The translations under genes were made by a program, and so were the position numbers. The notes beneath the pieces were generated by a model that ran no database searches, had not been told where the DNA came from, and saw nothing but the letters and a program-made list of their open reading frames with translations. DNA of 64,000 nucleotides from Neomicrococcus aestuarii (GTDB lineage Bacteria > Actinomycetota > Actinomycetes > Actinomycetales > Micrococcaceae): NCBI RefSeq assembly GCF_014201135.1, contig NZ_JACHDR010000001.1, forward strand, positions 2,728,001 through 2,792,000. The letters run 5' to 3'. Shown here one piece after another: positions 1-64,000 of the stretch. Each line of letters begins with the position of its first letter. Position 1 is the stretch's first letter.

Positions 1-24
1 TACCCCCAGCATTGGAGAGAAATA

Positions 25-498
25 ATGAGCGGACACGGAGCCCCTGAGGCAAACCTGCAGAACCTGACGGCAGCCGGAGAAAAGGGCCTGACCGTGGCTA
101 TCATCGCCTCGAGCTGGCACACCCAAGTCATGAACGGTCTGATCGACGGCGCGCAGCGCGCAGCCGCCGACGCCGGCGTCACGGCAGAACTCATTCGAGT
201 CCCGGGATCTTTCGAACTCCCGGTCGCCGCTGCCCGTTTGGCGCCACGCTTTGACGCGGTAGTTGCGCTGGGCGTGGTGATTCGAGGCGGCACCCCGCAC
301 TTCGACTTCGTGTGTGCAGGCGCCACCAACGGGCTCATGGACGTGGCCGTGACCACCGGAAAGCCCGTAGGTTTCGGTCTTTTGACGTGCGATACCGAAG
401 AACAAGCGATCGACCGCGCAGGGCTCCCCGGATCCGCTGAAGACAAGGGCTACGAAGCCATGGCAGCCGCGCTAGAGACCGCCGTCGTCCTCGCTTAG
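25..498 (+). CDS. ribH: 6,7-dimethyl-8-ribityllumazine synthase
   Basis: Lumazine synthase condenses 5-amino-6-ribitylamino-uracil with dihydroxybutanone phosphate in the penultimate step of riboflavin synthesis, in the cytosol. The 157-residue product has the usual family length. Visible landmarks are the N-terminal strand with [12 protein letters not shown], the substrate-binding VPGSFELP near residue 59 and the GGTPHFDF loop with catalytic His92. The ATG at 25 follows GGAGAG at 14-19 with good spacing. It is probably the last gene of a rib operon starting left of the window; a hairpin follows at 525-560 before hisE. The short N-terminal extension of about 20 residues is unremarkable. Confidence 0.97.
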
Positions 499-524
499 TG
501 CTACCTTCGAGACTGAGCGAACCG

Positions 525-560
525 TCACACTCCGCCCCGCAGTGCGTGGGTGGAGTGTGA
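525..560 (+). terminator. hairpin between ribH and hisE
   Basis: TCACACTCC (525-533) and GGAGTGTGA (552-560) form a perfect 9-bp stem. It sits 26 bases after the ribH stop with only a weak T content behind it. It makes a GTG start for hisE at 542 unlikely, because that codon lies inside the stem. Confidence 0.5.
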
Positions 561-580
561 TTGCGACTAATCTTGTTGAA

Positions 581-844
581 GTGAAAACCTTTGACTCCCT
601 GTTTGAAGAGCTGACTGCTAAAGCTGCCGCGCGCCCTGAAGGCTCCGGCACCGTCAAACAACTGGACGCGGGAGTTCATGCGATCGGCAAGAAGGTTGTA
701 GAAGAAGCCGCTGAAGTGTGGATGGCCGCAGAATTCCAGAGCAATGACGAAGCTGCAGAGGAAATCTCGCAGCTGTTGTACCACGTGCAGGTCATGATGA
801 TCGCTAAGGGCTTGACCCTCAACGACGTCTACAAGCATCTCTAA
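581..844 (+). CDS. hisE: phosphoribosyl-ATP diphosphatase
   Basis: HisE removes pyrophosphate from phosphoribosyl-ATP, the second step of histidine synthesis. The product (87 residues from GTG 581) is the short single-domain MazG-like form: [15 protein letters not shown], then [15 protein letters not shown] carrying the metal-binding acidic residues, and a C-terminal [10 protein letters not shown]. The frame is open back to a GTG at 542, but that codon lies in a hairpin and adds 13 residues not seen in relatives, so 581 is preferred although its ribosome-binding site is poor. It lies 57 bases before hisG, which catalyses the preceding reaction. HisI is encoded separately at 3400, as is usual in actinomycetes. 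Confidence 0.93.
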
Positions 845-901
845 ACTGCGCTCCCGACTTCCCGTCCAAAAATTTTTCTAAGCCGTTTCAAGGATTCAAC
901 A

Positions 902-1750
902 ATGTTGAGAATCGCTGTTCCAAACAAGGGTGCGCTCTCCGAAGCCGCCCAAAAAATGCTGACCGAGTCCGGATACCGCCAGCGCCGCGACAACCGCGAG
1001 CTGGTCATGGAAGACCACGAGAACGGTGTGGAATTCTTCTACCTTCGCCCTCGAGACATCGCTGTCTACGTTGGCAAGGGCATCTTGGACATTGGTATTA
1101 CCGGCCGTGACTTGCTCATGGACTCCGGCGCCAACGTGGATGCTGAAGAAATCATGCAGTTGGGCTTGGGCGTTTCCTCGTTCCGATTCGCCGCTCCGGT
1201 GGGATCGTTCACGAACGCTCAAGAGCTCAACGGCAAGCGTATTGCCACAAGCTATGACAACCTCTTGCGCGAATACCTGACTCAAGAAGGAATCACCGCG
1301 AGCGTGGTCCGTCTTGATGGCGCCGTGGAGTCCTCGGTGCGTTTGGGTGTTGCGGACGCTATCGCGGACGTCGTGGAGACCGGCAACACCTTGCGTGCTG
1401 CAGGCATGGAAGTTTTCGGCGACCCGATCCTTCGCTCCGAGGCCGTGCTGATTGGCCGCCGCGGACATCAGCCAGCCGGACTTGAAGTTCTCAAGCGCCG
1501 CTTGCAGGGCGTCTTGGTTGCCCGCCGCTACGTGATGCTGGACTACGACGTTCCAACCGAGCTCGTTGAGCAGGCCACCGCGTTGACGCCGGGACTGGAA
1601 TCGCCCACCATTTCGCCACTTCACGATTCGAAGTGGATGGCAGTGCGCGCCATGGTTCGCCAGCAGGAAACCAACCGCATCATGGATGATTTGTATGACA
1701 TCGGTGCGCGCGCGATCCTGGTGAGCCAGATCCACGCTTGCCGTATCTAA
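902..1750 (+). CDS. hisG: ATP phosphoribosyltransferase (long form)
   Basis: Catalyses the committed, histidine-inhibited first step of histidine biosynthesis (ATP + PRPP). The 282-residue length and a C-terminal regulatory domain (from about residue 205, with [11 protein letters not shown] and [14 protein letters not shown]) identify the HisG-long type that works without HisZ. The catalytic part shows [16 protein letters not shown] at the N terminus and the PRPP-loop segment [15 protein letters not shown] near residue 155. An AAGGA lies about 8 bases before the ATG. hisF follows after 22 bases, so the two are very likely cotranscribed. Confidence 0.97.
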
Positions 1751-1772
1751 GTACTCTTCGAAGGGCTTTCTC

Positions 1773-2543
1773 ATGAGCGTTGCTATTCGTGTCATCCCGT
1801 GCCTCGATGTTGACGAGGGACGCGTGGTGAAGGGCGTGAACTTCGAAGGCTTGCGAGACGCCGGCGATCCGCTGGAACTTGCGAAGCGTTACAACGAGGC
1901 CGGCGCGGATGAAATCACGTTCTTGGATGTCACCGCCTCTAGCGGCGATCGTGAGACCACCTTCGATGTAGTTCGGCGCACCGCTGAGCAAGTATTCATT
2001 CCGCTCACCGTGGGTGGCGGCGTGCGTTCGGTGGAGGACGTGGATCGGCTGCTGCGCGAAGGCGCTGATAAGGCTTCCATCAACACGGCTGCCGTGAAGC
2101 GTCCCGAGGTCATCAACGAGATCACTCAACGCTTTGGCTCTCAGGTGCTGGTGCTATCGCTCGATGCGCGCCGTACGGACAACCCCGATGTTCCTTCTGG
2201 CTTTGAGGTCACCACGCACGGTGGCCGAACGGGCACTGGGATGTGCGCGGTGCAGTGGGCGAAGGACGCGGCCGAGCGTGGCGTGGGTGAGATCCTGTTG
2301 AACTCGATCGACGCCGACGGCACCAAGGACGGGTTTGACCTAGAGATGATCCGCGCCGTGCGCGCTGCCGTGAAGGTGCCCTTGATTGCTTCGGGCGGGG
2401 CCGGAGCTCCGGAACACTTCCCGCCTGCGATCGAAGCAGGAGCGGATGCGGTGCTTGCAGCGTCCATTTTCCACTTCGGTCCCGTGGACATGATCGCTAA
2501 GGTCAAGGACGCTATCCGGGCGCACGGTTACCCCGTTCGCTAG
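1773..2543 (+). CDS. hisF: imidazole glycerol phosphate synthase, cyclase subunit
   Basis: HisF is the TIM-barrel synthase half of the HisFH complex; it uses ammonia made by HisH to close the imidazole ring and release AICAR. The catalytic pair is visible as Asp12 in [14 protein letters not shown] and Asp131 in VLSLDARR, and the phosphate-binding loops TVGGGVRS and [11 protein letters not shown] are intact. The length of 256 residues is standard. It is the last gene of the hisE-hisG-hisF run. The next gene is convergent, and a relative of the dispersed ACGACGACGC word (2553-2566) lies in the short gap between them. Confidence 0.98.
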
Positions 2544-2597
2544 TTCTGGAATGACGACGACGCCGCGTGCGGTGAGCGCGCGGGTGCGGGTGATCCG

Positions 2598-3242
2598 TTA
2601 GCCCAGTGGGGATTCAAGATGGGTGAGTTTCTTGATGGCCTCGGGGTTGCCTTCAAAGGTCACGAGCGCATGTTCCTGCCGCCCGTGCGAGTGCATGATG
2701 AGTTCGCCCACGTGTCCTGTGATGGCTACGGATTCTTTGCCCTTTTTCGCCACGAATCGCACGCCGTCGCGGCGGACTAGGATCACGCCGACCGGGCTCT
2801 TTGCGTACAACAGCTTGGAGCGTTGCTTGAGGTCTTCCCAGAGCGCTTCAACGTAATCCTCGTCCAGGTGTCGAGGAGCCCAGCGGCTGCGCGCGCGGCG
2901 CACGTCTTCCGTGTGCACGAAGTATTCCAGGAGGTTCGCGGCGCGTTCTACGCGGCGAATGCGAAAAGGCGAGAAGCGTGTGGGGCCAGCGCGGAACTGA
3001 TTGACGAGATCAAGGTAAGACGGAAGGTCTCTTGCGCGCGCGGCGAGTTCTTCAAGCTTGGACTCCAGCGGTGCCCGCAGGAACGGGACTACAAGTCCGG
3101 CAGAAAGCGCGGAATTTTCGCGGAGTAATAGGTGCGCAGCGAGGTGGCGTGACGTCCACCCTTCGCACAGTGTGTCCGCGTCTGGTCCAACTGAAACCAG
3201 AACATCGGCCAGAGCCTCTCGAGAAGTGTCAACGTATCGCAT
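2598..3242 (-). CDS. TIGR03085-family (mycothiol-dependent enzyme fold) protein
   Basis: A 214-residue protein of the DinB/maleylpyruvate-isomerase N-terminal superfamily, matching by eye the actinobacterial TIGR03085 group. The N-terminal four-helix-bundle segment shows CEGWTSRHLAAHLLLRE (about residues 26-42) and the later EYFVHTEDVRRA (about 109-120), the two places where the family places metal-binding histidines. The C-terminal part has GHVGELIMHSHGR. Function is not established; related enzymes use mycothiol as thiol cofactor, which fits an actinomycete. It is transcribed against hisF and divergently from hisI. Confidence 0.8.
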   Translation of the reverse strand: MRYVDTSREALADVLVSVGPDADTLCEGWTSRHLAAHLLLRENSALSAGLVVPFLRAPLESKLEELAARARDLPSYLDLVNQFRAGPTRFSPFRIRRVERAANLLEYFVHTEDVRRARSRWAPRHLDEDYVEALWEDLKQRSKLLYAKSPVGVILVRRDGVRFVAKKGKESVAITGHVGELIMHSHGRQEHALVTFEGNPEAIKKLTHLESPLG

Positions 3243-3399
3243 CTCGTGAAACGTAACACGGATACCTATGCTCTGCTGGTGATTTCACTATTTGTCGGCA
3301 AGAACTCCTATTACTACTTGGCAAGCACGGAGGGGCTCTCAACCGCTACTAGAATGGACAAGATGCCCGCCGCCACCTCGCGCACTGGAAGAAGTACTC
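3243..3399. promoter_or_regulatory. divergent promoter region for the TIGR03085 gene and the hisI-trp operon
   Basis: This 157-base gap is the only substantial non-coding stretch upstream of hisI and the trp genes, so it should hold the promoter of that operon. TAGAAT at 3350-3355 is a plausible minus-10 element, but I find no minus-35 at 16-18 bases from it. No Trp-codon-rich leader peptide or antiterminator hairpin is visible. Confidence 0.4.
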
Positions 3400-3792
3400 G
3401 TGTCTGAATCTGTTCAAGATGTCCTTGACCCATCTCTTGCTGAGAAGTTGGTTTTCAACGACGCCGGATTGATCCCGGCGATCGTGCAGCAATACGATTC
3501 CAAAGAAGTGCTCATGATGGGCTGGATGGACGATATTGCTCTCGCGAGAACCCTCACCACCGGTCGAGTGTGGTTCTATTCGCGTTCTCGCCGCGAGTAC
3601 TGGCGCAAGGGTGACACCTCAGGTCACGTGCAATACGTCAAGTCTGCCGCGATGGACTGTGACGCTGATGTCCTACTCATCACCGTTGACCAGATTGGCG
3701 TGGCCTGCCACACCGGAACCCGTACGTGCTTTACGGGCCGCGAACTCGAGGTAGTTGTTGGAAACGCCGATCAGGCTGAGGAGACAAAGTAA
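3400..3792 (+). CDS. hisI: phosphoribosyl-AMP cyclohydrolase
   Basis: Opens the adenine ring of phosphoribosyl-AMP, the third step of histidine synthesis; a zinc/magnesium enzyme. Family motifs are all present: VLMMGWMDDIAL, YSRSRREYWRKGDTSGH (about residues 60-76), DCDADVLL with the metal-binding Asp residues at 86-90, and zinc cysteines Cys103 and Cys110 in CHTGTRTC. GTG 3400 is chosen because GGAAGAAG at 3387-3394 precedes it and the product then has the family length of 130 residues; an in-frame TTG at 3292 would add 36 unlikely residues. The TAA stop overlaps the trpE ATG by one base, so translation is coupled to tryptophan synthesis. Confidence 0.95.
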   Translation: MSESVQDVLDPSLAEKLVFNDAGLIPAIVQQYDSKEVLMMGWMDDIALARTLTTGRVWFYSRSRREYWRKGDTSGHVQYVKSAAMDCDADVLLITVDQIGVACHTGTRTCFTGRELEVVVGNADQAEETK

Positions 3793-5423
3793 TGCAGCGC
3801 CTTGGCGAAATTTTCCCCACGCGTGAAGGCTTCCGCGAGCTCGCGAAGGACCGTCGCGTAGTACCCATCAGCATGCGCATTTTGGGGGACACTTACACTC
3901 CCATTTCGCTGTACTCAAAGCTGGCGCAAAGCCGTCCCGGCACGTTCTTGATGGAGTCTGCCGCAGCTGGCGGCGTGTGGAGCCGCTACTCTTTCATCGG
4001 CGTAAATTCGCCAGCCACGCTGACCAGCAAAGATGGCGCCGCCTACTGGATGGGCGAGGTGCCTGTGGGCGTGCCGACCGAAGGTATAAGCGTCGAGGTT
4101 CTGCGTGACACCGTCGCTGCACTGAAGTCCAAGCCGTTGCCCGGCCTCCCTACCTTGACCTCCGGAATGGTGGGATTCGTGGGCTGGGAAGCCGTTCGCC
4201 ATTGGGAGAAACTTCCCAACCCACCGCACGATGATCTTCACTTGCCGGAAATTGCGATGATCCTCGTAGGGGACATGGCTGTTCACGACAACACGGACGG
4301 CACCGTCACCCTCATTGCGAACGCCATCAACTTTGATGGCACGGACGAGCACATGGACACCGCCTATGACGCCGCGCTGGACCGTCTCGCCGAGATGCTC
4401 GACCGACTCAACGCTCCAGGCCACGAGGCTGCCGTGGTGCTCACCGGTCACGACATTGAGCGCGAAGAACTCTTGAAGACCATCACGCATTCGTGGGATG
4501 AGAAGTCCTACCAAGACGCTATTCGCGTGGGCAAGCAAGCCATCGTGGACGGTGAAGTTTTCCAGGTGGTGATCTCGCGCCGCTTTGAGCTGGAGACGGA
4601 CGCCGCGCCGCTGGACATTTACCGTGTTCTGCGCGCCACCAACCCCAGCCCGTACATGTACATCTACACGTTCGAAAACCCGGGCGGTGGAGCGTATTCG
4701 ATTGTGGGCTCGTCACCGGAAGCGCTCGTGACCCTCAACGATCGTCACGTCATCACGCACCCCATCGCCGGTTCCCGTCCGCGAGGAGCCACGTATGAAG
4801 AGGACCAGCTCCATGAGAAGGACCTCATCAACGATGAGAAGGAACGAGCCGAGCACTTGATGCTCGTGGATCTGTCCCGCAACGACCTCTCCAAGGTCTG
4901 CGAACCGGGCTCCGTGGAAGTCACTCAGTTCATGGAGGTTGAGCGTTTCAGCCACATCATGCACTTGGTCTCCAACGTGGTGGGGACCCTTCGCCCGGAT
5001 GCCACGGCGTATGACACGCTCGCGGCGACGTTCCCGGCGGGTACGCTGTCCGGCGCTCCTAAGCCGCGCGCTTTGCGCTTGCTCGATGAGCTCGAGCCGC
5101 AGCGCCGCAGTGTTTACGGTGGCGTGGTGGGCTACTTCGATTTCGACGGCGACATGGACATGGCCATCACTATCCGTTCGGCCTTGGTCAAGGACGGACG
5201 CGCTTATGTTCAGGCCGGTGGTGGAATTGTTGCCGACTCAGTCATCGAAGCTGAAAGCCTCGAGAGCGTGAACAAGTCCGCGGCCCCCATACGCGCCGTC
5301 TATGCGGCAGGCTCCGTAAAGCACGCTACCTCGTACATCATTCGTGAGTATCGAGCAGCCGAAACTTCCCTGACGGTTGAGTCCTTATCGCTTGAGTCCC
5401 AGACAGCTGAAGGTGCCAAGTGA
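3792..5423 (+). CDS. trpE: anthranilate synthase component I
   Basis: Converts chorismate to anthranilate using ammonia from TrpG (not in this window). The 543-residue protein has the N-terminal regulatory half with the tryptophan-binding segment FLMESAAAGGVWSRYSFIG (LLES-motif variant), and the C-terminal chorismate-binding half with VDLSRNDLSKV, GTLSGAPKPRALRLLDELEP and AYVQAGGGIVADSV. Feedback inhibition by tryptophan is expected from the first motif. It overlaps hisI by one base and the next gene by four bases (GTGA), indicating a translationally coupled operon. Confidence 0.97.
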   Translation: MQRLGEIFPTREGFRELAKDRRVVPISMRILGDTYTPISLYSKLAQSRPGTFLMESAAAGGVWSRYSFIGVNSPATLTSKDGAAYWMGEVPVGVPTEGISVEVLRDTVAALKSKPLPGLPTLTSGMVGFVGWEAVRHWEKLPNPPHDDLHLPEIAMILVGDMAVHDNTDGTVTLIANAINFDGTDEHMDTAYDAALDRLAEMLDRLNAPGHEAAVVLTGHDIEREELLKTITHSWDEKSYQDAIRVGKQAIVDGEVFQVVISRRFELETDAAPLDIYRVLRATNPSPYMYIYTFENPGGGAYSIVGSSPEALVTLNDRHVITHPIAGSRPRGATYEEDQLHEKDLINDEKERAEHLMLVDLSRNDLSKVCEPGSVEVTQFMEVERFSHIMHLVSNVVGTLRPDATAYDTLAATFPAGTLSGAPKPRALRLLDELEPQRRSVYGGVVGYFDFDGDMDMAITIRSALVKDGRAYVQAGGGIVADSVIEAESLESVNKSAAPIRAVYAAGSVKHATSYIIREYRAAETSLTVESLSLESQTAEGAK

Positions 5424-6028
5424 CTTCTCGTCAGGTAACCCTCGGCTCCATTTTGGGGGCGCTCTTGGTGCTGGCTGCGGCCACCCAAACCTGGATTCAC
5501 GTGGTCCCCACCTCCACCAGCGTGCGTCTTCCGGAGATTGATATTTCGGGGAACGACGCCGCCACTTCCGTTGCGGCGTTGAGCGTTGCGGCGCTGGCTG
5601 CCGCGGCTGCCGCTACGATCGCCCGCGTCGTGGGTCGCCGAATTATCGGCGTGATCTTGGCGCTTTCTGGGATCGGCATCATCGCCGCGACCTTCTCTGT
5701 CCTGTCCAACATCCAGGCTGCCGCAGCTACGACGGTCGGTGAGACGCTGGGTCAATCAGTGACCGAAGGCTCCTATACGCACACGTTTTGGCCTTATCTG
5801 GCCATCCTTGGAGCGGTGCTCGCATTTGCCGCTGGCATTGTCATGACGGTACGAGCGGGACGCTGGGCAGTCGACCGCCGTCACGCCCAGGGCGCCGAGC
5901 AGGCGCCTTCGCAAGCAGAGCTCTCACAGAAGGGTGCGGCTGCGTCGTCGTCCTCAAAAAATGAAAAGTGGGACGACATCGATAGCTGGGACAGCCTTTC
6001 CCGCGGCGACGACCCGACCGCAACATAG
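5420..6028 (+). CDS. Trp-biosynthesis-associated membrane protein (TIGR02234-like)
   Basis: A 202-residue integral membrane protein of the family found between trpE and trpC in many actinomycetes (Trp_oprn_chp); biochemical role unknown. Hydrophobic segments are seen at about residues 9-26, 46-66, 72-94 and 118-140, with a conserved-looking periplasmic WIHVVP near residue 25. A cytosolic Ser/Lys-rich tail from about residue 150 ends in a DDIDSWDSLSRGDD segment. The tail contains a near-copy of the dispersed DNA word (5938-5951), read here as AASSSS. The GTG start lies inside the trpE stop, so expression is coupled to tryptophan synthesis. Confidence 0.85.
   Translation: MTSRQVTLGSILGALLVLAAATQTWIHVVPTSTSVRLPEIDISGNDAATSVAALSVAALAAAAAATIARVVGRRIIGVILALSGIGIIAATFSVLSNIQAAAATTVGETLGQSVTEGSYTHTFWPYLAILGAVLAFAAGIVMTVRAGRWAVDRRHAQGAEQAPSQAELSQKGAAASSSSKNEKWDDIDSWDSLSRGDDPTAT
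5938..5951 (-). repeat. dispersed 14-nt word, 13/14 copy
   Basis: Reverse complement reads GACGACGACGCAGC with GG before it; one mismatch from ACGACGACGCAGCT at the last base. It lies in the low-complexity cytosolic tail of the Trp-associated membrane protein. Confidence 0.6.
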
Positions 6029-6159
6029 CCAGCCACTGCCAAAATAATGGCAGAATGTTTGTAAGTGTCGTGATGGGCCACAGTCCACGCACGGCCCAAG
6101 CACTTCACATCACTTAGTCACATCATCAGTACAAACCATCAGTTCAAGGAGCACCACGA

Positions 6160-6426
6160 ATGAACACCCGTGCACAACAGGTTCTCGAACAGGAGATCGA
6201 TCCGATGCATGCTGAGGCTGTAGGACACGGCAACTCGGTGGCCGCTTGGACCTGCATCGGCATCATGCTGATCGGCGTTCTGGTTGGTGCAATCGCCTTC
6301 GCACTGCACGCCCCTATTGGCGTACTCATCGGCGGCATCATTGTGGTGCTCGGCCTCGTTGCCGGATGGCTCATGGTCAAGGCCGGATACGGCGTAGGTG
6401 GCAGCAAGTCCAAGAACGCCCACTAA
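6160..6426 (+). CDS. HGxxPAAW-family small membrane protein
   Basis: An 88-residue protein with the signature HGNSVAAW at about residues 23-30 (the HGxxPAAW family, with Val in place of Pro) followed by two hydrophobic segments (about 31-50 and 53-73) and a short basic tail. The family occurs in actinobacterial trp operons; no function is known. It is separated from the preceding membrane protein by 131 bases, which may hold a promoter, and is followed after two bases by trpC, whose weak ribosome-binding site suggests coupling to this gene. Confidence 0.85.
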   Translation: MNTRAQQVLEQEIDPMHAEAVGHGNSVAAWTCIGIMLIGVLVGAIAFALHAPIGVLIGGIIVVLGLVAGWLMVKAGYGVGGSKSKNAH

Positions 6427-6428
6427 GC

Positions 6429-7253
6429 GTGACGGTTCTACAAAGCATCATTGACGGCGTTCGTGAAGATCTTGAAGGACGTCGCCTCACTGTCGACGAA
6501 CGCGAGATCATCGAACTAGCGAGTGCTGCTACTCCCGCCTTGGACGCTTTCGCAGCTCTCGGCGGCCGCGAAGCCGGCGAAGATCGGGACCAGTCGGTTC
6601 GCATTATTTCCGAGGTCAAGCGCAAGTCTCCTTCCAAGGGTGCCCTCGCGGACATTCCAGAACCGGCAGCTCTTGCGTCCATGTACGAAGCTGGCGGAGC
6701 TTCCGTTATCTCCGTACTGACGGAAGAACGCCGTTTCGGTGGAAGCCTCACGGATCTAGACGCGGTGCGGGCTGCGGTAAGCATCCCTGTCCTCCGCAAG
6801 GACTTCATGGTGGAGCCGTATCAATTCTTCGAGGCTCGTGCTCACGGCGCGGACCTTGTGTTGTTGATTGTGGCCGCGCTGGATGATGCGAAGCTCGCAG
6901 AGTTCTTGGCGCTCACGCACCAGCTGGGCATGAACGCTCTCGTGGAAACCCACACTCCTGAAGAGATTCAGCGAGCCGTAGCCGTCGGCGCGAAGATCAT
7001 CGGCGTGAACACGCGAAACCTCAAGACGTTAGACGTGGATATCACCACGTTCGGGGCGTTGAAGGATCTAATTCCTTCTGACCGTGTCATTGTGGCGGAG
7101 TCTGGAGTTCAAGAACTCGCGGATGTTCAACTGTATGGATCACAGGGTGCAGATGCCATTTTGGTGGGGGAGGCGCTCGTCAAGAGTGGCGATCCCGAGG
7201 CAACCGTGCGGGCATACCGTGAGGCAGCCACCGCTGCAAGAGCGGGTAAGTAA
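6429..7253 (+). CDS. trpC: indole-3-glycerol phosphate synthase
   Basis: Closes the indole ring in the fourth step of tryptophan synthesis. The 274-residue TIM-barrel enzyme shows ISEVKRKSPSKG (catalytic Lys and substrate-binding loop, about residues 61-72), ISVLTEERRFGGS, VLRKDFM with the second catalytic Lys, LVETHTPEE, GVNTRNLKT and VAESGV. It is monofunctional, without a fused TrpF. GTG 6429 is taken as start because it lies two bases after the preceding stop and gives the normal N terminus; an in-frame start at 6246 would overlap the HGxxPAAW gene entirely. Confidence 0.95.
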   Translation: MTVLQSIIDGVREDLEGRRLTVDEREIIELASAATPALDAFAALGGREAGEDRDQSVRIISEVKRKSPSKGALADIPEPAALASMYEAGGASVISVLTEERRFGGSLTDLDAVRAAVSIPVLRKDFMVEPYQFFEARAHGADLVLLIVAALDDAKLAEFLALTHQLGMNALVETHTPEEIQRAVAVGAKIIGVNTRNLKTLDVDITTFGALKDLIPSDRVIVAESGVQELADVQLYGSQGADAILVGEALVKSGDPEATVRAYREAATAARAGK

Positions 7254-7378
7254 CTACCGCTTCTTGACGCTGAGTTACAGCTCGGCATAAGTGCACTGAA
7301 CGGCAACGTAAAGAGTCACGGCGCAATGATGCGTCACATCAAATTTTGAGTTTGAACAGAGATTGTCAGGATGACCTC

Positions 7379-8707
7379 ATGAGCGAAAACACCACGTCAC
7401 AACCAGCAGGCGGGGACTCCGCCGTCAAGGACTTCTTGGAAGGGCGCCGCAGCTTGCGGGACGCGCCAGGTCCGTACTTCGGCGCCTACGGTGGACGATG
7501 GATGCCAGAGTCCCTCATTGCTGCGCTCGATCAGCTCGAAGACACCTTTGAGAAGGCTAAAGCGGATCCGGAGTTCTTGGCGCAGGTCAGCGACCTGAAT
7601 CGGAACTACGCCAACCGTCCTTCGCTACTCACCGAAGCCAAGCGACTCTCCGAGCACGCTGGTGGTGTGCGCATCTTCTTGAAGCGCGAAGATCTCAACC
7701 ACACGGGATCTCACAAGATCAACAACGTGTTGGGTCAGGCTCTTCTGGCCAAGCGCATGGGCAAAACTCGCCTCATCGCCGAAACCGGTGCCGGTCAGCA
7801 CGGCGTCGCCTCCGCGACCGCCGCTGCCTTGATGGGCATGGAGTGCGTGGTCTACATGGGTGCCGAAGACACTCGCCGCCAAGCGCTCAACGTTGCTCGC
7901 ATGGAACTGCTCGGCGCCACTGTTATCCCCGTGACCGCCGGATCCCAGACCCTCAAGGACGCTATCAACGAAGCGTTGCGTGACTGGGTGACCAACGTAG
8001 ACACCACCCACTACCTCTTGGGTACTGCCGCTGGAGCACACCCGTTCCCTACGTTGGTTCGCTACTTCCACCAAGTCATTGGCGACGAAGCCCGCGAGCA
8101 GATCATCGCCCAGGCTGGCCGCTTGCCGGACGCCGTAGCCGCTTGTATTGGCGGAGGCTCCAACGCCATTGGTATCTTCCACGGGTTCCTTGATGACCCT
8201 TCCGTGGAACTTTACGGATTTGAAGCTGGTGGCGACGGCGTCGAGACCGGCCGCCACGCAGCCACCATCACGTTGGGACGCCCCGGCGTGCTTCACGGCG
8301 CACGCTCCTACCTCATGCAGGATGAAGACGGCCAGACCGTTGAGTCGCACTCCATCTCCGCAGGCTTGGACTACCCAGGTGTGGGCCCTGAGCACTCCTA
8401 CCTTTCAGACCTAGGCCGCGCTACGTACGAGCCCGTCACGGACACCGAAGCCATGGACGCTTTCCGGTTGCTTTGCCGGACCGAAGGCATCATTCCAGCC
8501 ATCGAGTCCTCTCACGCTCTCGCGGGCGCTCTGCGCTTGGCTCACCGCTGGGTGGCCGAGGGCAAGAAGCCCGAAGAGCAGATCATCGTGGTCAGCCTGT
8601 CAGGCCGCGGCGATAAAGACGTTGCCACCGCCGCTGAGTGGTTCGGACTCTTGGATGAGAAGAACCCGGCAGAAGCAGCAGCTCAAAGCGAAGGCGAGGC
8701 AAAGTAA
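7379..8707 (+). CDS. trpB: tryptophan synthase beta chain
   Basis: PLP-dependent condensation of indole with serine. The 442-residue protein has the N-terminal [15 protein letters not shown], the PLP-lysine motif HTGSHKINN (Lys113), [10 protein letters not shown], the phosphate-binding GGGSNAIG and the C-terminal SGRGDKD. ATG 7379 is preferred over an upstream in-frame TTG (7346) because CAGGA lies 7-8 bases before it. A 125-base gap separates it from trpC, the longest inside the trp part of the operon, so an internal promoter is possible. Its TAA overlaps the trpA ATG by one base. Confidence 0.97.
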
Positions 8708-9519
8708 TGACCGAGGTTTCTAATACACAGCTCCCCACCGTTCGGTCCGCCGCTGACGCCATCGAAAAGGCGCGCAGCGAAGGACGCCCCGCGCTGATTT
8801 GCTACTTGCCAGCAGGTTTCCCGGACGCTCAGACCACCATTGACGCCGCAGTGGCCATGGCCAAAAACGGCGCTGATGTCATCGAGATCGGCATCCCGTA
8901 TTCGGATCCAGTCATGGATGGCGAAGTGATTCAGGCGGCCACGGTTCAGTCTTTGGCCAATGGCTTCCGCACCGCGCAGATCTTTGACATTGTTCGTGCG
9001 GTTACCGAGCAGTCCGACGCCGCGGTCTTGGTGATGACCTACTGGAACCCAGTAGTGCGCATGGGCGTTGACGAATTCGCGCGTCGCCTCGCTGAAGCTG
9101 GGGGAGCAGGACTCATTACCCCGGACCTGATTCCGGACGAAGCTGCCGAATGGTTTGAAGTTTCAGACAAGTACGGACTGGACCGCGTCTTCTTGGTGGC
9201 ACCTAGCTCCACCCCCGAACGTATGGCCATGACCGTCAAAGCTAGCCGTGGATTCGTCTACTGCGTCTCCGTCATGGGAGTTACCGGAGCTCGTGACAAC
9301 GTCTCAGCCGCAACACGCGCCGTCGTGGATCGCGCTCACGAAGCCGGCGCCGAGCGCGCTTGCGTGGGACTTGGAGTCTCCCGCCGCGAACACGTCGAGG
9401 AAATCGGCGCATACGCAGACGGCGTGATCGTCGGTACCGCCCTCGTAGCAGCACTTCGCGACCGCGGTGTTGAAGGCGTAGCTCAATTGACCGCAGAACT
9501 GTCAGGACGGACTCAGTAA
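8707..9519 (+). CDS. trpA: tryptophan synthase alpha chain
   Basis: Splits indole-3-glycerol phosphate and channels indole to TrpB. The 270-residue barrel carries the catalytic Glu60 and Asp71 in ADVIEIGIPYSDPVMDG, followed by TYWNPV, LIPDEAAEW and the C-terminal GVGVS-like segment GLGVSRREHVEE and GVIVGTALV. The sequence around the catalytic Asp is VMDG rather than the more common LADG. One-base overlap with trpB couples the two subunits; lgt begins three bases after the stop. Confidence 0.97.
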   Translation: MTEVSNTQLPTVRSAADAIEKARSEGRPALICYLPAGFPDAQTTIDAAVAMAKNGADVIEIGIPYSDPVMDGEVIQAATVQSLANGFRTAQIFDIVRAVTEQSDAAVLVMTYWNPVVRMGVDEFARRLAEAGGAGLITPDLIPDEAAEWFEVSDKYGLDRVFLVAPSSTPERMAMTVKASRGFVYCVSVMGVTGARDNVSAATRAVVDRAHEAGAERACVGLGVSRREHVEEIGAYADGVIVGTALVAALRDRGVEGVAQLTAELSGRTQ

Positions 9520-9522
9520 CTC

Positions 9523-10557
9523 ATGATGACGGGCCTCGTGCTAGAACTCGCTAGCATCCAAGCATCCATTCCTTCTCCACCGGTGGAGTGGTCGCGGTTC
9601 CAGCTGGGCCCGCTCACCATCCACGTCTACGCGCTGTGCTTGCTCACCGGCGGACTTATTGGCGGATGGCTTGCTTACCGCCGCTGGAAGAAGAAGGGCG
9701 GGCCGGAAGACCCGTTTTTTTCCATCATCATGTGGGCCGTCATCTTCGGCATCATCGGCGCTCGTTTGTACCACGTGGTCAGCTCACCGGATGCGTACTT
9801 TGGCCCCAACTATGACGGCACCGGAGATCTGACCAAGATCTGGCAGATCTGGAACGGCGGCCTGGGCATTTGGGGCGCTGTTGCCCTGGGTGCTGTCGGC
9901 GCTTGGATTGGTTGCCGCCGCGCCGGACTGCGCTTGAGCGCGTTCGCCGATGCTGCTGCCCCCGGTGTCCTCTTGGCACAAGCCATTGGACGATGGGGAA
10001 ACTACTTCAACCAAGAGCTCTACGGCGGTCCAACGACCCTGCCCTGGGGACTCGAAATTGATCCCACCAACGCGAGCTTCCCCGCAGGACTCCCGGCGGA
10101 CACGCTATTCCACCCCACGTTCTTGTACGAATTCTTCTGGAACCTCGCCGGTGTAGCGCTCATCCTGCTTTTGGACCGCAAGTTCAAGTTCCAGCGCGGC
10201 GCTATGTTCTGGCTCTACGTGGCCGTATATACCGCCGGACGCACGTGGATTGAAATGCTACGCATCGATGAAGCGCAAATGATCACCATTCTGGGCATCA
10301 CTCAGCGACTCAACGTGTGGACCAGCCTGCTGATGTTCCTGATCTCCGTGGTGCTCTTCGCGATCATGGCAACCCGCCCCCGACGTACCGGCCTGGACAT
10401 CGTCTACTTGCCCGGAAAAGCGCCGGAAGAAACCACCGAGATTACTGAAGCTGAGGCACCTGCGGTAGCTGCGTCGTCGTCCTCTCACAGGGAAACCCCT
10501 GCGGAAAGCGGCGAAACGCAAACGAAACTCGAAGGCAATCCCACAGAAAAATCATGA
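9523..10557 (+). CDS. lgt: prolipoprotein diacylglyceryl transferase
   Basis: Membrane enzyme that transfers diacylglycerol to the lipobox cysteine of prolipoproteins; its clients here would include the two metal-binding lipoproteins at 35.5 and 49.4 kb. The 344-residue sequence has about seven membrane segments and the Lgt signature GRWGNYFNQELYGGPT near residue 152. The last 60 residues form a charged cytosolic tail rich in Glu, Ala and Ser. This tail contains an exact copy of the dispersed DNA word (10467-10480), read as VAASSSS. The position directly after trpA is a common actinobacterial arrangement. Confidence 0.96.
   Translation: MMTGLVLELASIQASIPSPPVEWSRFQLGPLTIHVYALCLLTGGLIGGWLAYRRWKKKGGPEDPFFSIIMWAVIFGIIGARLYHVVSSPDAYFGPNYDGTGDLTKIWQIWNGGLGIWGAVALGAVGAWIGCRRAGLRLSAFADAAAPGVLLAQAIGRWGNYFNQELYGGPTTLPWGLEIDPTNASFPAGLPADTLFHPTFLYEFFWNLAGVALILLLDRKFKFQRGAMFWLYVAVYTAGRTWIEMLRIDEAQMITILGITQRLNVWTSLLMFLISVVLFAIMATRPRRTGLDIVYLPGKAPEETTEITEAEAPAVAASSSSHRETPAESGETQTKLEGNPTEKS
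10467..10480 (-). repeat. dispersed 14-nt word, exact copy
   Basis: Reverse complement is ACGACGACGCAGCT, 14/14. Lies in the DNA for the non-conserved C-terminal tail of Lgt. Confidence 0.75.
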
Positions 10558-10562
10558 TGTTA

Positions 10563-10603
10563 CGGGCGGTGCGAAAAAATGGAACGAAATTTCGCGCCGC
10601 CCG
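10563..10603 (+). terminator. hairpin after lgt
   Basis: CGGGCGGTGCGAAA (10563-10576) pairs with TTTCGCGCCGCCCG (10590-10603), 14 bp with one G-U pair, five bases after the lgt stop. There is no T run behind it, so termination may be weak or Rho-assisted. Confidence 0.6.
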
Positions 10604-10847
10604 CAATCTGGGTGCTACTGTCAATCCAGCAAAAACACGTGGACGAGATCACACATGCCGTCTGCGACGCTGACCCTTTATTCTTCGTAAACCAACATGA
10701 AAGAATTCAGGGTAACGCCACAACGACGTGGACTCGCTTGCCGCTGATCCAGGTCATACCCCCTTTCTTGGCGCGCAAGCACGATTCGCTTGCGCCGGTC
10801 CGACACCGGACAAGTGACGAGTTGTACCGTTACAGAAAGGGCCCACC
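10604..10847 (+). promoter_or_regulatory. gltB upstream/leader region with tandem hairpins
   Basis: No gene is visible here. GCGCAAGC (10773-10780) pairs with GCTTGCGC (10788-10795) and, directly after, CCGGT (10795-10799) pairs with ACCGG (10805-10809). They sit 39-75 bases before the gltB start and could be part of the 5' leader. AAAGGG precedes the ATG as ribosome-binding site. Confidence 0.4.
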
Positions 10848-13800
10848 ATGACTGAGCCGAAAAAGGCCACCACTCACAGCAATAACGCTGCTGAGGATCC
10901 CGTTGTTCTGGACCCCGTTGTGGAAGAGAAGAACAACGTGATATCTCCATTCGAGCGTTTCGCAAAGCTTCCAGAAGACCAAGGTCTCTACCGTAAGGAC
11001 CAGGAAAAGGACGCTTGCGGCCTTGCCATGATCGCAACGCTCAAGGGTGAGCCGACGCACGAAATCGTGGTGCACGCCCTCGATGCCTTGCGCGCTCTTG
11101 AACACCGCGGCGCCGTGGGCGCTGACGAAGGTACCGGTGACGGCGCCGGTCTCCTGACCCAGATTCCGGATGCCTTTTTCCGTGAAGTAGTGAACTTCCC
11201 ATTGCCGGCTGCCGGCGAATACGTGGTGGGTACCGCCTTCCTTCCGGATGACGCCGACGGTGAAGCCACCGCCCGCGCAGGTCTTGAAGAGCTCGTAGCG
11301 GCCGAAGGACTTCAGGTCCTTGGCTGGCGCGAAGTGCCGACCGATGATTCCATGATCGGTGCGCTGTCCCGCTCCTGCATGCCTCGCTTCGTTCAGTTGT
11401 TCGTAGGCGGTACGGCTGAGACTGATTACGACGACGCTGGCCAGAGTCTCGAGGCCCGTTCCTTCCGTATTCGCAAGCGTGCGCAGAACCGTTTCGGCGT
11501 GTACTTCCCGTCCTTCTCCGCGAAGACGATTGTGTACAAGGGCATGTTGACCACGGCTCAATTGGAGCCGTTCTTCCCTGACCTTTCCGATGAGCGTTTT
11601 GCGACGAAGCTTGCCATTGTGCACTCGCGCTTCTCCACTAACACGTTCCCGAGCTGGCCGTTGGCTCAGCCGTTCCGCATGATTGCTCACAACGGTGAAA
11701 TCAACACCGTCAAGGGCAACCGTAACTGGATGCGCGCTCGCCAGTCCCAGCTCTCCTCGCCGATCCTGGGCGACGCTCCAGAAGAGCTGTTCCCGATCTG
11801 CACGCCGGGCGCTTCCGACTCCGCTTCCTTCGACGAAGTGGCCGAGCTGTTGTTGCTTTCGGGCCGCACCTTGCCGCAGGCCATCATGATGATGATTCCG
11901 GAGGCTTGGGAAAACAACCCATCCATGGATCCGGATCGCCGCGCGTTCTACGAATACCACTCGATGCTCATGGAGCCATGGGACGGCCCAGCTGCTGTGT
12001 CCTTCACCAACGGCACCCAAGTTGGTGCTGTTTTGGACCGCAACGGTCTTCGCCCAGCCCGCTACTGGGTCACCGAAGATGGACTTGTAGTGCTGGCCTC
12101 TGAGGTTGGCGTGGTTGACATCGCTCCAGAGCGCATTGTGCGCAAGGGCCGTGTCTCGCCAGGCAAGATGTTCTTGGTGGATACGGACCAGGGCCGCATC
12201 ATTGAGGACTCCGAAGTCAAGGCTGACCTGGCAAACGCCAACCCGTGGCGCGAGTGGGTTCAAGAGAACCTCGTGAGCTTGGAAGAGCTTCCTGAGCGTG
12301 AGCACGTGGTTCACTCTGCGCAGTCCATCAACTTGCGTCAGCGCACCTTTGGCTACACCAATGAAGAGCTGAAGATCCTGCTTGCGCCAATGGCGCAGAA
12401 CGGTGCCGAGCCGCTGGGTGCCATGGGATCGGACACCCCGGTGGCCATCCTTGCTAAGCGCCCTCGCTTGCTCTTTGACTACTTTGTACAGTCCTTCGCT
12501 CAGGTGACTAACCCGCCGCTGGATGCTATTCGCGAGGAGCTCGTGACGAGCCTTCGTACCTCCATTGGCCCGGACGGTAACCTGCTCAAGCTTTCCCATG
12601 TGAAGACCCAGCACATTTCGCTGGACTTCCCAGTGATCACCAATGATGATCTGGCCAAGATCATCAACGTGCGCGACGCCGACGGCGCCAAGGTGGGCCT
12701 GAAGGTCCGCGGTCTTTACCAGCCAGCTGGTGGAGCTAACGGACTGCGTGCTCGCTTGCACGAGATCTACGAGCAAGTCTCTACCGCCGTCAACCGCGGT
12801 GTGCAGTACATCGTGGTCTCTGACCGCGACTCCAACGCACAGTGGGCTCCGATCCCGTCCTTGCTCTTGACCTCGGCAATTCACAACCACTTGCTCAAGT
12901 CCGCTAACCGCACCAAGACCTCCTTGATTGTTGAGGCTGGCGACGTGCGCGAAGTGCACCACGTGGCAGTCCTCTTGGGCTACGGCGCTTCCGCTGTGAA
13001 CCCTTACTTGGCACTTGAAACCGTTGAAGAGATGGCCAACAACGGCATCCTCGGCGACGTGACTGCTGAGAAGGCTCACGCGAACCTCATCAAGGCGCTC
13101 GGTAAGGGCGTTTTGAAGATCATGTCCAAGATGGGCATCTCCACGGTGTCCTCTTACTGTGGCGCGCAGACCTTTGAAGGTTTGGGCTTGTCTCAGCGCT
13201 TCATTGACATGTACTTCTCCGGTACCCCAACGCAAATGGGTGGCGTGGGACTTCAGGAAATCGCTGAAGAGATCGCCATGCGTCACGAGAGTGCGTACCC
13301 ACAGAGTGGCAACCCTGACGCTCACCGCGAGCTCGAAACCGGCGGCGAGTACCAGTGGCGTCGCGACGGTGCACCGCACTTGTTTGACCCGGAGACGGTC
13401 TTCCGACTTCAGCACGCAACGCGCGAGCGCAGGTATGACATCTTCAAGAAGTACACCGAGGGCGTGGATAACCAGGCTCGCGACTTGAAGACGCTGCGCG
13501 GCCTGTTCTCCTTCAAGGAGGGCGCACGCGAGCCCATCTCGATCGACGAGGTGGAGCCGATCTCTGAGATCATCAAGCGCTTCTCCACGGGTGCAATGTC
13601 CTACGGATCCATTTCCAAGGAAGCCCACGAGACCCTCGCGATTGCCATGAACCAAATTGGTGGCAAGTCCAACACGGGTGAAGGTGGCGAAGATGTAGAT
13701 CGCTTGCTCGATCCTGCGCGCCGCTCCAAGATCAAGCAGATCGCTTCCGGTCGCTTCGGTGTCACGAGCTTGTACTTGACGAATGCTGAAGACATTCAGA

Positions 13801-15506
13801 TCAAGATGGCTCAGGGTGCTAAGCCGGGCGAAGGCGGCCAGCTCATGGCACAGAAGATGTACCCGTGGGTGGCGCGGACGCGTCACTCCACACCTGGCGT
13901 GGGCTTGATTTCCCCACCACCGCACCACGACATTTACTCGATCGAGGACCTCGCTCAGCTCATTTACGACGCAAAGCGTGCAAACCCTCAGGCTCGAGTC
14001 CACGTCAAGCTGGTTTCCGAAGTGGGAATTGGTACGGTTGCGTCCGGTGTCACGAAGGCTAAGGCTGATGTGGTGTTGGTTTCGGGGCACGACGGCGGAA
14101 CCGGCGCCTCGCCGCTGAACTCTTTGAAGCACGCCGGTGTTCCGTGGGAGCTTGGTCTCGCCGAGACTCAGCAGACCTTGATGATCAATGGTCTGCGTGA
14201 GCGCGTTACCGTGCAGGTGGACGGCCAGCTCAAGACCGGTCGCGACGTCGTCATCGCAGCGCTTCTGGGTGCTGAAGAATACGGCTTTGCCACCGCTCCG
14301 CTGGTGGTTTCTGGCTGCATCATGATGCGCGTGTGCCACTTGGACACCTGCCCAGTGGGTGTGGCTACTCAGAACCCTGAGTTGCGTTCGCGCTTTACCG
14401 GCAAGCCTGAGTTCGTAGTGAACTTCTTCGAGTTCTTGGCTGAAGAGGTTCGCGAGATCCTCGCTTCCTTGGGCTTCCGCACCTTGGACGAAGCCATTGG
14501 CCACGCCGAGCTGCTGGATCGCCAGGCCGCAATGGATCACTGGAAGTCCTCACACCTGGACTTGTCTCCAATGTTCTCCGTGTACGACGACGGCCAAGAT
14601 GGACCGCGCCGCCGCACGGGCACTCAGAACCACGAGCTGGATCAGCACTTTGATAACCAGCTCATCGGGATGAGCAAGGACGCCCTGGAAAACCGCATGC
14701 CGGTAACAATCAACCTGCCAGTGGTCAACACCGACCGCGCAGTAGGCACCATGCTGGGCAACGCTGTGACGAAGAAGTTTGGCGCCGAGAACTTGGCGCC
14801 AGACACCATCTCCGTGACGCTGACCGGTTCCGCAGGTCAGTCCTTGGGCGCGTTCTTGCCAGCAGGCATCACCTTGCGCTTGTTCGGTGAGTCCAACGAC
14901 TACGTGGGCAAGGGCCTCTCCGGTGGTCACATCTCCGTGCGACCACACGAAGGTAGCCAGCTGGTAGCTGCAGACAACGTCATTGCCGGCAACGTGATTG
15001 GCTACGGCGCTACGAGCGGCGAGCTGTACCTCTCCGGCATTGTTGGCGAGCGCTTCCTGGTGCGTAACTCGGGAGCAACCGCCATTGTTGAAGGCATTGG
15101 CGATCACGGTTGTGAGTACATGACCGGTGGAACCGCGGTCATCATCGGTGAGACCGGACGTAACTTCGGTGCGGGTATGTCCGGCGGCCGGGCGTTCGTC
15201 TTGGACTTGGATGTTGCCAAGGTCAACGCTGATTCTCTTGCGGCGAAGGAATTGCTTCTTGAGCCACTCAGCGAAGCTGATGTTGAAGAAGTTCGCGAGC
15301 TTTTGGTTCGCCATGTAGAAGAGACCGCGTCCGTGAAGGCGCAGTCCCTCTTGGATGATTTCGCTAACGTGGTGGGTCGCTTCACCAAGGTCCTGCCACG
15401 CAATTACGCAGCGGTTCTCAAGACCCGCGAAGACGCGATTGCCGAGGGACTGGATCCGGATGGCGACGTAGTTTGGAACAAGATTTTGGAGGCAACCCGT
15501 GGCTGA
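10848..15506 (+). CDS. gltB: glutamate synthase (NADPH) large subunit
   Basis: Alpha subunit of GOGAT: glutamine amidotransferase plus FMN-dependent synthase domain, making two glutamates from glutamine and 2-oxoglutarate. The 1552-residue protein has nucleophile Cys57 in [14 protein letters not shown], so about 56 residues form a propeptide, longer than in enteric enzymes. The central/FMN region shows [20 protein letters not shown] and [12 protein letters not shown], followed by the 3Fe-4S cysteines in [19 protein letters not shown]. The C-terminal GXGXG beta-helix carries GEFVGKG-like repeats ([25 protein letters not shown]). gltD overlaps it by eight bases. Confidence 0.98.
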
Positions 15507-16956
15507 TCCTCGTGGCTTTTTGAAGGTTCGCGAACGCGAAACCCAACCGCGCCGTCCCGTCCCAGTTCGAATCAAGGACTGGAAGGAAGTGTACGAGCGC
15601 CAGAACGGTGAGGTACTGCAACGTCAGGCAGGCCGCTGCATGGACTGTGGCGTTCCGTTCTGTCACCAGGGGTGCCCGCTAGGCAACCTCATTCCGGAAT
15701 GGAATGACTTGATGTGGCGTGGTAACACCGCGGGAGCATCGGAGCGTCTTCACGCAACGAACAACTTCCCGGAGTTCACCGGTCGCTTGTGCCCAGCTCC
15801 GTGTGAGTCCTCCTGCGTGCTGGGCATCAACCAGCCGGCCGTGACCATCAAGCAGATCGAGGTGGAGATCGCCGATCAGGCGTTCGACGATGACCTCATC
15901 ACCCCTGTCATGCCAGTTCGTCACACCGACCAGACGGTCGCCGTCGTAGGATCTGGCCCTGCCGGACTTGCCGCAGCCCAGCAGCTCACGCGTGCAGGCC
16001 ACACGGTTGCTGTGTACGAGCGCGACGACAAAATCGGCGGACTGCTTCGCTACGGAATCCCTGACTTCAAGATGGAAAAGGGAGTTCTGGATCGTCGTCT
16101 CGCTCAGATGAGTGCCGAGGGCACCCGATTCCGCACCAACGTTGAACTCGGCAAGGACATCTCGTGGAAGCAGCTTCGCGGCCGCTACGACGCGATTGTG
16201 ATTGCTACCGGTTCTACGGTTCCTCGCGATTTGCCGATTCCTGGACGCGAGCTTGAAGGCGTTCACTTCGCCATGGACTACTTGGTTCAGTCCAACCGTG
16301 TTGTTGCTGGCGACGAGGTTGAAAACCAGATCGATGCCAAGGGTAAGCACGTCGTGATCCTTGGCGGCGGCGACACCGGTGCTGACTGCATCGGTACCGC
16401 CCACCGTCAGGGCGCCGCTTCGGTGACCACCTTGGCCATCGGCAAGCAGCCGCCATCGGAGCGTCCAGCGCACCAGCCGTGGCCTATGTTCCCGACCCTC
16501 TTCGAAGTAGCAAGCGCTCACGAAGAAGGCGGCGAACGCACCTACTTGGCGTCCACCGTTGAGTACATTGGCGAAAACGGTAAGCTCACGGGGTTGAAGG
16601 TCGCTGAAACCGAGTACACGCCTGAAGGGCGCGTGCCGAAGGCGGGCACCGAGCGAATCATCAAGGCTGACTTGGTGTTCTTGGCTCTCGGCTTCACCGG
16701 CCCGGAGAAGGCAGGATTGGAAGATTCGCCGTCCGTTGGTTTCGATGGTCGCGGAAACATTGTGCGTGATGAAGACTTCATGACCGGACAGCAAGGTGTG
16801 TTTGTCGCTGGCGACGCCGGCCGTGGACAGTCGCTGATTGTGTGGGCCATCGCTGAAGGCCGTGCGGCTGCGTCGAAGGTGGACGAGTACCTGCAGGGCA
16901 GCACTCGATTGCCTGCGCCGGTTCGTCCAACGGACGTCTCCATCACTCCGTTCTAG
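15499..16956 (+). CDS. gltD: glutamate synthase small subunit
   Basis: Beta subunit of GOGAT; takes electrons from NADPH through FAD to the iron-sulfur centres of the complex. The 485-residue sequence has the N-terminal 4Fe-4S cysteines [17 protein letters not shown] (about residues 47-63) and CPAPCESSC, the FAD site [17 protein letters not shown] (about 150-166) and the NADPH site [16 protein letters not shown] 15499 is preceded by GGAGG at 15488-15492, which lies inside gltB, so the two subunits are translated together in step. Confidence 0.98.
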
Positions 16957-16974
16957 AAAGCCGCCGACCGCTTC

Positions 16975-16997
16975 ACTCGGTACCGAAGGTACTGGGT
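16975..16997 (+). terminator. probable terminator after gltD
   Basis: ACTCGGTACC, loop GAA, GGTACTGGGT (stem of about 10 bp with G-U pairs), followed by GTTCTCTT. Lies 19 bases after the gltD stop and before pyk. Confidence 0.5.
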
Positions 16998-17029
16998 GTT
17001 CTCTTCAGGACAACAGATAGGGTGGAACC

Positions 17030-18556
17030 ATGAGACGCGCAAAGATCGTAGTCACTTTTGGTCCAGCAATCGGAACGTTAGATAAGACCCGTGAAGCAGT
17101 AGCTGCGGGAATGAACGTGGCCCGTTTGAATATGAGCCACGGAGAACACTCAGTACACGCGGAATACCTTGCGAATATTCGGCAAGCTGCCGAGGAAGCC
17201 AACCAGCCAGTTGCTGTTTTCGCTGACCTCCAGGGGCCTAAGATTCGTCTTGGCCGCTTCGTAGACGGTCCCCATGAACTTCAGGTGGGGGATAAGTTCA
17301 CCATCACGGTGGATGACATCGAAGGAACTAAAGAGCGAGTCTCCACCACGTTCAAGGGTTTGACCGGGGACGTGGGGCCAGGAGACATCCTCCTCATCAA
17401 CGACGGTAAGGTGCGTTTGCGCGCCACCAAGGTCACCGAGAGTGACGTGGAAACCGAAGTTGTGGTGGGTGGCGAAGTCTCCAACAACAAGGGCATCAAC
17501 CTGCCTGGTGTTGCAGTCAACGTACCTGCGCTCTCGGACAAGGATGAAGAAGATCTTCGCTGGGCCATTCGTGCCGGCGTGGACATGATCGCTTTGTCGT
17601 TCGTGCGTAACGCGAGCGATATTCGTCGTGTGCACGAGATCATGGAAGAGGAAGGCCGCAAGCTTCCGGTCATTGCCAAGATCGAGAAGCCACAGGCCGT
17701 GGATGCTCTGGAAGAGATCATCGACGCGTTTGACTCCGTCATGGTTGCCCGTGGTGACCTCGGTGTTGAGCTTCCATTGGAACAAGTGCCGATTGTTCAA
17801 AAGCGCACCGTAGAACTGGCTCGCCGTTGGGCAAAGCCGGCCATCGTTGCCACTCAAGTTCTTGAGTCCATGATTGAATCGCCAACGCCAACGCGCGCCG
17901 AGGCATCAGACTGTGCAAACGCCGTCCTTGATGGTGCGGACGCAGTCATGCTTTCCGGTGAAACGAGCGTGGGTAAGTACCCCATCGAAACCATCAAGAC
18001 CATGGCGCGAATCATCGAGTCCACGGAAGAGCACGGCTTGGCCCGTATTCGGCCGTTGCAGACCCGCCCGCGCACTCGTGGAGGCGCCATCACGCGCGCA
18101 ACGGTGGAGATCGCAGACGAGCTCGACGCAAAGTTCATTGTGGGCTTTACCGAGTCCGGTGATACCGCACGCCGTCTCTCACGTATGCGTCCAGCGCGAC
18201 CCATGCTGTGCTTCACTTCGGTTCAGGCGACGTACCGCACCATGGCTTTGGTCTGGGGCATTCGTCCCCGTTTCGTGGAGTTCGCAGACCACATCGACAA
18301 AATGACGGCGCTCGTGGATCGCGTCCTTCAAAGTGAAGGTCTCGCTGAGATCGACGACATCGTCGTGATCGCGGCCGGTTCACCTCCAGGACAGGCCGGC
18401 TCCACCAACTCGCTACGTATTCACCGCCTCGGTGACGTCGCTGACGCTGGTGAGCTCATTGAGGGCAAGCTGCCAAAGGCTGAGAAGCTGCGCCCGTGGC
18501 GTACCAAGGATGAGGCGCTCAAGGACCTCATCTCGCGCATGCGTGAAAACATCTAG
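17030..18556 (+). CDS. pyk: pyruvate kinase
   Basis: Last step of glycolysis, phosphoenolpyruvate + ADP to pyruvate + ATP. The 508-residue protein shows MRRAKIVVTFGPA, NMSHGEHSVH, ADLQGPKIRLG (about residues 63-73), the active-site signature IAKIEKPQAVDALEEI with catalytic Lys near residue 217, MVARGDLGVELP and the C-terminal allosteric domain. The start of the conserved strand is VVTFGPA rather than the common CTLGPA. Its location between gltBD and an ANTAR regulator is typical for the family. Two hairpins follow the stop. Confidence 0.98.
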   Translation: MRRAKIVVTFGPAIGTLDKTREAVAAGMNVARLNMSHGEHSVHAEYLANIRQAAEEANQPVAVFADLQGPKIRLGRFVDGPHELQVGDKFTITVDDIEGTKERVSTTFKGLTGDVGPGDILLINDGKVRLRATKVTESDVETEVVVGGEVSNNKGINLPGVAVNVPALSDKDEEDLRWAIRAGVDMIALSFVRNASDIRRVHEIMEEEGRKLPVIAKIEKPQAVDALEEIIDAFDSVMVARGDLGVELPLEQVPIVQKRTVELARRWAKPAIVATQVLESMIESPTPTRAEASDCANAVLDGADAVMLSGETSVGKYPIETIKTMARIIESTEEHGLARIRPLQTRPRTRGGAITRATVEIADELDAKFIVGFTESGDTARRLSRMRPARPMLCFTSVQATYRTMALVWGIRPRFVEFADHIDKMTALVDRVLQSEGLAEIDDIVVIAAGSPPGQAGSTNSLRIHRLGDVADAGELIEGKLPKAEKLRPWRTKDEALKDLISRMRENI

Positions 18557-18570
18557 GAAAACTTCGTACC

Positions 18571-18638
18571 GGTAGCCAATCGGCTACCAACAACAAGAGA
18601 GGCTGTTCGCGTCACCAGATGATGGTGCGAACAGCCTC
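18571..18638. terminator. tandem hairpins between convergent pyk and the ANTAR gene
   Basis: First hairpin GGTAGCC (18571-18577)/GGCTACC (18582-18588). Second, stronger one GAGGCTGTTCG (18599-18609)/CGAACAGCCTC (18628-18638) with an inner CACC/GGTG. Located between converging genes, the second can act in both directions. Confidence 0.75.
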
Positions 18639-18672
18639 GCTTGGTTTGTGCAGGACCAGTAGCGGTTAAGAG

Positions 18673-19341
18673 CTACTTGACCTGCTCCACGATGGTCTCG
18701 GCGACTTCACGCATGCTCAGACGACGGTCCATAGACGTCTTCTGGATCCAACGGAAAGCCTCCGGCTCAGTGAGCCCCATCTTCTCCGTCAACAAGCCCT
18801 TGGCGCGCTCTACGATCTTGCGCGTCTCGAACTGTTCCTTGAGGTCAGTCACTTCCTTAGCCAACGCCAGGATTTCCTCGTGGCGCGAGCGTGCAATCTC
18901 AAGCGCGGGGATGAGATCTGCTGGAGTGAATGGCTTCACGACATAAGCCATGGCGCCAGCCTCGCGAGCTCGCTCCACCAGTTCCTTCTGGCTAAAAGCG
19001 GTGAGTAAAACCACAGGAGCAATGCGTTCCTTTGCAATTGCCTCTGCGGCGGTAATGCCGTCGATCACCGGCATCTTGACATCCATCAAAACCACATCTG
19101 GGTGAAGCTCTCGCGCCAGCTGAATTGCGGTTTCTCCGTTATCTGCTTCGCCCACCACGTCGTAGCCCTCGCCACGCAAGATTTCAACGATATCCAAGCG
19201 GATCAGGGTTTCGTCCTCCGCTACCACAACGCGAGCCGCAGGCTGCTGTGGGACCCGAGCTGCGCCGTCGTTCTCAGGATGTGGGGACGCAACCGAGCTG
19301 GAAGGGGACTTTGGGGACACTTGGTCCGCGTGTTCGTTCAC
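18673..19341 (-). CDS. pdtaR: PdtaR-like response regulator with ANTAR RNA-binding domain
   Basis: The 222-residue product has a poorly conserved 36-residue N-terminal linker, a receiver domain (VVVAEDETLIRLDIVE, phospho-acceptor Asp87 in VLMDVKMP, switch Thr in LLTAF, Lys in VVKPF) and a C-terminal ANTAR helical domain (VERAKGLLTEKMGLTEPEAF, about residues 170-190). ANTAR proteins bind paired hairpins in nascent RNA to prevent termination; Mycobacterium PdtaR (Rv1626) is the closest recognised architecture and also lies by pyk. GTG 19341 is chosen because GGAG lies seven bases upstream; the frame is open further up but that extension has no family counterpart. No histidine kinase is adjacent. 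Confidence 0.88.
   Translation of the reverse strand: MNEHADQVSPKSPSSSVASPHPENDGAARVPQQPAARVVVAEDETLIRLDIVEILRGEGYDVVGEADNGETAIQLARELHPDVVLMDVKMPVIDGITAAEAIAKERIAPVVLLTAFSQKELVERAREAGAMAYVVKPFTPADLIPALEIARSRHEEILALAKEVTDLKEQFETRKIVERAKGLLTEKMGLTEPEAFRWIQKTSMDRRLSMREVAETIVEQVK
19258..19271 (-). repeat. dispersed 14-nt word, 13/14 copy with long extension
   Basis: Reverse complement ACGACGGCGCAGCT, one mismatch, followed by CGGGTCCC exactly as in the aroA copy. It encodes DGAARVP in the linker before the receiver domain. Confidence 0.6.
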
Positions 19342-19455
19342 GATGTTTCTCCTTGGCTGCGCCGATTTACGTTCTAAGCCTATCGCCATGTATGCTTGAT
19401 GAGCGCGAGTCGCTGAAGTGTGAAATATCAAGAGCACTAAAGCGGATATTCGTAA

Positions 19456-19540
19456 GCCCGAGTGGCGGAATTGGCAGACGCACCGCACTCAAAATGCGGC
19501 GGGTAAAACCGTGTGGGTTCGAGTCCCACCTTGGGCACCA
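19456..19540 (+). tRNA. tRNA-Leu (anticodon CAA)
   Basis: An 85-nt class II tRNA with acceptor GCCCGAG/CTTGGGC, D-arm GGCGGAATTGGCAGACGC, anticodon stem CCGCA/TGCGG with loop CTCAAAA (anticodon CAA, reads UUG), a variable arm, T-arm GTGGGTTCGAGTCCCAC and an encoded CCA end. Confidence 0.97.
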
Positions 19541-19544
19541 GATC

Positions 19545-19586
19545 AAAAGGTCCGGAAACAGAAATGTTTCCGGACCTTTTGTTTTT
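19545..19586 (+). terminator. Rho-independent terminator of tRNA-Leu
   Basis: A 16-bp perfect stem AAAAGGTCCGGAAACA, loop GAAA, TGTTTCCGGACCTTTT, followed by GTTTTT. It begins four bases after the tRNA CCA end. Confidence 0.95.
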
Positions 19587-19694
19587 ATGACTTTTCTGCC
19601 CCAAATCTGGGTTCAAGGTTCTAAGTGTCATTTCTCACGTTTAATGTTTATTTCAACGCCGCGCCGGAGAGCGTGGCGCTGAAAGGTGGAAATC

Positions 19695-22073
19695 GTGGAA
19701 ATTGATTACGCGGATGAGCTTACTGAAGAACAGTCGTACTTTGATCGCGCCCGTGAAGCCTACGAAGTGCGGCTTCAGTCGTCAGATCCGGCGCAATGGA
19801 CGGTAGGCAACGGCCCTGAGCGTCGCGCTATGAAGAAGGCTATGGATGCCAAGCCCAAACTGGAGGCGGACGAATCTGTAGCTTTCGGCCGCATGATTCT
19901 GAACGACGGGCGGAGCTATCACGTCGGCAAAGTCGGCATCTCGGATGAGGAAAAGAATCAGCTGGTGGTGTCTTGGCAAGCGCCAATCGCCGAACGCTTT
20001 TACCAGGCGACCACCGATGACCACATGGGTGTTGCAACGAAGCGCACCTTCACCACCACACGCAATCACGTTGATGCCTTCAGCGACAAGATTTTTGCCG
20101 AGCTGGCACGAAAGATCGAAAGCCTTGATGATGAGTTGCGTTCTGACGACGCGCTCCTCCACAGTCTTGAGGCCAGCCGCACAGGCAAAATGACGGACAT
20201 TGTCCAGACTATTCAAGCCGCTCAAGACAAGCTCATTCGCTTATCCAAAGATCAGCTGCTGGTCATTCAAGGTGGGCCGGGAACGGGTAAGACGGCTGTT
20301 GCGCTGCATCGCGCTTCATGGCTGATGTTCAACTACCAAGCTGAATTGCCGGCCAGCGAAATGCTTATTGTTGGACCGAATCCCGCGTTCACCAAGTACA
20401 TTCAGCAGGTACTGCCAGCCTTAGGTGATCAGCACGTCCGGCAGACCTCAATTCAAGAAATGCTTTCGAGCGAACTCCCAGTTCGTGCTGCCGAAACAGA
20501 TCACGTGGCTCGCGTCAAAGGTCTTGCGGAGATGGAAGACGTGATTGCGACCGGCCTGGACAATCGCATCAAAGAACCGGAAACACCTCTGCGAATTTCT
20601 CGACGAAACTCTGCCGCAGCCGTCTCAATATCGCCGGAGACTATTGCCGGGGATATTAAGGAGCTTCGCCACAAGCAATACGGCGAAGGTCGCGAGCTGC
20701 TCAAACAGCGCCTCCTAGAGCATTGCGCACGTTCAGTAAGCTCCGTGAGTCAGTTGTCGGGTGCAGCACTCATGGACCCCCAATCCGTCGAATCCGCCTT
20801 GGACAGAATGTGGCCACGATTGTCAGCACCCCAGTTCATCCGCGAGCTTTTGGGATCAAAGCAGCGCTTACGAACGGCAGCGCAGAACATTCTCACGGAT
20901 GAGCAGATCGAACTGCTCTACCGTGGCGCGGCTGACAGGATCGCAGATGAACCGTGGACTATTGCGGACCTCGCCTTGATAGATTCAGCCGCAGAATTCA
21001 TGAACGGGGAGTCCACCCTTTACCGGCATATCATCGTGGATGAAGCGCAAGATCTTTCGCCGATGCAGTTGATTGCACTTCGCAGACGGTCCAGAGATGG
21101 TTCCATGACGATTGTGGGCGACGTGGCGCAATCGACCGGGCCTTTTGCTCGCGATAGCTGGGACGAGATTGTCGAGGCTCTGAAATCAAAGTTGGAGACC
21201 AACCTGCAACATCTTGAGCACGGTTACCGTGTTCCCGAGGAAGTGTTCGCAGTAGCAAAACGACTTTTGCCGATTGCGGCACCAAGGATTCAGAGCCCGA
21301 AGATTGTGCGTAAAGCTAACGCTGCGCCTCAACTTTTTGACGTAGTTCGTGAGCAGATGGCGCGTGAGGTTGCGAAGACATCTAGTCATCACAGCAGCAA
21401 GGGACGATTCGTCGGCGTCATTGCGCCCAAGGAATGGTGGGAACAGATTCAAGAAGCTTTCCGGGCTGAGGAAGTCAAATGGAGCGACTCGAGTGCAGGC
21501 AACTTAGGCACGTCTATCAACCTAGTGACGCCCGAGGACTCTAAGGGCCTCGAATTTGACGCCGTGGTGGTGGTGGATCCGCAGGCCATCTTTGATCGGG
21601 ATAACGGTGCCCGGCTTCTTTACATCGCTCTGACACGCACCACGTCGCGCTTGGATGTCATCGCACCGTCGGGCGAAATTCCATCCGTGATTCGAGAAGC
21701 GTTTCCTGAACTCACGCGCATCGACGCTCCGGATGTAGCTTCGCCATCTGAAATCACGATGAGCATGGATTCGAGTTCTGACGAACTGGCGAAAAGTGTG
21801 CCAGCTGTAGAACTGACGACGGAGCGTTCAACGAAGGCTTCGTCCGAGCCGCGACCAGACGAAGGCATGGTAGATGTCGCCAGCACACGAGAGATGGAAC
21901 TGGTTGGGGACCAGCGAACGCTAGGGCCTGTAGAACGTGAGCTGGTGCGCCGTAACGCTGAGTACTTACACGAAGTGATTCTGACGATGTTTGGCGCGGA
22001 GATTCAACGGGAAATCATTGTTGAAACGCTCAGAATTTTCGACGAATCAGCTGCGGACGAAGCATCGCAGTGA
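19695..22073 (+). CDS. helR: HelD/HelR-type RNA polymerase recycling ATPase (UvrD-like)
   Basis: Superfamily 1 motor protein of the HelD type, which removes stalled or rifamycin-bound RNA polymerase from DNA. The 792-residue protein has an N-terminal coiled arm (TEEQSYFDRAREAYEVRL), Walker A GGPGTGKTAVALHRASW (about residues 192-208), Walker B VDEAQDLSPMQL, GDVAQSTGPFARDSW, HGYRVPEEV, and the C-terminal helicase motif SKGLEFDAVVVVDP with ALTRTTSRLDV. A Ser/Glu-rich tail of about 110 residues follows. GTG 19695 is favoured over GTG 19686 because GAAAGG (19681-19686) is then eight bases upstream. I find no GGGGCTTGC-type rifamycin-associated element upstream; the HelR rather than HelD label is therefore tentative. 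Confidence 0.85.
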   Translation: MEIDYADELTEEQSYFDRAREAYEVRLQSSDPAQWTVGNGPERRAMKKAMDAKPKLEADESVAFGRMILNDGRSYHVGKVGISDEEKNQLVVSWQAPIAERFYQATTDDHMGVATKRTFTTTRNHVDAFSDKIFAELARKIESLDDELRSDDALLHSLEASRTGKMTDIVQTIQAAQDKLIRLSKDQLLVIQGGPGTGKTAVALHRASWLMFNYQAELPASEMLIVGPNPAFTKYIQQVLPALGDQHVRQTSIQEMLSSELPVRAAETDHVARVKGLAEMEDVIATGLDNRIKEPETPLRISRRNSAAAVSISPETIAGDIKELRHKQYGEGRELLKQRLLEHCARSVSSVSQLSGAALMDPQSVESALDRMWPRLSAPQFIRELLGSKQRLRTAAQNILTDEQIELLYRGAADRIADEPWTIADLALIDSAAEFMNGESTLYRHIIVDEAQDLSPMQLIALRRRSRDGSMTIVGDVAQSTGPFARDSWDEIVEALKSKLETNLQHLEHGYRVPEEVFAVAKRLLPIAAPRIQSPKIVRKANAAPQLFDVVREQMAREVAKTSSHHSSKGRFVGVIAPKEWWEQIQEAFRAEEVKWSDSSAGNLGTSINLVTPEDSKGLEFDAVVVVDPQAIFDRDNGARLLYIALTRTTSRLDVIAPSGEIPSVIREAFPELTRIDAPDVASPSEITMSMDSSSDELAKSVPAVELTTERSTKASSEPRPDEGMVDVASTREMELVGDQRTLGPVERELVRRNAEYLHEVILTMFGAEIQREIIVETLRIFDESAADEASQ

Positions 22074-22169
22074 GGAAAGCGCAAGCGTGTCGAAACGGCA
22101 CGCCGAGCGCTTCTCCACATGTGGCAATAAGCCTTTCGAAGATCTGCTGATTCTTCATAGGATGAAGTC

Positions 22170-22718
22170 ATGACTCGTTTCGTGTATTTTGTTGCAGCGT
22201 CAGTTGATGGATATATCGCCGATGAAGCGGACAGCATGCGATGGCTGGAACCGTTCGATGAGTATGACGATGGAAGCACTTACGATGCTTTCATTGCGAG
22301 TGTTGGTTCAATCGTGATGGGCGCTGACACCTACCAGTGGCTCTTGAAGAACGTCAAAGGGAATTGGCCGTATACCGGGATACCTACGTGGGTTTTTGCG
22401 CACCGCGAATTGCCGAGCTTCCTTGGCGCTGACGTGACCTTTGCGCGAGGAGATATCGAAGAATGGGTTCCCGAGCTCGCTCGTGACGCGGCCGGTAAGG
22501 ACGTGTGGGTGATGGGCGGCGGAGCTTTGGCTGGACAGTTTGTTGACGCGGAAAAGCTTGATGAGCTTCGCGTCTTCTCCATTCCCGTGATTCTGGGCGG
22601 AGGGCGTCCACTCTTCGCGATGCGCTCGATCGGGAAGCTGGAACTGACTTCGTTGACGCAACATAAGTTGGGTGTGGTGGAGCTTCAGTACTCAGTCAGT
22701 ACGACGGCGCATGCTTGA
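22170..22718 (+). CDS. dihydrofolate reductase family protein (RibD C-terminal fold)
   Basis: A 182-residue protein of the YyaP/RibD-C type, which has the DHFR fold but usually unknown substrate. Seen are VYFVAASVDGYIAD at the N terminus (about residues 5-18), SIVMGADTYQW, VWVMGGGALAGQFV with the NADPH-binding glycines, and VFSIPVILGGGRPLF. The real folate enzyme normally has a different active-site pattern, so a housekeeping folA role is not claimed. It lies 96 bases after the HelR-like gene and may be cotranscribed. Confidence 0.85.
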   Translation: MTRFVYFVAASVDGYIADEADSMRWLEPFDEYDDGSTYDAFIASVGSIVMGADTYQWLLKNVKGNWPYTGIPTWVFAHRELPSFLGADVTFARGDIEEWVPELARDAAGKDVWVMGGGALAGQFVDAEKLDELRVFSIPVILGGGRPLFAMRSIGKLELTSLTQHKLGVVELQYSVSTTAHA

Positions 22719-22777
22719 GTAAGCGGCTTCCTTAGCGGCTGTAGAGCTTGAGTAATACGAATGGCTCGCGCACGTCT

Positions 22778-22806
22778 TTGACTTTATGTGAGTTGGCTCA
22801 TAGTGT
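22778..22806 (+). promoter_or_regulatory. candidate promoter of the 3-hydroxybutyrate/CoA-transferase genes
   Basis: TTGACT (22778-22783), 17-base spacer, TAGTGT (22801-22806). The spacer contains a small inverted repeat TGAG-TTGG-CTCA which could be an operator. A second hairpin CTTCGG-TGA-CCGAAG lies at 22844-22858, between this site and the start codon at 22941. Confidence 0.35.
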
Positions 22807-22940
22807 GCCGAATGAATGAATCGCCTTTTTCTTCTCGGGATCGCTTCGGTGACCGAAGGAGCGGGCTTTTCAGTGCGGTGAGAGCCATCAGCGTGAAGTC
22901 AGCGAGGACTCGCACCGTTCGCCTCGGAAAGGAATAACGC

Positions 22941-23717
22941 ATGAGCGATCTGCAGGATTACGCCGTCAATACGCAACCGTTGGCAGGGAAACGTGCCTTG
23001 ATTACGGGAGGCGCTAGCGGCATTGGAGCCGAGATGGTGCGCATGTTCGTTGCACGCGGCGCAACGGTGACCGTGGCCGATCTCAACGCTGAAGCGGCGC
23101 AGGCTCTTGCGGATGAAGTGGGCGGCCAGGCGTGGGCAGTGGACCTTTCGGATACCACCGGGCTTGAGAACCTTTCCTTAGACACGGACATTCTCGTGAA
23201 CAACGCCGGCATCCAGCGCATGAATCCTCTTCAGGATTATGTGCCCGAAGACTGGCGCCTCATCCATCGCCTCATGTTGGAAGCGCCGTTCCTTCTCATT
23301 CGCGCGGCTTTGCCGAAGATGTATGAGCGGAACTTCGGCCGCATCATCAATCTTTCGAGTGCTCACGGTCTGGTCGCCTCACCGTTCAAGTCCGCCTACG
23401 TCAGCGCGAAGCACGGGCTGGAGGGTCTTTCCAAAGTGACCGCGTTGGAAGGCGGCGCTCACGGCGTCACCAGCAATTGCGTCAATCCGGGTTTTGTCCG
23501 GACTCCGCTCGTGGATAAACAAGTGGCGGATCAGGCGGCTCTCCATAACCTGACGGAGAACGAAGTCCTTGAGAAAATCATGCTGACGGAGCCCGCGATC
23601 AAGCGCCTTGCAGAACCGCGGGAAGTGGCGGCACTCGCGGCGTGGCTCGCTTCGGACGAGGCTTCGATGGTGACCGGGGCGTCGTACACCATGGACGGCG
23701 GGTGGACCGCTCGCTAG
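22941..23717 (+). CDS. 3-hydroxybutyrate dehydrogenase (SDR family)
   Basis: Short-chain dehydrogenase, 258 residues, interconverting 3-hydroxybutyrate and acetoacetate with NAD(H). The Rossmann motif TGGASGIG (about 22-29), NNAGIQ (87-92) and catalytic Ser140, Tyr153 and Lys157 in LSSAHGLVASPFKSAYVSAKHGL-like order are present, as is the C-terminal GASYTMDGGWTAR typical of the bacterial D-3-hydroxybutyrate enzymes. AGGA precedes the ATG. The two CoA-transferase subunits follow after 80 bases, giving a coherent ketone-body or PHB-breakdown unit. Specificity is inferred from motif and context. Confidence 0.88.
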   Translation: MSDLQDYAVNTQPLAGKRALITGGASGIGAEMVRMFVARGATVTVADLNAEAAQALADEVGGQAWAVDLSDTTGLENLSLDTDILVNNAGIQRMNPLQDYVPEDWRLIHRLMLEAPFLLIRAALPKMYERNFGRIINLSSAHGLVASPFKSAYVSAKHGLEGLSKVTALEGGAHGVTSNCVNPGFVRTPLVDKQVADQAALHNLTENEVLEKIMLTEPAIKRLAEPREVAALAAWLASDEASMVTGASYTMDGGWTAR

Positions 23718-23797
23718 CGGGAGGCCGTGCGGCAACTTCGCATCACCTCAAATCTTTAGAAGTTCAGAGCAAAGTTGCTTGTTGACAGGAGAATGTA

Positions 23798-24577
23798 GTG
23801 GCGATTGATAAGACGTTTGCAAGCGCGGCGGAGGCTGTCGCGGATATCCCGGATGGGGCGTCCCTCGCTGTGGGCGGATTCGGGCTTTCGGGAAATCCAA
23901 TCCAACTCATCGAGGCGCTCTTGGAACAGGGCGCCACGGATCTTCACGGGGTCTCGAATAACTGTGGCGTGGATGGTTGGGGCCTTGGCGTCTTGCTTGC
24001 CGCCCACCGAATTCGCAAGATGACTAGCTCGTATGTAGGGGAGAACAAGGAGTTCGCGCGGCAGTATTTGAGCGGCGAGCTTGAGCTTGAACTCACGCCT
24101 CAGGGCACTCTCGCCGAGAAGCTCCGCGCAGGTGGCGCTGGCATTCCTGCGTTCTACACGCGCACCGGCGTTGGTACGCAGGTTGCGGAGGGCGGATTGC
24201 CTCAGAAGTACGACGACGCAGGTAACGTCGTGCAGGCCTCTGAAGCTAAGGAGGTGCGCGAGTTCTCCTTCAAGGGAAAAACGGCCGAGTTCGTGCTGGA
24301 GGAATCCATCGTCACCGACTTTGCGCTCGTTCATGCCATCAAGGGTGACAAACACGGAAACCTGGTGTTCAACAAGGCTGCTCGTCAGTTTGGCCCGCCT
24401 GCTGCCATGGCGGGAAAGATCTGCATTGCGCAGGTTGAAGAACTGGTGGAACCGGGGGAGATTGACCCCGACGACGTTCACCTTCCGGGTGTGTACGTGC
24501 ACCGCATTCTGGAAGTTGGCAAGGACATCGAAAAGCGAATTGAAAAGCGCACCGTTCGTGCGGCGGAGGAGGCGTAA
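23798..24577 (+). CDS. scoA: 3-oxoacid/acetoacetyl CoA-transferase subunit A
   Basis: Alpha subunit of a class I CoA-transferase (succinyl-CoA:3-oxoacid type), moving CoA from succinyl-CoA to acetoacetate. Conserved segments: [23 protein letters not shown] with the CoA-binding glycine loop (about residues 18-40), [38 protein letters not shown] and [18 protein letters not shown]. The 259-residue length is slightly above the usual 220-240 because of a charged C-terminal extension. GTG 23798 follows AGGAGA. A 13/14 copy of the dispersed word lies inside at 24210-24223. Confidence 0.93.
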
Positions 24578-24579
24578 CC

Positions 24580-25227
24580 ATGGCGTTGACGAGAGAAGAA
24601 ATGGCCGCCCGCGCAGCTCGCGAGCTTCAGGATGGTGCTTACGTCAACCTTGGAATTGGCTTGCCGACCATGGTTCCCAATTACATTCCAGAGGACCGAA
24701 CCGTTGTCTTGCAGTCTGAGAACGGAATTCTTGGAGTGGGGCCGTACCCCACAGAGAACGAGATCGACCCCGACCTCATCAATGCCGGCAAGGAAACCGT
24801 CACCGTTAAGCCCGGGGCGAGCTTCTTCGATTCAGCCACGAGCTTTGCGATGATTCGCGGCGGAAAGATCGACGCAGCGATTCTGGGCTCCATGCAGGTG
24901 TCCGCTGGCGGAGACATCGCCAACTGGATGATCCCCGGAAAAATGGTCAAGGGTCCCGGCGGGGCCATGGACTTGGTCCACGGTGCCGACCGCGTGATTG
25001 TGCTCATGGAACACGTCGCCAAGGACGGATCACCGAAAGTGGTCAATGAATGCTCGCTTCCGCTGACGGGTAAAGGCGTGGTGGATCGGATCATCACCGA
25101 TCTTGCAGTCATCGACGTGACGGATCAGGGCCTCGTCTTGGTGGAGACCGCGCCGGGTGTGACTGTCGAGGAAGTTCAGGAAGCCACTGAACCCACCTTG
25201 ATCATTCACGAGTCGTTACTCCCGTAG
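24580..25227 (+). CDS. scoB: 3-oxoacid/acetoacetyl CoA-transferase subunit B
   Basis: Beta subunit carrying the catalytic glutamate: Glu47 in [12 protein letters not shown] forms the enzyme-CoA thioester. [14 protein letters not shown] at residues 23-36, [27 protein letters not shown] and [10 protein letters not shown] complete the family pattern at 215 residues. It begins two bases after scoA. A possible terminator follows at 25237-25268. The pairing with the hydroxybutyrate dehydrogenase indicates growth on, or recycling of, C4 ketone bodies. Confidence 0.94.
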
Positions 25228-25236
25228 GAGGTCTTC

Positions 25237-25268
25237 CGCAGGAGCGTTCTTGAGGGAGCGTTCCTGCG
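25237..25268 (+). terminator. probable terminator after scoB
   Basis: CGCAGGAGCG (25237-25246) pairs with CGTTCCTGCG (25259-25268), about 10 bp with one G-U pair, nine bases after the stop. It separates the CoA-transferase operon from ftsE. Confidence 0.5.
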
Positions 25269-25400
25269 ACACACCACGCTGCGTTCGGGGGTCTTGAGGA
25301 GTAAGCGGGCTACGGTTTTAGTGCCGGTGTTTCAGCTTTCCCCAGCCAAGACCCGCAATCATGGCCGCTCACCGGTGGCCCACGTGGGCGAGATTGAGCG

Positions 25401-26204
25401 ATGATTCGCTTCGAAGACGTATCAAAAACCTATGCCCGAGGACATCAGGCCGCTCTCAACGATGTCAACGTTGAGATTGACCGTGGCGACTTCACCTTCT
25501 TGGTGGGCGCCTCAGGCTCCGGTAAGTCCACCTTCTTGCGCCTCATTTTGCGAGAAGAGCTGGCTACCCATGGGCAGGTTTACGTCGCCGGAACATCGCT
25601 ATCCACTATTTCTCAAAACGGGCTGCCGCGTTACCGTCGCAGCATTGGCATTGTCTTCCAGGATTTCCGTCTCTTGCCCAACAAGGACGTCTTCGCCAAT
25701 GTTGCTTTCGCTATGCAGGTGATCGGCCGTAACCGTGCCACGATTCGCGAGACCGTCCCAAACGTTCTCGAGATGGTGGGGCTTGAGGGAAAAGCCAAGC
25801 GCATGCCTCACGAACTCTCTGGCGGCGAGCAGCAACGAGTAGCGATCGCGCGAGCCATCGTGAACAAGCCCAGCATCTTGCTAGCCGACGAACCCACCGG
25901 CAACCTGGATCCCGCAACGAGCGTGGGGATCATGAACATCATGGACCGTATCAATCAGAACGGGACCACCGTGGTGATGGCCACACACGATCACGAAATC
26001 GTGAACTCCATGCGCCGCCGCGTGATCGAGCTCCGTCATGGCACGGTTGCTCGAGACGAGCGCGCGGGCGAATACACCTCATTGATTCCAGTAGTTCGCC
26101 CAGATGGATCTCGTGAATTGCGTGCGGCTGACATGAAAGCCACCAAGCCTTCGGATACTTCCGGATTCATCCCTGCTTTTGACTCCGAGGGGGATGAACT
26201 CTGA
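25401..26204 (+). CDS. ftsE: cell division ATP-binding protein FtsE
   Basis: ATPase of the FtsEX complex that relays conformational signals to peptidoglycan hydrolases at the septum. Walker [10 protein letters not shown] (36-44), Q-loop [20 protein letters not shown], signature [15 protein letters not shown], Walker B ILLADEP and the FtsE-type NLDPATS are all intact. At 267 residues it is about 40 longer than the classic 222-229; the extra C-terminal stretch (about 225-267) is charged and carries no domain I recognise. The TGA overlaps the ftsX ATG by one base. Confidence 0.96.
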
Positions 26205-27115
26205 TGCTTGCCTTTTTGATAGGGGAGACCCTCACCGGTATTCGCCGCAACCTCTCGATGTTCGTCTCCGTGATCCTAGTGACCTTCGTGTCGCTCTCAT
26301 TTGTGGGAGCGGCCGGACTGTTGCAGATGCAGATCAACCAGATGAAGGGTTTCTGGTACGACCGCGTTCAGGTAGCTGTGTTCCTTTGCTCCGATTCGTA
26401 CGCAAGTTCAACCTGCGTTTCCGGTGCCATCACAGATTCCCAGCGGGACGATATTCGGACGATGCTCGATTCACCGGAAGTGAAGAGCTACGTGGAGAGC
26501 TACGAGTACGAGTCCAAAGATCAAGCTCTTCAGCACTTCCAAGAACAATTCCAAAACTCGCCGATCGTCGATACCGTCACGGCCGACCAGCTTCCTGAGT
26601 CTTTCCGCCTCAAGCTGGTGGACCCGGAGAAGTATGAAGTTGTCGACGAACTGTTCTCCTCGATGCCGGGCGTGGAGTTGGTTGTTGATCAGCGAGAGCT
26701 TCTGGAACAGATCTTCTCCGTCATCAACATGGCCTCCCTCGCAGCTCTTGCCGTTGCAGTGGTGATGATCGTCTGCGCGGTCTTGCTGGTGGCAACCACC
26801 ATTCGAATGTCCGCTTTTAGTCGCCGTCGGGAAACCGGAATCATGCGACTTGTGGGAGCGTCCAAAACGGTCATCCAATTGCCGTTCTTGCTCGAGGGCG
26901 TCATCGCCGCAGCAATCGGTGGGCTGCTGGCCTCTGGTGTTCTCTGGGCCGTCGTGAAGTTCGTTGTTGAAGGACAACTAGCCGTTGAATATCCGGACAC
27001 CGCTTTTGTGGGCGTTCGCGAGCTACTTTTGGTGGCGCCATTTCTCGTAATCCTCGGAATTGCGCTGGCTGCGGTGTCATCCATGTTAACGTTGAGGCGG
27101 TACTTGAAGGTTTAG
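26204..27115 (+). CDS. ftsX: cell division protein FtsX
   Basis: Membrane partner of FtsE, 303 residues with the FtsX topology: one segment near residues 20-42, a large extracellular loop of about 130 residues (containing YEYESKDQALQHFQEQF) and three segments near 180-200, 228-250 and 278-297. RRRETGIMRLVGASKTVIQLPFL is the cytosolic loop that contacts FtsE. The extracellular domain contains two cysteines in LCSDSYASSTCVSG (a possible disulfide). The LytM-domain hydrolase encoded next is the expected extracellular partner. Confidence 0.96.
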   Translation: MLAFLIGETLTGIRRNLSMFVSVILVTFVSLSFVGAAGLLQMQINQMKGFWYDRVQVAVFLCSDSYASSTCVSGAITDSQRDDIRTMLDSPEVKSYVESYEYESKDQALQHFQEQFQNSPIVDTVTADQLPESFRLKLVDPEKYEVVDELFSSMPGVELVVDQRELLEQIFSVINMASLAALAVAVVMIVCAVLLVATTIRMSAFSRRRETGIMRLVGASKTVIQLPFLLEGVIAAAIGGLLASGVLWAVVKFVVEGQLAVEYPDTAFVGVRELLLVAPFLVILGIALAAVSSMLTLRRYLKV

Positions 27116-27203
27116 TTGTTCCCCCTCTAAGCATTCACGTGCACCGTTTCTTGTGCGGTTGCAGCCCTACCTACTTCCCATCGGTCCGACCGAAAGGCAC
27201 ACT

Positions 27204-28706
27204 GTGACAACACCCTCGCGAGCGCTGAGGCTCTCGAAGGCGGTTATCGCCGGAAGCTTCGCTGCGCTTTTAACGGTTGGACTCGTGACTCCCGGCGCAA
27301 ACGCTGATGAACTCGATGACCGCAAGGATCAGATCGAGCAGAACATCTCTTCGCTCGAGGAGGATCTTGAGTACCTCGATGGAAATATCCAAGCAACGGC
27401 GAAGAAGCTCAAGGAATATCAAGATCAGCTTCCAGGCGCGCAAGCAGAACTGAAAGCCGCCGAGGGTCGTGTCTCTCAAGCAACCGGTGAGGTCGATTCT
27501 TTGCGCCAGCGCGTGAGCGCTGCCGAATCCTCACTAGATGAGCTCTCTGCGGAGATGGAAAACGATGACGCGGAGAGTGAAGAGTCCAAGAAGCTCATCG
27601 GTGAGATCGCCACTCGCGCGTACCAGCGCGGCGGCGTTTCTGGAAACCTAGGATTCTTAGTAGGCGGTGCCCGTACCGAAAGCCTCGGCAGCGGAATCGA
27701 GTTGGCCGATCACGCAATGCGCAGCCAGAATGCCATCGTGGAGCAGCTCAGCCAAAAGCGTGCAGCACAGGAAAACGCCGCAAAGCGACTTGAAGCAGTC
27801 GAGGCGGAGATCAAGGACCTCAAGTCTCAGGCTGACGCCGCACTGGTCCGCGAACAGCAAGCGCGCGATGCAGCGTTGTCCTCGAAAGAGAAGGTTGATT
27901 CGCTCATTTCCGGGGCCGAACAACTCAGCGCCAAGCTTGCAGCCGAACGGCCAAAGGTTCAGAGCCGCCTGCAAGCACAGCAGGACGAGCATGACCAAGT
28001 CATCAAGGACATTGCCGCGCGCCAAGAGCAGCTTCGTAAAGAAGCCGAAGAGCGCCGCCAGAAGGCGTTAGAAGCTAAGCGCAAAGCCGAAGCCGAAGCC
28101 AAACGAAAAGCCGCAATCGCCGCCGAGAAAGCACGGCAGGCCGAAGCAGCACGCCAGGCGCAAGCAGCCGACGCAGCTCGAAAAGCCGAAGCCGCCGCGG
28201 CAGCCCAACGAGAAGCTGACGCGGCCGCCGCTGCGGAAGCAGAAGCAAACGCAGCCGAACAAGAGCAAAGCTCGCAGACGTCGTCGTGGGGTCTCAGTGT
28301 TCCCGTGTCTGGCGGATACATCACCTCCAACTTCGGCTGGCGTGCCACTCCTGAAGGAACCATCGATTACAGCGGCACCGGAGGCTACTTGCACGCTGGA
28401 GTGGACTGGGGCTTCGGTGGCACGTGTGGTGCACCGGTTTATGCTTCGGCCGCCGGCGAAGTCTGGGTAGCTGGTTGGGGCGGAAGCTCCGGCAACAAGG
28501 TCACCCTCAGCCACGGCGTCATGAATGGAAGCGCTCTGGCCACCAACTATCACCACCTCTCGGCCGTGAACGTCAGCGCGGGACAGACTGTCCAACGCGG
28601 AGACATCATTGGCTACGTGGGCACCACCGGAAACTCCACCGGCTGCCACCTCCACTTCGAGACAGTCTTCAACGGTGAATTAGTTGATCCGCTGACGCTT
28701 CTCTAA
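27204..28706 (+). CDS. secreted M23 (LytM) peptidase with N-terminal coiled coil
   Basis: About 500 residues: a signal peptide (basic SRALRLSK then hydrophobic stretch, likely cleavage after GANA), two long coiled-coil regions (about 30-110 and 155-250), an Ala/Glu/Lys-rich helix (about 255-355) and a C-terminal LytM domain with GWR, HAGVDWG (first zinc His and Asp) and HLHFE (third zinc ligand pair). The coiled-coil-plus-LytM design matches EnvC/PcsB/RipC-type partners of FtsEX, and the gene follows ftsX directly. GTG 27204 with GAAAGG upstream is preferred over the earlier in-frame start at 27153. Because the zinc residues are present it should be an active hydrolase rather than only an activator. 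Confidence 0.9.
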   Translation: MTTPSRALRLSKAVIAGSFAALLTVGLVTPGANADELDDRKDQIEQNISSLEEDLEYLDGNIQATAKKLKEYQDQLPGAQAELKAAEGRVSQATGEVDSLRQRVSAAESSLDELSAEMENDDAESEESKKLIGEIATRAYQRGGVSGNLGFLVGGARTESLGSGIELADHAMRSQNAIVEQLSQKRAAQENAAKRLEAVEAEIKDLKSQADAALVREQQARDAALSSKEKVDSLISGAEQLSAKLAAERPKVQSRLQAQQDEHDQVIKDIAARQEQLRKEAEERRQKALEAKRKAEAEAKRKAAIAAEKARQAEAARQAQAADAARKAEAAAAAQREADAAAAAEAEANAAEQEQSSQTSSWGLSVPVSGGYITSNFGWRATPEGTIDYSGTGGYLHAGVDWGFGGTCGAPVYASAAGEVWVAGWGGSSGNKVTLSHGVMNGSALATNYHHLSAVNVSAGQTVQRGDIIGYVGTTGNSTGCHLHFETVFNGELVDPLTLL

Positions 28707-28853
28707 AGGATTTTTCAGAGCAAGGCGTCTCGGCAAGTCGCGTCGACGAATAGATGTTCCACAACTGATTGAGAATCCCGAATGGACGCGCGTTCCTCGG
28801 GCACGTAAACTGGAGAGCTGCGTGTCGCGCAACTGACAAAGGAGGAACGTGCC

Positions 28854-29336
28854 ATGGCAAAACAAAAAGAAGAACGTGTCATCGCCACGAACCGTAAGGC
28901 GCGCCATGACTACCTCATCTTGGACACCTTCGAAGCGGGAATGGTGCTTACTGGCACCGAAGTAAAATCCCTGCGTGAAGGCAAGGCGTCACTCGTGGAC
29001 GGCTTCGGCCAGTTCTACCGTGACGAACTGTATATGGAAGCCGTTTATATCCCGGAGTATCTCAACGGGTCGTGGACGAACCATACTGCGCGTCGTCGTC
29101 GTAAGCTCCTTCTTCACCGTGACGAGCTCATTCGCATCTCACGCAAGCTCGAAGAATCCGGCAATACCATTGTGCCGCTCCAGCTGTACTTCAAGGACGG
29201 CCGGGCAAAGCTGGAAATCGCGATTGCCAAGGGTAAGAAGGACTACGACAAGCGTCAGACCCTTCGCGAAAAGCAGGACAACCGCGAGGCACAGCGCGCT
29301 ATGCGCCAGCGTAACCGCGGCCAAGATGTGGACTAG
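28854..29336 (+). CDS. smpB: SsrA-binding protein SmpB
   Basis: Binds tmRNA and delivers it to stalled ribosomes for trans-translation. The 160-residue protein shows NRKARHDYLILDTFEAGMVLTGTEVKSLREG, the conserved LLLHRDEL, and the basic C-terminal tail (GKKDYDKRQTLREK and following) that reads the empty mRNA channel. AAGGAGGAA lies seven bases before the ATG. ssrA, its RNA partner, lies 139 bases downstream in the same orientation. Confidence 0.98.
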   Translation: MAKQKEERVIATNRKARHDYLILDTFEAGMVLTGTEVKSLREGKASLVDGFGQFYRDELYMEAVYIPEYLNGSWTNHTARRRRKLLLHRDELIRISRKLEESGNTIVPLQLYFKDGRAKLEIAIAKGKKDYDKRQTLREKQDNREAQRAMRQRNRGQDVD

Positions 29337-29475
29337 TCCACAACCATTTTTTAGGCAGTCCTTTAGCTTCGACCTTCCCTTGGGAATGTTTTCGGCAGAG
29401 GTTGCGTTATAGTAGGAGTCCGCTCTTGAAAGAGGGCGGCGTTGATCCCAGCAATGGGAATTGACAACTGAACAT

Positions 29476-29858
29476 GGGGATGATCGGTTTCGACGATGTG
29501 AGTTGAGACAGGTGAAGCGGGCCGAGGATGCAGGGTTATCTCGTAAACGCTCTCTGTAAACCAATAAGTGCCGAATCTAAGCGCACTGACTTCGCTCTCG
29601 CTGCCTAAGCAGCCAGACGGTCCGTTAGCCCGAGTTTGCTATTGACCCGGAATCTAACGTCATTTAGATAGCCACTGCTGAACGTTCTTGTCGCTGGAAC
29701 GTTCGGGACTTTTAGGCGACTGTGCCCAGGGGAACCGCAAGGTCGAACTGCTTGTTTGTAAGACAGTTCATGGGGCAGAGAAATTTCCAGCGCAAACTGC
29801 GCCCGGAGAAGCCCTGACAAAGCCACATCGGACGCGGGTTCAATTCCCGCCATCTCCA
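29476..29858 (+). ncRNA. ssrA: transfer-messenger RNA (tmRNA)
   Basis: A 383-nt RNA whose 5' end GGGGATG pairs with CATCTCC at the 3' end to form the tRNA-like acceptor, preceded by a T-arm-like GCGGGTTCAATTCCCGC. The CCA end is not encoded, as the DNA continues CGA after the discriminator A. The tag-reading frame is at 29570-29608 (resume codon GCC), coding AESKRTDFALAA and a TAA stop; the ALAA end is the usual protease signal. It pairs functionally with smpB upstream. Exact processed ends are inferred. Confidence 0.96.
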
Positions 29859-29864
29859 CGAACG

Positions 29865-29896
29865 AAGGCCACTAGCTCACGCTGGTGGCCTTTTTT
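29865..29896 (+). terminator. Rho-independent terminator of ssrA
   Basis: AAGGCCAC and GTGGCC(TT) arms around TAGCTCACGCTG, followed by six T residues (29891-29896). Six bases after the mature tmRNA end. Confidence 0.93.
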
Positions 29897-30060
29897 CATG
29901 CAATTTTCCTTAGATGACAAGGGAAAATAGATTAGCGCGAGAAAGTTCCAGAGGACGCCTGGATGGACACGTAAGTGCATCTACAAGCAAATCTCAGGCT
30001 CAAAGTTGTACTAAAAGTGTCATGAAAGTTTCACGGTTCGCGTCGTAAATCGACCGCGGT

Positions 30061-30066
30061 TATACC
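30061..30066 (+). promoter_or_regulatory. possible minus-10 element cut off by the IS insertion
   Basis: TATACC lies seven bases upstream of the left end of the IS element, where a transcription start would be expected for the gene now at 31479. No convincing minus-35 box is visible at 16-18 bases, so this is weak. Otherwise the 29897-30072 gap shows nothing recognisable. Confidence 0.25.
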
Positions 30067-30103
30067 CTGTTATGAACCGGCCTGGGTTTCGTAGAGAGCC
30101 GTG

Positions 30104-31081
30104 TTACGCAGCAGCGGGCTCGCTGCTGTCCCGTGGTTCATCGTAATACAACGCTTCGTACTCCACCGGCGGCAGGTCCCCGATACTCGAATGCAGTCTC
30201 TGAGTGTTGAACCAGCTCACCCACGCAGCGGTGGCCTGCTCGACCTGCTGCCAGGACTCCCAGAGCTTTTGTTCGTGCCAAATCACCTCGGCTTTGAACA
30301 GTCCGATCGTGGACTCCATCAACGCGTTATCCAGCGCATCACCGATCGTGCCGATCGAACCGGTGATGCCCGCCGCGGCCAGTTGCTCGGTGAATGCCAG
30401 AGCTGTGTACTGGCTGCCGGCGTCACTGTGATGCAAAAGCCCCTGCGTGGTGAACTCGCTGTTCGTCCTACGCCGGATGAATAACGATTGTTCCAAGGCC
30501 GATTGCACCAAAAGGCTGGTCTTGGTTCTCATCACCGGCCACCCGAGAATCCGACGCGAGAAGACATCGGTAATAAAGCTGACATAGCAAAAACCCTGGG
30601 GTGTCCACACATAGGTGAAGTCCGCCACCCACCATTGATCCGGTCGCGTGGGCCAGTTCCATCGGCGTTGGACGTGGTCCGGATGCCGCAGGCCCTGCGG
30701 ATCCTGGCGGGTCGTGACCGTGGTGCGTTTCCCACGCCGGATCCCGGTGATGCCCAGCAGCTTCATCAGCCGTTCGACCTGATCCCGGCCTGCCTCGATA
30801 CCGGCACGCAGCGCTGCTTTCCACAGCTTCCTGCGCCCATACAGACGGCGGTTAGCCGCCCAGAGGTCGTAGATGCTGTTGGCCAGGTACGCGTCGGTCA
30901 GGTCGTGGTCGCTGGGACCGAATCCGCGGGCCTGATGGGCATAGAAAGTGGACGGGGCAATCGTGATGCCCTGCTCGCGCAGGGCATCACAGATCGGCTC
31001 GACCCCGAACCGGTGCTGGTACTCGCGAATGTAGGCGATTACTGTCCGAGTTTGCGGTCGAGCTCCGCTGCCGCGAAAAAA
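30104..31081 (-). CDS. IS3-family transposase OrfB (DDE integrase), made by minus-1 frameshift
   Basis: The frame is open from the slippery T6C run (31081) to the stop at 30104, with no good independent start until an ATG at 30766, so it is expected as the C-terminal part of an OrfAB fusion. Features: HTH_21-like YQHRFGVEPICDALREQG, TFYAHQARGFGPSDHD, then the rve catalytic core with Asp in WWVADFTYV, Asp in HHSDAGSQYTA and Glu in GDALDNALMESTIGLFKAE. WFNTQRLHSSIGDLPPVEYE is the conserved C-terminal block. All three DDE residues are intact. Confidence 0.92.
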   Translation of the reverse strand, partial: FFRGSGARPQTRTVIAYIREYQHRFGVEPICDALREQGITIAPSTFYAHQARGFGPSDHDLTDAYLANSIYDLWAANRRLYGRRKLWKAALRAGIEAGRDQVERLMKLLGITGIRRGKRTTVTTRQDPQGLRHPDHVQRRWNWPTRPDQWWVADFTYVWTPQGFCYVSFITDVFSRRILGWPVMRTKTSLLVQSALEQSLFIRRRTNSEFTTQGLLHHSDAGSQYTALAFTEQLAAAGITGSIGTIGDALDNALMESTIGLFKAEVIWHEQKLWESWQQVEQATAAWVSWFNTQRLHSSIGDLPPVEYEALYYDEPRDSSEPAAA

Positions 31082-31371
31082 GCTGACGCGGTCTTCAGGA
31101 TCTCGTTCGCCCGCCGCAGTTGAGCGTTCTCGCGCCGCAAGCGCGCCACTTCTTCGTTGGCCGGCTCTTGACTGGCTGACGCCGCAGGGGTGAGGCCCTC
31201 GCCTTGCTCTCGACGGATCCAGTTGCGCAAGGTGCCGAGATTAATACCCAGCAACTCACCGATCTCTTGGCGCGCCCGGGTCTGTGCGATGTTTCCCTGC
31301 TCCAGGCGTTCTTGGTAGAGGCGGACCGCTCGGGCCTGGGACTCGGCGTCGTATTTGCGTGGTGCTGGCAT
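31039..31371 (-). CDS. IS3-family transposase OrfA
   Basis: A 110-residue helix-turn-helix DNA-binding protein: APRKYDAESQARAVRLYQERL, IGELLGINLGTLRNWIRREQGEG as the HTH, and a leucine-zipper-like helix VARLRRENAQLRRANEILKTASAFF. ATG 31371 is preceded by AGGAA. Just before its stop the message contains six T residues followed by C (complement of 31076-31081), where a minus-1 slip enters the orfB frame. OrfA alone normally regulates, and the fused OrfAB protein transposes. Confidence 0.93.
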   Translation of the reverse strand: MPAPRKYDAESQARAVRLYQERLEQGNIAQTRARQEIGELLGINLGTLRNWIRREQGEGLTPAASASQEPANEEVARLRRENAQLRRANEILKTASAFFAAAELDRKLGQ

Positions 31372-31478
31372 GATTCCTATTCTCCGTGTTAGATCATGCT
31401 CTCCCGCAAACCCAGGCCGGTTCATTATGTGCTTCTGGCCATTTAGCCCACATCACATCACATTTTGAAGGATTTTCT

Positions 31479-32867
31479 GTGAGTCAAAACAAACTTGAAG
31501 AAACCTCGTCGGCGACGACGCACGCGGGGTTCATGCAAAAGACGTCGGGGTTCTTTACTGAACTCATGCGCAAGTATTTGCCGGATCCATTTGTCTTCGC
31601 GATTGGCTTGACCATCCTGACGCTGATTCTGGCGGTGCTGATCCAGCACCAGAACCCGCTGGATGCCATCGCCAACTGGGGTGAAGGCTTCTGGGATCTG
31701 CTGGCGTTCACCACCCAGATGGCAGTCATCCTTGCTGCTGGCTTCGTTCTTGCTAACTCGCCGGTGGTTGACCGCCTCTTGGACAAGATTGTGTCCAACG
31801 TTCACACGCCGAAGATGGCTGTCATTGTCGCCACGCTTGTTGGCGGAGTTGGCTCTTACCTGAACTGGGGATTCGGGTTGGTTATCGGTGGCGTGGTCGC
31901 CAAGAAGCTAGCCATGAATATTTCTGGCGTTCACTATCCGCTCATCATTGCTAGCGCCTACTCGGGCTTCACGATGTACGGCTTGGGCCTTTCGGCAACC
32001 ATCCCGTTGACCATCGCAACCCCGGGACACCCGTTGGAAAGCAGCATGGGCGTCATCGGTCTGGATCAGACCATCTTCTCCCTTCCCATGATCTTGACCG
32101 CCATCGCTGTCATGGTCTCGCTGCCGCTCATCAACGCGTCCCTGCACCCGAAGCCCGGACAGCCGGTCCGTGAGATCTCCATCGAGCACACGCGAGTGAC
32201 AGAGGCAAAGGTTGACGTTGAAGAATTCAGCGAGAACACCTTCGCGAACAAGCTGAACAACTCGCGTTGGCTTTCGATGATCATTGGCGCCATCGGTGTC
32301 ATCTACGCTGTGGTGCACCTGTTCCGCGGCGGCCGAGTTGATTTGAACTTGATCAACTTCATCATCTTGTTCCTCGGCATCATCCTGATGGGCACGCCGA
32401 TCAACTACGTCAACATGCTCAACGAGGGCATCAAGACGGTCTCCGGCATCATTCTCCAGTTCCCGTTCTACGCCGGCATCTTGGCGATTATGGCGGGCTC
32501 CGGATTGGTCATGACCATCTCTAGCTGGTTCGTGAACATCTCCACTCCGGAGACGCTTCCGTTCTGGGGAATCCTGAGCTCGTGGCTCTTGAACTTCTTT
32601 GCACCGTCGGGTGGCGGACACTGGATTATTCAGGGTCCGTTCATGATTGAGGCCGCCAACGCTCTGGGCGCTTCTATGCCGCAGACCGCCATGAGCGTGA
32701 TGCTGGGCAACGCGTGGAATGACTTGGTTCAGCCGTTCTGGATTCTGCCCGCTTTGGCACTGTCCAAGCTCAAGCTCAAGGACATCATGGGTTACACCGT
32801 CATCATGATGTTCTGGGTTGGTTTGATCTACTGCGCAGCAATCTTGCTGTGGGGATACTTGGGCTAG
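31479..32867 (+). CDS. atoE: short-chain fatty acid transporter (AtoE family)
   Basis: A 462-residue polytopic membrane protein with about 12 hydrophobic segments, matching the AtoE/TIGR00366 family that imports short-chain fatty acids such as acetoacetate and butyrate. Diagnostic segments: KYLPDPFVFAIGLTILT near the N terminus, GFGLVIGGVVAKKLA, GYSGFTMYGLG-like ASAYSGFTMYGLG, FAPSGGGHWIIQGPF (about residues 372-386) and WNDLVQPFWILPALALSKLKLKDIMGY. GTG 31479 is preceded by GAAGGA. Its start lies only 55 bases from the IS end, so the original promoter has been displaced. Function fits the acetoacetate enzymes at 22.9-25.2 kb. Confidence 0.9.
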   Translation: MSQNKLEETSSATTHAGFMQKTSGFFTELMRKYLPDPFVFAIGLTILTLILAVLIQHQNPLDAIANWGEGFWDLLAFTTQMAVILAAGFVLANSPVVDRLLDKIVSNVHTPKMAVIVATLVGGVGSYLNWGFGLVIGGVVAKKLAMNISGVHYPLIIASAYSGFTMYGLGLSATIPLTIATPGHPLESSMGVIGLDQTIFSLPMILTAIAVMVSLPLINASLHPKPGQPVREISIEHTRVTEAKVDVEEFSENTFANKLNNSRWLSMIIGAIGVIYAVVHLFRGGRVDLNLINFIILFLGIILMGTPINYVNMLNEGIKTVSGIILQFPFYAGILAIMAGSGLVMTISSWFVNISTPETLPFWGILSSWLLNFFAPSGGGHWIIQGPFMIEAANALGASMPQTAMSVMLGNAWNDLVQPFWILPALALSKLKLKDIMGYTVIMMFWVGLIYCAAILLWGYLG

Positions 32868-32901
32868 GTTCAAAACCTCTGAGGCTCACAGGGGTGAGCC
32901 G

Positions 32902-32949
32902 GAAGCGAGGGAGCGGCCGTTTCGACGGTTGGCTCCCTCGCTTCGTTTT
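32902..32949 (+). terminator. Rho-independent terminator after atoE
   Basis: GAAGCGAGGGAGC (32902-32914) pairs perfectly with GCTCCCTCGCTTC (32932-32944) and is followed by GTTTT. It also separates atoE from the convergent crcB genes. Confidence 0.9.
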
Positions 32950-32978
32950 AATGATTTCCGGACGGCACGCAGACACAA

Positions 32979-33377
32979 TTAGGCCGCAGGATTGCCGCCG
33001 AGCAACAATCCCAACCACGCGGCAGAAACACCCAGCACAAGATGCAGAAGCAGGCTCCACAGGGCAACGCGCACCGTCTTCTTTGCCCGAAGATGATTCG
33101 CACTAGTGACAGCCAACGTGCTCATGGTGGTCAGACCGCCGGCCAGCCCTGTTGCGAGGACCAGGCCCCATTCGCTATGCCCCCACTGGGCAGTAGCAAC
33201 ACCGCACACGAACGAACCAACTACGTTGACCAGCAGCAACGCCCACGGGAACACAGCCACGAACGAGTGCTCGGTCTGTGCCACCCGATGCGACAACAGC
33301 ACATCAACGGCCCAACGCAGTAGCGACCCAACGCTACCCGCGAGAGCGACCAGGCCGGCGAGCATCCAAAGATTCAC
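32979..33377 (-). CDS. crcB: fluoride exporter CrcB/Fluc, subunit 1
   Basis: A 132-residue protein with four membrane segments. NVVGSFVCGVATAQWG (the Asn-x-x-Gly region of the fluoride pore) and GLAGGLTTMSTLAV (GxxGGxTTFST-type motif; here with Met) mark the Fluc family. Fluc channels are dual-topology dimers; Gram-positive bacteria often carry two neighbouring genes making a heterodimer, as here. GTG 33377 has GAGGAG seven bases upstream and overlaps the stop of the other crcB by four bases. Longer in-frame starts on this strand run through the neighbour and are not credible. Confidence 0.9.
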   Translation of the reverse strand: MNLWMLAGLVALAGSVGSLLRWAVDVLLSHRVAQTEHSFVAVFPWALLLVNVVGSFVCGVATAQWGHSEWGLVLATGLAGGLTTMSTLAVTSANHLRAKKTVRVALWSLLLHLVLGVSAAWLGLLLGGNPAA

Positions 33378-33868
33378 GAGGCCACTCCTCTGTCTTGCTC
33401 GAGGTCTTGTTGCGTATTGGCGATCCGGCGGACCAACCAGCTCCCGACAAGCGCCAACAGGATGCCCACCACGATGGACGCTATAACAGCCAGCCACGTG
33501 AGGAGATGGGCGGCAGGTACCGCCAGAAGCACCATGACCCCGGAGAACGTGGTGAAGGACCCCACGACGCCCGTGCCCCAGAAGGCGTAGTCCCGTGGGC
33601 TCAATCGGTTCTCTCGCCGTAACGCGAAGATCGTCCCCAGTAAGAAACAACCAACGCAGTTGATAGCTATCAGAATCCAGAGCGGATCGCCCAGAAAGCC
33701 CAGACAGTAGCGCGCGAGCGTTCCGAGGAAACCGCCGGCCAGTACCCACGGGATTTCTCCACTACGACGACGCAGCTCGGCCCAGCCGTGAGCGGCTGGT
33801 TGCGCTGGGGTCGGGCGAGGCGACGCGGGAGTAGGCACAGGCGAAGTGCCAGGGCTGCTAGGCGGCAT
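33374..33868 (-). CDS. crcB: fluoride exporter CrcB/Fluc, subunit 2
   Basis: A 164-residue Fluc protein with NCVGCFLLGTIFALRRE and GVVGSFTTFSGVMVL as the two pore motifs and four membrane segments. It has an unusual Pro/Ser/Thr-rich cytosolic N-terminal extension of about 42 residues (MPPSSPGTSPVPTPASP and on), inside which the dispersed 18-nt word sits, read as ELRRRS. ATG 33868 overlaps the end of the upstream ABC permease gene by 11 bases, placing both crcB genes at the end of the metal-transport operon. No fluoride riboswitch is seen, and none is expected inside the operon. Confidence 0.88.
   Translation of the reverse strand: MPPSSPGTSPVPTPASPRPTPAQPAAHGWAELRRRSGEIPWVLAGGFLGTLARYCLGFLGDPLWILIAINCVGCFLLGTIFALRRENRLSPRDYAFWGTGVVGSFTTFSGVMVLLAVPAAHLLTWLAVIASIVVGILLALVGSWLVRRIANTQQDLEQDRGVAS
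33763..33780 (+). repeat. dispersed 18-nt word, exact copy
   Basis: TACGACGACGCAGCTCGG, identical over 18 bases to the copies at 39503-39520 and 41854-41871. Lies in the DNA for the non-conserved N-terminal extension of the second CrcB. Confidence 0.8.
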
Positions 33869-34715
33869 GCGTCTTTCGCAAACGCCACTGCGGAATGATG
33901 CCGCCACGAGGGGAGAACAAGTAAGCGAAAGCGAAGAAGACCGCTTGAGCGAGGACCACGGACGCGCCGGTGGCGAGGTCGAAGTAGTAACTCGCGTACA
34001 CGCCAACAATGGTTGAGGCGAGCCCCAAAACCACCGAGATCACGAGCATCTTGGAGAAGGAACGGGTGAGCAAGACGGCGGTGGCTCCGGGGATGATGAG
34101 CATAGCAACCACCAAGATGGTGCCCATCGCCTGAAGCGAGGCCACCACGGTGAGGGCCAGCAGCCCGAGGAGGAGAGCGTGCAATGCTTTCGCGTTAAGG
34201 CCGAGTGCGTGGGCGTGCACGCGGTCAAAGGCCAGCAGCACCAGGTCCTTGCGCTTGAGAAGCAGGATCACCAAGGTGATGGCTCCCAGAATCAGGACTT
34301 GAGCCAGCTCACCGGGGCCGGTGCCCAAGACGTTGCCGAAGAGGATGTGCGTGAGGTCCACTTGGCTGGGGGTGCGGGAGACAATAACAATGCCGAGCGC
34401 AAAGAGCGCGGTGAAGACTACGCCAGTGGCGGCATCCGACTTGAGTCGGCTGGAATCCCTCAGGCCGCCAATCAGGAACACTGCGAGCATCGCGAACACC
34501 AGCGCGCCAATGGCAAACGGCACTCCGAAGATAAAGGACAAGGCAACGCCAGGAAGGACCGCGTGAGAGACGGCGTCGCCCATGAGAGCCCAGCCCATCA
34601 GCACTAACCAGCAGGAGAGCACACCACAGACCACTGCAGCGGCGAGCGTGACGAGCGTGGCGTTCACCATGAAGCCGTACGCAAAGGGCTCCGTCAACCA
34701 GTTCAGCAGTTCCAT
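33858..34715 (-). CDS. metal ABC transporter permease (ABC-3 family, probably manganese)
   Basis: A 285-residue membrane protein with eight to nine hydrophobic segments of the ZnuB/MntB/PsaC family: LVLMGWALMGDAVSHAVLPGVALSF near the N terminus, FALGIVIVSRTPSQVDLTHILFGNVLG, and the C-terminal GASVVLAQAVFFAFAYLFSPRGG that is typical of manganese/iron members. ATG 34715 overlaps the TAA of the ATPase gene by one base. Together with that ATPase and the lipoprotein upstream it forms a complete importer. Confidence 0.92.
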   Translation of the reverse strand: MELLNWLTEPFAYGFMVNATLVTLAAAVVCGVLSCWLVLMGWALMGDAVSHAVLPGVALSFIFGVPFAIGALVFAMLAVFLIGGLRDSSRLKSDAATGVVFTALFALGIVIVSRTPSQVDLTHILFGNVLGTGPGELAQVLILGAITLVILLLKRKDLVLLAFDRVHAHALGLNAKALHALLLGLLALTVVASLQAMGTILVVAMLIIPGATAVLLTRSFSKMLVISVVLGLASTIVGVYASYYFDLATGASVVLAQAVFFAFAYLFSPRGGIIPQWRLRKTHAA

Positions 34716-35488
34716 TACTCTTTGATCCTGCTTCCGAAAGCTTGCTCGATGTTCTCGATAGTGAGTACCGCGGCTGGATCGCCGGCCGCCACCACGCGAC
34801 GCTGCAGGAGCACCGCGGAGCTGCACAACTTGGGGACACCGGCGAGGTCGTGGGTGGAAATCAGCACGGTGCGGCCAGAGGCGGCGTAGTCGCGCAACAG
34901 GTCTGAAATCAGACGCTCAGAGGAGACATCAACACCGGCGAATGGCTCATCCAGAAGTAGTAGCTGGCAATCCTGCGCCAAACCTCGAGCAACGAAGGCG
35001 CGCTTGCGCTGGCCGCCGGATAGTTCACCAATTTGCCGATGCTGCAGGTCGGTGAGATCCACTCGTTCCAGGGCTTCGTCCACCGCACGACGATCGGCCG
35101 CGGTGACTTGTCGGATGAAGTTCATGTGCCCGTAGCGGCCCATCATGACCACTTCGCGAACGCTGAGTGGGAAGTCCCAATCCACAGCCTCAGACTGCGG
35201 CACGTAGCTCAAGAGCCCTAAGCGTCGCGCTTCAAGAGAGGTATGACCGAACACCTGGACGGTTCCGGAGAGGGGAGTGACCAGACCCATGATGGATTTG
35301 AACAGGGTGGACTTGCCGCTACCGTTCACACCCACCAATCCGCACAGCTCCCCGCGGGGCAGCTCAAAGTCCACGCCGCTGAGAGCCACATTTTGGCCGT
35401 AGTGGACAGATAAGTCCGCGATCTCGATGGCAAGAGGATGGGACTCCGCAGCTGATCGGGCTGCGGTACCGGTACGTCTACGAAGCAT
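34715..35488 (-). CDS. metal ABC transporter ATP-binding protein (probably manganese)
   Basis: A 257-residue ATPase: Walker A GVNGSGKSTLFKSIMG (about residues 53-68), the segment YVPQSEAVDWDFPLSVREVVMMGRYGHM which is characteristic of Mn/Fe (MntB/SitB/TroB) ATPases, signature LSGGQRKRAFVARGLAQ, Walker B LLLLDEPFAGVD and switch His in STHDL. It overlaps the end of the binding-protein gene by 11 bases and the permease start by one. Substrate assignment rests on this motif and on the binding protein. Confidence 0.93.
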   Translation of the reverse strand: MLRRRTGTAARSAAESHPLAIEIADLSVHYGQNVALSGVDFELPRGELCGLVGVNGSGKSTLFKSIMGLVTPLSGTVQVFGHTSLEARRLGLLSYVPQSEAVDWDFPLSVREVVMMGRYGHMNFIRQVTAADRRAVDEALERVDLTDLQHRQIGELSGGQRKRAFVARGLAQDCQLLLLDEPFAGVDVSSERLISDLLRDYAASGRTVLISTHDLAGVPKLCSSAVLLQRRVVAAGDPAAVLTIENIEQAFGSRIKE

Positions 35489-36407
35489 GGAGTCCCTTTG
35501 CTATTTGATCCACGGTGTATCGAACCAAACTGAGATAGTCCGGAACAGGGCCATCGGCGGCTGACAGCGAATCCACGTACAGTACGCCGCCCCACGACGC
35601 CCCGGTTTCCGCGGCAACGCGCTCTTGCGGTCCGAACGGGACGGTGGATTCACAGAAGACGGTAGGAATCTGGTGCTCACGAACGAAAGAGATCTGTTCG
35701 CGAATCTGCCGCGGGCTGCCCTCGGACTCCGAATTCACGGGCCACAAGTAGTGCTCGCCGATCCCCAAGTCTCGCGCGAGATAGGAGAACGCCCCTTCAC
35801 ACGTCACGAGAGCAGCGGTGGTTCCACCCTCCAAACGATCGCGCGCGGTGTCCAGGATTTCATCGAGTTCAGCGTCCAACTTTTGGGCGTTCTCCGCGAA
35901 GTATGTGGCGTCTTCGGGGGAGAGCTCACTCAAAGCAGCGAGCGCATTCTTGACGTACACCTTCGCTTGAGAAGGGGCAATCCAGGCGTGCGGATTTGAT
36001 TGGCCTGCGTAGCCGCCCACCGTAATGGGGATCGGCTCGATGCCTTCAGATAGCACCACGCGCGGCGCATCGATTGCTCGCACAAAGCGCTCAAACCACG
36101 TCTCAAGCCCCAGGCCATTGTTGAGCAACAGATCAGCATCGGCGATGCGCTTCAAATCGCTGGGCGTGGGCTCGTAGCCGTGAATCTCGGCGCCGGGCTT
36201 CGTAATCGATTCCACCCGCACTCGATCCCCGCCGATCTGCCGCACCAAATCAGCGAGCACGCTGAACGTGGTGACCACGACGGGACGCGAGTCTGCGGCA
36301 CTAACGGAAGCTGCGTCGTCGTCCGGGGAAGTTGCAGGAGTGCAGGCAGAGAGCGCACAAGCAAGTACGACGACGCTGGCTAGCGTTCGCAGGGATCTGC
36401 GGGACAC
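35478..36407 (-). CDS. metal-binding lipoprotein, PsaA/MntC-like (probably manganese)
   Basis: A 309-residue cluster A-I solute-binding protein. A lipoprotein signal ends at the lipobox LSAC (Cys22), followed by a short acidic linker PATSPDDDAASVSAADS. Putative metal ligands are His76 (IHGYEP), His140 (NPHAW), Glu204 (TCEGAFSY) and Asp279 (YVDSLS), the His-His-Glu-Asp set of manganese-binding PsaA. Zinc proteins of the family usually have His at the third position. GTG 36407 lies 16 bases after the hisN stop; an ATG at 36461 is in frame but would overlap hisN and spoil the signal peptide. Two copies of the dispersed DNA word fall in the signal and linker codons. Confidence 0.9.
   Translation of the reverse strand: MSRRSLRTLASVVVLACALSACTPATSPDDDAASVSAADSRPVVVTTFSVLADLVRQIGGDRVRVESITKPGAEIHGYEPTPSDLKRIADADLLLNNGLGLETWFERFVRAIDAPRVVLSEGIEPIPITVGGYAGQSNPHAWIAPSQAKVYVKNALAALSELSPEDATYFAENAQKLDAELDEILDTARDRLEGGTTAALVTCEGAFSYLARDLGIGEHYLWPVNSESEGSPRQIREQISFVREHQIPTVFCESTVPFGPQERVAAETGASWGGVLYVDSLSAADGPVPDYLSLVRYTVDQIAKGLHAS
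36309..36322 (-). repeat. dispersed 14-nt word, exact copy
   Basis: Reverse complement ACGACGACGCAGCT, 14/14, encoding DDDAAS in the linker just after the lipobox. A weaker 11/14 relative (TACGACGACGCTGGCT) lies 44 bases away at 36366-36381 in the opposite orientation. Confidence 0.75.
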
Positions 36408-36423
36408 GCTAGCTCGCGTGGGG

Positions 36424-37224
36424 CTAGGCTTTTTCGCCGATGATATCGAGCGTTGCGTCATGGAGGAGACCGTTCGTGGCGAGCGCGTTGCCGCCGAAGC
36501 AGCCATCCTCGCCCTTGAGAGAAGTGAATTTGCCGCCGGCTTCCCAGACGATGGGCACCAGTGCAGCCATGTCATGCAGGTTGAGCTCGGGCTCGGTTGC
36601 GATGTCTACTGCGCCTTCGGCGAGGAGGCAATAGGACCAGAAATCGCCGTAGGCGCGGGTGCGCCAAACCTTCTCGTGAAGCTCGAGCATCCGGTCTAGG
36701 TCGCCGCGCTCTTTCCAGCCGCCGAGGCTCGCATAGGAAAGGGACGCATCCTCGAGCTGGGAGACCTTGGAAACCCGCAGTGGTGTCGCTGCTGACAGTG
36801 ACTTTCCGGTGTAGGCGCCGCCGCCTTCGGAAGCCCACCAGCGCTTGCCGAGAGCCGGTGCTGAGACCACGCCCATGACGGGGCGATCCTCGTCAATCAG
36901 CGCAATGAGCGTGGCCCACACGGGGACGCCGCGCACAAAGTTCTTGGTGCCGTCAATGGGGTCAACCACCCAGCGGCGAGGACCGGAGCCGGTGGTGCCG
37001 AACTCTTCGCCCTGCACGGCGTCACGGTTACGGGAGCGGGCAAGGTGTCCGCGGACAACCTCTTCAGCGAGCTTGTCGGCGTCGGTGACAGGGGTGAGAT
37101 CCGGCTTGGTCTCCACTTGGAGATCTAGTGCCTTGAATCGTGAAAGGGTCACGGAATCCACAGCGTCGGCAATGACGTGGGCAAGGCGAAGATCTTCTAC
37201 GTAGGGGGAGGAAGCAAGACTCAT
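36424..37224 (-). CDS. hisN: inositol monophosphatase family protein, probable histidinol-phosphatase
   Basis: A 266-residue Li-sensitive phosphatase-fold enzyme. Metal-binding motifs: GEEFG (Glu of motif 1), [17 protein letters not shown] (about residues 83-99), and WxxxD-like [17 protein letters not shown]. The motif spacing and start ([19 protein letters not shown]) match actinobacterial HisN, which supplies histidinol-phosphate phosphatase where the HAD or PHP enzymes are absent. Other inositol phosphatases cannot be excluded without alignment. ATG 37224 gives the family N terminus; the long upstream open frame runs opposite rsgA codons and is ignored. Confidence 0.83.
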
Positions 37225-37312
37225 GTCCTCCAACTTATCCCAGCTCAGTTCAGAATGCCTGATGCGAAGCGCACTCGTTACAAAGAGGTGGTTCAACTTT
37301 CGCGGCTCGCCG

Positions 37313-38422
37313 TTAGGACTCGCCGAGTGTCTTTTCGGCAGCTTCTTCCTTGACAGAGCTGCCCAAGAGTCGGCGCAATGAGGTGAGGCGGGCGGCGCCG
37401 GAAGTTCCGGCGTGACCTTCGGCAACCCAGGCGTCCAGCGCACACTCGGGGGCGTCTTCGAGGTGGGTGCAACCGCGGGGGCAATCCGCCGTAGCTTCCA
37501 CCAAATCCGGGAAAGCGGAGACCACGTTGTCAGGCTCCACCAGAGCCAAGCCGAACGAGCGAATGCCGGGGGTGTCAATGATCCACGTGCGATCCGGAGC
37601 ATCCTCCACGCGCAATGCCAAGGCAGAAGAGGACGTGTGCCGTCCGCGGCCGGTGACTTTGTTGACGCCGCCGGTGGCACGATCAGCACCCGTGAGCGCG
37701 TTCACGAGGGTGGACTTGCCGACACCCGAGTGGCCAACCACCACGCTGACCTCACCGGAAATCAGTTCTTTGAGCTCATCGAGCGTTGAACGCTGAAGTC
37801 GGGCTGACGCCCCGTCTGCTGATCGGGCGTCGATGCCGCTTGCGTTCACGTCCGCGGTACGGCTGACCAAAATGTCGAGTTCAACGCCCGCATAGTTGGC
37901 CATGAGCCCGTCAGGCTCTTTGATGTCAGCCTTCGTGATGCACAAGATGGGGTGAATGTTCGCATCAAACGCGGCCACGAGGGCTCGGTCAATGAAGCCC
38001 GTGCGAGGTTCCGGGTTGGCGGCCGCCACCACAATGATGAGGTTGTCCGCGTTCGCTACCACGACGCGTTCCACGGGATCCGTGTCGTCGGCGCTGCGCC
38101 GCAACAAAGTTTTGCGTTCTTGAATGGTGACAAGACGGGCGAGGCTGTCCGAGGCGCCGGAGGTATCTCCGACTAACCCCACGAAGTCTCCCGGAACTAC
38201 CGCTTGGCGGCTCAGGCTACGCGCACGAGCAGCCGTGACGAGGCGTTCTTGCGGGGTGTTTTCGTCGAGGATAGCCGTGTATCGTCCGCGGTCCACCGTG
38301 ACGATTCGACCGATCTCGGCGTCATCGAACGAAGGCCTGTCCTTGGTACGCGGACGGGACCCCTTCTTGTTGGGCCGAACGCGGACATCACTTTCATCAA
38401 AAGAACGAGCATCGCGAGCCAT
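37313..38422 (-). CDS. rsgA: ribosome small-subunit-dependent GTPase A
   Basis: Circularly permuted GTPase that checks and releases late 30S assembly intermediates. The 369-residue protein has a basic N-terminal tail, an OB domain ([16 protein letters not shown], about 37-52), the permuted G motifs (G4 CITKAD, G1 [14 protein letters not shown] about 224-237, G2/G3 RGRHTSSS and [11 protein letters not shown]) and a C-terminal zinc finger [14 protein letters not shown]. Its start is three bases after the aroA stop, an arrangement seen across Micrococcaceae. Confidence 0.96.
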
Positions 38423-38425
38423 GAA

Positions 38426-39844
38426 CTACTCCGCCGATCCCTGGTTTGTAGCGGCCGCGGTGGCGACCACTCGATCCCAGAGCTCGGGGAATTGGGGGAG
38501 CGTCTTGGACGTCGTGGCAATATCCACCACGCTCACGTCGGGGACAGCGAGGCCCACCACTGCTCCGGCCGTTGCCATGCGGTGGTCTTCGTAGGACTCC
38601 CACACTCCGCCGTGTAAAGGCGCCGGGATGATCTCGATGCCGTCTTCAAGTTCGCGAGCGTTGCCGCCAAGACGATTGATCTCGGTGACCAGCGCTTGGA
38701 GGCGATCCGTTTCGTGGCCGCGCAAATGGGCAATGCCGGTAAGGCGCGAGGGGGAGTCGGCCAAGGCCAGGAGGCCAGCCAACGTGGGGGCTAGTTCGCT
38801 GGAATCAGCGATCTCTGAGCCCGTGATGGTTTCGCCGCCAGTGACCACGAGGTCCTGACCGCCGCGAGGCCGGGGCACCAGCGTCACGGTGGCGCCGAGC
38901 TGCGGCAAGTATTCGCGCCAGCGATCACCCACTTGGGTGGTCTCGGCTGGCCAGCGTTCAATGGTGACCGTGCCATGGGTAGCCAAGGCGGCAGCAAGGA
39001 ACGGCCCAGCGTTGGACAGATCTTGCTCAATCTCAATGTCGAACGCGTCGATGTTTCCGGGCGAGACGGCCCAGGTCAACGTCTTCGAATCATCAACACG
39101 GACACCGAGACCGCGAAGAGCCTCGCTGGTCATACGAATATGGTCAACGCTGGGAACCTTATGACCCTCATGGGTCAGCGTGAGCCCCTTGCTGAAGTGC
39201 GCGCCGGCAAGCATGGCAGCGGAAATGAACTGGGACGAACCCGAAGCATCGATGGCCACGGGTCCACCGAGGATAGTTTCTTGACCAATGATCGTGAACG
39301 GCAACATTCCGTTCTCGCCACCGCGGATGTCCACGCCCAGAGCGCGCAAGGTATCGAGAATGGGACCCATGGGACGCAATCGCGCAGCAGGATCACCATC
39401 AAAGGTCCACTCGCCAGGCGTGAGGGCCGCCAAGAACGGAACAAACCGCATGACAGTGCCCGCGAGACCGCAGTCAATCGTGCCGGAACCGGCCAGCGGG
39501 ACCCGAGCTGCGTCGTCGTAATCCGAAGAAGCCAAGCGCGGGAAAATCACCAGATCCGGGCCGTAAGAACCGGAACCTGGAACCTCTTCAATCCGGACGC
39601 CCAACGTCCGCAACGCGTTCATCATGAGGCGCGTGTCACGCGCGTACAACGGCGCGCGAAGGCGGGAAGGACCCGCCGCAAACGCACCCAACATGAGGTA
39701 ACGCGCGGTCAAAGACTTAGAACCCGGAAGGGTTAAAGTGACCTTGACCGGCCCCAGAGGCGTGGGGGCCGGCCAAGGATCAGGAAGCGCCACTGAATCG
39801 TGATTGCTGAGGGTCGAGGGTACTGACGTCGAATCGTGATGCAC
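38426..39844 (-). CDS. aroA: 3-phosphoshikimate 1-carboxyvinyltransferase (EPSP synthase)
   Basis: Sixth step of the shikimate pathway, giving EPSP for chorismate and thus for TrpE in this window. The 472-residue protein shows [16 protein letters not shown] (about residues 42-57), [16 protein letters not shown] (PEP-binding; GTVMRF instead of the enteric GTAMRP), [42 protein letters not shown] and [15 protein letters not shown]. The loop [14 protein letters not shown] (about 105-118) holds an exact copy of the dispersed 18-nt word. Located upstream of rsgA and hisN on the same strand. Confidence 0.96.
39503..39520 (-). repeat. dispersed 18-nt word, exact copy with long extension
   Basis: Reverse complement TACGACGACGCAGCTCGG; it continues GTCCC as in the ANTAR-gene copy (19258-19271). 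Read here as YDDAARVP in a loop of AroA. Confidence 0.8.
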
Positions 39845-39868
39845 TGCGTTCCTGTACGTGATGGTGAT

Positions 39869-40402
39869 TTAGAGACCGAAAGTGTCTTCAACCTTCTTGC
39901 GAGCATCCTCAGAGGTGCTGCGAAGGGCCTGCGAAACCTGTGCGTTGGTCTTCTCAATGCTCTTCTTGGCATCAGCGGCCAAGTGCTGAGCACGCCAAGC
40001 CAAGCTCGGGTTGCCATTGGTATCAACGGAAGCCAAGAGCACTCCACCGGCCAAACCAATGTTCTTCAAGAACTTCGGAAGCTTCTCTGCATCGGGAGCT
40101 TCGGACTGTGCGTCCACCAAAGCGTTCACCAGGGCCGTGCCCACAAGAATTGCCGAAGAGAAACGGGGCATCTTGCCAATAGCGAACATCGAACCCGCAA
40201 CTACCTGCACGCCACCAAGAACGCGAACCACAAGCTCCGGCTGATTAGCCGCAACGGTGGCCTTCGGGGTGACGGATGCAAGAGTGTTCAAGCTACCCTC
40301 AAGCTGCGCGGCAGCTTCCTTAGGGTTACGCAAGCGCTCAAGACCGGTCCAAATGAACGGAGCGGCGAGCATAGGGCGGGCTGCCAAGCGTACAAGCGAC
40401 AT
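39869..40402 (-). CDS. DoxX family membrane protein
   Basis: A 177-residue protein with the DoxX pattern: [23 protein letters not shown] at the N terminus, [17 protein letters not shown] (about residues 60-76), [15 protein letters not shown] and a C-terminal [14 protein letters not shown] segment, giving four membrane helices, followed by a charged helical tail (about 133-177). In mycobacteria DoxX forms a membrane oxidoreductase complex with SodA and SseA that resists thiol stress. The divergent sigR-rsrA pair next door suits such a role, but this is inference. Confidence 0.85.
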
Positions 40403-40495
40403 ATTGTGCCTCCAAAAGTCGTAGTCGGTTGCTCATCAACCTCTCCCATCTTTGCACTTTTCGCGTCACTTCGCGCACTTGGCACCACCGTCAAG

Positions 40496-40521
40496 GGAAT
40501 ATCTTCCGCAGGTGGACGGTT
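40496..40521 (+). promoter_or_regulatory. SigR-type promoter of sigR-rsrA
   Basis: GGAAT (40496-40500), 18-base spacer, GTT (40519-40521). This matches the GGAAT-N18/19-GTT consensus of actinobacterial SigR/SigH promoters and lies 71 bases before the sigR ATG, suggesting autoregulation. Confidence 0.75.
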
Positions 40522-40591
40522 GAAACTGACTGAGAATAGCGCGTTGAGTGAAGTGACCACGGTCTTCACCGCATCAAGGAAGGAGGCGCGC

Positions 40592-41305
40592 ATGGCTGTT
40601 GCCTCAGCAGTTCTTGACGCCCCCAGCGTAGACTCGTCTCTGATGACCGAGAACCAGTCCACCGATACCATGCCGTCAGGCGCAGAATCTGAAGCGGAGC
40701 GTCGCGCTCGCTTTGAAGCGGATGCCCTTCAGTACGTTGACCAGCTGTATTCAGCTGCGTTGCGCATGGCCCGAAATCCGTCCGATGCCGAAGATTTGGT
40801 ACAGGAGGCGTATACCAAAGCGTATTCGTCCTTCCACCAGTACAAGCCCGGCACCAACCTCAAAGCGTGGCTCTATCGCATTCTGACGAACACGTACATC
40901 AACTTGTACCGTAAGCGTCAGCGCGAGCCACTGCGCACGGCCACGGATCAGGTTGAAGACTGGCAGATGGCGCAGGCCGCAGAGCACAGTTCCTCCGGGT
41001 TGCGCTCAGCTGAGACCGAGGCGTTGGATCACTTGCCGGATTCTGACGTGAAGAGCGCTCTTCAGTCCATTCCGGAAGAATTCCGCCTTGCGGTGTACTT
41101 CACCGACGTCGAAGGCTACTCCTACAAGGAAGTAGCCGAGATCTTGGATGTGCCCATGGGAACTGTGATGTCCCGTTTGCACCGAGGCCGGCGCCAGCTA
41201 CGCGACCTTCTCGCCGATTACGCCCAAGAACGCGGTTTCACCGCGAAAGACAAAAAGATTGCCGCGGGAGATAAAGCTTCCGCCCCGAAGGAGAAAAAGT
41301 CATGA
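40592..41305 (+). CDS. sigR: ECF sigma factor SigR/SigH (thiol-oxidative stress)
   Basis: RNA polymerase sigma factor of the RpoE/SigR group, about 237 residues. Region 2: [44 protein letters not shown]; region 4: [45 protein letters not shown], giving HTH recognition of the minus-35 box. A nonconserved 35-residue N-terminal and a Lys-rich 25-residue C-terminal extension flank these. ATG 40592 has AAGGAGG five bases upstream; the open frame continues upstream to 39836 but crosses the DoxX gene and the promoter. It overlaps rsrA by four bases (ATGA). Confidence 0.94.
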
Positions 41306-41565
41306 GCGATTGCCAGTCACTCGGCGACTGCGCCGATTCCCGCATTGTGCGTTTGTACGAGTACCTTGATGGTGCCTTGTCCGTTGAGGACATTCACGAC
41401 ATCAAGGTTCACTTGGACTCATGCGTTGATTGCGCGAAGGAACATGACATCGAATGCGTCATTCGTTCTGTCGTGAAGCGCTCGTGCCAGGATCACGCGC
41501 CTGCGGACTTGAAGTCCCGCATCATGGGCCGCATCACGGAGATCCACGCGGAGACTCCCGCCTAA
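41302..41565 (+). CDS. rsrA: zinc-binding anti-sigma factor RsrA
   Basis: An 87-residue ZAS-family anti-sigma factor that holds SigR until oxidation of its zinc thiols releases it. The HX3CX2C motif is His37-Cys41-Cys44 in VHLDSCVDC; further cysteines at 4 and 10 correspond closely to Cys3 and Cys11 of Streptomyces RsrA. The start overlaps the sigR stop region, ensuring stoichiometric translation. A strong terminator follows at 41595-41648. Confidence 0.94.
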
Positions 41566-41594
41566 ACTGCGCAGGATCTTTTAGCTTTAAAAGG

Positions 41595-41648
41595 AAGAAC
41601 CGCGGTAGCCGCATAGATCAGTTGATCGGTATGGCTACCGCGGTTCTT
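41595..41648. terminator. terminator between rsrA and the convergent bL37 gene
   Basis: AAGAACCGCGGTAGCC (41595-41610) pairs perfectly over 16 bp with GGCTACCGCGGTTCTT (41633-41648). Its A/T edges allow action in either direction. Confidence 0.9.
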
Positions 41649-41701
41649 GCGTCTGTGGAGGGCTGGTTTTGAGCCGTCTCCTACAACGAGATCCGAGGAC
41701 C

Positions 41702-41776
41702 TTATGCGTTTGGACGCTTTCCGTGGTTAGCGCCTCCGCGCTTGCGGTCGCGACGCTTGCGTGCTCGCTTGCTCAT
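41702..41776 (-). CDS. 50S ribosomal protein bL37
   Basis: A 24-residue basic peptide, MSKRARKRRDRKRGGANHGK then RPNA, essentially the mycobacterial/actinobacterial ribosomal protein bL37 first recognised in ribosome structures. Nearly half of its residues are Arg or Lys and the ANHGKRPNA ending is the family hallmark. AAGGAGG lies six bases before the ATG on this strand. It stands alone between a convergent terminator and intergenic DNA. Many annotation pipelines miss it because of its size. Confidence 0.9.
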   Translation of the reverse strand: MSKRARKRRDRKRGGANHGKRPNA

Positions 41777-41917
41777 GGCTGCCTCCTTACTTCTGCTAAA
41801 AATTGCTGCCGTTTAGTCTCTCACGGCAAAGCGGGGGTTGGATAATTCGGATGTACGACGACGCAGCTCGGCTTGAGTGCCCAACTGCGGTGACGCCGTG
41901 GTGAAAGCGGGGTGAGG
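41777..41917. other. intergenic stretch with an exact dispersed word
   Basis: Between bL37 and the SGNH-like gene. Besides bL37 upstream sequence it contains the dispersed 18-nt word at 41854-41871; no gene or clear terminator is seen. Confidence 0.5.
41854..41871 (+). repeat. dispersed 18-nt word, exact intergenic copy
   Basis: TACGACGACGCAGCTCGG, the same 18 bases as in crcB and aroA but in non-coding DNA, 47 bases beyond the stop of the SGNH-like gene. Confidence 0.8.
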
Positions 41918-42523
41918 CTAGCCTTCAGAGGGCTGAGGAATGCCCAGCCACTGGTACCAGCCGCGGTGCAGTACGAGCCACGCCATGAGGCCGTAGCCAG
42001 CCTGACCGGGTTGGCCGTTGTTCTCGGCGAGGTCACGGCGCCACTGCTCATGGTTGAGCAACGGCGTGTACATGTCCACGAACGCGTGCTGGCGACGGCT
42101 TGCGACGTCACCGTAAGCGGCCGAGAGATCAGCGAGGCGAGCATTGCGCTCTGGATCCAAGCTAGGGGGAGGACCTACCACCATGGCTTTGATGCTGAGC
42201 TGGCTTGCCGCATCCAAGATGTTGGCGAGGTTCAAGCGGGAGCGTGCCGTGGAGATCTCGAGATCTAAGTCCTTGCTGGTCATGGCAATGACCAGACGGT
42301 TTTCAGTCTCTTCGCTGAAACGGCGGCCTACTTCTTCAAGCCAGCGTTGCGAGATGGCTTCTGAACCTTCAGCCGGTGCGGCGAGAACATAGCTTTCGAT
42401 GCGCACGCTATCAAGCGGGGTGCGTGCAAGTACGCGCCCAAACCACCCCAAAGCGCGCGGATCTCCGTGACCCGCCAAGAGTTCGTCGCCAACGGCGGCA
42501 AGCCTAATGGTCCTGGTATCCAC
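41918..42523 (-). CDS. SGNH/GDSL-hydrolase-like protein lacking catalytic residues
   Basis: A 201-residue protein that resembles small SGNH esterases: block I appears as AAVGDELLAGHGDPRALGWFGRV, the middle has VVGPPPSLDPERNARLADLSAAYGDVA and the end NNGQPGQAGYGLMAWLVL. In active enzymes block I is GDS with the Ser nucleophile, and the last block has Asp-x-x-His before the AGY; here these positions read GDE and NNGQPGQ. By eye the triad is gone while the fold signature persists. Function unknown; could be a binding protein. Downstream of kgd and separated from it by a hairpin. Confidence 0.75.
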   Translation of the reverse strand: MDTRTIRLAAVGDELLAGHGDPRALGWFGRVLARTPLDSVRIESYVLAAPAEGSEAISQRWLEEVGRRFSEETENRLVIAMTSKDLDLEISTARSRLNLANILDAASQLSIKAMVVGPPPSLDPERNARLADLSAAYGDVASRRQHAFVDMYTPLLNHEQWRRDLAENNGQPGQAGYGLMAWLVLHRGWYQWLGIPQPSEG

Positions 42524-42565
42524 GAAAATCCTTTCTAAAGATTGAAATAACCCTAACAGTCACGG

Positions 42566-42602
42566 TTGTGGGGTCCACGCGCGGCGCGCATGGACCCCAC
42601 AA
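42566..42602 (-). terminator. hairpin after kgd
   Basis: TTGTGGGGTCCA (42566-42577) and TGGACCCCACAA (42591-42602), a 12-bp perfect stem nine bases beyond the kgd stop on the minus strand. No T run follows, so efficiency is uncertain. Confidence 0.75.
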
Positions 42603-42610
42603 TTCGTTAT

Positions 42611-45600
42611 TTAGGCTTGGTCAAAAACCTGAGACACCAGCTTGGCGTTCTCTGCTTCGTGGCGCTTGTGAGAGCCGGTAGCAGTGGAAGCCGAGGCCGG
42701 ACGCGAAGCCAACTTCACAGGGCGTCCTAACTCAGGAACCATGTTCAGTGCCACGAACGGCCATGGTCCCTGGTTGGCAGGCTCGTCCTGAGCCCACACC
42801 ACGGAAGCGTTCGGGTAGCGATCCAGCTCTTGCTTGATCTCTTCGATCGGTGCCGGGTACAGCTGTTCAACACGAACCAAAGCGGTCTTGGTGTCCTGAG
42901 CCTTCGTGCGAGCTGCCAAGAGGTCGTAGTACAAGCGACCCGAGACAAGCACGACGCGCTCGACGTCGTTGCTGTGAACAGCCCGATCGCCGATGACCTT
43001 CTGGAAGGAACCCTGCGTGAATTCTTCTACCGAGGAAGCCGCGGCCTTGAGGCGGAGCAACTGCTTGGGGGAGAACACGATCAATGGCTTGCGTGGACGC
43101 GAGTAGGCCTGACGACGCAACAAGTGGAAGTGGTTAGCGCCCGTGGTTGGGTGTGCCACCACCATGTTGTCTTCGGCACACATCTGCAAGAAGCGTTCGA
43201 TGCGTGCGGAGGAGTGGTCCGGACCCTGACCCTCGTAGCCGTGTGGCAAGAGCATGACCAGCGATGAACGCTGAGCCCACTTCTGCTCGGCGGAGGAGAT
43301 GAACTCGTCGATCACGGTCTGTGCGCCGTTGACGAAGTCACCGAACTGGGCTTCCCACAATACGAGTGCGTTCGGGCGTTCTACGGAGTAGCCGTATTCG
43401 AAGGCCAGTGCGGCGTATTCGGACAACAGCGAATCGTAGATGAACAGTTCGGCACCGCGGGCGCTCATCTTCTCCAGCGGAGACCACACCTGGCCGGTCT
43501 GGCGATCGTGGAAGACTGCGTGGCGCTGCACGAAGGTGCCGCGACGCGAATCCTGACCCACCAAACGAACCGGGACACCTTCAGCCGTCAAAGAGCCGAA
43601 CGCAGCGAGCTCTGCGAAGCCCCAGTCGATGCCGCCTTCACGGGACATCTTGGCGCGACGCTCGAGAAGTGCCTTGAGCTTCGGGTGAACCGTGAAGCCT
43701 TCTGGGATCTCAACGAAAGCGTCACCGATCTCGGCAAGCTTCTCGGCGGAGATCGCCGTATCCGTCTTGACGAACGGAGCATCCACGTCATCCTGCTGAG
43801 AAGCAGGCTTCTCTAGGTCAGCGTTAGTGGAAGAACTGGTCTTGACCACAGGGATCGGCGAGGTCTGAGCCGCGTGAGTTTCCGCGAAGACGCGCTCGAG
43901 ACGCTCTTGGTAGTCGCGCAATGCCTGATCTGCTTCGTCCTGCGTGATGTCACCACGGCCAACGAGGGCTTCGGTGTACAGGCGGCGGGTGGAACGCTTA
44001 TTTTCGATGAGGTTGTACATCATCGGCTGCGTCATCGAAGGATCGTCGCCTTCGTTGTGTCCGCGGCGGCGGTAGCACACGAGGTCGATGACAACGTCCT
44101 TGTTGAAGCGCTGACGGTACTCGAAGGCCAACTGGGCTACGCGAACCACGGACTCTGGCTCATCGCCATTGACGTGGAAGATCGGAGCCTGAATGGTCTT
44201 GGCAACATCGGTGGAGTACGTGGAAGAACGTGCTGCCGATGGAGCGGTGGTGAAGCCAACCTGGTTGTTGACTACCACGTGAACCGTGCCGCCGGTCTTG
44301 TAGGCCTCGAGCTGGGACAGGTTCAGGGTCTCAGCAACAACGCCCTGACCTGCGAACGCGGCATCGCCGTGAACGAGGATCGGCAGAACGCTGAAGCGAT
44401 CCACACCCTGGTCCAAAGTGTCCTGCTTGGCGCGCACAATGCCCTCAAGGACACCGTTGACGGCTTCCAAGTGGGATGGGTTGGCGGCCAAGTAAACCTT
44501 GGTCTGGTTGCCGCTGTCAGAGGTGAACTTACCCTCGGTGCCCAAGTGGTACTTCACGTCGCCGGAACCCTGAACAGCGCCTGGATCCTGGATGCCATCG
44601 AACTCGCGGAAGACCTGAGCGTAGGTCTTGCCGGCGATGTTGGTGAGCACGTTGAGACGACCGCGGTGAGCCATACCAATCGCTACTTCGCTCAAGCCTT
44701 CGTCAGCGGCGTCGGCGATGATCGCGTCAAGCAGCGGAATCAGGGACTCGCCACCCTCAAGGGAGAAGCGCTTCTGGCCCACGAACTTGGTCTGCAAGAA
44801 GGTCTCGAATGCTTCAGCGGCGTTCAAGCGGCCCAAGACGCGGAACTGCTCTTCGCGCGTTGGCTTCTCGTAGGAGCGCTCGAGCTTGTTCTGGAACCAC
44901 TCGCGCTCTTCGGGGTTGCCGATGTGCATGTATTCGATGCCGGTGTAACGGCAGTAGGCATCGCGCAGTACACCCAGGATGGCGCGCAACGGCAAGCGCT
45001 GCTTTCCGCCGAAACCGCCCGTGACCCATTCGCGGTCCAGATCCCACAGCGTGAGGCCGTAGGTCTGGATGTCAAGGTCTGGGTGCTTGCGCTGGACGTA
45101 CTCGAGCGGGTTGGTGTCCGCCATCAAGTGACCGCGTACGCGGTATGCGTGGATGAGTTGCTGGATACGAGCGATCTTGTTGACCTGAAGCTCGATGTCC
45201 ACCTGGTTGTCCACGGCCCAGCGAACTGGCTCGTAAGGAATGCGGAGCGCTTCAAAGATTTCGTCGTAGAAGTTCTGATCGCCCAAGAGCAAAGACTCGA
45301 TGAGGCGCAAGAACTCGCCGGAGCCTGCACCCTGAATCACGCGGTGATCGTAGGTGGAGGTCAGCGTGATGATCTTGCCAACGCCCTGAGTGGCGATGAT
45401 CTTCTCAGAAGCACCACGGAATTCAGCTGGGTACTCGAGGGCGCCGACACCCACGATGGTGGCCTGGCCCTTGGACAGACGAGGAACGGAGTGAACCGTG
45501 CCAATGCCGCCCGGGTTGGTCAAAGACACCGTAGTACCGGAGTAATCGTCCATGGTGAGCTTGTTGTTACGGGCCCGCTTGACCAGGTCCTCGTAAGCAG

Positions 45601-46486
45601 TCCAGAACTCCACAAAGTTCATGGTCTCGGACTTCTTGATGTTTGGGACCACTAAGGTGCGGGAGCCATCTGGCTTTGGCATGTCGATGGCGATACCGAA
45701 GTTCACGTGCGCCGGCTGGATAGCGACTGGCTTGCCGTCCTGAATGTCATACGTGACGTTCATGGAAGGGAACTGGGCCAATGCGCGGATGGTTGCATAA
45801 CCAATCAAGTGCGTGAAGGAGACCTTGCCGCCGCGGGCGCGCTTGAGGTGGTTGTTGATGACAATGCGGTTGTCGATCAACAACTTGGCCGGTACGGCAC
45901 GAACGGTGGTTGCCGTTGGAACCGTGAGCGAGGCGTCCATGTTGGTGGCAACGGCCTTGGCGACACCCTTCAGAACGGTCACTTCGTCTTCGGCTGGGTG
46001 AGCCGAAGCCTTGGCACTCTTGGTAGGAAGCTCAGCAGGGATCGGCTGATTAGCTCGAGCTGCAGGCTTAGCCGAGGCTGGGGTTGCTGGCACTTCAGCC
46101 TTGGAGCCCGTCTCGCCGGACGTTGCGGAGGCGGCAGCGTCGGGAACACGTGCTTCGGTGGCGGCGCGTGGAGCGGGGGAGGACTGAGCCGGAGCGGCCG
46201 CTGCTGGGGCTGACTGCGCTGGAGCGGCAGCGGGCTTGGCTGGGGCAGAAGCTGGCGGGTTCGCTGGCTTGGCCGGAGCCGAAGTTGATGGGGTTGCGCT
46301 TGCGGCTGAAGCGGAGCTAGGCGCGGTGGCGCTGCTGGAAGAAGAATCGCCCATAGCTTCGAAGATGTCCCACCACTTCTTATCTACAGAGTTCTTGTCC
46401 CGCAGAAATTGCTGATACAGCTCCTCAACCAGCCATTCGTTGCCGCCGAATTCTTCCGCGAGCCGGCTAAGTGATTGTTCTGGCAC
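42611..46486 (-). CDS. kgd: multifunctional 2-oxoglutarate decarboxylase/dehydrogenase E1-E2 fusion
   Basis: Actinobacterial KGD/SucA fusion, 1291 residues from GTG 46486. Order: short E2-like N-terminal helix (EEFGGNEWLVEELYQQFLRD), a 120-residue Ala/Pro/Ser/Lys linker (about 47-165), an acyltransferase domain (about 170-415, with DHRVIQGAGSGEF catalytic His381), then the thiamine-diphosphate E1 domain with IGMAHRGRLNVLTNIAGK, HGDAAFAGQGVVAETLNLSQL and NNQVGFTTAPSAARS. It feeds succinyl-CoA to the TCA cycle and works with E3 and shared E2 encoded elsewhere. An in-frame ATG at 46588 exists, but 46486 gives the conserved PEQSLSRLAEEFGG start. FHA regulators of the family are not in this window. 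Confidence 0.95.
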   Translation of the reverse strand: MPEQSLSRLAEEFGGNEWLVEELYQQFLRDKNSVDKKWWDIFEAMGDSSSSSATAPSSASAASATPSTSAPAKPANPPASAPAKPAAAPAQSAPAAAAPAQSSPAPRAATEARVPDAAASATSGETGSKAEVPATPASAKPAARANQPIPAELPTKSAKASAHPAEDEVTVLKGVAKAVATNMDASLTVPTATTVRAVPAKLLIDNRIVINNHLKRARGGKVSFTHLIGYATIRALAQFPSMNVTYDIQDGKPVAIQPAHVNFGIAIDMPKPDGSRTLVVPNIKKSETMNFVEFWTAYEDLVKRARNNKLTMDDYSGTTVSLTNPGGIGTVHSVPRLSKGQATIVGVGALEYPAEFRGASEKIIATQGVGKIITLTSTYDHRVIQGAGSGEFLRLIESLLLGDQNFYDEIFEALRIPYEPVRWAVDNQVDIELQVNKIARIQQLIHAYRVRGHLMADTNPLEYVQRKHPDLDIQTYGLTLWDLDREWVTGGFGGKQRLPLRAILGVLRDAYCRYTGIEYMHIGNPEEREWFQNKLERSYEKPTREEQFRVLGRLNAAEAFETFLQTKFVGQKRFSLEGGESLIPLLDAIIADAADEGLSEVAIGMAHRGRLNVLTNIAGKTYAQVFREFDGIQDPGAVQGSGDVKYHLGTEGKFTSDSGNQTKVYLAANPSHLEAVNGVLEGIVRAKQDTLDQGVDRFSVLPILVHGDAAFAGQGVVAETLNLSQLEAYKTGGTVHVVVNNQVGFTTAPSAARSSTYSTDVAKTIQAPIFHVNGDEPESVVRVAQLAFEYRQRFNKDVVIDLVCYRRRGHNEGDDPSMTQPMMYNLIENKRSTRRLYTEALVGRGDITQDEADQALRDYQERLERVFAETHAAQTSPIPVVKTSSSTNADLEKPASQQDDVDAPFVKTDTAISAEKLAEIGDAFVEIPEGFTVHPKLKALLERRAKMSREGGIDWGFAELAAFGSLTAEGVPVRLVGQDSRRGTFVQRHAVFHDRQTGQVWSPLEKMSARGAELFIYDSLLSEYAALAFEYGYSVERPNALVLWEAQFGDFVNGAQTVIDEFISSAEQKWAQRSSLVMLLPHGYEGQGPDHSSARIERFLQMCAEDNMVVAHPTTGANHFHLLRRQAYSRPRKPLIVFSPKQLLRLKAAASSVEEFTQGSFQKVIGDRAVHSNDVERVVLVSGRLYYDLLAARTKAQDTKTALVRVEQLYPAPIEEIKQELDRYPNASVVWAQDEPANQGPWPFVALNMVPELGRPVKLASRPASASTATGSHKRHEAENAKLVSQVFDQA

Positions 46487-46847
46487 GGTAAAAACGCCTC
46501 TATTCCTCGGATGTGGTGCAGCTGAAACGGATCCGTTCCACTCCGTGACCATGACTGTATGAGCAACGGTCTGTAGTGCAGAACGCAAGCGAGTTCAAGT
46601 CTAATGACTTCGTCAACCATTCCGCCAAGTCCAAGGGGGCGCGTCTCAGGTAACTCGTGGGAAATTCTGTAGAATATAGGAGCACCAGATGATCACCTCG
46701 AGAGTGATCTACAAAAAATGGCGAACAGTCGCCGGAAGGAACTACTGACACTTTGGAGTCCTCTAGACCCCGTTCATTTGTGTTCGTTGTCCATTTGTCC
46801 CAAGTCACCACTGGCTTGAGCGCACCTTGTGAAGGTGGTGTTCGCTC
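46487..46847. promoter_or_regulatory. divergent control region of kgd and the CNNM operon
   Basis: A 361-base gap without a gene. It contains a perfect 12-bp palindrome AACGGATCCGTT at 46526-46537, 40 bases before the kgd start, and an inverted repeat GATCAC-N7-GTGATC at 46691-46709. TAGAAT at 46670-46675 is a candidate minus-10 toward the CNNM genes. The palindromes could be operators; I cannot name their proteins. Confidence 0.4.
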
Positions 46848-48191
46848 GTGGAATGGCTTTATCTCTTCCTAGGATTTCTCCTAGTTCTGGGTACCGGCTT
46901 CTTCGTTGCGGTGGAATTTTCACTCCTCGCCGTGGACCAGGCTCAGGTACAGCGTTCTATAGACAATAAAGAGCGCGGCGCTGAGGCACTCATGAAGTGT
47001 CTGAAATCACTGTCGACTCAGCTCTCGTCTTGCCAGCTGGGCATCACCTTGACCACGCTGTTGACCGGTTACGTCATGGAACCTAGCGTCGGTCGCCTGC
47101 TGACGCCACTTCTGGAGGGCTGGGGCGTAGGTCCCGCGTCAGCTGCCATCTCCCTGACCATCTCTATGGTCTTGGCGACGTTGTTCTCGATGGTTCTTGG
47201 CGAACTCATTCCTAAGAACCTTGCGATCGCTGCCGGACTGCCGCTGGGCCGCATGCTGGCCCGCCCTCAGCTGATCTTCACGGCCGTGTTCCGCCCCTTC
47301 ATCTTTGTGTTGAACGGATTCTCTAACAGCGTCCTGAACCTTTTTGGCATGGAAGCGAAGGAAGAGATCTCCGGCGCACGTACTCCGGAAGAGCTGAACT
47401 CTTTGCTCCGCCGCTCGGCCGAGCTGGGAACGCTGGACCGAGACACCGCTCGATTCCTCTCTCGCACGTTGGTCTTTTCTGACCGCACCGCTGCCGATGT
47501 CATGACCCCGCGAATCCGCATGGAAACCGTGCATCAAGACGCTCCGCTGGACGAAGTGATCGAGCTGTCCCGTCGCACCGGCTACTCGCGCTTTCCCGTG
47601 ATCGGTGATTCGCCGGATGACATTCTGGGCGTGTGCCACGTCAAAAAAGCTGTGGCAGTTCCGCGCAAGAAGCGCGATGGACTGGTTGCCGGCACTATCA
47701 AGAGCGATGTCATCTCCGTGCCGGAAACCGTGCACTTGGATGATCTGATTACCGAACTTCGCGAAGCAAACCTTCAGATGGCTGTCGTGCTGGACGAATA
47801 CGGTGGCACCGCCGGCGTGGTAACGCTCGAGGATCTTGTCGAAGAAATTGTGGGCGAAGTGACGGACGAGCATGACCCGGTCAAACCCGGCGTCCTGCAG
47901 TCCGCCTCCGGCCAGTGGTATTTCCCGGCGATCATGCGCCCTGATGAAGTCAACGAGCAAGTGCCAGGCCTCAAAATTCCTGAGGACGGTTCCTATGAAA
48001 CCGTGGGCGGCTTCGTGATGGCGGAGCTGGGCCGGATTCCTGCCGAAGGTGACCAAGTCACGTTCGAAGGCGGCGGCCTGACGGTGGTCCGGATGGACGG
48101 GCGCCGCGTTGATCGCGTGCGCTTCGTTCCCGAATTTGAGGACGACGACGCTGCACCTGCGGAAGCGCTGAGCGAGGGGAGTACCCGATGA
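46848..48191 (+). CDS. CNNM/CBS-domain transporter-associated membrane protein (HlyC/CorC type), first
   Basis: A 447-residue protein of the CNNM (DUF21) family linked to magnesium or sodium-coupled divalent-cation efflux. Domains: DUF21 with four hydrophobic segments (about residues 2-170; LGTGFFVAVEFSLLAVDQAQVQ and LGELIPKNLAI), two CBS motifs (about 205-330; FSDRTAADVMTPR, FPVIGDSPDDILGV, VVLDEYGGTAGVVTLEDLVEEIVGE) and a C-terminal CorC_HlyC domain (GYETVGGF-like SYETVGGFVMAELG). The acidic tail EFEDDDAAPAEAL contains a weaker relative of the dispersed DNA word. GTG start with GAAGGTGG about ten bases upstream. It overlaps the next gene by four bases (ATGA). Confidence 0.9.
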   Translation: MEWLYLFLGFLLVLGTGFFVAVEFSLLAVDQAQVQRSIDNKERGAEALMKCLKSLSTQLSSCQLGITLTTLLTGYVMEPSVGRLLTPLLEGWGVGPASAAISLTISMVLATLFSMVLGELIPKNLAIAAGLPLGRMLARPQLIFTAVFRPFIFVLNGFSNSVLNLFGMEAKEEISGARTPEELNSLLRRSAELGTLDRDTARFLSRTLVFSDRTAADVMTPRIRMETVHQDAPLDEVIELSRRTGYSRFPVIGDSPDDILGVCHVKKAVAVPRKKRDGLVAGTIKSDVISVPETVHLDDLITELREANLQMAVVLDEYGGTAGVVTLEDLVEEIVGEVTDEHDPVKPGVLQSASGQWYFPAIMRPDEVNEQVPGLKIPEDGSYETVGGFVMAELGRIPAEGDQVTFEGGGLTVVRMDGRRVDRVRFVPEFEDDDAAPAEALSEGSTR

Positions 48192-49282
48192 GCGACTGGA
48201 TGGGTATTGCCTGGCTTGTAGTCCTGTTGATGGCCAACGCGTTCTTCGTGGCCGGCGAGTTTGCCGTCATGTCAGCACGCCGCAGTCAGATTGAACCGCT
48301 CGCGGAGACCGGTAACAAGCGCGCGCTCAACGCGCTCAAGGCCATGGAGAACGTCTCCATCATGCTGGCCATTTGCCAGTTGGGCATCACGGTCTGTTCG
48401 TTGTTGATCTTGAACGTTGCCGAACCGGCGATTCACCACTTGTTCGCGGTCCCTCTTGAGGCGCTCGGCATACCCGAGCCGATCTCAGACACTGTGGCGT
48501 TCTTGCTCGCGCTCTTGATCGTGACCTTCTTGCACGTGACCTTTGGCGAAATGGTTCCTAAGAACATGGCGGTGTCCGTTGCGGACAAGGCCGTTCTGCT
48601 CTTGGCGACGCCGCTGCTGTGGCTTTCTAAGATCACCAAGCCAATCGTCTTCTCGCTGAACTGGATCGCTAACCATGCTTTGCGCCTGATGGGTGTGGAG
48701 CCCAAGGACGAGGTCACCTCGAGTTACACGATCGAAGAAGTGCAATCAATCGTGGAGGAATCCACGAAGCACGGCACGCTGGATGATGATGCGGGAATTC
48801 TTTCGAGCGCACTGGAGTTCTCTGACTACACGGTGGAGAACATCATGGTGAAGCTCGAAGAATTGGTGACCCTACCGGCTGACACCACACCTAAGAGCTT
48901 CGAAAAGGCCGTGGGACGTACCGGCTTCTCGCGCTTCGTCATGTTGGATGAGGACGAGGCTTACGCGGGTTACCTGCACCTTAAGGATGTCTTGGCTATT
49001 CCTGATTCGCTCTATGGCGAACCGATCTCCGTGACGCGCTTGCGATCCATGGCGAACCTCAAGGCCACGGCGGAAATTGAGGATGCGCTTGCTGTCATGC
49101 AGCGCACGGGCTCGCACGTGGCTCGCGTGTTGGATGAGGGTAACTCGACCATCGGCATTCTCTTCTTTGAAGATGTTCTGGAGCAGTTGGTGGGTGAGAT
49201 TCACGATGCCACCCAGCAACAGGGCTATCGTCGTCGTAATCTCCTGGATGAAGAGGACAGCGAAAGCCGCGCCTCCCGCTAA
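48188..49282 (+). CDS. CNNM/CBS-domain transporter-associated membrane protein, second
   Basis: A 364-residue partner of the preceding protein, with DUF21 (ANAFFVAGEFAVMSARRSQIEPLAE, VTFGEMVPKNMAVSVADKA) and a CBS pair (FSDYTVENIMVK, ARVLDEGNSTIGILFFEDVLEQLVGEI) but no C-terminal CorC domain. Two adjacent, overlapping CNNM genes of different length are common in actinomycetes and suggest a heteromeric complex. The protein ends in a charged tail YRRRNLLDEEDSESRASR. The stop is followed within three bases by a candidate metal-regulator operator. Confidence 0.9.
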   Translation: MSDWMGIAWLVVLLMANAFFVAGEFAVMSARRSQIEPLAETGNKRALNALKAMENVSIMLAICQLGITVCSLLILNVAEPAIHHLFAVPLEALGIPEPISDTVAFLLALLIVTFLHVTFGEMVPKNMAVSVADKAVLLLATPLLWLSKITKPIVFSLNWIANHALRLMGVEPKDEVTSSYTIEEVQSIVEESTKHGTLDDDAGILSSALEFSDYTVENIMVKLEELVTLPADTTPKSFEKAVGRTGFSRFVMLDEDEAYAGYLHLKDVLAIPDSLYGEPISVTRLRSMANLKATAEIEDALAVMQRTGSHVARVLDEGNSTIGILFFEDVLEQLVGEIHDATQQQGYRRRNLLDEEDSESRASR

Positions 49283-49284
49283 AT

Positions 49285-49303
49285 GCAAATCGTTCGCATT
49301 TGC
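49285..49303 (+). promoter_or_regulatory. candidate Zur/Fur-type operator upstream of znuACB
   Basis: GCAAAT-CGTTCGC-ATTTGC, a 19-bp inverted repeat 107 bases before the znuA start. Size and AT-rich arms resemble Fur-family boxes, and a zur-type gene lies at the end of the operon. It does not match the best-known actinobacterial Zur consensus closely. Confidence 0.4.
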
Positions 49304-49312
49304 GATACGCTA

Positions 49313-49350
49313 GAGAGTACGACGACGCAACCATGCGGCGTCGTACTCTC
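49313..49350 (+). terminator. strong hairpin between CNNM and znuA genes, built from inverted copies of the dispersed word
   Basis: GAGAGTACGACG (49313-49324) pairs with CGTCGTACTCTC (49339-49350), 12 bp, extended by CGCA/TGCG around loop ACCA. The left arm holds a 12/14 copy of the dispersed word (49319-49332). No T run follows; it may terminate the CNNM operon or lie in the znuA leader. Confidence 0.7.
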
Positions 49351-49409
49351 TGTTTAGCAGTATTCTCAACTTTTATGTCCGCGGCCCTGCCGCTTAGAAA
49401 GGTCCCTTC

Positions 49410-50411
49410 GTGATCTTCCAACCCTCCACCCCGCTCAAGCGCCGTGCCCTCATGGCTCTGGCCCTTCCCGCCGCCATGATGTTGGCAGCGTGTGGTGAGA
49501 GCAGCACCGCCACCTCCAGCGCGGGTGCTGCTGACGCCGGGATCTTCGTGGTGGCCTCCACCAATGTGTACGGAAACATCGCCGAGCAAATCGGCGGCGA
49601 GCACGTGAGTGTGGACTCCATCATCAATCGCGAGACCCAGGATCCTCACTCGTATGAGGCCACCGCTCAAGATCGGTTGACCGTCTCTAAAGCCAGCTTG
49701 GTGATCGCCAACGGTGGCGGGTATGACGATTATCTGGATCAGCTCGTGGCGAGCGATTCAACCCCGGTACTGCACGCCGTGGACTTCGCCGATTCGCCCG
49801 CGGAGACTGACGTCGCTGAGAGCTCCGCATCAGCAACCACAGAGCTTGCCAGCGAAGATGCGCACGACGGTCACGATCACTCGGGTAGCGGTAACGAGCA
49901 TGTCTGGTATGACCTGCACACCATGGAAGCGCTCGCAGAAGGCATCAAGGATCAGCTTGTCACAGCGGATCCTGACAATGCGGACAGCTACGAGGCCAAC
50001 ACCAAGACGTTCGTGGCGTCCCTCGAAGCACTCACCGAACGCACCCACGCGCTCGCAGAAAAGAACGCCGGTAAGAAGTTCGCCATGACGGAGCCAGTTC
50101 CGTATTACTTGCTTGCGGAGACGGGCTTCGCAGACGCTACGCCAGAGGGCTTCACTTCCGCCATCGAAGCGGGAAATGACGTCCCAGCGCTCGTAGCCCT
50201 GGAGATGGAAGACGCGCTCAAGGCAAAGACCTTCGCGTTCCTCGCGTTCAATCCGCAAACCTCCACGCCGCAAACCGATTCCATTCGCGGGACCGCCGAA
50301 GATAACGGCATACCAGTGCTAGATTTTCTGGAGCTCTTGCCAGAAGGCAAGAACTTCCAGGAATGGATGAGCGAGAACATTTCTAGCATCGAGGGCGTCA
50401 GTGCCAAGTAG
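49410..50411 (+). CDS. znuA: zinc ABC transporter substrate-binding lipoprotein
   Basis: A 333-residue cluster A-I binding protein. Lipoprotein signal with basic LKRRALMALALPAAMMLAAC (lipobox Cys28), first lobe with DPHSYE (His80), a histidine-rich mobile loop EDAHDGHDHSGSGNEH (His152, 155, 157) leading to NEHVWYDL (His164), and the second lobe. The His-rich loop marks zinc-type proteins. The equivalent of the third ligand region reads TEPVPYYLLAETGF. GTG 49410 is preceded by GAAAGG. znuC overlaps by 11 bases. Confidence 0.92.
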   Translation: MIFQPSTPLKRRALMALALPAAMMLAACGESSTATSSAGAADAGIFVVASTNVYGNIAEQIGGEHVSVDSIINRETQDPHSYEATAQDRLTVSKASLVIANGGGYDDYLDQLVASDSTPVLHAVDFADSPAETDVAESSASATTELASEDAHDGHDHSGSGNEHVWYDLHTMEALAEGIKDQLVTADPDNADSYEANTKTFVASLEALTERTHALAEKNAGKKFAMTEPVPYYLLAETGFADATPEGFTSAIEAGNDVPALVALEMEDALKAKTFAFLAFNPQTSTPQTDSIRGTAEDNGIPVLDFLELLPEGKNFQEWMSENISSIEGVSAK

Positions 50412-51249
50412 TAACAGTGAACCGGCAGGCCAGATCCAGGCTGCGGAAAAGCGCCAACCTGCCATCGAGCTTCAAGACGCGTGCTTGAGCTTTGGTGAGC
50501 GCACCCTCTGGGACAACCTGAGCTTCTCCGTGATGCCCGGCGAATTTGTGGCCGTACTCGGACCGAACGGTTGCGGAAAAACCACCCTGCTGCGGGTGCT
50601 CTTGGGCCTCCAAGAACTCGATCGCGGTACGGTCCGCGTTGCAGGTCAGTCCGCGCGCCGCGGAAATCGGGAAGTGGGCTACATTCCCCAGCAGAAGATG
50701 CTTCCCGAAAACACGCCGTTGCGCGGCCGTGACCTAGTGGCGCTTGGCGTCCAAGGCCACCGCTGGGGTCCGGGCCTACCGTCCCGCAAGACGAAGGCCC
50801 GCGTCAACGAGCTCATTTCGCGAGTGAAAGCGGAGAGCTTCGCTGACCGACCCGTGGGGCTTCTCTCGGGCGGAGAACAGCAGCGCCTTCGCGCGGTGCA
50901 AGCCGTGGCTGGCAAGCCGCGCGTGCTGTTGTGCGACGAACCGTTGCTCTCCCTGGACTTGAACCATCAGCGCGCCGTTTCTTCGTTGATCCATCAGCAA
51001 ACTGTTGATCAGGACTCGGCGGTGCTGTTCGTGACGCACGAAATCAACCCCGTGCTGCCGTTCGTGGACAAAGTGCTGTTCTTGGCCGGTGGGCGCTTCA
51101 ACATGGGTCACCCTGACGAGGTGCTGACGTCCGAAGTGCTCTCTGACCTCTACGGATCTCACATTGATGTTTTGCGTTCCAAGAACCGCGTCGCCATTGT
51201 TGGCTTGCCGGACGGGATTGCTCACAACCACCAAGAAGGGACGTTCTAA
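50401..51249 (+). CDS. znuC: zinc ABC transporter ATP-binding protein
   Basis: A 282-residue ATPase: Walker A GPNGCGKTTLLRVLLG (about residues 57-72), YIPQQKMLPENTPLRGRDLVALG, signature [16 protein letters not shown], Walker B VLLCDEPLLSLD and switch His in VTHEINPVL. The signature LSGGEQQR is complete. The C-terminal end NHQEGTF follows a charged stretch. It starts within the end of znuA, and znuB starts two bases after its stop, so all three are one transcription and translation unit. Confidence 0.94.
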   Translation: MPSSNSEPAGQIQAAEKRQPAIELQDACLSFGERTLWDNLSFSVMPGEFVAVLGPNGCGKTTLLRVLLGLQELDRGTVRVAGQSARRGNREVGYIPQQKMLPENTPLRGRDLVALGVQGHRWGPGLPSRKTKARVNELISRVKAESFADRPVGLLSGGEQQRLRAVQAVAGKPRVLLCDEPLLSLDLNHQRAVSSLIHQQTVDQDSAVLFVTHEINPVLPFVDKVLFLAGGRFNMGHPDEVLTSEVLSDLYGSHIDVLRSKNRVAIVGLPDGIAHNHQEGTF

Positions 51250-51251
51250 GC

Positions 51252-52154
51252 GTGGACTTCAGTGATATTTGGAGCACCATTTTCTCTTTCGAGAACTACC
51301 GGGAGCTTTTGCCGCTCGTGACAAACTCGCTCATCGCGGGTGCCATCCTTGGCGTGGTGGGCGGCTTGATTGGCGTCTTTGTGATGACTCGCGATATGGC
51401 CTTCGCGGTGCACGGCATCGCGGAGCTCAGCTTCGCGGGAGCGGCCTTTGCGCTGCTCATTGGTGCGAACGTCGTGTGGGGCTCCGTGGTGGGATCGCTG
51501 ATCGCCGCCGTGGTGCTCGGCGCGCTGGGATCTCAAGCCAGCGATCGCAACGCCGTCACCGGTGTCATCATGCCGTTCGGATTAGGACTTGGAATCTTGT
51601 TCTTGTCCTTGTATGAGGGACGTAGCGCCAACAAGTTCGGCCTGCTCACAGGTCAGATTGTCTCCGTGGATACCGTGCAGCTGGAGCTGCTGATGTGGGG
51701 CGCAATCGTGGTGATTGCCGCGCTCATCGTGATGTGGCGACCGCTCATGTTTGCCTCCGTGGATCCCACGGTGGCAATGGCCAAGGGCGTACCGGTTCGC
51801 GGGTTGTCCATCGCGTTCATGGTGGTGTTGGGCCTTGCCGTAGCGCTGTCCATCCAAGTGGTGGGCTCACTACTGGTGCTCGCCCTCTTGATCACGCCGG
51901 CGGCTGCCGCACTTCTGGTGTCCTCGCGTCCACCGGTGGTGATGGCGTTGAGCGTGGTATTCGCGATGGCAAGCGTGGTGGGTGGCATTCTGTTGTCCCT
52001 TGCGGGCCGCTTGCCGATTAGCCCCTACGTGACCACGTTGAGCTTCCTGATTTACGCGATCTGCCGCACCTACAATTGGGTACGACGACGCAACTACCGT
52101 GCGCGGGCACGCGCGGAACACTCCGCGCACAATCCCGAAATTTCTACCACGTGA
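51252..52154 (+). CDS. znuB: zinc ABC transporter permease
   Basis: A 300-residue ABC-3 membrane permease with about eight hydrophobic segments. VFVMTRDMAFAVHGIAELSFAGAAFALLIG is the family's first conserved loop, TGQIVSVDTVQLELLMWGAIVV and QVVGSLLVLALLITPAAAALL follow. The short cytosolic tail from residue 275 (VRRRNYRARARAEHS) contains a 13/14 copy of the dispersed DNA word. Its last 61 bases overlap, on the opposite strand, the end of the zur gene, so the two messages are complementary at their 3' ends. Confidence 0.93.
   Translation: MDFSDIWSTIFSFENYRELLPLVTNSLIAGAILGVVGGLIGVFVMTRDMAFAVHGIAELSFAGAAFALLIGANVVWGSVVGSLIAAVVLGALGSQASDRNAVTGVIMPFGLGLGILFLSLYEGRSANKFGLLTGQIVSVDTVQLELLMWGAIVVIAALIVMWRPLMFASVDPTVAMAKGVPVRGLSIAFMVVLGLAVALSIQVVGSLLVLALLITPAAAALLVSSRPPVVMALSVVFAMASVVGGILLSLAGRLPISPYVTTLSFLIYAICRTYNWVRRRNYRARARAEHSAHNPEISTT
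52082..52095 (+). repeat. dispersed 14-nt word, 13/14 copy
   Basis: ACGACGACGCAACT at the end of znuB, read as RRRN; the zur stop codon lies at its right edge (52094-52096). Confidence 0.6.
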
Positions 52155-52558
52155 GTGGCTTGAGTAAAGCCATGTTTCGCAGCTATTGAGGCCGCCCACT
52201 CTTCGACGTGGGGGGCCTCAATTTCTACCGTCTTGCCGCAACCGCGGCACAAGAGATGGTGATGGTGCTCGTCCATGTGGCACTGCCGGAAAATTGATTC
52301 GCCTTCTTGAGTGCGCACTACGTCCACGGTGCCTTCATCGGCCATGGACTGCAAAATGCGGTAGACCGTTGCTAGCGAGACTTTTTCGCCTCGATTCTGA
52401 AGCCACACAAAAAGCTCTTGAGCGCTCATAAAGTCCGGAACTTCACCCAACGCTGCTTCAACGGATCGGCGTTGCCTAGTATTGCGCACAGGAACGGAAC
52501 GGTTCTCAGCTGCGTTGGTGGCGGACGTCGGTTCGGTGGGAGCCTGCTCGGTGGACAT
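52094..52558 (-). CDS. zur: Fur-family transcriptional regulator, zinc type (Zur)
   Basis: A 154-residue Fur-fold repressor: winged helix with RNTRQRRSVEAALGEVPDFMSAQELFVWL and SLATVYRILQSMADEGTVDVV (about residues 25-80), then the metal-sensing half HMDEHHHHLLCRGCGKTVEI with the structural CxxC, and a second CxEC pair GLCAECSA near the end. The HHHHLLCRGCG form and the adjacency to znuACB favour Zur over Fur. It would repress zinc uptake when zinc is ample. An unusual 24-residue Thr/Ala/Glu-rich N-terminal tail precedes the DNA-binding domain. Confidence 0.9.
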   Translation of the reverse strand: MSTEQAPTEPTSATNAAENRSVPVRNTRQRRSVEAALGEVPDFMSAQELFVWLQNRGEKVSLATVYRILQSMADEGTVDVVRTQEGESIFRQCHMDEHHHHLLCRGCGKTVEIEAPHVEEWAASIAAKHGFTQATHVVEISGLCAECSARARAR

Positions 52559-52651
52559 ATTCCTCCTTGGACAAGAACCTCCATTTTACGTCGTTAATAT
52601 CCCGGCGCCGAAAGCGTGCTTCACCTTATGTCGGGGTCGTAGGCTGAAGCC

Positions 52652-53320
52652 ATGAAGCTCACCAAGTTTGGCCACTCTTGTGTTCGCCTGGAAAAGGACT
52701 TGAAGGTTCTGGTCCTTGATCCCGGGAGCGAAAGCGACGTCGATTCAGCTCTCAGCGGTGCGAACGCCGTCCTCATCACCCACGAACACGCTGATCACTT
52801 TGATGCCGCCCGCGTGATGCCATTGCTGGAAGCGAATCCTGGCGTCACGATCTACGCGCCGAAGACAGTCGCCGATGCGATCCGCGATCAAGCCTCAGCG
52901 TCCCTCGCCCAGCGGGTGAAAGTTCCGGCCGTTGGTGAGCCCTTCGACGTTGCCGGGTTCGGCATCGACGCTTTTGGTGGTCAGCACGCCGTCATTCACC
53001 CGCTGATTCCCGTGGTGGCAAACCTGGGGTACTTGATTGACGGGAAAGTTTTCCACCCCGGAGATTCCTTCACGGTGCCGGAGGCCGTTGCCACCTCCCA
53101 GCTTGAGGTGCTTCTGGTGCCATTTCAGGCTCCCTGGTCAAAGACCGCCGAAGTGTTGGACTTCGTGATCTCCGTGCGCCCGGCGCGTGCGTTTCCCATT
53201 CACGACGCCATGGTCAATGACCGAGGCCGTGCGGTGATCGAAAAACACTTGGCCTCTATCTCTGCTCGCTTCGGAACCTCGTACCAGAATCTTGAGAGCG
53301 GTGTGGGCGTTGAGCTCTGA
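52652..53320 (+). CDS. metallo-beta-lactamase-fold hydrolase (UlaG-like)
   Basis: A 222-residue MBL-fold protein of the short UlaG/L-ascorbate-lactonase-like group: MKLTKFGHSCVRLEK (conserved His8-Ser-Cys) at the N terminus, the metal motif THEHADHFD (His44, His46, Asp48, His49), GGQHAVIHP, and HPGDSFTVP plus FPIHDAM supplying later metal ligands. Substrate unknown. It is divergent from zur, with 93 bases between starts, and overlaps the next gene. Confidence 0.86.
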   Translation: MKLTKFGHSCVRLEKDLKVLVLDPGSESDVDSALSGANAVLITHEHADHFDAARVMPLLEANPGVTIYAPKTVADAIRDQASASLAQRVKVPAVGEPFDVAGFGIDAFGGQHAVIHPLIPVVANLGYLIDGKVFHPGDSFTVPEAVATSQLEVLLVPFQAPWSKTAEVLDFVISVRPARAFPIHDAMVNDRGRAVIEKHLASISARFGTSYQNLESGVGVEL

Positions 53321-54266
53321 GAACAACTCTAAAATCATTATTTCCAAGAACAGCGTTGAGAACAGCGCCGACGTGCGCCCTCAGCCGGCTCTCATGGATA
53401 CCCACGAGCTTGCAGCTCGACTAGACCGCGGGGATCGCGTGGTCCTGATAGATGTGCGCTGGTCCTTAGCGGCATCACTCGCCAAGACTGAAGAGTCGAC
53501 TACGCCGGTGGGCTTCGAGGACTACCAGTCTGGTCACCTGCCGGGCGCGCTCTTTGTGGATCTCGAGACCGAACTCGCGGCTCCGCCCACCCGCGAAGAT
53601 GGCCGCCACCCTTTGCCGTCCCACGAGGCATTCCAAGAGACGGTGCGATCACTGGGTATTGAACAAGATGACCTCGTGGTGGTCTATGACTCGGTCGCAG
53701 GAATGTCTGCAGCGCGGGCGTGGTGGCTTCTGAGCAACGCAGGAATTCGTTGCTCGGTCTTGGACGGTGGGCTCAATGCCTGGGTCAGCGCAGGGGGAGC
53801 CCTCGAAACCGGAAATGTCCCGCGGCCGCAACCCAGCGTCGTCGTACTCCCGTGGAATCTTAAGCCCATAGTGAAGCATCAGGACGTCGCCTCCTTCGCC
53901 CAATTCGGGTCACTTCTGGACGCGCGAGCGGGGGAGCGCTACCGCGGTGAGACCGAACCGATCGACCCTCGTGCCGGACACATCCGCGGTGCTATCAGTG
54001 CGCCGACCAGCGAGAACGTCACCGCAGAAGGGTATTTCAAGTCCACCGAAGCACTGCAAGCGCGCTTTGCGCCGCTGTTTACAGAAGGGAATGAGAAGGA
54101 TCGTCCGGTCGCCGCGTACTGCGGATCCGGAATTACCGCGTCGCACCAAATTCTGGCGCTCGAGGTGGCCGGAATCGAGGCGGCACTCTATCCGGGTTCG
54201 TGGTCACAATGGTCCGCTGACGAGCACCTCCCCGTGGCTACCGGAAACGAACGAACACTAGATTAG
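53292..54266 (+). CDS. sulfurtransferase (two rhodanese domains)
   Basis: A 3-mercaptopyruvate or thiosulfate sulfurtransferase with tandem rhodanese domains. First domain: VVLIDVRWSLAAS ... FEDYQSGHLPGALFVDLETELA and VVVYDSVAGMSAARAWWLLSNAG (inactive type; Asp instead of Cys). Second domain: SLLDARAGERYRGETEPIDPRAGHIRGA, active-site Cys in VAAYCGSGITASH, then LYPGSWSQW. CGSGITA favours the mercaptopyruvate type. The start is uncertain: the listed TTG overlaps the previous gene by 29 bases, and ATG 53394 or GTG 53373 are alternatives matching the start of the first domain. Confidence 0.87.
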   Translation: MRAVWALSSENNSKIIISKNSVENSADVRPQPALMDTHELAARLDRGDRVVLIDVRWSLAASLAKTEESTTPVGFEDYQSGHLPGALFVDLETELAAPPTREDGRHPLPSHEAFQETVRSLGIEQDDLVVVYDSVAGMSAARAWWLLSNAGIRCSVLDGGLNAWVSAGGALETGNVPRPQPSVVVLPWNLKPIVKHQDVASFAQFGSLLDARAGERYRGETEPIDPRAGHIRGAISAPTSENVTAEGYFKSTEALQARFAPLFTEGNEKDRPVAAYCGSGITASHQILALEVAGIEAALYPGSWSQWSADEHLPVATGNERTLD

Positions 54267-54307
54267 GCGGCCTGCTCGCGGCAGTTGAGAAGTGGTACTT
54301 TCGAGGT

Positions 54308-55465
54308 ATGACTCCAAACGCTGGCCGCCCCGTGCCTCCCGCCCTAAAAGATCTAGCAGCTTTGCGCGATAGCGTTTCCGCCGGCCGCACCGCCCACGCC
54401 GTGGGTATGGTGCAAGAAGGCGGACAGCTTGAGCGCCTCGACATTCCGCGCCGCGCCGTAGGACCCCGCGACATCGATATTGATATTGACTTCTGCGGAT
54501 TGTGCCACTCCGATGTGCACTCCGCTCGCGGTGAGTGGGGCACCAAGAAGCTTCCGCTCGTCACCGGTCACGAAATCGTGGGCCGTGTAGTGGCACTTGG
54601 TGGCGAGGTTGAAGGCTTCGAAATTGGCGAGCGCGTGGGCGTGGGCTGTCTCGTGGACTCCTGCGGACAGTGCGAATCCTGCGAACAGGGCTTGGAACAG
54701 TACTGCCTCAACGGAGCCATTGGCACCTACGCGGCCACCAACCCGAAGACCGGCGAATACACTCAGGGCGGATACTCCACCTCGATTGTGGTGGATCAGG
54801 ACTTCGTGCTGCACGTTCCGGAGAACCTTGACCCGGCCGCCGCAGCCCCGATTCTCTGCGCCGGAATTACCACGTTCTCCCCACTGAACCACTTGTTCGT
54901 GGACGAGGATGATCAGGTAGGTGTAGTTGGTTTGGGCGGGCTCGGCCACATGGCCGTCAAGCTGGCCAAGGCCATGGGCGCCGTTGTCACCGTCTTCACC
55001 ACGTCTGAATCCAAGATTGAGGCCGCTCGTGAACTCGGTGCAGACCGCGTGGTGCTCTCCCGCGATGAGGAAGCCATGAAGGATGCTCGCGGATCCTTGG
55101 ACGTCATCATCGACACCGTCGCGGCCCCTCATGATCTGAACGCCTACTTGCGCACCTTGAAGGTGGACGGTGCGTTGGTGCAGGTGGGCTTGCCTTCTGA
55201 AGACATGCCTCCCATCAAACCCGGCGCACTCATCTCTCGCCGTTTGACCTACATGGGATCCAACATCGGCGGGATCGCTGAAACCCAAGAGGTGCTGGAC
55301 TTCTGTGCCGAACACGGCATCGTGAGCGACGTTGAAGTTGTCACCGTGGACCAGGTTAACGAGGCTTGGGAGCGCATGGTGGCTGGCGACGTGAAGTACC
55401 GCTTTGTGCTGGACGTCAACAGCTTGCGTGAGGCCGCAGCCTCTGCCGAAACCGTAGGAGCGTAA
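54308..55465 (+). CDS. zinc-dependent NAD(P) alcohol dehydrogenase
   Basis: Medium-chain dehydrogenase of the cinnamyl-alcohol/YahK subgroup, 385 residues. Catalytic zinc ligands Cys66-His67 in CGLCHSDVHSARGEWG and His88 in VTGHEIVG; structural zinc cysteines 119, 122, 125 and 133 in DSCGQCESCEQGLEQYC; nucleotide fold VGVVGLGGLGHMAVKLAKAMG. An N-terminal extension of about 28 residues (to GRTAH) is not normally present, so the true start may be later, but I see no better ribosome-binding site. Likely acts on aldehydes or primary alcohols. The HIT gene begins two bases after its stop. Confidence 0.9.
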   Translation: MTPNAGRPVPPALKDLAALRDSVSAGRTAHAVGMVQEGGQLERLDIPRRAVGPRDIDIDIDFCGLCHSDVHSARGEWGTKKLPLVTGHEIVGRVVALGGEVEGFEIGERVGVGCLVDSCGQCESCEQGLEQYCLNGAIGTYAATNPKTGEYTQGGYSTSIVVDQDFVLHVPENLDPAAAAPILCAGITTFSPLNHLFVDEDDQVGVVGLGGLGHMAVKLAKAMGAVVTVFTTSESKIEAARELGADRVVLSRDEEAMKDARGSLDVIIDTVAAPHDLNAYLRTLKVDGALVQVGLPSEDMPPIKPGALISRRLTYMGSNIGGIAETQEVLDFCAEHGIVSDVEVVTVDQVNEAWERMVAGDVKYRFVLDVNSLREAAASAETVGA

Positions 55466-55467
55466 CG

Positions 55468-55911
55468 GTGAGCACCGTATTTTCTAAGATCATTTCCGGT
55501 GAATTCCCTGGTCGCTTTGTGTGGGCCGATGAGAAGGTTGTTGCCTTCTTGTCGATCGGACCGATCACCAAGGGACACACTCTGGTGGTGCCGCGTCAAG
55601 AGATCGACAAGTGGACGGACGCCCCCGCTGAGCTCGTGGCGCACGCTACCGAAGTGGCCCAGAAGATTGGTGCCGCTCAGGTGACGGCGTTTGGTGCCGA
55701 GCGCGCAGGCCTCATGATTGCGGGCTTCGAAGTGCCGCACCTTCACGTGCACGTGTGGCCCGTGAATTCGCTGGATGATTTCAATCTTGCGAATGCGCGC
55801 ACTGATGTTCCAGATGCGGAGTTCGACGACGCAGCTCACCTCTTGCGCGTTGCTTTGCGGCAAGCGGGCCACACGGATTCTGTGGCTGACGCGGGTCCGT
55901 TGCCTGCTTAG
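55468..55911 (+). CDS. HIT family protein
   Basis: A 147-residue histidine-triad nucleotide hydrolase/transferase: SKIISGEFPGRFVWADEKVVAFL at the N terminus, PITKGHTLVVPRQEI, and the catalytic HLHVHVWP at about residues 91-98. Substrates in the family are AMP- or GMP-conjugates; specific role unknown. Near the C terminus DAEFDDAAHLLR contains a 13/14 copy of the dispersed DNA word. Convergent with hrpA. Confidence 0.9.
   Translation: MSTVFSKIISGEFPGRFVWADEKVVAFLSIGPITKGHTLVVPRQEIDKWTDAPAELVAHATEVAQKIGAAQVTAFGAERAGLMIAGFEVPHLHVHVWPVNSLDDFNLANARTDVPDAEFDDAAHLLRVALRQAGHTDSVADAGPLPA
55823..55836 (+). repeat. dispersed 14-nt word, 13/14 copy
   Basis: TCGACGACGCAGCT, first base differs. Encodes FDDAA near the end of the HIT protein. 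Confidence 0.55.
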
Positions 55912-55979
55912 GGAGAACCTGGGGCATCGTCTATGACGTACCCGGGCCGCTGAATCCGCCGCCCCGAGCGGGCGTTGGC

Positions 55980-58900
55980 TCAGTTCTTGAGCTGGGCCAA
56001 CGCTTCGCGGAGCGCGGTGCGGATCCGCTTTTCTGACACCGGATGCGCCGTGCCGAGTTCTTGAGCAAACAAGCTGACACGGAACTCTTCAAGCATCCAC
56101 TTGATCTTTGCTAGCTCCGCTGGCGTGCTTTGGTTGGGCAACAACTGATCCAACGCGGAGTCATACTCATCCTCGAGCGCCTGAATTGCTGTGATGTTCT
56201 GGGCTTCTCGCGGAGCCGAACCGGACTGAAGCTTATCCAGTCGCTTCTCCATGCCCTGCAAGTACCGCGGAAGGTGTCGCAATTGTGCTGCACCTGTGCG
56301 GGCCACAAACCCTGGGTACACCAGCAACTCCAGCTGGCTCTTGATATCTGCCAGACTCGCGGCCAAAGCCGGGGAATGTGAAGCAGAGAGTCGCTTGGTG
56401 ATGCGCAGCGAGCTGGACAGTGTTTTCTCCACCAAAGCCGTGATGCTAAAGACCGTGTCGATCAAATCCGCGCGCACTGCATCGTAGAGCTTCTGGAACT
56501 CTTCTTGCGTGAAGGGCAGATTCGCCGGCACCAACGCGTCAATTGCGGCCAGCGAACTGTCCCGAATCAGCTCATCCACGGAACCGTGCGGGTTCTGCGA
56601 AAACACCAGCTTCTCGTTATTTTTCAGGTGATCCAGCACGTAGCGAGCCGGCGAAGGAATGGTCAGCTGAAGCAAACGCACTACACCGGCACGGTGAGCC
56701 GCTTGTTGTTCGGCGACGCTTCTAAAAACCGTCAACCGAACGGTAGTGACTTCGTCCGCAAGTGCCGGATAGGCCGTGATGGTTTTCCCGGCAACCGTGG
56801 ATTCGATCTTGCGATGAATGACTCCGCGTTCGCCGACGTTCTGGTCCCACTGTTTGATGCCTGCGTGTTCCCACGTGCCGCGCACCTCCGAGGCTGCAGA
56901 GTTGCCAGCCGTCCGAGCATTTTTACCCTTCGGCAAAGTTTTGGGTGTGGCGCTGGGTGCGTTCTTGTTCCCTTGAGCGCCGGCAGTCGCTTTAGCCCCG
57001 GGTGTCTTTGATGCACCGGGCTGGGGTGATTCTAGGCTTGCAGCAATCGCCTGTCGGTTCTGGGTGGCAAGAGAGACCTGCAGGTACTTGAGGTCTTCGG
57101 AACGAGCCAACACCTTGTTGGTAGAACCGAGGACTTCGAACTTCGCTTTAAGGTGTGCAGGAACTGCGTCCCAATTCCAGGAGCCGGGCGGGATGACGAA
57201 TCCGCGTAGACGTCGAAGAACCAGCTCAAGGGAAGGCTCCAGCGCATCGGTAGTGGGGTCAAACTCGGCGTTGAGCGCGGCAGTTGCTTGACGGGCCACG
57301 TCCGGGGCCGGGACAAAGTTCTTCCGGATGTTCTTGGGCAAAGACTTGATGAGCGCCGTGACCAGTTCTTCTCGGAAGCCCGGAACCTGCCAGGCAAAAC
57401 GTGCCGGATCCAGCTGGTTCAAGAACAGCACGGGGACACGAACGGTTACACCGTCGCTCTCGTCGTCGCGCGCCGCGGGATTGAACTCGTAGCGCAAATC
57501 CAGCTCAAGATCGCCGTGCCGCATGGTGCGCGGGTAGGCGCTCTCATCCACGTTGTCCGCTTCATCGCTACGCAGAGCGTCGGCGTCGAAGTCTAGAAGT
57601 GTGGGGTTGTCCTGCTGGGCCTTCTTCCACCACGCGTCAAAGTGGCGTTCACTCGTGACGTCGGGACCGACGCGCTCGTTATAGAAGTCAAAGAGGTCTT
57701 GATCGGAGACACGGAGGTCGCGGCGACGAGTTCGAGTTTCGAGCTCTTCAATGTCCTCAAGGAGCTTACGGTTTCGTGCGAAGAAGGCGTGGCGGGTCTT
57801 CCAATCGCCTTCCACGAGCGCGTGCTGAATGAACATTTCGCGCGCCAAACGCAGGTTGACGTTGCGGAACTGGATACGCCGTTGGGGAACCACCGGGAGA
57901 CCAAATGCTGTGACCTTCTCATAAGCCATGACCGATCCCAAGGTGGAAGACCAATGGGGTTCAGAGTAGGTCTTCTTCACGAGGTGGGGAGCAACAAGCT
58001 CCACCCACGCGGGATCGAATTTCGCGTTAGTCCTCGCCCAGAGGCGGGAGGTTTCCACGAGCTCGGCGGCCATGACCCAGTCGGGCTTCTTCTTGAACAA
58101 GGAGGACCCTGGGAAGACTGCGAAGCGACTGCCGCGCGCGCCTTGGTATTCGCGCTTGCGTTCATCCCATAAACCAATGTGACTCACCAGTCCGGAGAGC
58201 AAAGACATGTGTACGTTGTCCGCGTTGGCTACTGGATCAATGGGAGCCGCTGCGATCTTGATGCCCACGGACTTGGCCAACTGGCGCAACTGAGTGAACA
58301 GGTCCTGCCACTCGCGCACGCGGAGATAGTTGATGAACTCTTGCTTGCACAAGCGCCGGAAAGCGGACGAGGAGAGTTCTTGCTGCTTCTCCTGAAGGTA
58401 ACGCCACAAATTCAAGTAACCCAAGAAGTCAGAGGATTCGTCCTCGAAACGTCGATGAAGCTCGGTGGCGCGCTCGCGCTTTCCGCTCTCTTGAGAAGGG
58501 CGCTCTCGAGGGTCCTGAATGCTCAGCGCGGCAGCCAAAACCATGACTTCCTTGGCACAGTCGCGCTGACCGGCCTCTAGGATCATGCGACCTAAGCGCA
58601 CGTCCACGGGAAGTTTGGCTAGCTGGCGTCCGGTACGAGTGATGCCGTTGGCGTTCCTGCCGCCGGCAGTCCCGCTGCCCGCGCCGCTGCCGCCACCCAT
58701 GGCGCCCAGCTCACGCAACAACAGCACGCCGTCGTTCACGGCCTTCGCATCCGGCTTCTCAACGAACGGGAAATCGCCAACATCTTTCGGGGAAGAAATG
58801 ATGCCCATCGCGCTCATGCTCAATATGACCGAGGCCAGATTGGTGCGCAGGATTTCAGGGTCCGTGAACTCCGGGCGTGAGGTGAAATCGTCTTCGGAAT

Positions 58901-59999
58901 ACAGGCGGATGGCAATGCCATCGCTCACGCGGCCACAACGGCCCGAACGCTGATTAGCGCTCGCTTGCGAGATACGTTCAATGGGGAGCCGCTGAACCTT
59001 AGTGCGGTGTGAGTAGCGGGAGATACGTGCAACACCTGTATCGATCACGTACTTGATGCCCGGAACCGTCAGCGAGGTTTCCGCAACGTTCGTTGCCAAG
59101 ATAATGCGCCGCTGGGAACCGGGATTGAAGACGCGGTGCTGCTCGGCCAAGGACAAGCGTGCAAACAGCGGCAGGATCTCCGTGCCAGCGAGACGGCGAT
59201 TGCGTTCCACAAGTGAACGTAGTGCATCCGCGGCGTCGCGGATCTCCCGTTCTCCCGAGAGGAACACCAGAATGTCGCCGGGGGCTTCCTTGGACAGTTC
59301 CACCACGGCATCGCAAATACCGTCGACGGGGTCTTTGTCTTCTTCAAGAGCGGACTCGGGATCCAGCTCATCCTCATCCAAGGAGGGGTCTGCAGCCAAC
59401 GGCCGGTAGCGGATTTCCACCGGATAGGTACGCCCGGACACCTCGATGATGGGTGCCGGGGTGGTTTCGGTACCAAAGTGGTTGGCGAAGCGCTCGGGGT
59501 CAATCGTTGCCGACGTGATGACAATCTTCAGATCCGGGCGCTGGGGGAGGAGCCGCTTGAGGTACCCCATGAGGAAATCGATGTTCAAGCTGCGCTCGTG
59601 GGCCTCGTCAATGATGATGGCGCTGTAACGCTCGAGCTTACGATCCTGCGGGACCTCGGCCAGCATAATGCCGTCCGTCATGAGCTTCACTTGGGTTTGC
59701 TTAGAGACCTCGCCGGTGAAGCGAACCTGGTAGCCCACCTCGTCGCCGATCTCCACGCTAAGCTCCTCAGCAAGACGCTCAGCGACCGTGCGTGCTGCCA
59801 GACGACGGGGCTGCGTATGTCCAATGACACCGCGCTCGCCGTACCCCATCTCCAAAAGCATCTTGGGGAGCTGCGTGGTCTTGCCCGAACCCGTTTCACC
59901 GGCAACGATCACCACTTGGTGCTCAGAAATTGCCTTCTTGATATCTTCGCGGCGCGCGCTAACAGGCAGGGATTCGGGGTATGAAATCGTCAAGGCCAT
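55980..59999 (-). CDS. hrpA: ATP-dependent RNA helicase HrpA
   Basis: DEAH-box helicase of the long bacterial HrpA type, 1339 residues. Walker A GETGSGKTTQLPKMLLE (34-50), HTQPRRLAARTVAERLAEE, IIIDEAHERSLNIDFLMGYL (motif II DEAH), ITSATID, then motif VI QRSGRCGRVSDGIAIRLYSEDD. The HA2/OB regions and a C-terminal DUF3418-like half follow; a low-complexity Gly/Ser/Ala insert (GGGSGAGSGTAGG, about 437-449) and a Lys/Ala-rich insert (about 985-1030) interrupt it. HrpA resolves stalled or collided ribosomes in E. coli; a similar role is likely here. ATG 59999 gives a complete N terminus. Confidence 0.95.
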   Translation of the reverse strand: MALTISYPESLPVSARREDIKKAISEHQVVIVAGETGSGKTTQLPKMLLEMGYGERGVIGHTQPRRLAARTVAERLAEELSVEIGDEVGYQVRFTGEVSKQTQVKLMTDGIMLAEVPQDRKLERYSAIIIDEAHERSLNIDFLMGYLKRLLPQRPDLKIVITSATIDPERFANHFGTETTPAPIIEVSGRTYPVEIRYRPLAADPSLDEDELDPESALEEDKDPVDGICDAVVELSKEAPGDILVFLSGEREIRDAADALRSLVERNRRLAGTEILPLFARLSLAEQHRVFNPGSQRRIILATNVAETSLTVPGIKYVIDTGVARISRYSHRTKVQRLPIERISQASANQRSGRCGRVSDGIAIRLYSEDDFTSRPEFTDPEILRTNLASVILSMSAMGIISSPKDVGDFPFVEKPDAKAVNDGVLLLRELGAMGGGSGAGSGTAGGRNANGITRTGRQLAKLPVDVRLGRMILEAGQRDCAKEVMVLAAALSIQDPRERPSQESGKRERATELHRRFEDESSDFLGYLNLWRYLQEKQQELSSSAFRRLCKQEFINYLRVREWQDLFTQLRQLAKSVGIKIAAAPIDPVANADNVHMSLLSGLVSHIGLWDERKREYQGARGSRFAVFPGSSLFKKKPDWVMAAELVETSRLWARTNAKFDPAWVELVAPHLVKKTYSEPHWSSTLGSVMAYEKVTAFGLPVVPQRRIQFRNVNLRLAREMFIQHALVEGDWKTRHAFFARNRKLLEDIEELETRTRRRDLRVSDQDLFDFYNERVGPDVTSERHFDAWWKKAQQDNPTLLDFDADALRSDEADNVDESAYPRTMRHGDLELDLRYEFNPAARDDESDGVTVRVPVLFLNQLDPARFAWQVPGFREELVTALIKSLPKNIRKNFVPAPDVARQATAALNAEFDPTTDALEPSLELVLRRLRGFVIPPGSWNWDAVPAHLKAKFEVLGSTNKVLARSEDLKYLQVSLATQNRQAIAASLESPQPGASKTPGAKATAGAQGNKNAPSATPKTLPKGKNARTAGNSAASEVRGTWEHAGIKQWDQNVGERGVIHRKIESTVAGKTITAYPALADEVTTVRLTVFRSVAEQQAAHRAGVVRLLQLTIPSPARYVLDHLKNNEKLVFSQNPHGSVDELIRDSSLAAIDALVPANLPFTQEEFQKLYDAVRADLIDTVFSITALVEKTLSSSLRITKRLSASHSPALAASLADIKSQLELLVYPGFVARTGAAQLRHLPRYLQGMEKRLDKLQSGSAPREAQNITAIQALEDEYDSALDQLLPNQSTPAELAKIKWMLEEFRVSLFAQELGTAHPVSEKRIRTALREALAQLKN

Positions 60000-60020
60000 A
60001 GCTCACCAAGCTTAGTGGAA

Positions 60021-60058
60021 AGCCCCGGCCCTCACGCAATGGCGCGAGAACCGGGGCT
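60021..60058 (-). terminator. terminator between the metallophosphoesterase and hrpA
   Basis: AGCCCCGG (60021-60028) and CCGGGGCT (60051-60058) with an inner seven-pair stem; on the minus strand it is followed by TTTCC. It ends the metallophosphoesterase transcript ahead of hrpA. Confidence 0.8.
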
Positions 60059-60104
60059 AACCGAACTCAACCCACTCGTCTCGGGAAGTTAATCCTCGAA
60101 GCCG

Positions 60105-60118
60105 AGCGGCGTCGTCGT
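60105..60118 (-). repeat. dispersed 14-nt word, 13/14 intergenic copy
   Basis: Reverse complement ACGACGACGCCGCT, one mismatch; located five bases beyond the metallophosphoesterase stop. Confidence 0.55.
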
Positions 60119-60123
60119 ACTAC

Positions 60124-61173
60124 TTACTTCTGAAACTGAACGCGCTCCCAGGTCAACAGCTCATCAGTCTGCTGGTTTGCAGGAGCCACGGAAACACTCA
60201 ACCACTCATTGCTGGTAGCGGCACCCGCAACCGTGATGCGCTGCAAGTTGGTGAGCGGCTCAATGCCGTAGACGTTCACCCAAGGGGAACCCTCAGCAAG
60301 CGGCTCATCAGCGTTGTAGACGTGGGAGTCACCGTTGAACAAGTACACCGGACCGTCGAAGGAACGAGCGCCAGCTGCAATTGCCTCAACCGTCTCATGG
60401 AAGCCGGAGACCAGCTCTGGGTTCTGCTCCACGTTCTGAGTCAACTGCCATGGATCAAACATGTCAGCCTGCGTCATGATGACCACGCCGCGAGCGTTAG
60501 TCTTCTCAGCCTTCGCGAACGTCTGGTTGATCAGCGCAACGTTGGCCTCGGTGCGGTGCGCTTCCTCAGCGAGCTGCTCATCAGTCGCCTCCGTCAAGCC
60601 CAAGCCGGACCATGGAGCCAACGAGTTATTGGAGCCCTGAACATCCACCACAGCGAACTCAACGCGCTGCTTCGTGAAGCTCACGTTCTCCGGCAAACCG
60701 ATCGCTGCCTGAGACTTCACTGGCATGGTGGCGCCGAGAGTCTTGTTGGCAACTGGGAAGAAGATTTCGCGCAGCGTGTCAAGACGCTCGAGAGGATTGT
60801 AGGAGCCATTGTTCGTGCGGTGGCAGTCAACCCACTCGTTATCACCCGGAGTGTAAATCAGGGGAGTCTCTAGGCGGTCAAACTGCGCGCGAATCATCTG
60901 GAAGTACTCGTCCGTGCACTGAGCGGAGCCGGCCTTGATGTCACCCACGTGGGTGAGGAAGGACAAATCCGTTTGCGTGTTCAGATCCGAGATCATGGAA
61001 GGGAATTCGGCAACCTGGGCTGCGCCGTAAGGGACGTCGCCGAACACGCCGAAAGTGTAGGCGTCCTTGGTGTTTTCCGCGGCAGGTGCGGCGACGGCTG
61101 GGGTGGAAAGTGAGGCGGCAAGGGCGACGGCGCCTGCTACCGCGCCGAGGCGGGTCAAGAAAGTGCGAGTCAT
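60124..61173 (-). CDS. secreted calcineurin-like metallophosphoesterase
   Basis: A 349-residue exported protein: signal peptide with MTRTFLTRLGAVAGAVALAA and likely cleavage near AVAAPAA, then a metallophosphoesterase fold with metal motifs FGDVPYG (about residue 44), HVGDIKAG (about 76), PGDNEW (about 110) and a C-terminal GDSHVYNAD. The exact GH-x-H motif of the family is replaced by GDSH, so one metal ligand may be Asp/Ser-His. Substrate unknown; phosphate scavenging at the cell surface is plausible. It stands alone, with its own terminator downstream. Confidence 0.85.
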   Translation of the reverse strand: MTRTFLTRLGAVAGAVALAASLSTPAVAAPAAENTKDAYTFGVFGDVPYGAAQVAEFPSMISDLNTQTDLSFLTHVGDIKAGSAQCTDEYFQMIRAQFDRLETPLIYTPGDNEWVDCHRTNNGSYNPLERLDTLREIFFPVANKTLGATMPVKSQAAIGLPENVSFTKQRVEFAVVDVQGSNNSLAPWSGLGLTEATDEQLAEEAHRTEANVALINQTFAKAEKTNARGVVIMTQADMFDPWQLTQNVEQNPELVSGFHETVEAIAAGARSFDGPVYLFNGDSHVYNADEPLAEGSPWVNVYGIEPLTNLQRITVAGAATSNEWLSVSVAPANQQTDELLTWERVQFQK

Positions 61174-61498
61174 GAGAATCTCCTAAAGAAGGAAGAGAAA
61201 GTATCCACTATGGAACACCCGCGATCGTAGGCTCGAGAAGTGACGTGCAAGCGACGCGAAGGTGACCAGAACGTGAATGGGGAAAGAATCGGACTAACGC
61301 TGTCGCTGCACAAGGAGTGGGATGCGTTACGAATGTACGGGTGTCTTTGTGGTGGCGCTGAACGCGTTGAGGAACAAGCGCTACCACCGGTGAGTTGTCT
61401 CTTGTTGTGAGCTAAATTGCGATTTTACGAGCCAAGGGCGATAGGCGCTCTTTGGCTCATAAACTGAGCCTGAACGGGGTGCTTTGAGCGACCCGTGA
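61174..61498. other. intergenic stretch, nothing recognised
   Basis: About 325 bases between the divergent metallophosphoesterase start and the isochorismatase remnant. It should contain the metallophosphoesterase promoter. GAGCCAA/TTGGCTC can form a 7-bp stem around 61430-61465. I found no coding sequence for the missing isochorismatase N terminus in any frame. Confidence 0.5.
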
Positions 61499-62002
61499 TC
61501 ACACCCTAAGTCCCAGAATCTGGTGGGCAACGTCAGCACCATCCTCGACGCCGCTCGTGCAGCAGGCGCTCCTGTGATTTTTAACCGCATTGTGGTGTAC
61601 CCAGGTGCAGCTGGCGGAACCAACGCCCCGATCTCCAACATGCTGGGCTCAGAGTCATTCAAGTTAGGAAGCTGGGGAGCTGAGATCGTTGACGAGCTCA
61701 AGCCAGCTGACAGTGACATTGTTCTGGACCGTAACCGCATGAGCGCTTTCAACGGCAGTGGACTGGACTTCATCCTGCGCAACTTGGGCGTTTCCAAGGT
61801 TGTTGTGGTGGGTGGCTGGACCAACATGGCCGTTGAGCACACCGTGCGTGACGCAGCTGATCACGGCTTTGAAGTTTCGATTGTTTCCGACGCCACGTCC
61901 AGCATCAATGCGGAATGGCATGAGGCTGCTTTGAGCTTCGCCTTGTTGAACATTGCCACGATCACTGACACGAAGTCTGTGGTGGAAGCGCCGAACGCCT
62001 AG
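61499..62002 (+). pseudogene. isochorismatase/cysteine-hydrolase family remnant, N-terminally truncated
   Basis: The frame (possible GTG at 61523) begins in the middle of the isochorismatase fold at NVSTILDAARAAGAPVIFNRIV and continues normally: DSDIVLDRNRMSAFNGSGLDFIL, VVVVGGWTNMAVEHTVRDAADHGFEVSIVSDA. The first strand with the catalytic Asp (usual LLVIDMQ) and about 35 residues are absent, and the frame is blocked by a stop at 61496. The position of the nucleophilic Cys reads Ala in TNMAVEHT. No ribosome-binding site precedes the GTG. It is best read as a decayed gene, although Cys-less members of the family exist. Confidence 0.65.
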
Positions 62003-62017
62003 TCGGCTAGTAAAAGA

Positions 62018-62093
62018 TGGTGCCCTCGAAAGGATTCGAACCTTCGACCTTCTGCTCCGGAGGCAGACGCTCTATCCCCTGAGCTACGAGGGC
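62018..62093 (-). tRNA. tRNA-Arg (anticodon CCG)
   Basis: A 76-nt tRNA on the minus strand: acceptor GCCCTCG/CGAGGGC, D-arm GCTCAGGGGATAGAGC, anticodon stem TCTGC/GCAGA with loop CTCCGGA (anticodon CCG, reads CGG), T-arm AAGGTTCGAATCCTT and encoded CCA. It lies about 950 bases from argS. Confidence 0.96.
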
Positions 62094-62138
62094 GGGGGTC
62101 CCGAAAGGACAGCTAAGAGCTTAGCAGGACTTTTTAGC

Positions 62139-62906
62139 TCAGCCCCAACTGCCGGTGCGTCGGTGCTCCACGTCAGGGTCTTCTTCAGAACCAGTTGATC
62201 GTGGAGCTTCAGGCAGGCGCGCCGGCGGGCCATCCACATGTCCGGGAAGAATTCGGAAATGCGGTTTGCGTGCAGAAGTCTCTTGCGATGCTGCGGCCTC
62301 GGTGATGCGAGGCGCGGGAGATTGAACCTGCGGACGAGCTACCGGGCGTGATTCGCGGCGAGGCTCGGGAGCAATTATTGACTCTTCTGACGGTTTAGGT
62401 GCTGAGGCCGACTCAACCTGGCTCACCCGGGGGAACGCGAATTCGCCGCGGCCCTGTTCGTAACGGTGCAGGGTTTCGAAGATGCGATTCACGAAAGCGT
62501 CAACTTCGCCTTGGTGGTAGCCCTCGCGATTCTTGGTGGTACTAAAAGCGATCTCTGGAATTTCGGTGGACATCAGAATGCCGGCCGGAAGGCGGTACCG
62601 GGGCCCCCGTTCATGGGCCACGAGCGCCTCATGAACGTGGCTTAGGAGGTTATCAACCTCGAGAGTCTCGTACCCCTCGTGGAACGTCACGGCGGAGAAC
62701 TTGACGTTTTCAAGCTCCTCAGCGGTGACCGAACCGGGCCAGGACGTTGCCTTTCGGTGACGTTCCTCATACTCCATCAGTTGGCGCGCAAGCTTCTTGT
62801 TGGCCAGATGGCGACGAAGCTTATCGGCAACCACAACAAGAACGGCCAGCGCCGCGACGGCGCCACCGATCCACCAAACAAGGGCAAGAAACGAGTCCAC
62901 GAACAC
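62139..62906 (-). CDS. DivIVA-domain membrane protein
   Basis: A 255-residue protein with one N-terminal membrane helix (about residues 6-26), a coiled basic stretch (DKLRRHLANKKLARQLMEYEERHRK), then two copies of the short DivI1A motif: VKFSAVTFHEGYETLEVDNLLSHVHEAL (about 70-97) and AFSTTKNREGYHQGEVDAFVNRIFETL (about 120-146). The rest is a Pro/Ser/Glu/Arg-rich disordered tail. Such TIGR03544-motif proteins occur in actinomycetes and may attach to cell-pole scaffolds; function unproven. Divergent from argS. Confidence 0.82.
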   Translation of the reverse strand: MFVDSFLALVWWIGGAVAALAVLVVVADKLRRHLANKKLARQLMEYEERHRKATSWPGSVTAEELENVKFSAVTFHEGYETLEVDNLLSHVHEALVAHERGPRYRLPAGILMSTEIPEIAFSTTKNREGYHQGEVDAFVNRIFETLHRYEQGRGEFAFPRVSQVESASAPKPSEESIIAPEPRRESRPVARPQVQSPAPRITEAAASQETSARKPHFRILPGHVDGPPARLPEAPRSTGSEEDPDVEHRRTGSWG

Positions 62907-63040
62907 TATTCTCTCGATTTATTGCGGTAAGTGGTTCTCGAAACACCAGAAGTGGGCACAATTTTTTCAAAGAGTGTCACAACGGGGCTTTCCGCTGTAG
63001 CGGCGCGAAAACTCAAGTTCCTCGCGGGTATCCTTGACGG

Positions 63041-64000
63041 GTGACTCCAGAAGAACTCTCCCTTGCCATTCGTTCCGTCCTTGACAAACTCATCTCACAA
63101 GGCGCTATTGCCGTTGAGTTGCCTGACGAGGTTCGAGTGGAGCGGCCTAAGAGCCGCGAGCACGGAGACTGGGCTACCAACGTTGCACTCCAGTTGGGCA
63201 AGAAGGCGGGGATGAACCCACGTGCCTTCGCCGAATTGGTTCAAGGCGAGCTATCCGCGCTCGACGGAATCGAGTCCGTCGAGATCGCCGGCCCCGGCTT
63301 TATGAACATCCGCCTAGCGGCAGGCGCTGCAGGCGAACTGGCAAAGACCATTGTTGAAGCCGGCGACGTCTACGGAACGGGCGAGACCCTCAAGGGTCAG
63401 CGCATCAACCTGGAATTCGTCTCCGCTAATCCCACGGGTCCCATCCACTTGGGTGGAACCCGCTGGGCGGCAGTTGGCGATTCGCTGGCTCGTATTTTGA
63501 CCGCGCAAGGCGCAAAGGTCACTCGCGAGTACTACTTCAACGACCACGGCAACCAGATTGACCGCTTCGCGCGCTCCTTGCTGGCCAGCGCCAAGGGTGA
63601 AGCTGCCCCCGAGGACGGTTATGGCGGACAGTACATCCATGACATCGCTGCAGCCGTCACGGCTCAGAAACCAGACATCTTGGAATCTGAGGATCCGCAA
63701 GAAGAGTTCCGTGCGCGCGGCGTTGACCTCATGTTTGCTGAGATCCGCAATTCGCTCCACGACTTCGGGGTGGACTTTGACGTCTACTTCCACGAGAACT
63801 CGCTCTTTGAAGAAGGCGCTGTTGAGAAGGCACTCGAGGAACTCAAGGGTTCCGGAAAGCTCTACTTCAATGACGGTGCTTGGTGGCTTCGTTCCACCGA
63901 GTTCGGTGATGACAAGGACCGCGTGGTTATCAAGTCCGATGGCAACGCTGCCTACATTGGCGGAGACATCGCTTATGCGCGCAACAAGTTCGAGCGCGGC
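63041..64000 (+). CDS. argS: arginyl-tRNA synthetase (5' part, runs off the window)
   Basis: The first 320 codons of class I arginyl-tRNA synthetase, which charges tRNA-Arg. The N-terminal tRNA-recognition domain begins [16 protein letters not shown] and contains [23 protein letters not shown] (about residues 41-63), followed by the catalytic HIGH-type motif in [22 protein letters not shown] (about 127-148). GTG 63041 is the first sensible start and its ribosome-binding site (GACGG) is weak. The gene continues beyond 64000. In actinomycetes lysA usually follows, but that is outside the window. Confidence 0.95.

Follow-up and report, generated by a model that had tools for sequence, protein, structure and literature searches.

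Facing copies of a dispersed word in a predicted hairpin between CNNM and znuA genes of a Micrococcaceae genome

Uptake words, and inverted pairs of such words, are known in the Neisseriaceae and Pasteurellaceae according to the available parts of two papers (PMC1852404, PMC3630211). In these parts, uptake sequences are given as occurring in at least about 1,000 copies per genome (PMC1852404), and the 10-mer uptake word of Neisseria in about 1900 (PMC3630211). The word that builds the hairpin described here is similar to the neisserial DUS and its dialects, as portrayed in the accessible part of PMC3630211: it is short and dispersed within and between genes, related species favour a different letter at one position, and facing pairs are tied to gene ends. 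It is unlike the neisserial DUS in its actinobacterial host, its other sequence and the rarity of U-tracts. With the USS and USS terminators of the Pasteurellaceae (PMC1852404, accessible part) it has in common a core with a weaker, A-rich 3' flank and word-pair hairpins at gene ends, whereas the core is a different one and few pairs carry T-tails.

The hairpin at 49312-49351 is read as one member of a genus-specific class of hairpins, formed by two facing copies of a dispersed word that is approximately AGCTGCG[T/G]CGTCGTACT. Its surroundings in the window, the whole analysed stretch of 64,000 nucleotides, are listed below.

48188..49282, + strand: upstream gene, CNNM and CBS transmembrane protein (Pfam)
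49283..49309, no strand: operator-like palindrome ATGCAAATCGTTCGCATTTGCGATACG, found by eye and identical in the sister species (G027)
49306..49311, + strand: predicted -10 element TACGCT of the znuA promoter, found by eye; TACGAT in the sister species
49312..49351, no strand: whole hairpin from folding, 17 pairs with one A.G mismatch, loop ACCA at 49330-49333
49313..49329, - strand: left arm, dispersed word, read on the - strand as TGCGTCGTCGTACTCTC
49334..49350, + strand: right arm, G-variant of the word, TGCGGCGTCGTACTCTC
49410..50411, + strand: downstream gene, ZnuA-type zinc-binding protein (Pfam)

The hairpin and the probable znuA leader

The initial annotation claimed a 12-bp stem, and both of its halves are exactly present, GAGAGTACGACG at 49313-49324 and CGTCGTACTCTC at 49339-49350. 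The stem is longer than was given there, with arms at 49312-49329 and 49334-49351 and a loop of 4 nt. Its outer part consists of 13 pairs (49312-49324 with 49339-49351), of which A49312-T49351 is the outermost; past the A.G mismatch (49325/49338), 4 pairs, CGCA/TGCG, close the loop ACCA. The predicted fold of the 63-nt region has an energy of -33.8 kcal/mol, whereas shuffles average -14.93 (sd 2.88), corresponding to a z of -6.55, and none of 200 shuffles was as good. A search of 49100-49600 against Rfam gave nothing at E up to 1. The left arm is the dispersed word TTGCGTCGTCGTACTC, as had been proposed; the right arm is its G-variant TGCGGCGTCGTACTC rather than merely the shortened copy described earlier. 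The 12-mer of the stem shows scarcely any enrichment in the window (11 copies against 5.5 expected with 2 mismatches allowed; 4 of 100 shuffles reach 11), and window and genome counts indicate that the enrichment resides in the core GCTGCGTCGTCGT, not in the full 12-mer.

The palindrome ATGCAAATCGTTCGCATTTGCGATACG stands directly after the CNNM stop codon, and the hairpin starts about 30 nt after that stop. The palindrome is presumably a Zur box, being of the Zur/Fur type by position and resemblance. When 17 relatives were inspected by eye, several had Fur/Zur-like palindromes ahead of the following gene, and L012, L014, L015 and L020 a similarly spaced TANNNT -10. Some of the 17, e.g. L005-L009, have no such palindrome or -10 by eye, and in L006, L007 and L009 an ABC ATPase gene comes next. 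A scripted pattern search of the relatives found one ATTTGC in L030 and two 7-mers resembling the word, and did not find any znuA operators. The predicted znuA start would lie near 49317-49320, within the left arm. Since the hairpin follows directly after the predicted znuA promoter, it is probably part of the znuA leader as well as lying behind the CNNM gene. At 46848-49282 two CNNM-type genes stand in tandem, as they also do in the sister species, with a CorC_HlyC match in the first only.

Distribution of the word in the genome and the family

As many as 240 copies of GCTGCGTCGTCG (129 and 111 by strand) occur in the source genome, G000, which has 2.89 Mb in two contigs; the reversed control occurs 2 times. 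In the sister species, the only other genus member compared, 119 copies were counted against 1 for the reversed control. None of the remaining 393 genomes of the family (395 in all) has more than 18 copies (rows read by eye), the maximum of 18 being that of G043. The word is therefore strongly over-represented and lineage-specific in the manner of DUS/USS, as no family genome of the 395 stands out apart from those of the two genus members. Similarly, the 15-mer GCTGCGTCGTCGTAC is found in 80 copies here and in at most 2 in any of 395 other genomes of the order, a draw outside which the sister species falls. In the window, CTGCGTCGTCGT and its shifted forms are the most over-represented 12-mers. 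Within the set of genomes compared, the word is a dispersed element specific to the genus.

In a sample of 464 kb of the source genome, made up of 20 stretches and the window, the 10-mer GCGTCGTCGT occurs in 92 copies, i.e. 0.198 per kb, a density far lower than that of the Neisseria DUS. Extrapolation from this sample leads to about 570 copies of the 10-mer per genome, which is below the high copy number of DUS/USS. In the same sample, the flanks of the word are weaker than the core and A-rich on the 3' side. The density in the sister species is 0.16 per kb, from 64 flank-complete copies in 400 kb (65 in the count of frames and locations). Among the matches listed, word copies look denser at about 1.0-1.75 Mb of contig C1 of the source genome, on both strands.

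Genes were called with a home-made caller, with a codon-usage score replacing a GC-position score; both under-call, with about 80% genic and about 20% of the sample intergenic, and the results are inconsistent in places, as the orthologs L164 and L166 were called inside a gene and intergenic, respectively. By these calls, 63 of the 92 sampled copies lie in genes and 29 are intergenic, and the genic copies occupy all six frame/strand classes, 28 of the 63 being in one antisense frame. The sample from the sister species has 65 copies, 49 of them in genes, where they occupy five of the six classes, and 16 between genes. The concentration in one antisense frame is what would be expected if the word were a product of chance or of codon usage, with GTC/CGT/GAC-rich codons yielding it. 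This explanation is hardly credible, as the reversed control has 2 copies against 240, the rest of the family displays no such excess, 29 of 92 copies are intergenic, and all six frames are used in the source genome. The most-used antisense frame (28 of 63 genic 10-mers) reads as xDDA-type peptides.

Assignment of polarity by GC skew divides the sampled copies into 43 and 49, a rough division since the skew is weak here. Judged from this sample and this rough assignment, the word resembles DUS/USS in occupying both strands and several reading frames with no replication polarity. The second contig contains no copies of the 10-mer or 12-mer in 60 kb of its 60.9 kb, where about 12 10-mers would be expected at chromosomal density; when its first 20 kb were compared with plasmids, all matches were partial, and most were to records of the Arthrobacter group. 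A dispersed, chromosomal word that is absent from these 60 kb might also be a signal for recombination or chromosome segregation, either Chi-like or FtsK-orienting, with its facing pairs being incidental. Such a signal is very improbable in view of the missing strand polarity (43 against 49 by the weak skew, 129 against 111 genome-wide) and of the 11 facing pairs against 0 same-direction pairs in the source genome described below. Polarity of the Chi/KOPS kind was rejected as a candidate, with none seen in the sample (43 against 49).

Of 16 word copies in the window, 15 align to the sister species. Their core identity of 9.13/10 is above that of all 10-mers (7.90, P 2e-4) and also above that of CpG-rich 10-mers (7.91, P 1.5e-4; n=15 window copies). 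Eight of the 15 aligned words differ in the core, all by substitution and without a core gap, and small gaps are present only in some flanks. The most variable core position is the T/G site. For AGCTGCGKCGTCGTACT, the ratio T:G is 46:18 in the source genome and 17:26 in the sister species, as counted by eye, so that the two related species differ in dialect as carriers of DUS/USS do.

Facing pairs of the word and gene ends

The initial annotation proposed searching the genome for further close inverted pairs downstream of genes, and the absence of any was one half of its refuting condition. Such pairs recur, mostly at gene ends: the word followed by its reverse, with 4-34 nt between the 8-mers, is found at 11 sites in the source genome and 5 in the sister species, and backward controls gave 0. 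These counts are lower bounds, as the search took short loops only. Same-direction pairs at the same spacing number 0 in the source genome and 2 in the sister species (backward control 1 in the latter), and the difference of 11 facing against 0 same-direction pairs in the source genome has a binomial p of 5e-4. The opposite facing order, which is that of the 49312-49351 hairpin, occurs at 5 sites in the source genome with 7-mer arms (control 0); under a looser pattern it gives 14 strand hits in the source genome (control 0) and 7 in the sister species (control 2).

A total of 33 distinct pair sites were examined, 21 in the source genome and 12 in the sister species, of which 21 are intergenic, 3 lie over a gene end and 9 lie inside genes. 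The 24 of 33 that are intergenic or over a gene end compare with 29 of 92 sampled source-genome words that are intergenic (Fisher p 7e-5), a comparison set that includes words forming pairs within the sample; the source genome alone has 15 of 21 such pair sites (p 0.001). The excess of close inverted pairs near gene ends is a further likeness to DUS/USS. For the most part the facing pairs lie in intergenic stretches at the 3' ends of genes; among the 24 sites, L113 lies between divergent genes and L110 is without a called left neighbour. Stems of at least 12 pairs are present in 23 of the 24 sites, but also in 5 of the 9 inside genes, as determined by a crude stem walker that assigned 4 pairs to L166 though the fold comparison shows a longer stem.

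Nine pair sites of the source genome were compared with the orthologous stretch of the sister species, and 8 show a hairpin there by predicted fold judged by eye, a biased figure because L098, L104, L094, L165 and L166 were taken as already known pairs of the sister species; 12 pair sites of the source genome lie outside this comparison. Four sites were reached without selecting for pairs, and three of them keep the hairpin: L001/L145, L158/L144 and L116/L086, the last being the znuA site itself in the source genome and the sister species. At that site the hairpin of the sister species is weaker (-17.7 kcal/mol on a stem of 9 pairs, compared with -30.7 in the source genome), with the full word in the right arm and a partial word in the left. 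The hairpin of L097, inside a gene, is not kept in the sister species, and in the source genome, too, its two arms fail to fold together locally. At L158/L144, a T-A to G-C change affects both arms, beside an A-T to G-T change. In this facing pair (L158 1501-1538 and its L144 ortholog), the change on both arms matches the variant preferred in the other species.

The recurrence of similar-sized hairpins with variable AT-rich loops could also be explained if they were remnants of a small mobile palindromic element of the REP/MITE kind, whose solo ends would be the single words. It is improbable, however, since loops and flanks are unlike between sites, 8 of 15 aligned window words differ in the core by substitution in every case, and most sampled words lie inside genes. 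Insertion of a mobile element was rejected, as no empty orthologous site was found among the 9 compared.

The hairpins resemble intrinsic (Rho-independent) terminators in being stable stems at gene ends, a few of them with T-runs, and the znuA-site hairpin is itself a stable GC-rich stem after a stop codon. They differ from such terminators in that 21 of the 24 intergenic or gene-end pairs, the znuA site included, have no U-tract; the remaining 3 (L002, L105, L098) have at least 5 T in the 8 nt after the stem. L002 (1490-1550) contains what looks like a complete intrinsic terminator between convergent genes, with a word-pair stem followed by TTTTTTT, and at L105 a stem and T-run between convergent genes are similar to an ordinary intrinsic terminator. 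At the znuA site, the best 8 nt after the stem hold 3 T on the + strand and 2 T on the - strand, a count that rises to 4 by eye when the outermost A-T pair is assigned to the tail, and a terminator scan gave no match at the 49312-49351 hairpin. Therefore, the suggestion of the initial annotation that the element can form terminators stands for the class, through L002 and L105, but is unsupported by the sequence at 49350. Word pairs can serve as terminators, and most of them are not of the U-tract kind.

A plain word-pair terminator of CNNM transcription, like those of Neisseria and Haemophilus, has to be considered for the znuA site. The start of the hairpin about 30 nt after the CNNM stop, the position of the class at gene ends and the T-runs of L002 and L105 all speak for it, as does the ortholog in the sister species, where the shorter stem is followed by TACTTTCT with 5 T in 8 by eye and where a weak terminator is possible. 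Nevertheless, this explanation is unlikely: neither strand has a U-tract at the znuA site and the scan finds none, only 3 of the 24 pairs reach 5 T in 8, and the hairpin is preceded by the predicted znuA promoter. In particular, a strong terminator at 49312-49351 is unlikely because it would block znuA from a position directly downstream of the predicted -10. The best explanation as a whole, whose chance of being right is put just short of even, is a genus-specific hairpin class derived from an uptake-like word, with a stem in the znuA leader at this site and not a U-tract terminator. The likeliest role of the hairpin would be that of a stable stem opening the znuA leader and of a 3' barrier for CNNM transcripts.

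Competence genes and a possible role in DNA uptake

The word is likened to an uptake sequence because it occurs on both strands and in all frames, has species variants and inverted pairs, is missing from the 60 kb of the second contig that were searched, and is accompanied by competence genes. An uptake role is a well-motivated hypothesis. The words may accumulate for a reason acting on DNA, most likely self-recognition in uptake by a Tad pilus, ComEA and ComEC, and where two words face each other, the RNA hairpin might be kept as it marks or protects transcript boundaries. A wider proposal is that an actinobacterial genus independently evolved a DNA uptake sequence system, with a species-tuned word, a Tad-pilus/ComEA receptor, and facing pairs co-opted as RNA hairpins where transcripts begin or end, one of them in a zinc-regulated leader. 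It is tentative, and somewhat likelier to be wrong than right.

A literature search of open-licence papers yielded, among the matches listed, no uptake word for Actinobacteria; the uptake words found were those of the Neisseriaceae and Pasteurellaceae. If the proposal is true, such words would have arisen independently in an actinobacterium that carries Tad-type pilus genes, which would show that DNA uptake guided by words can evolve more than once, as can the reuse of their pairs as hairpins.

According to the available part of PMC6370729, competence in Micrococcus luteus uses Flp/Tad pili, ComEA and ComEC. As in organisms with DUS/USS, competence machinery is present in both genomes examined here. 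ComEC (PF03772) was found in both, and also in 10 of 14 control genomes; that competence genes are so widespread counts against the uptake reading. Beside ComEC, the source genome encodes a ComEA-like SLBB+HHH protein (Pfam), and a similar ComEA-like ORF stands beside ComEC in the sister species, as judged by ORF reading only. Each of the two genomes has two T2SSE ATPases over the cut-off, and in the source genome a T2SSF-like gene stands next to each T2SSE gene; one of these neighbours exceeds the Pfam cut-off and the other falls just short of it.
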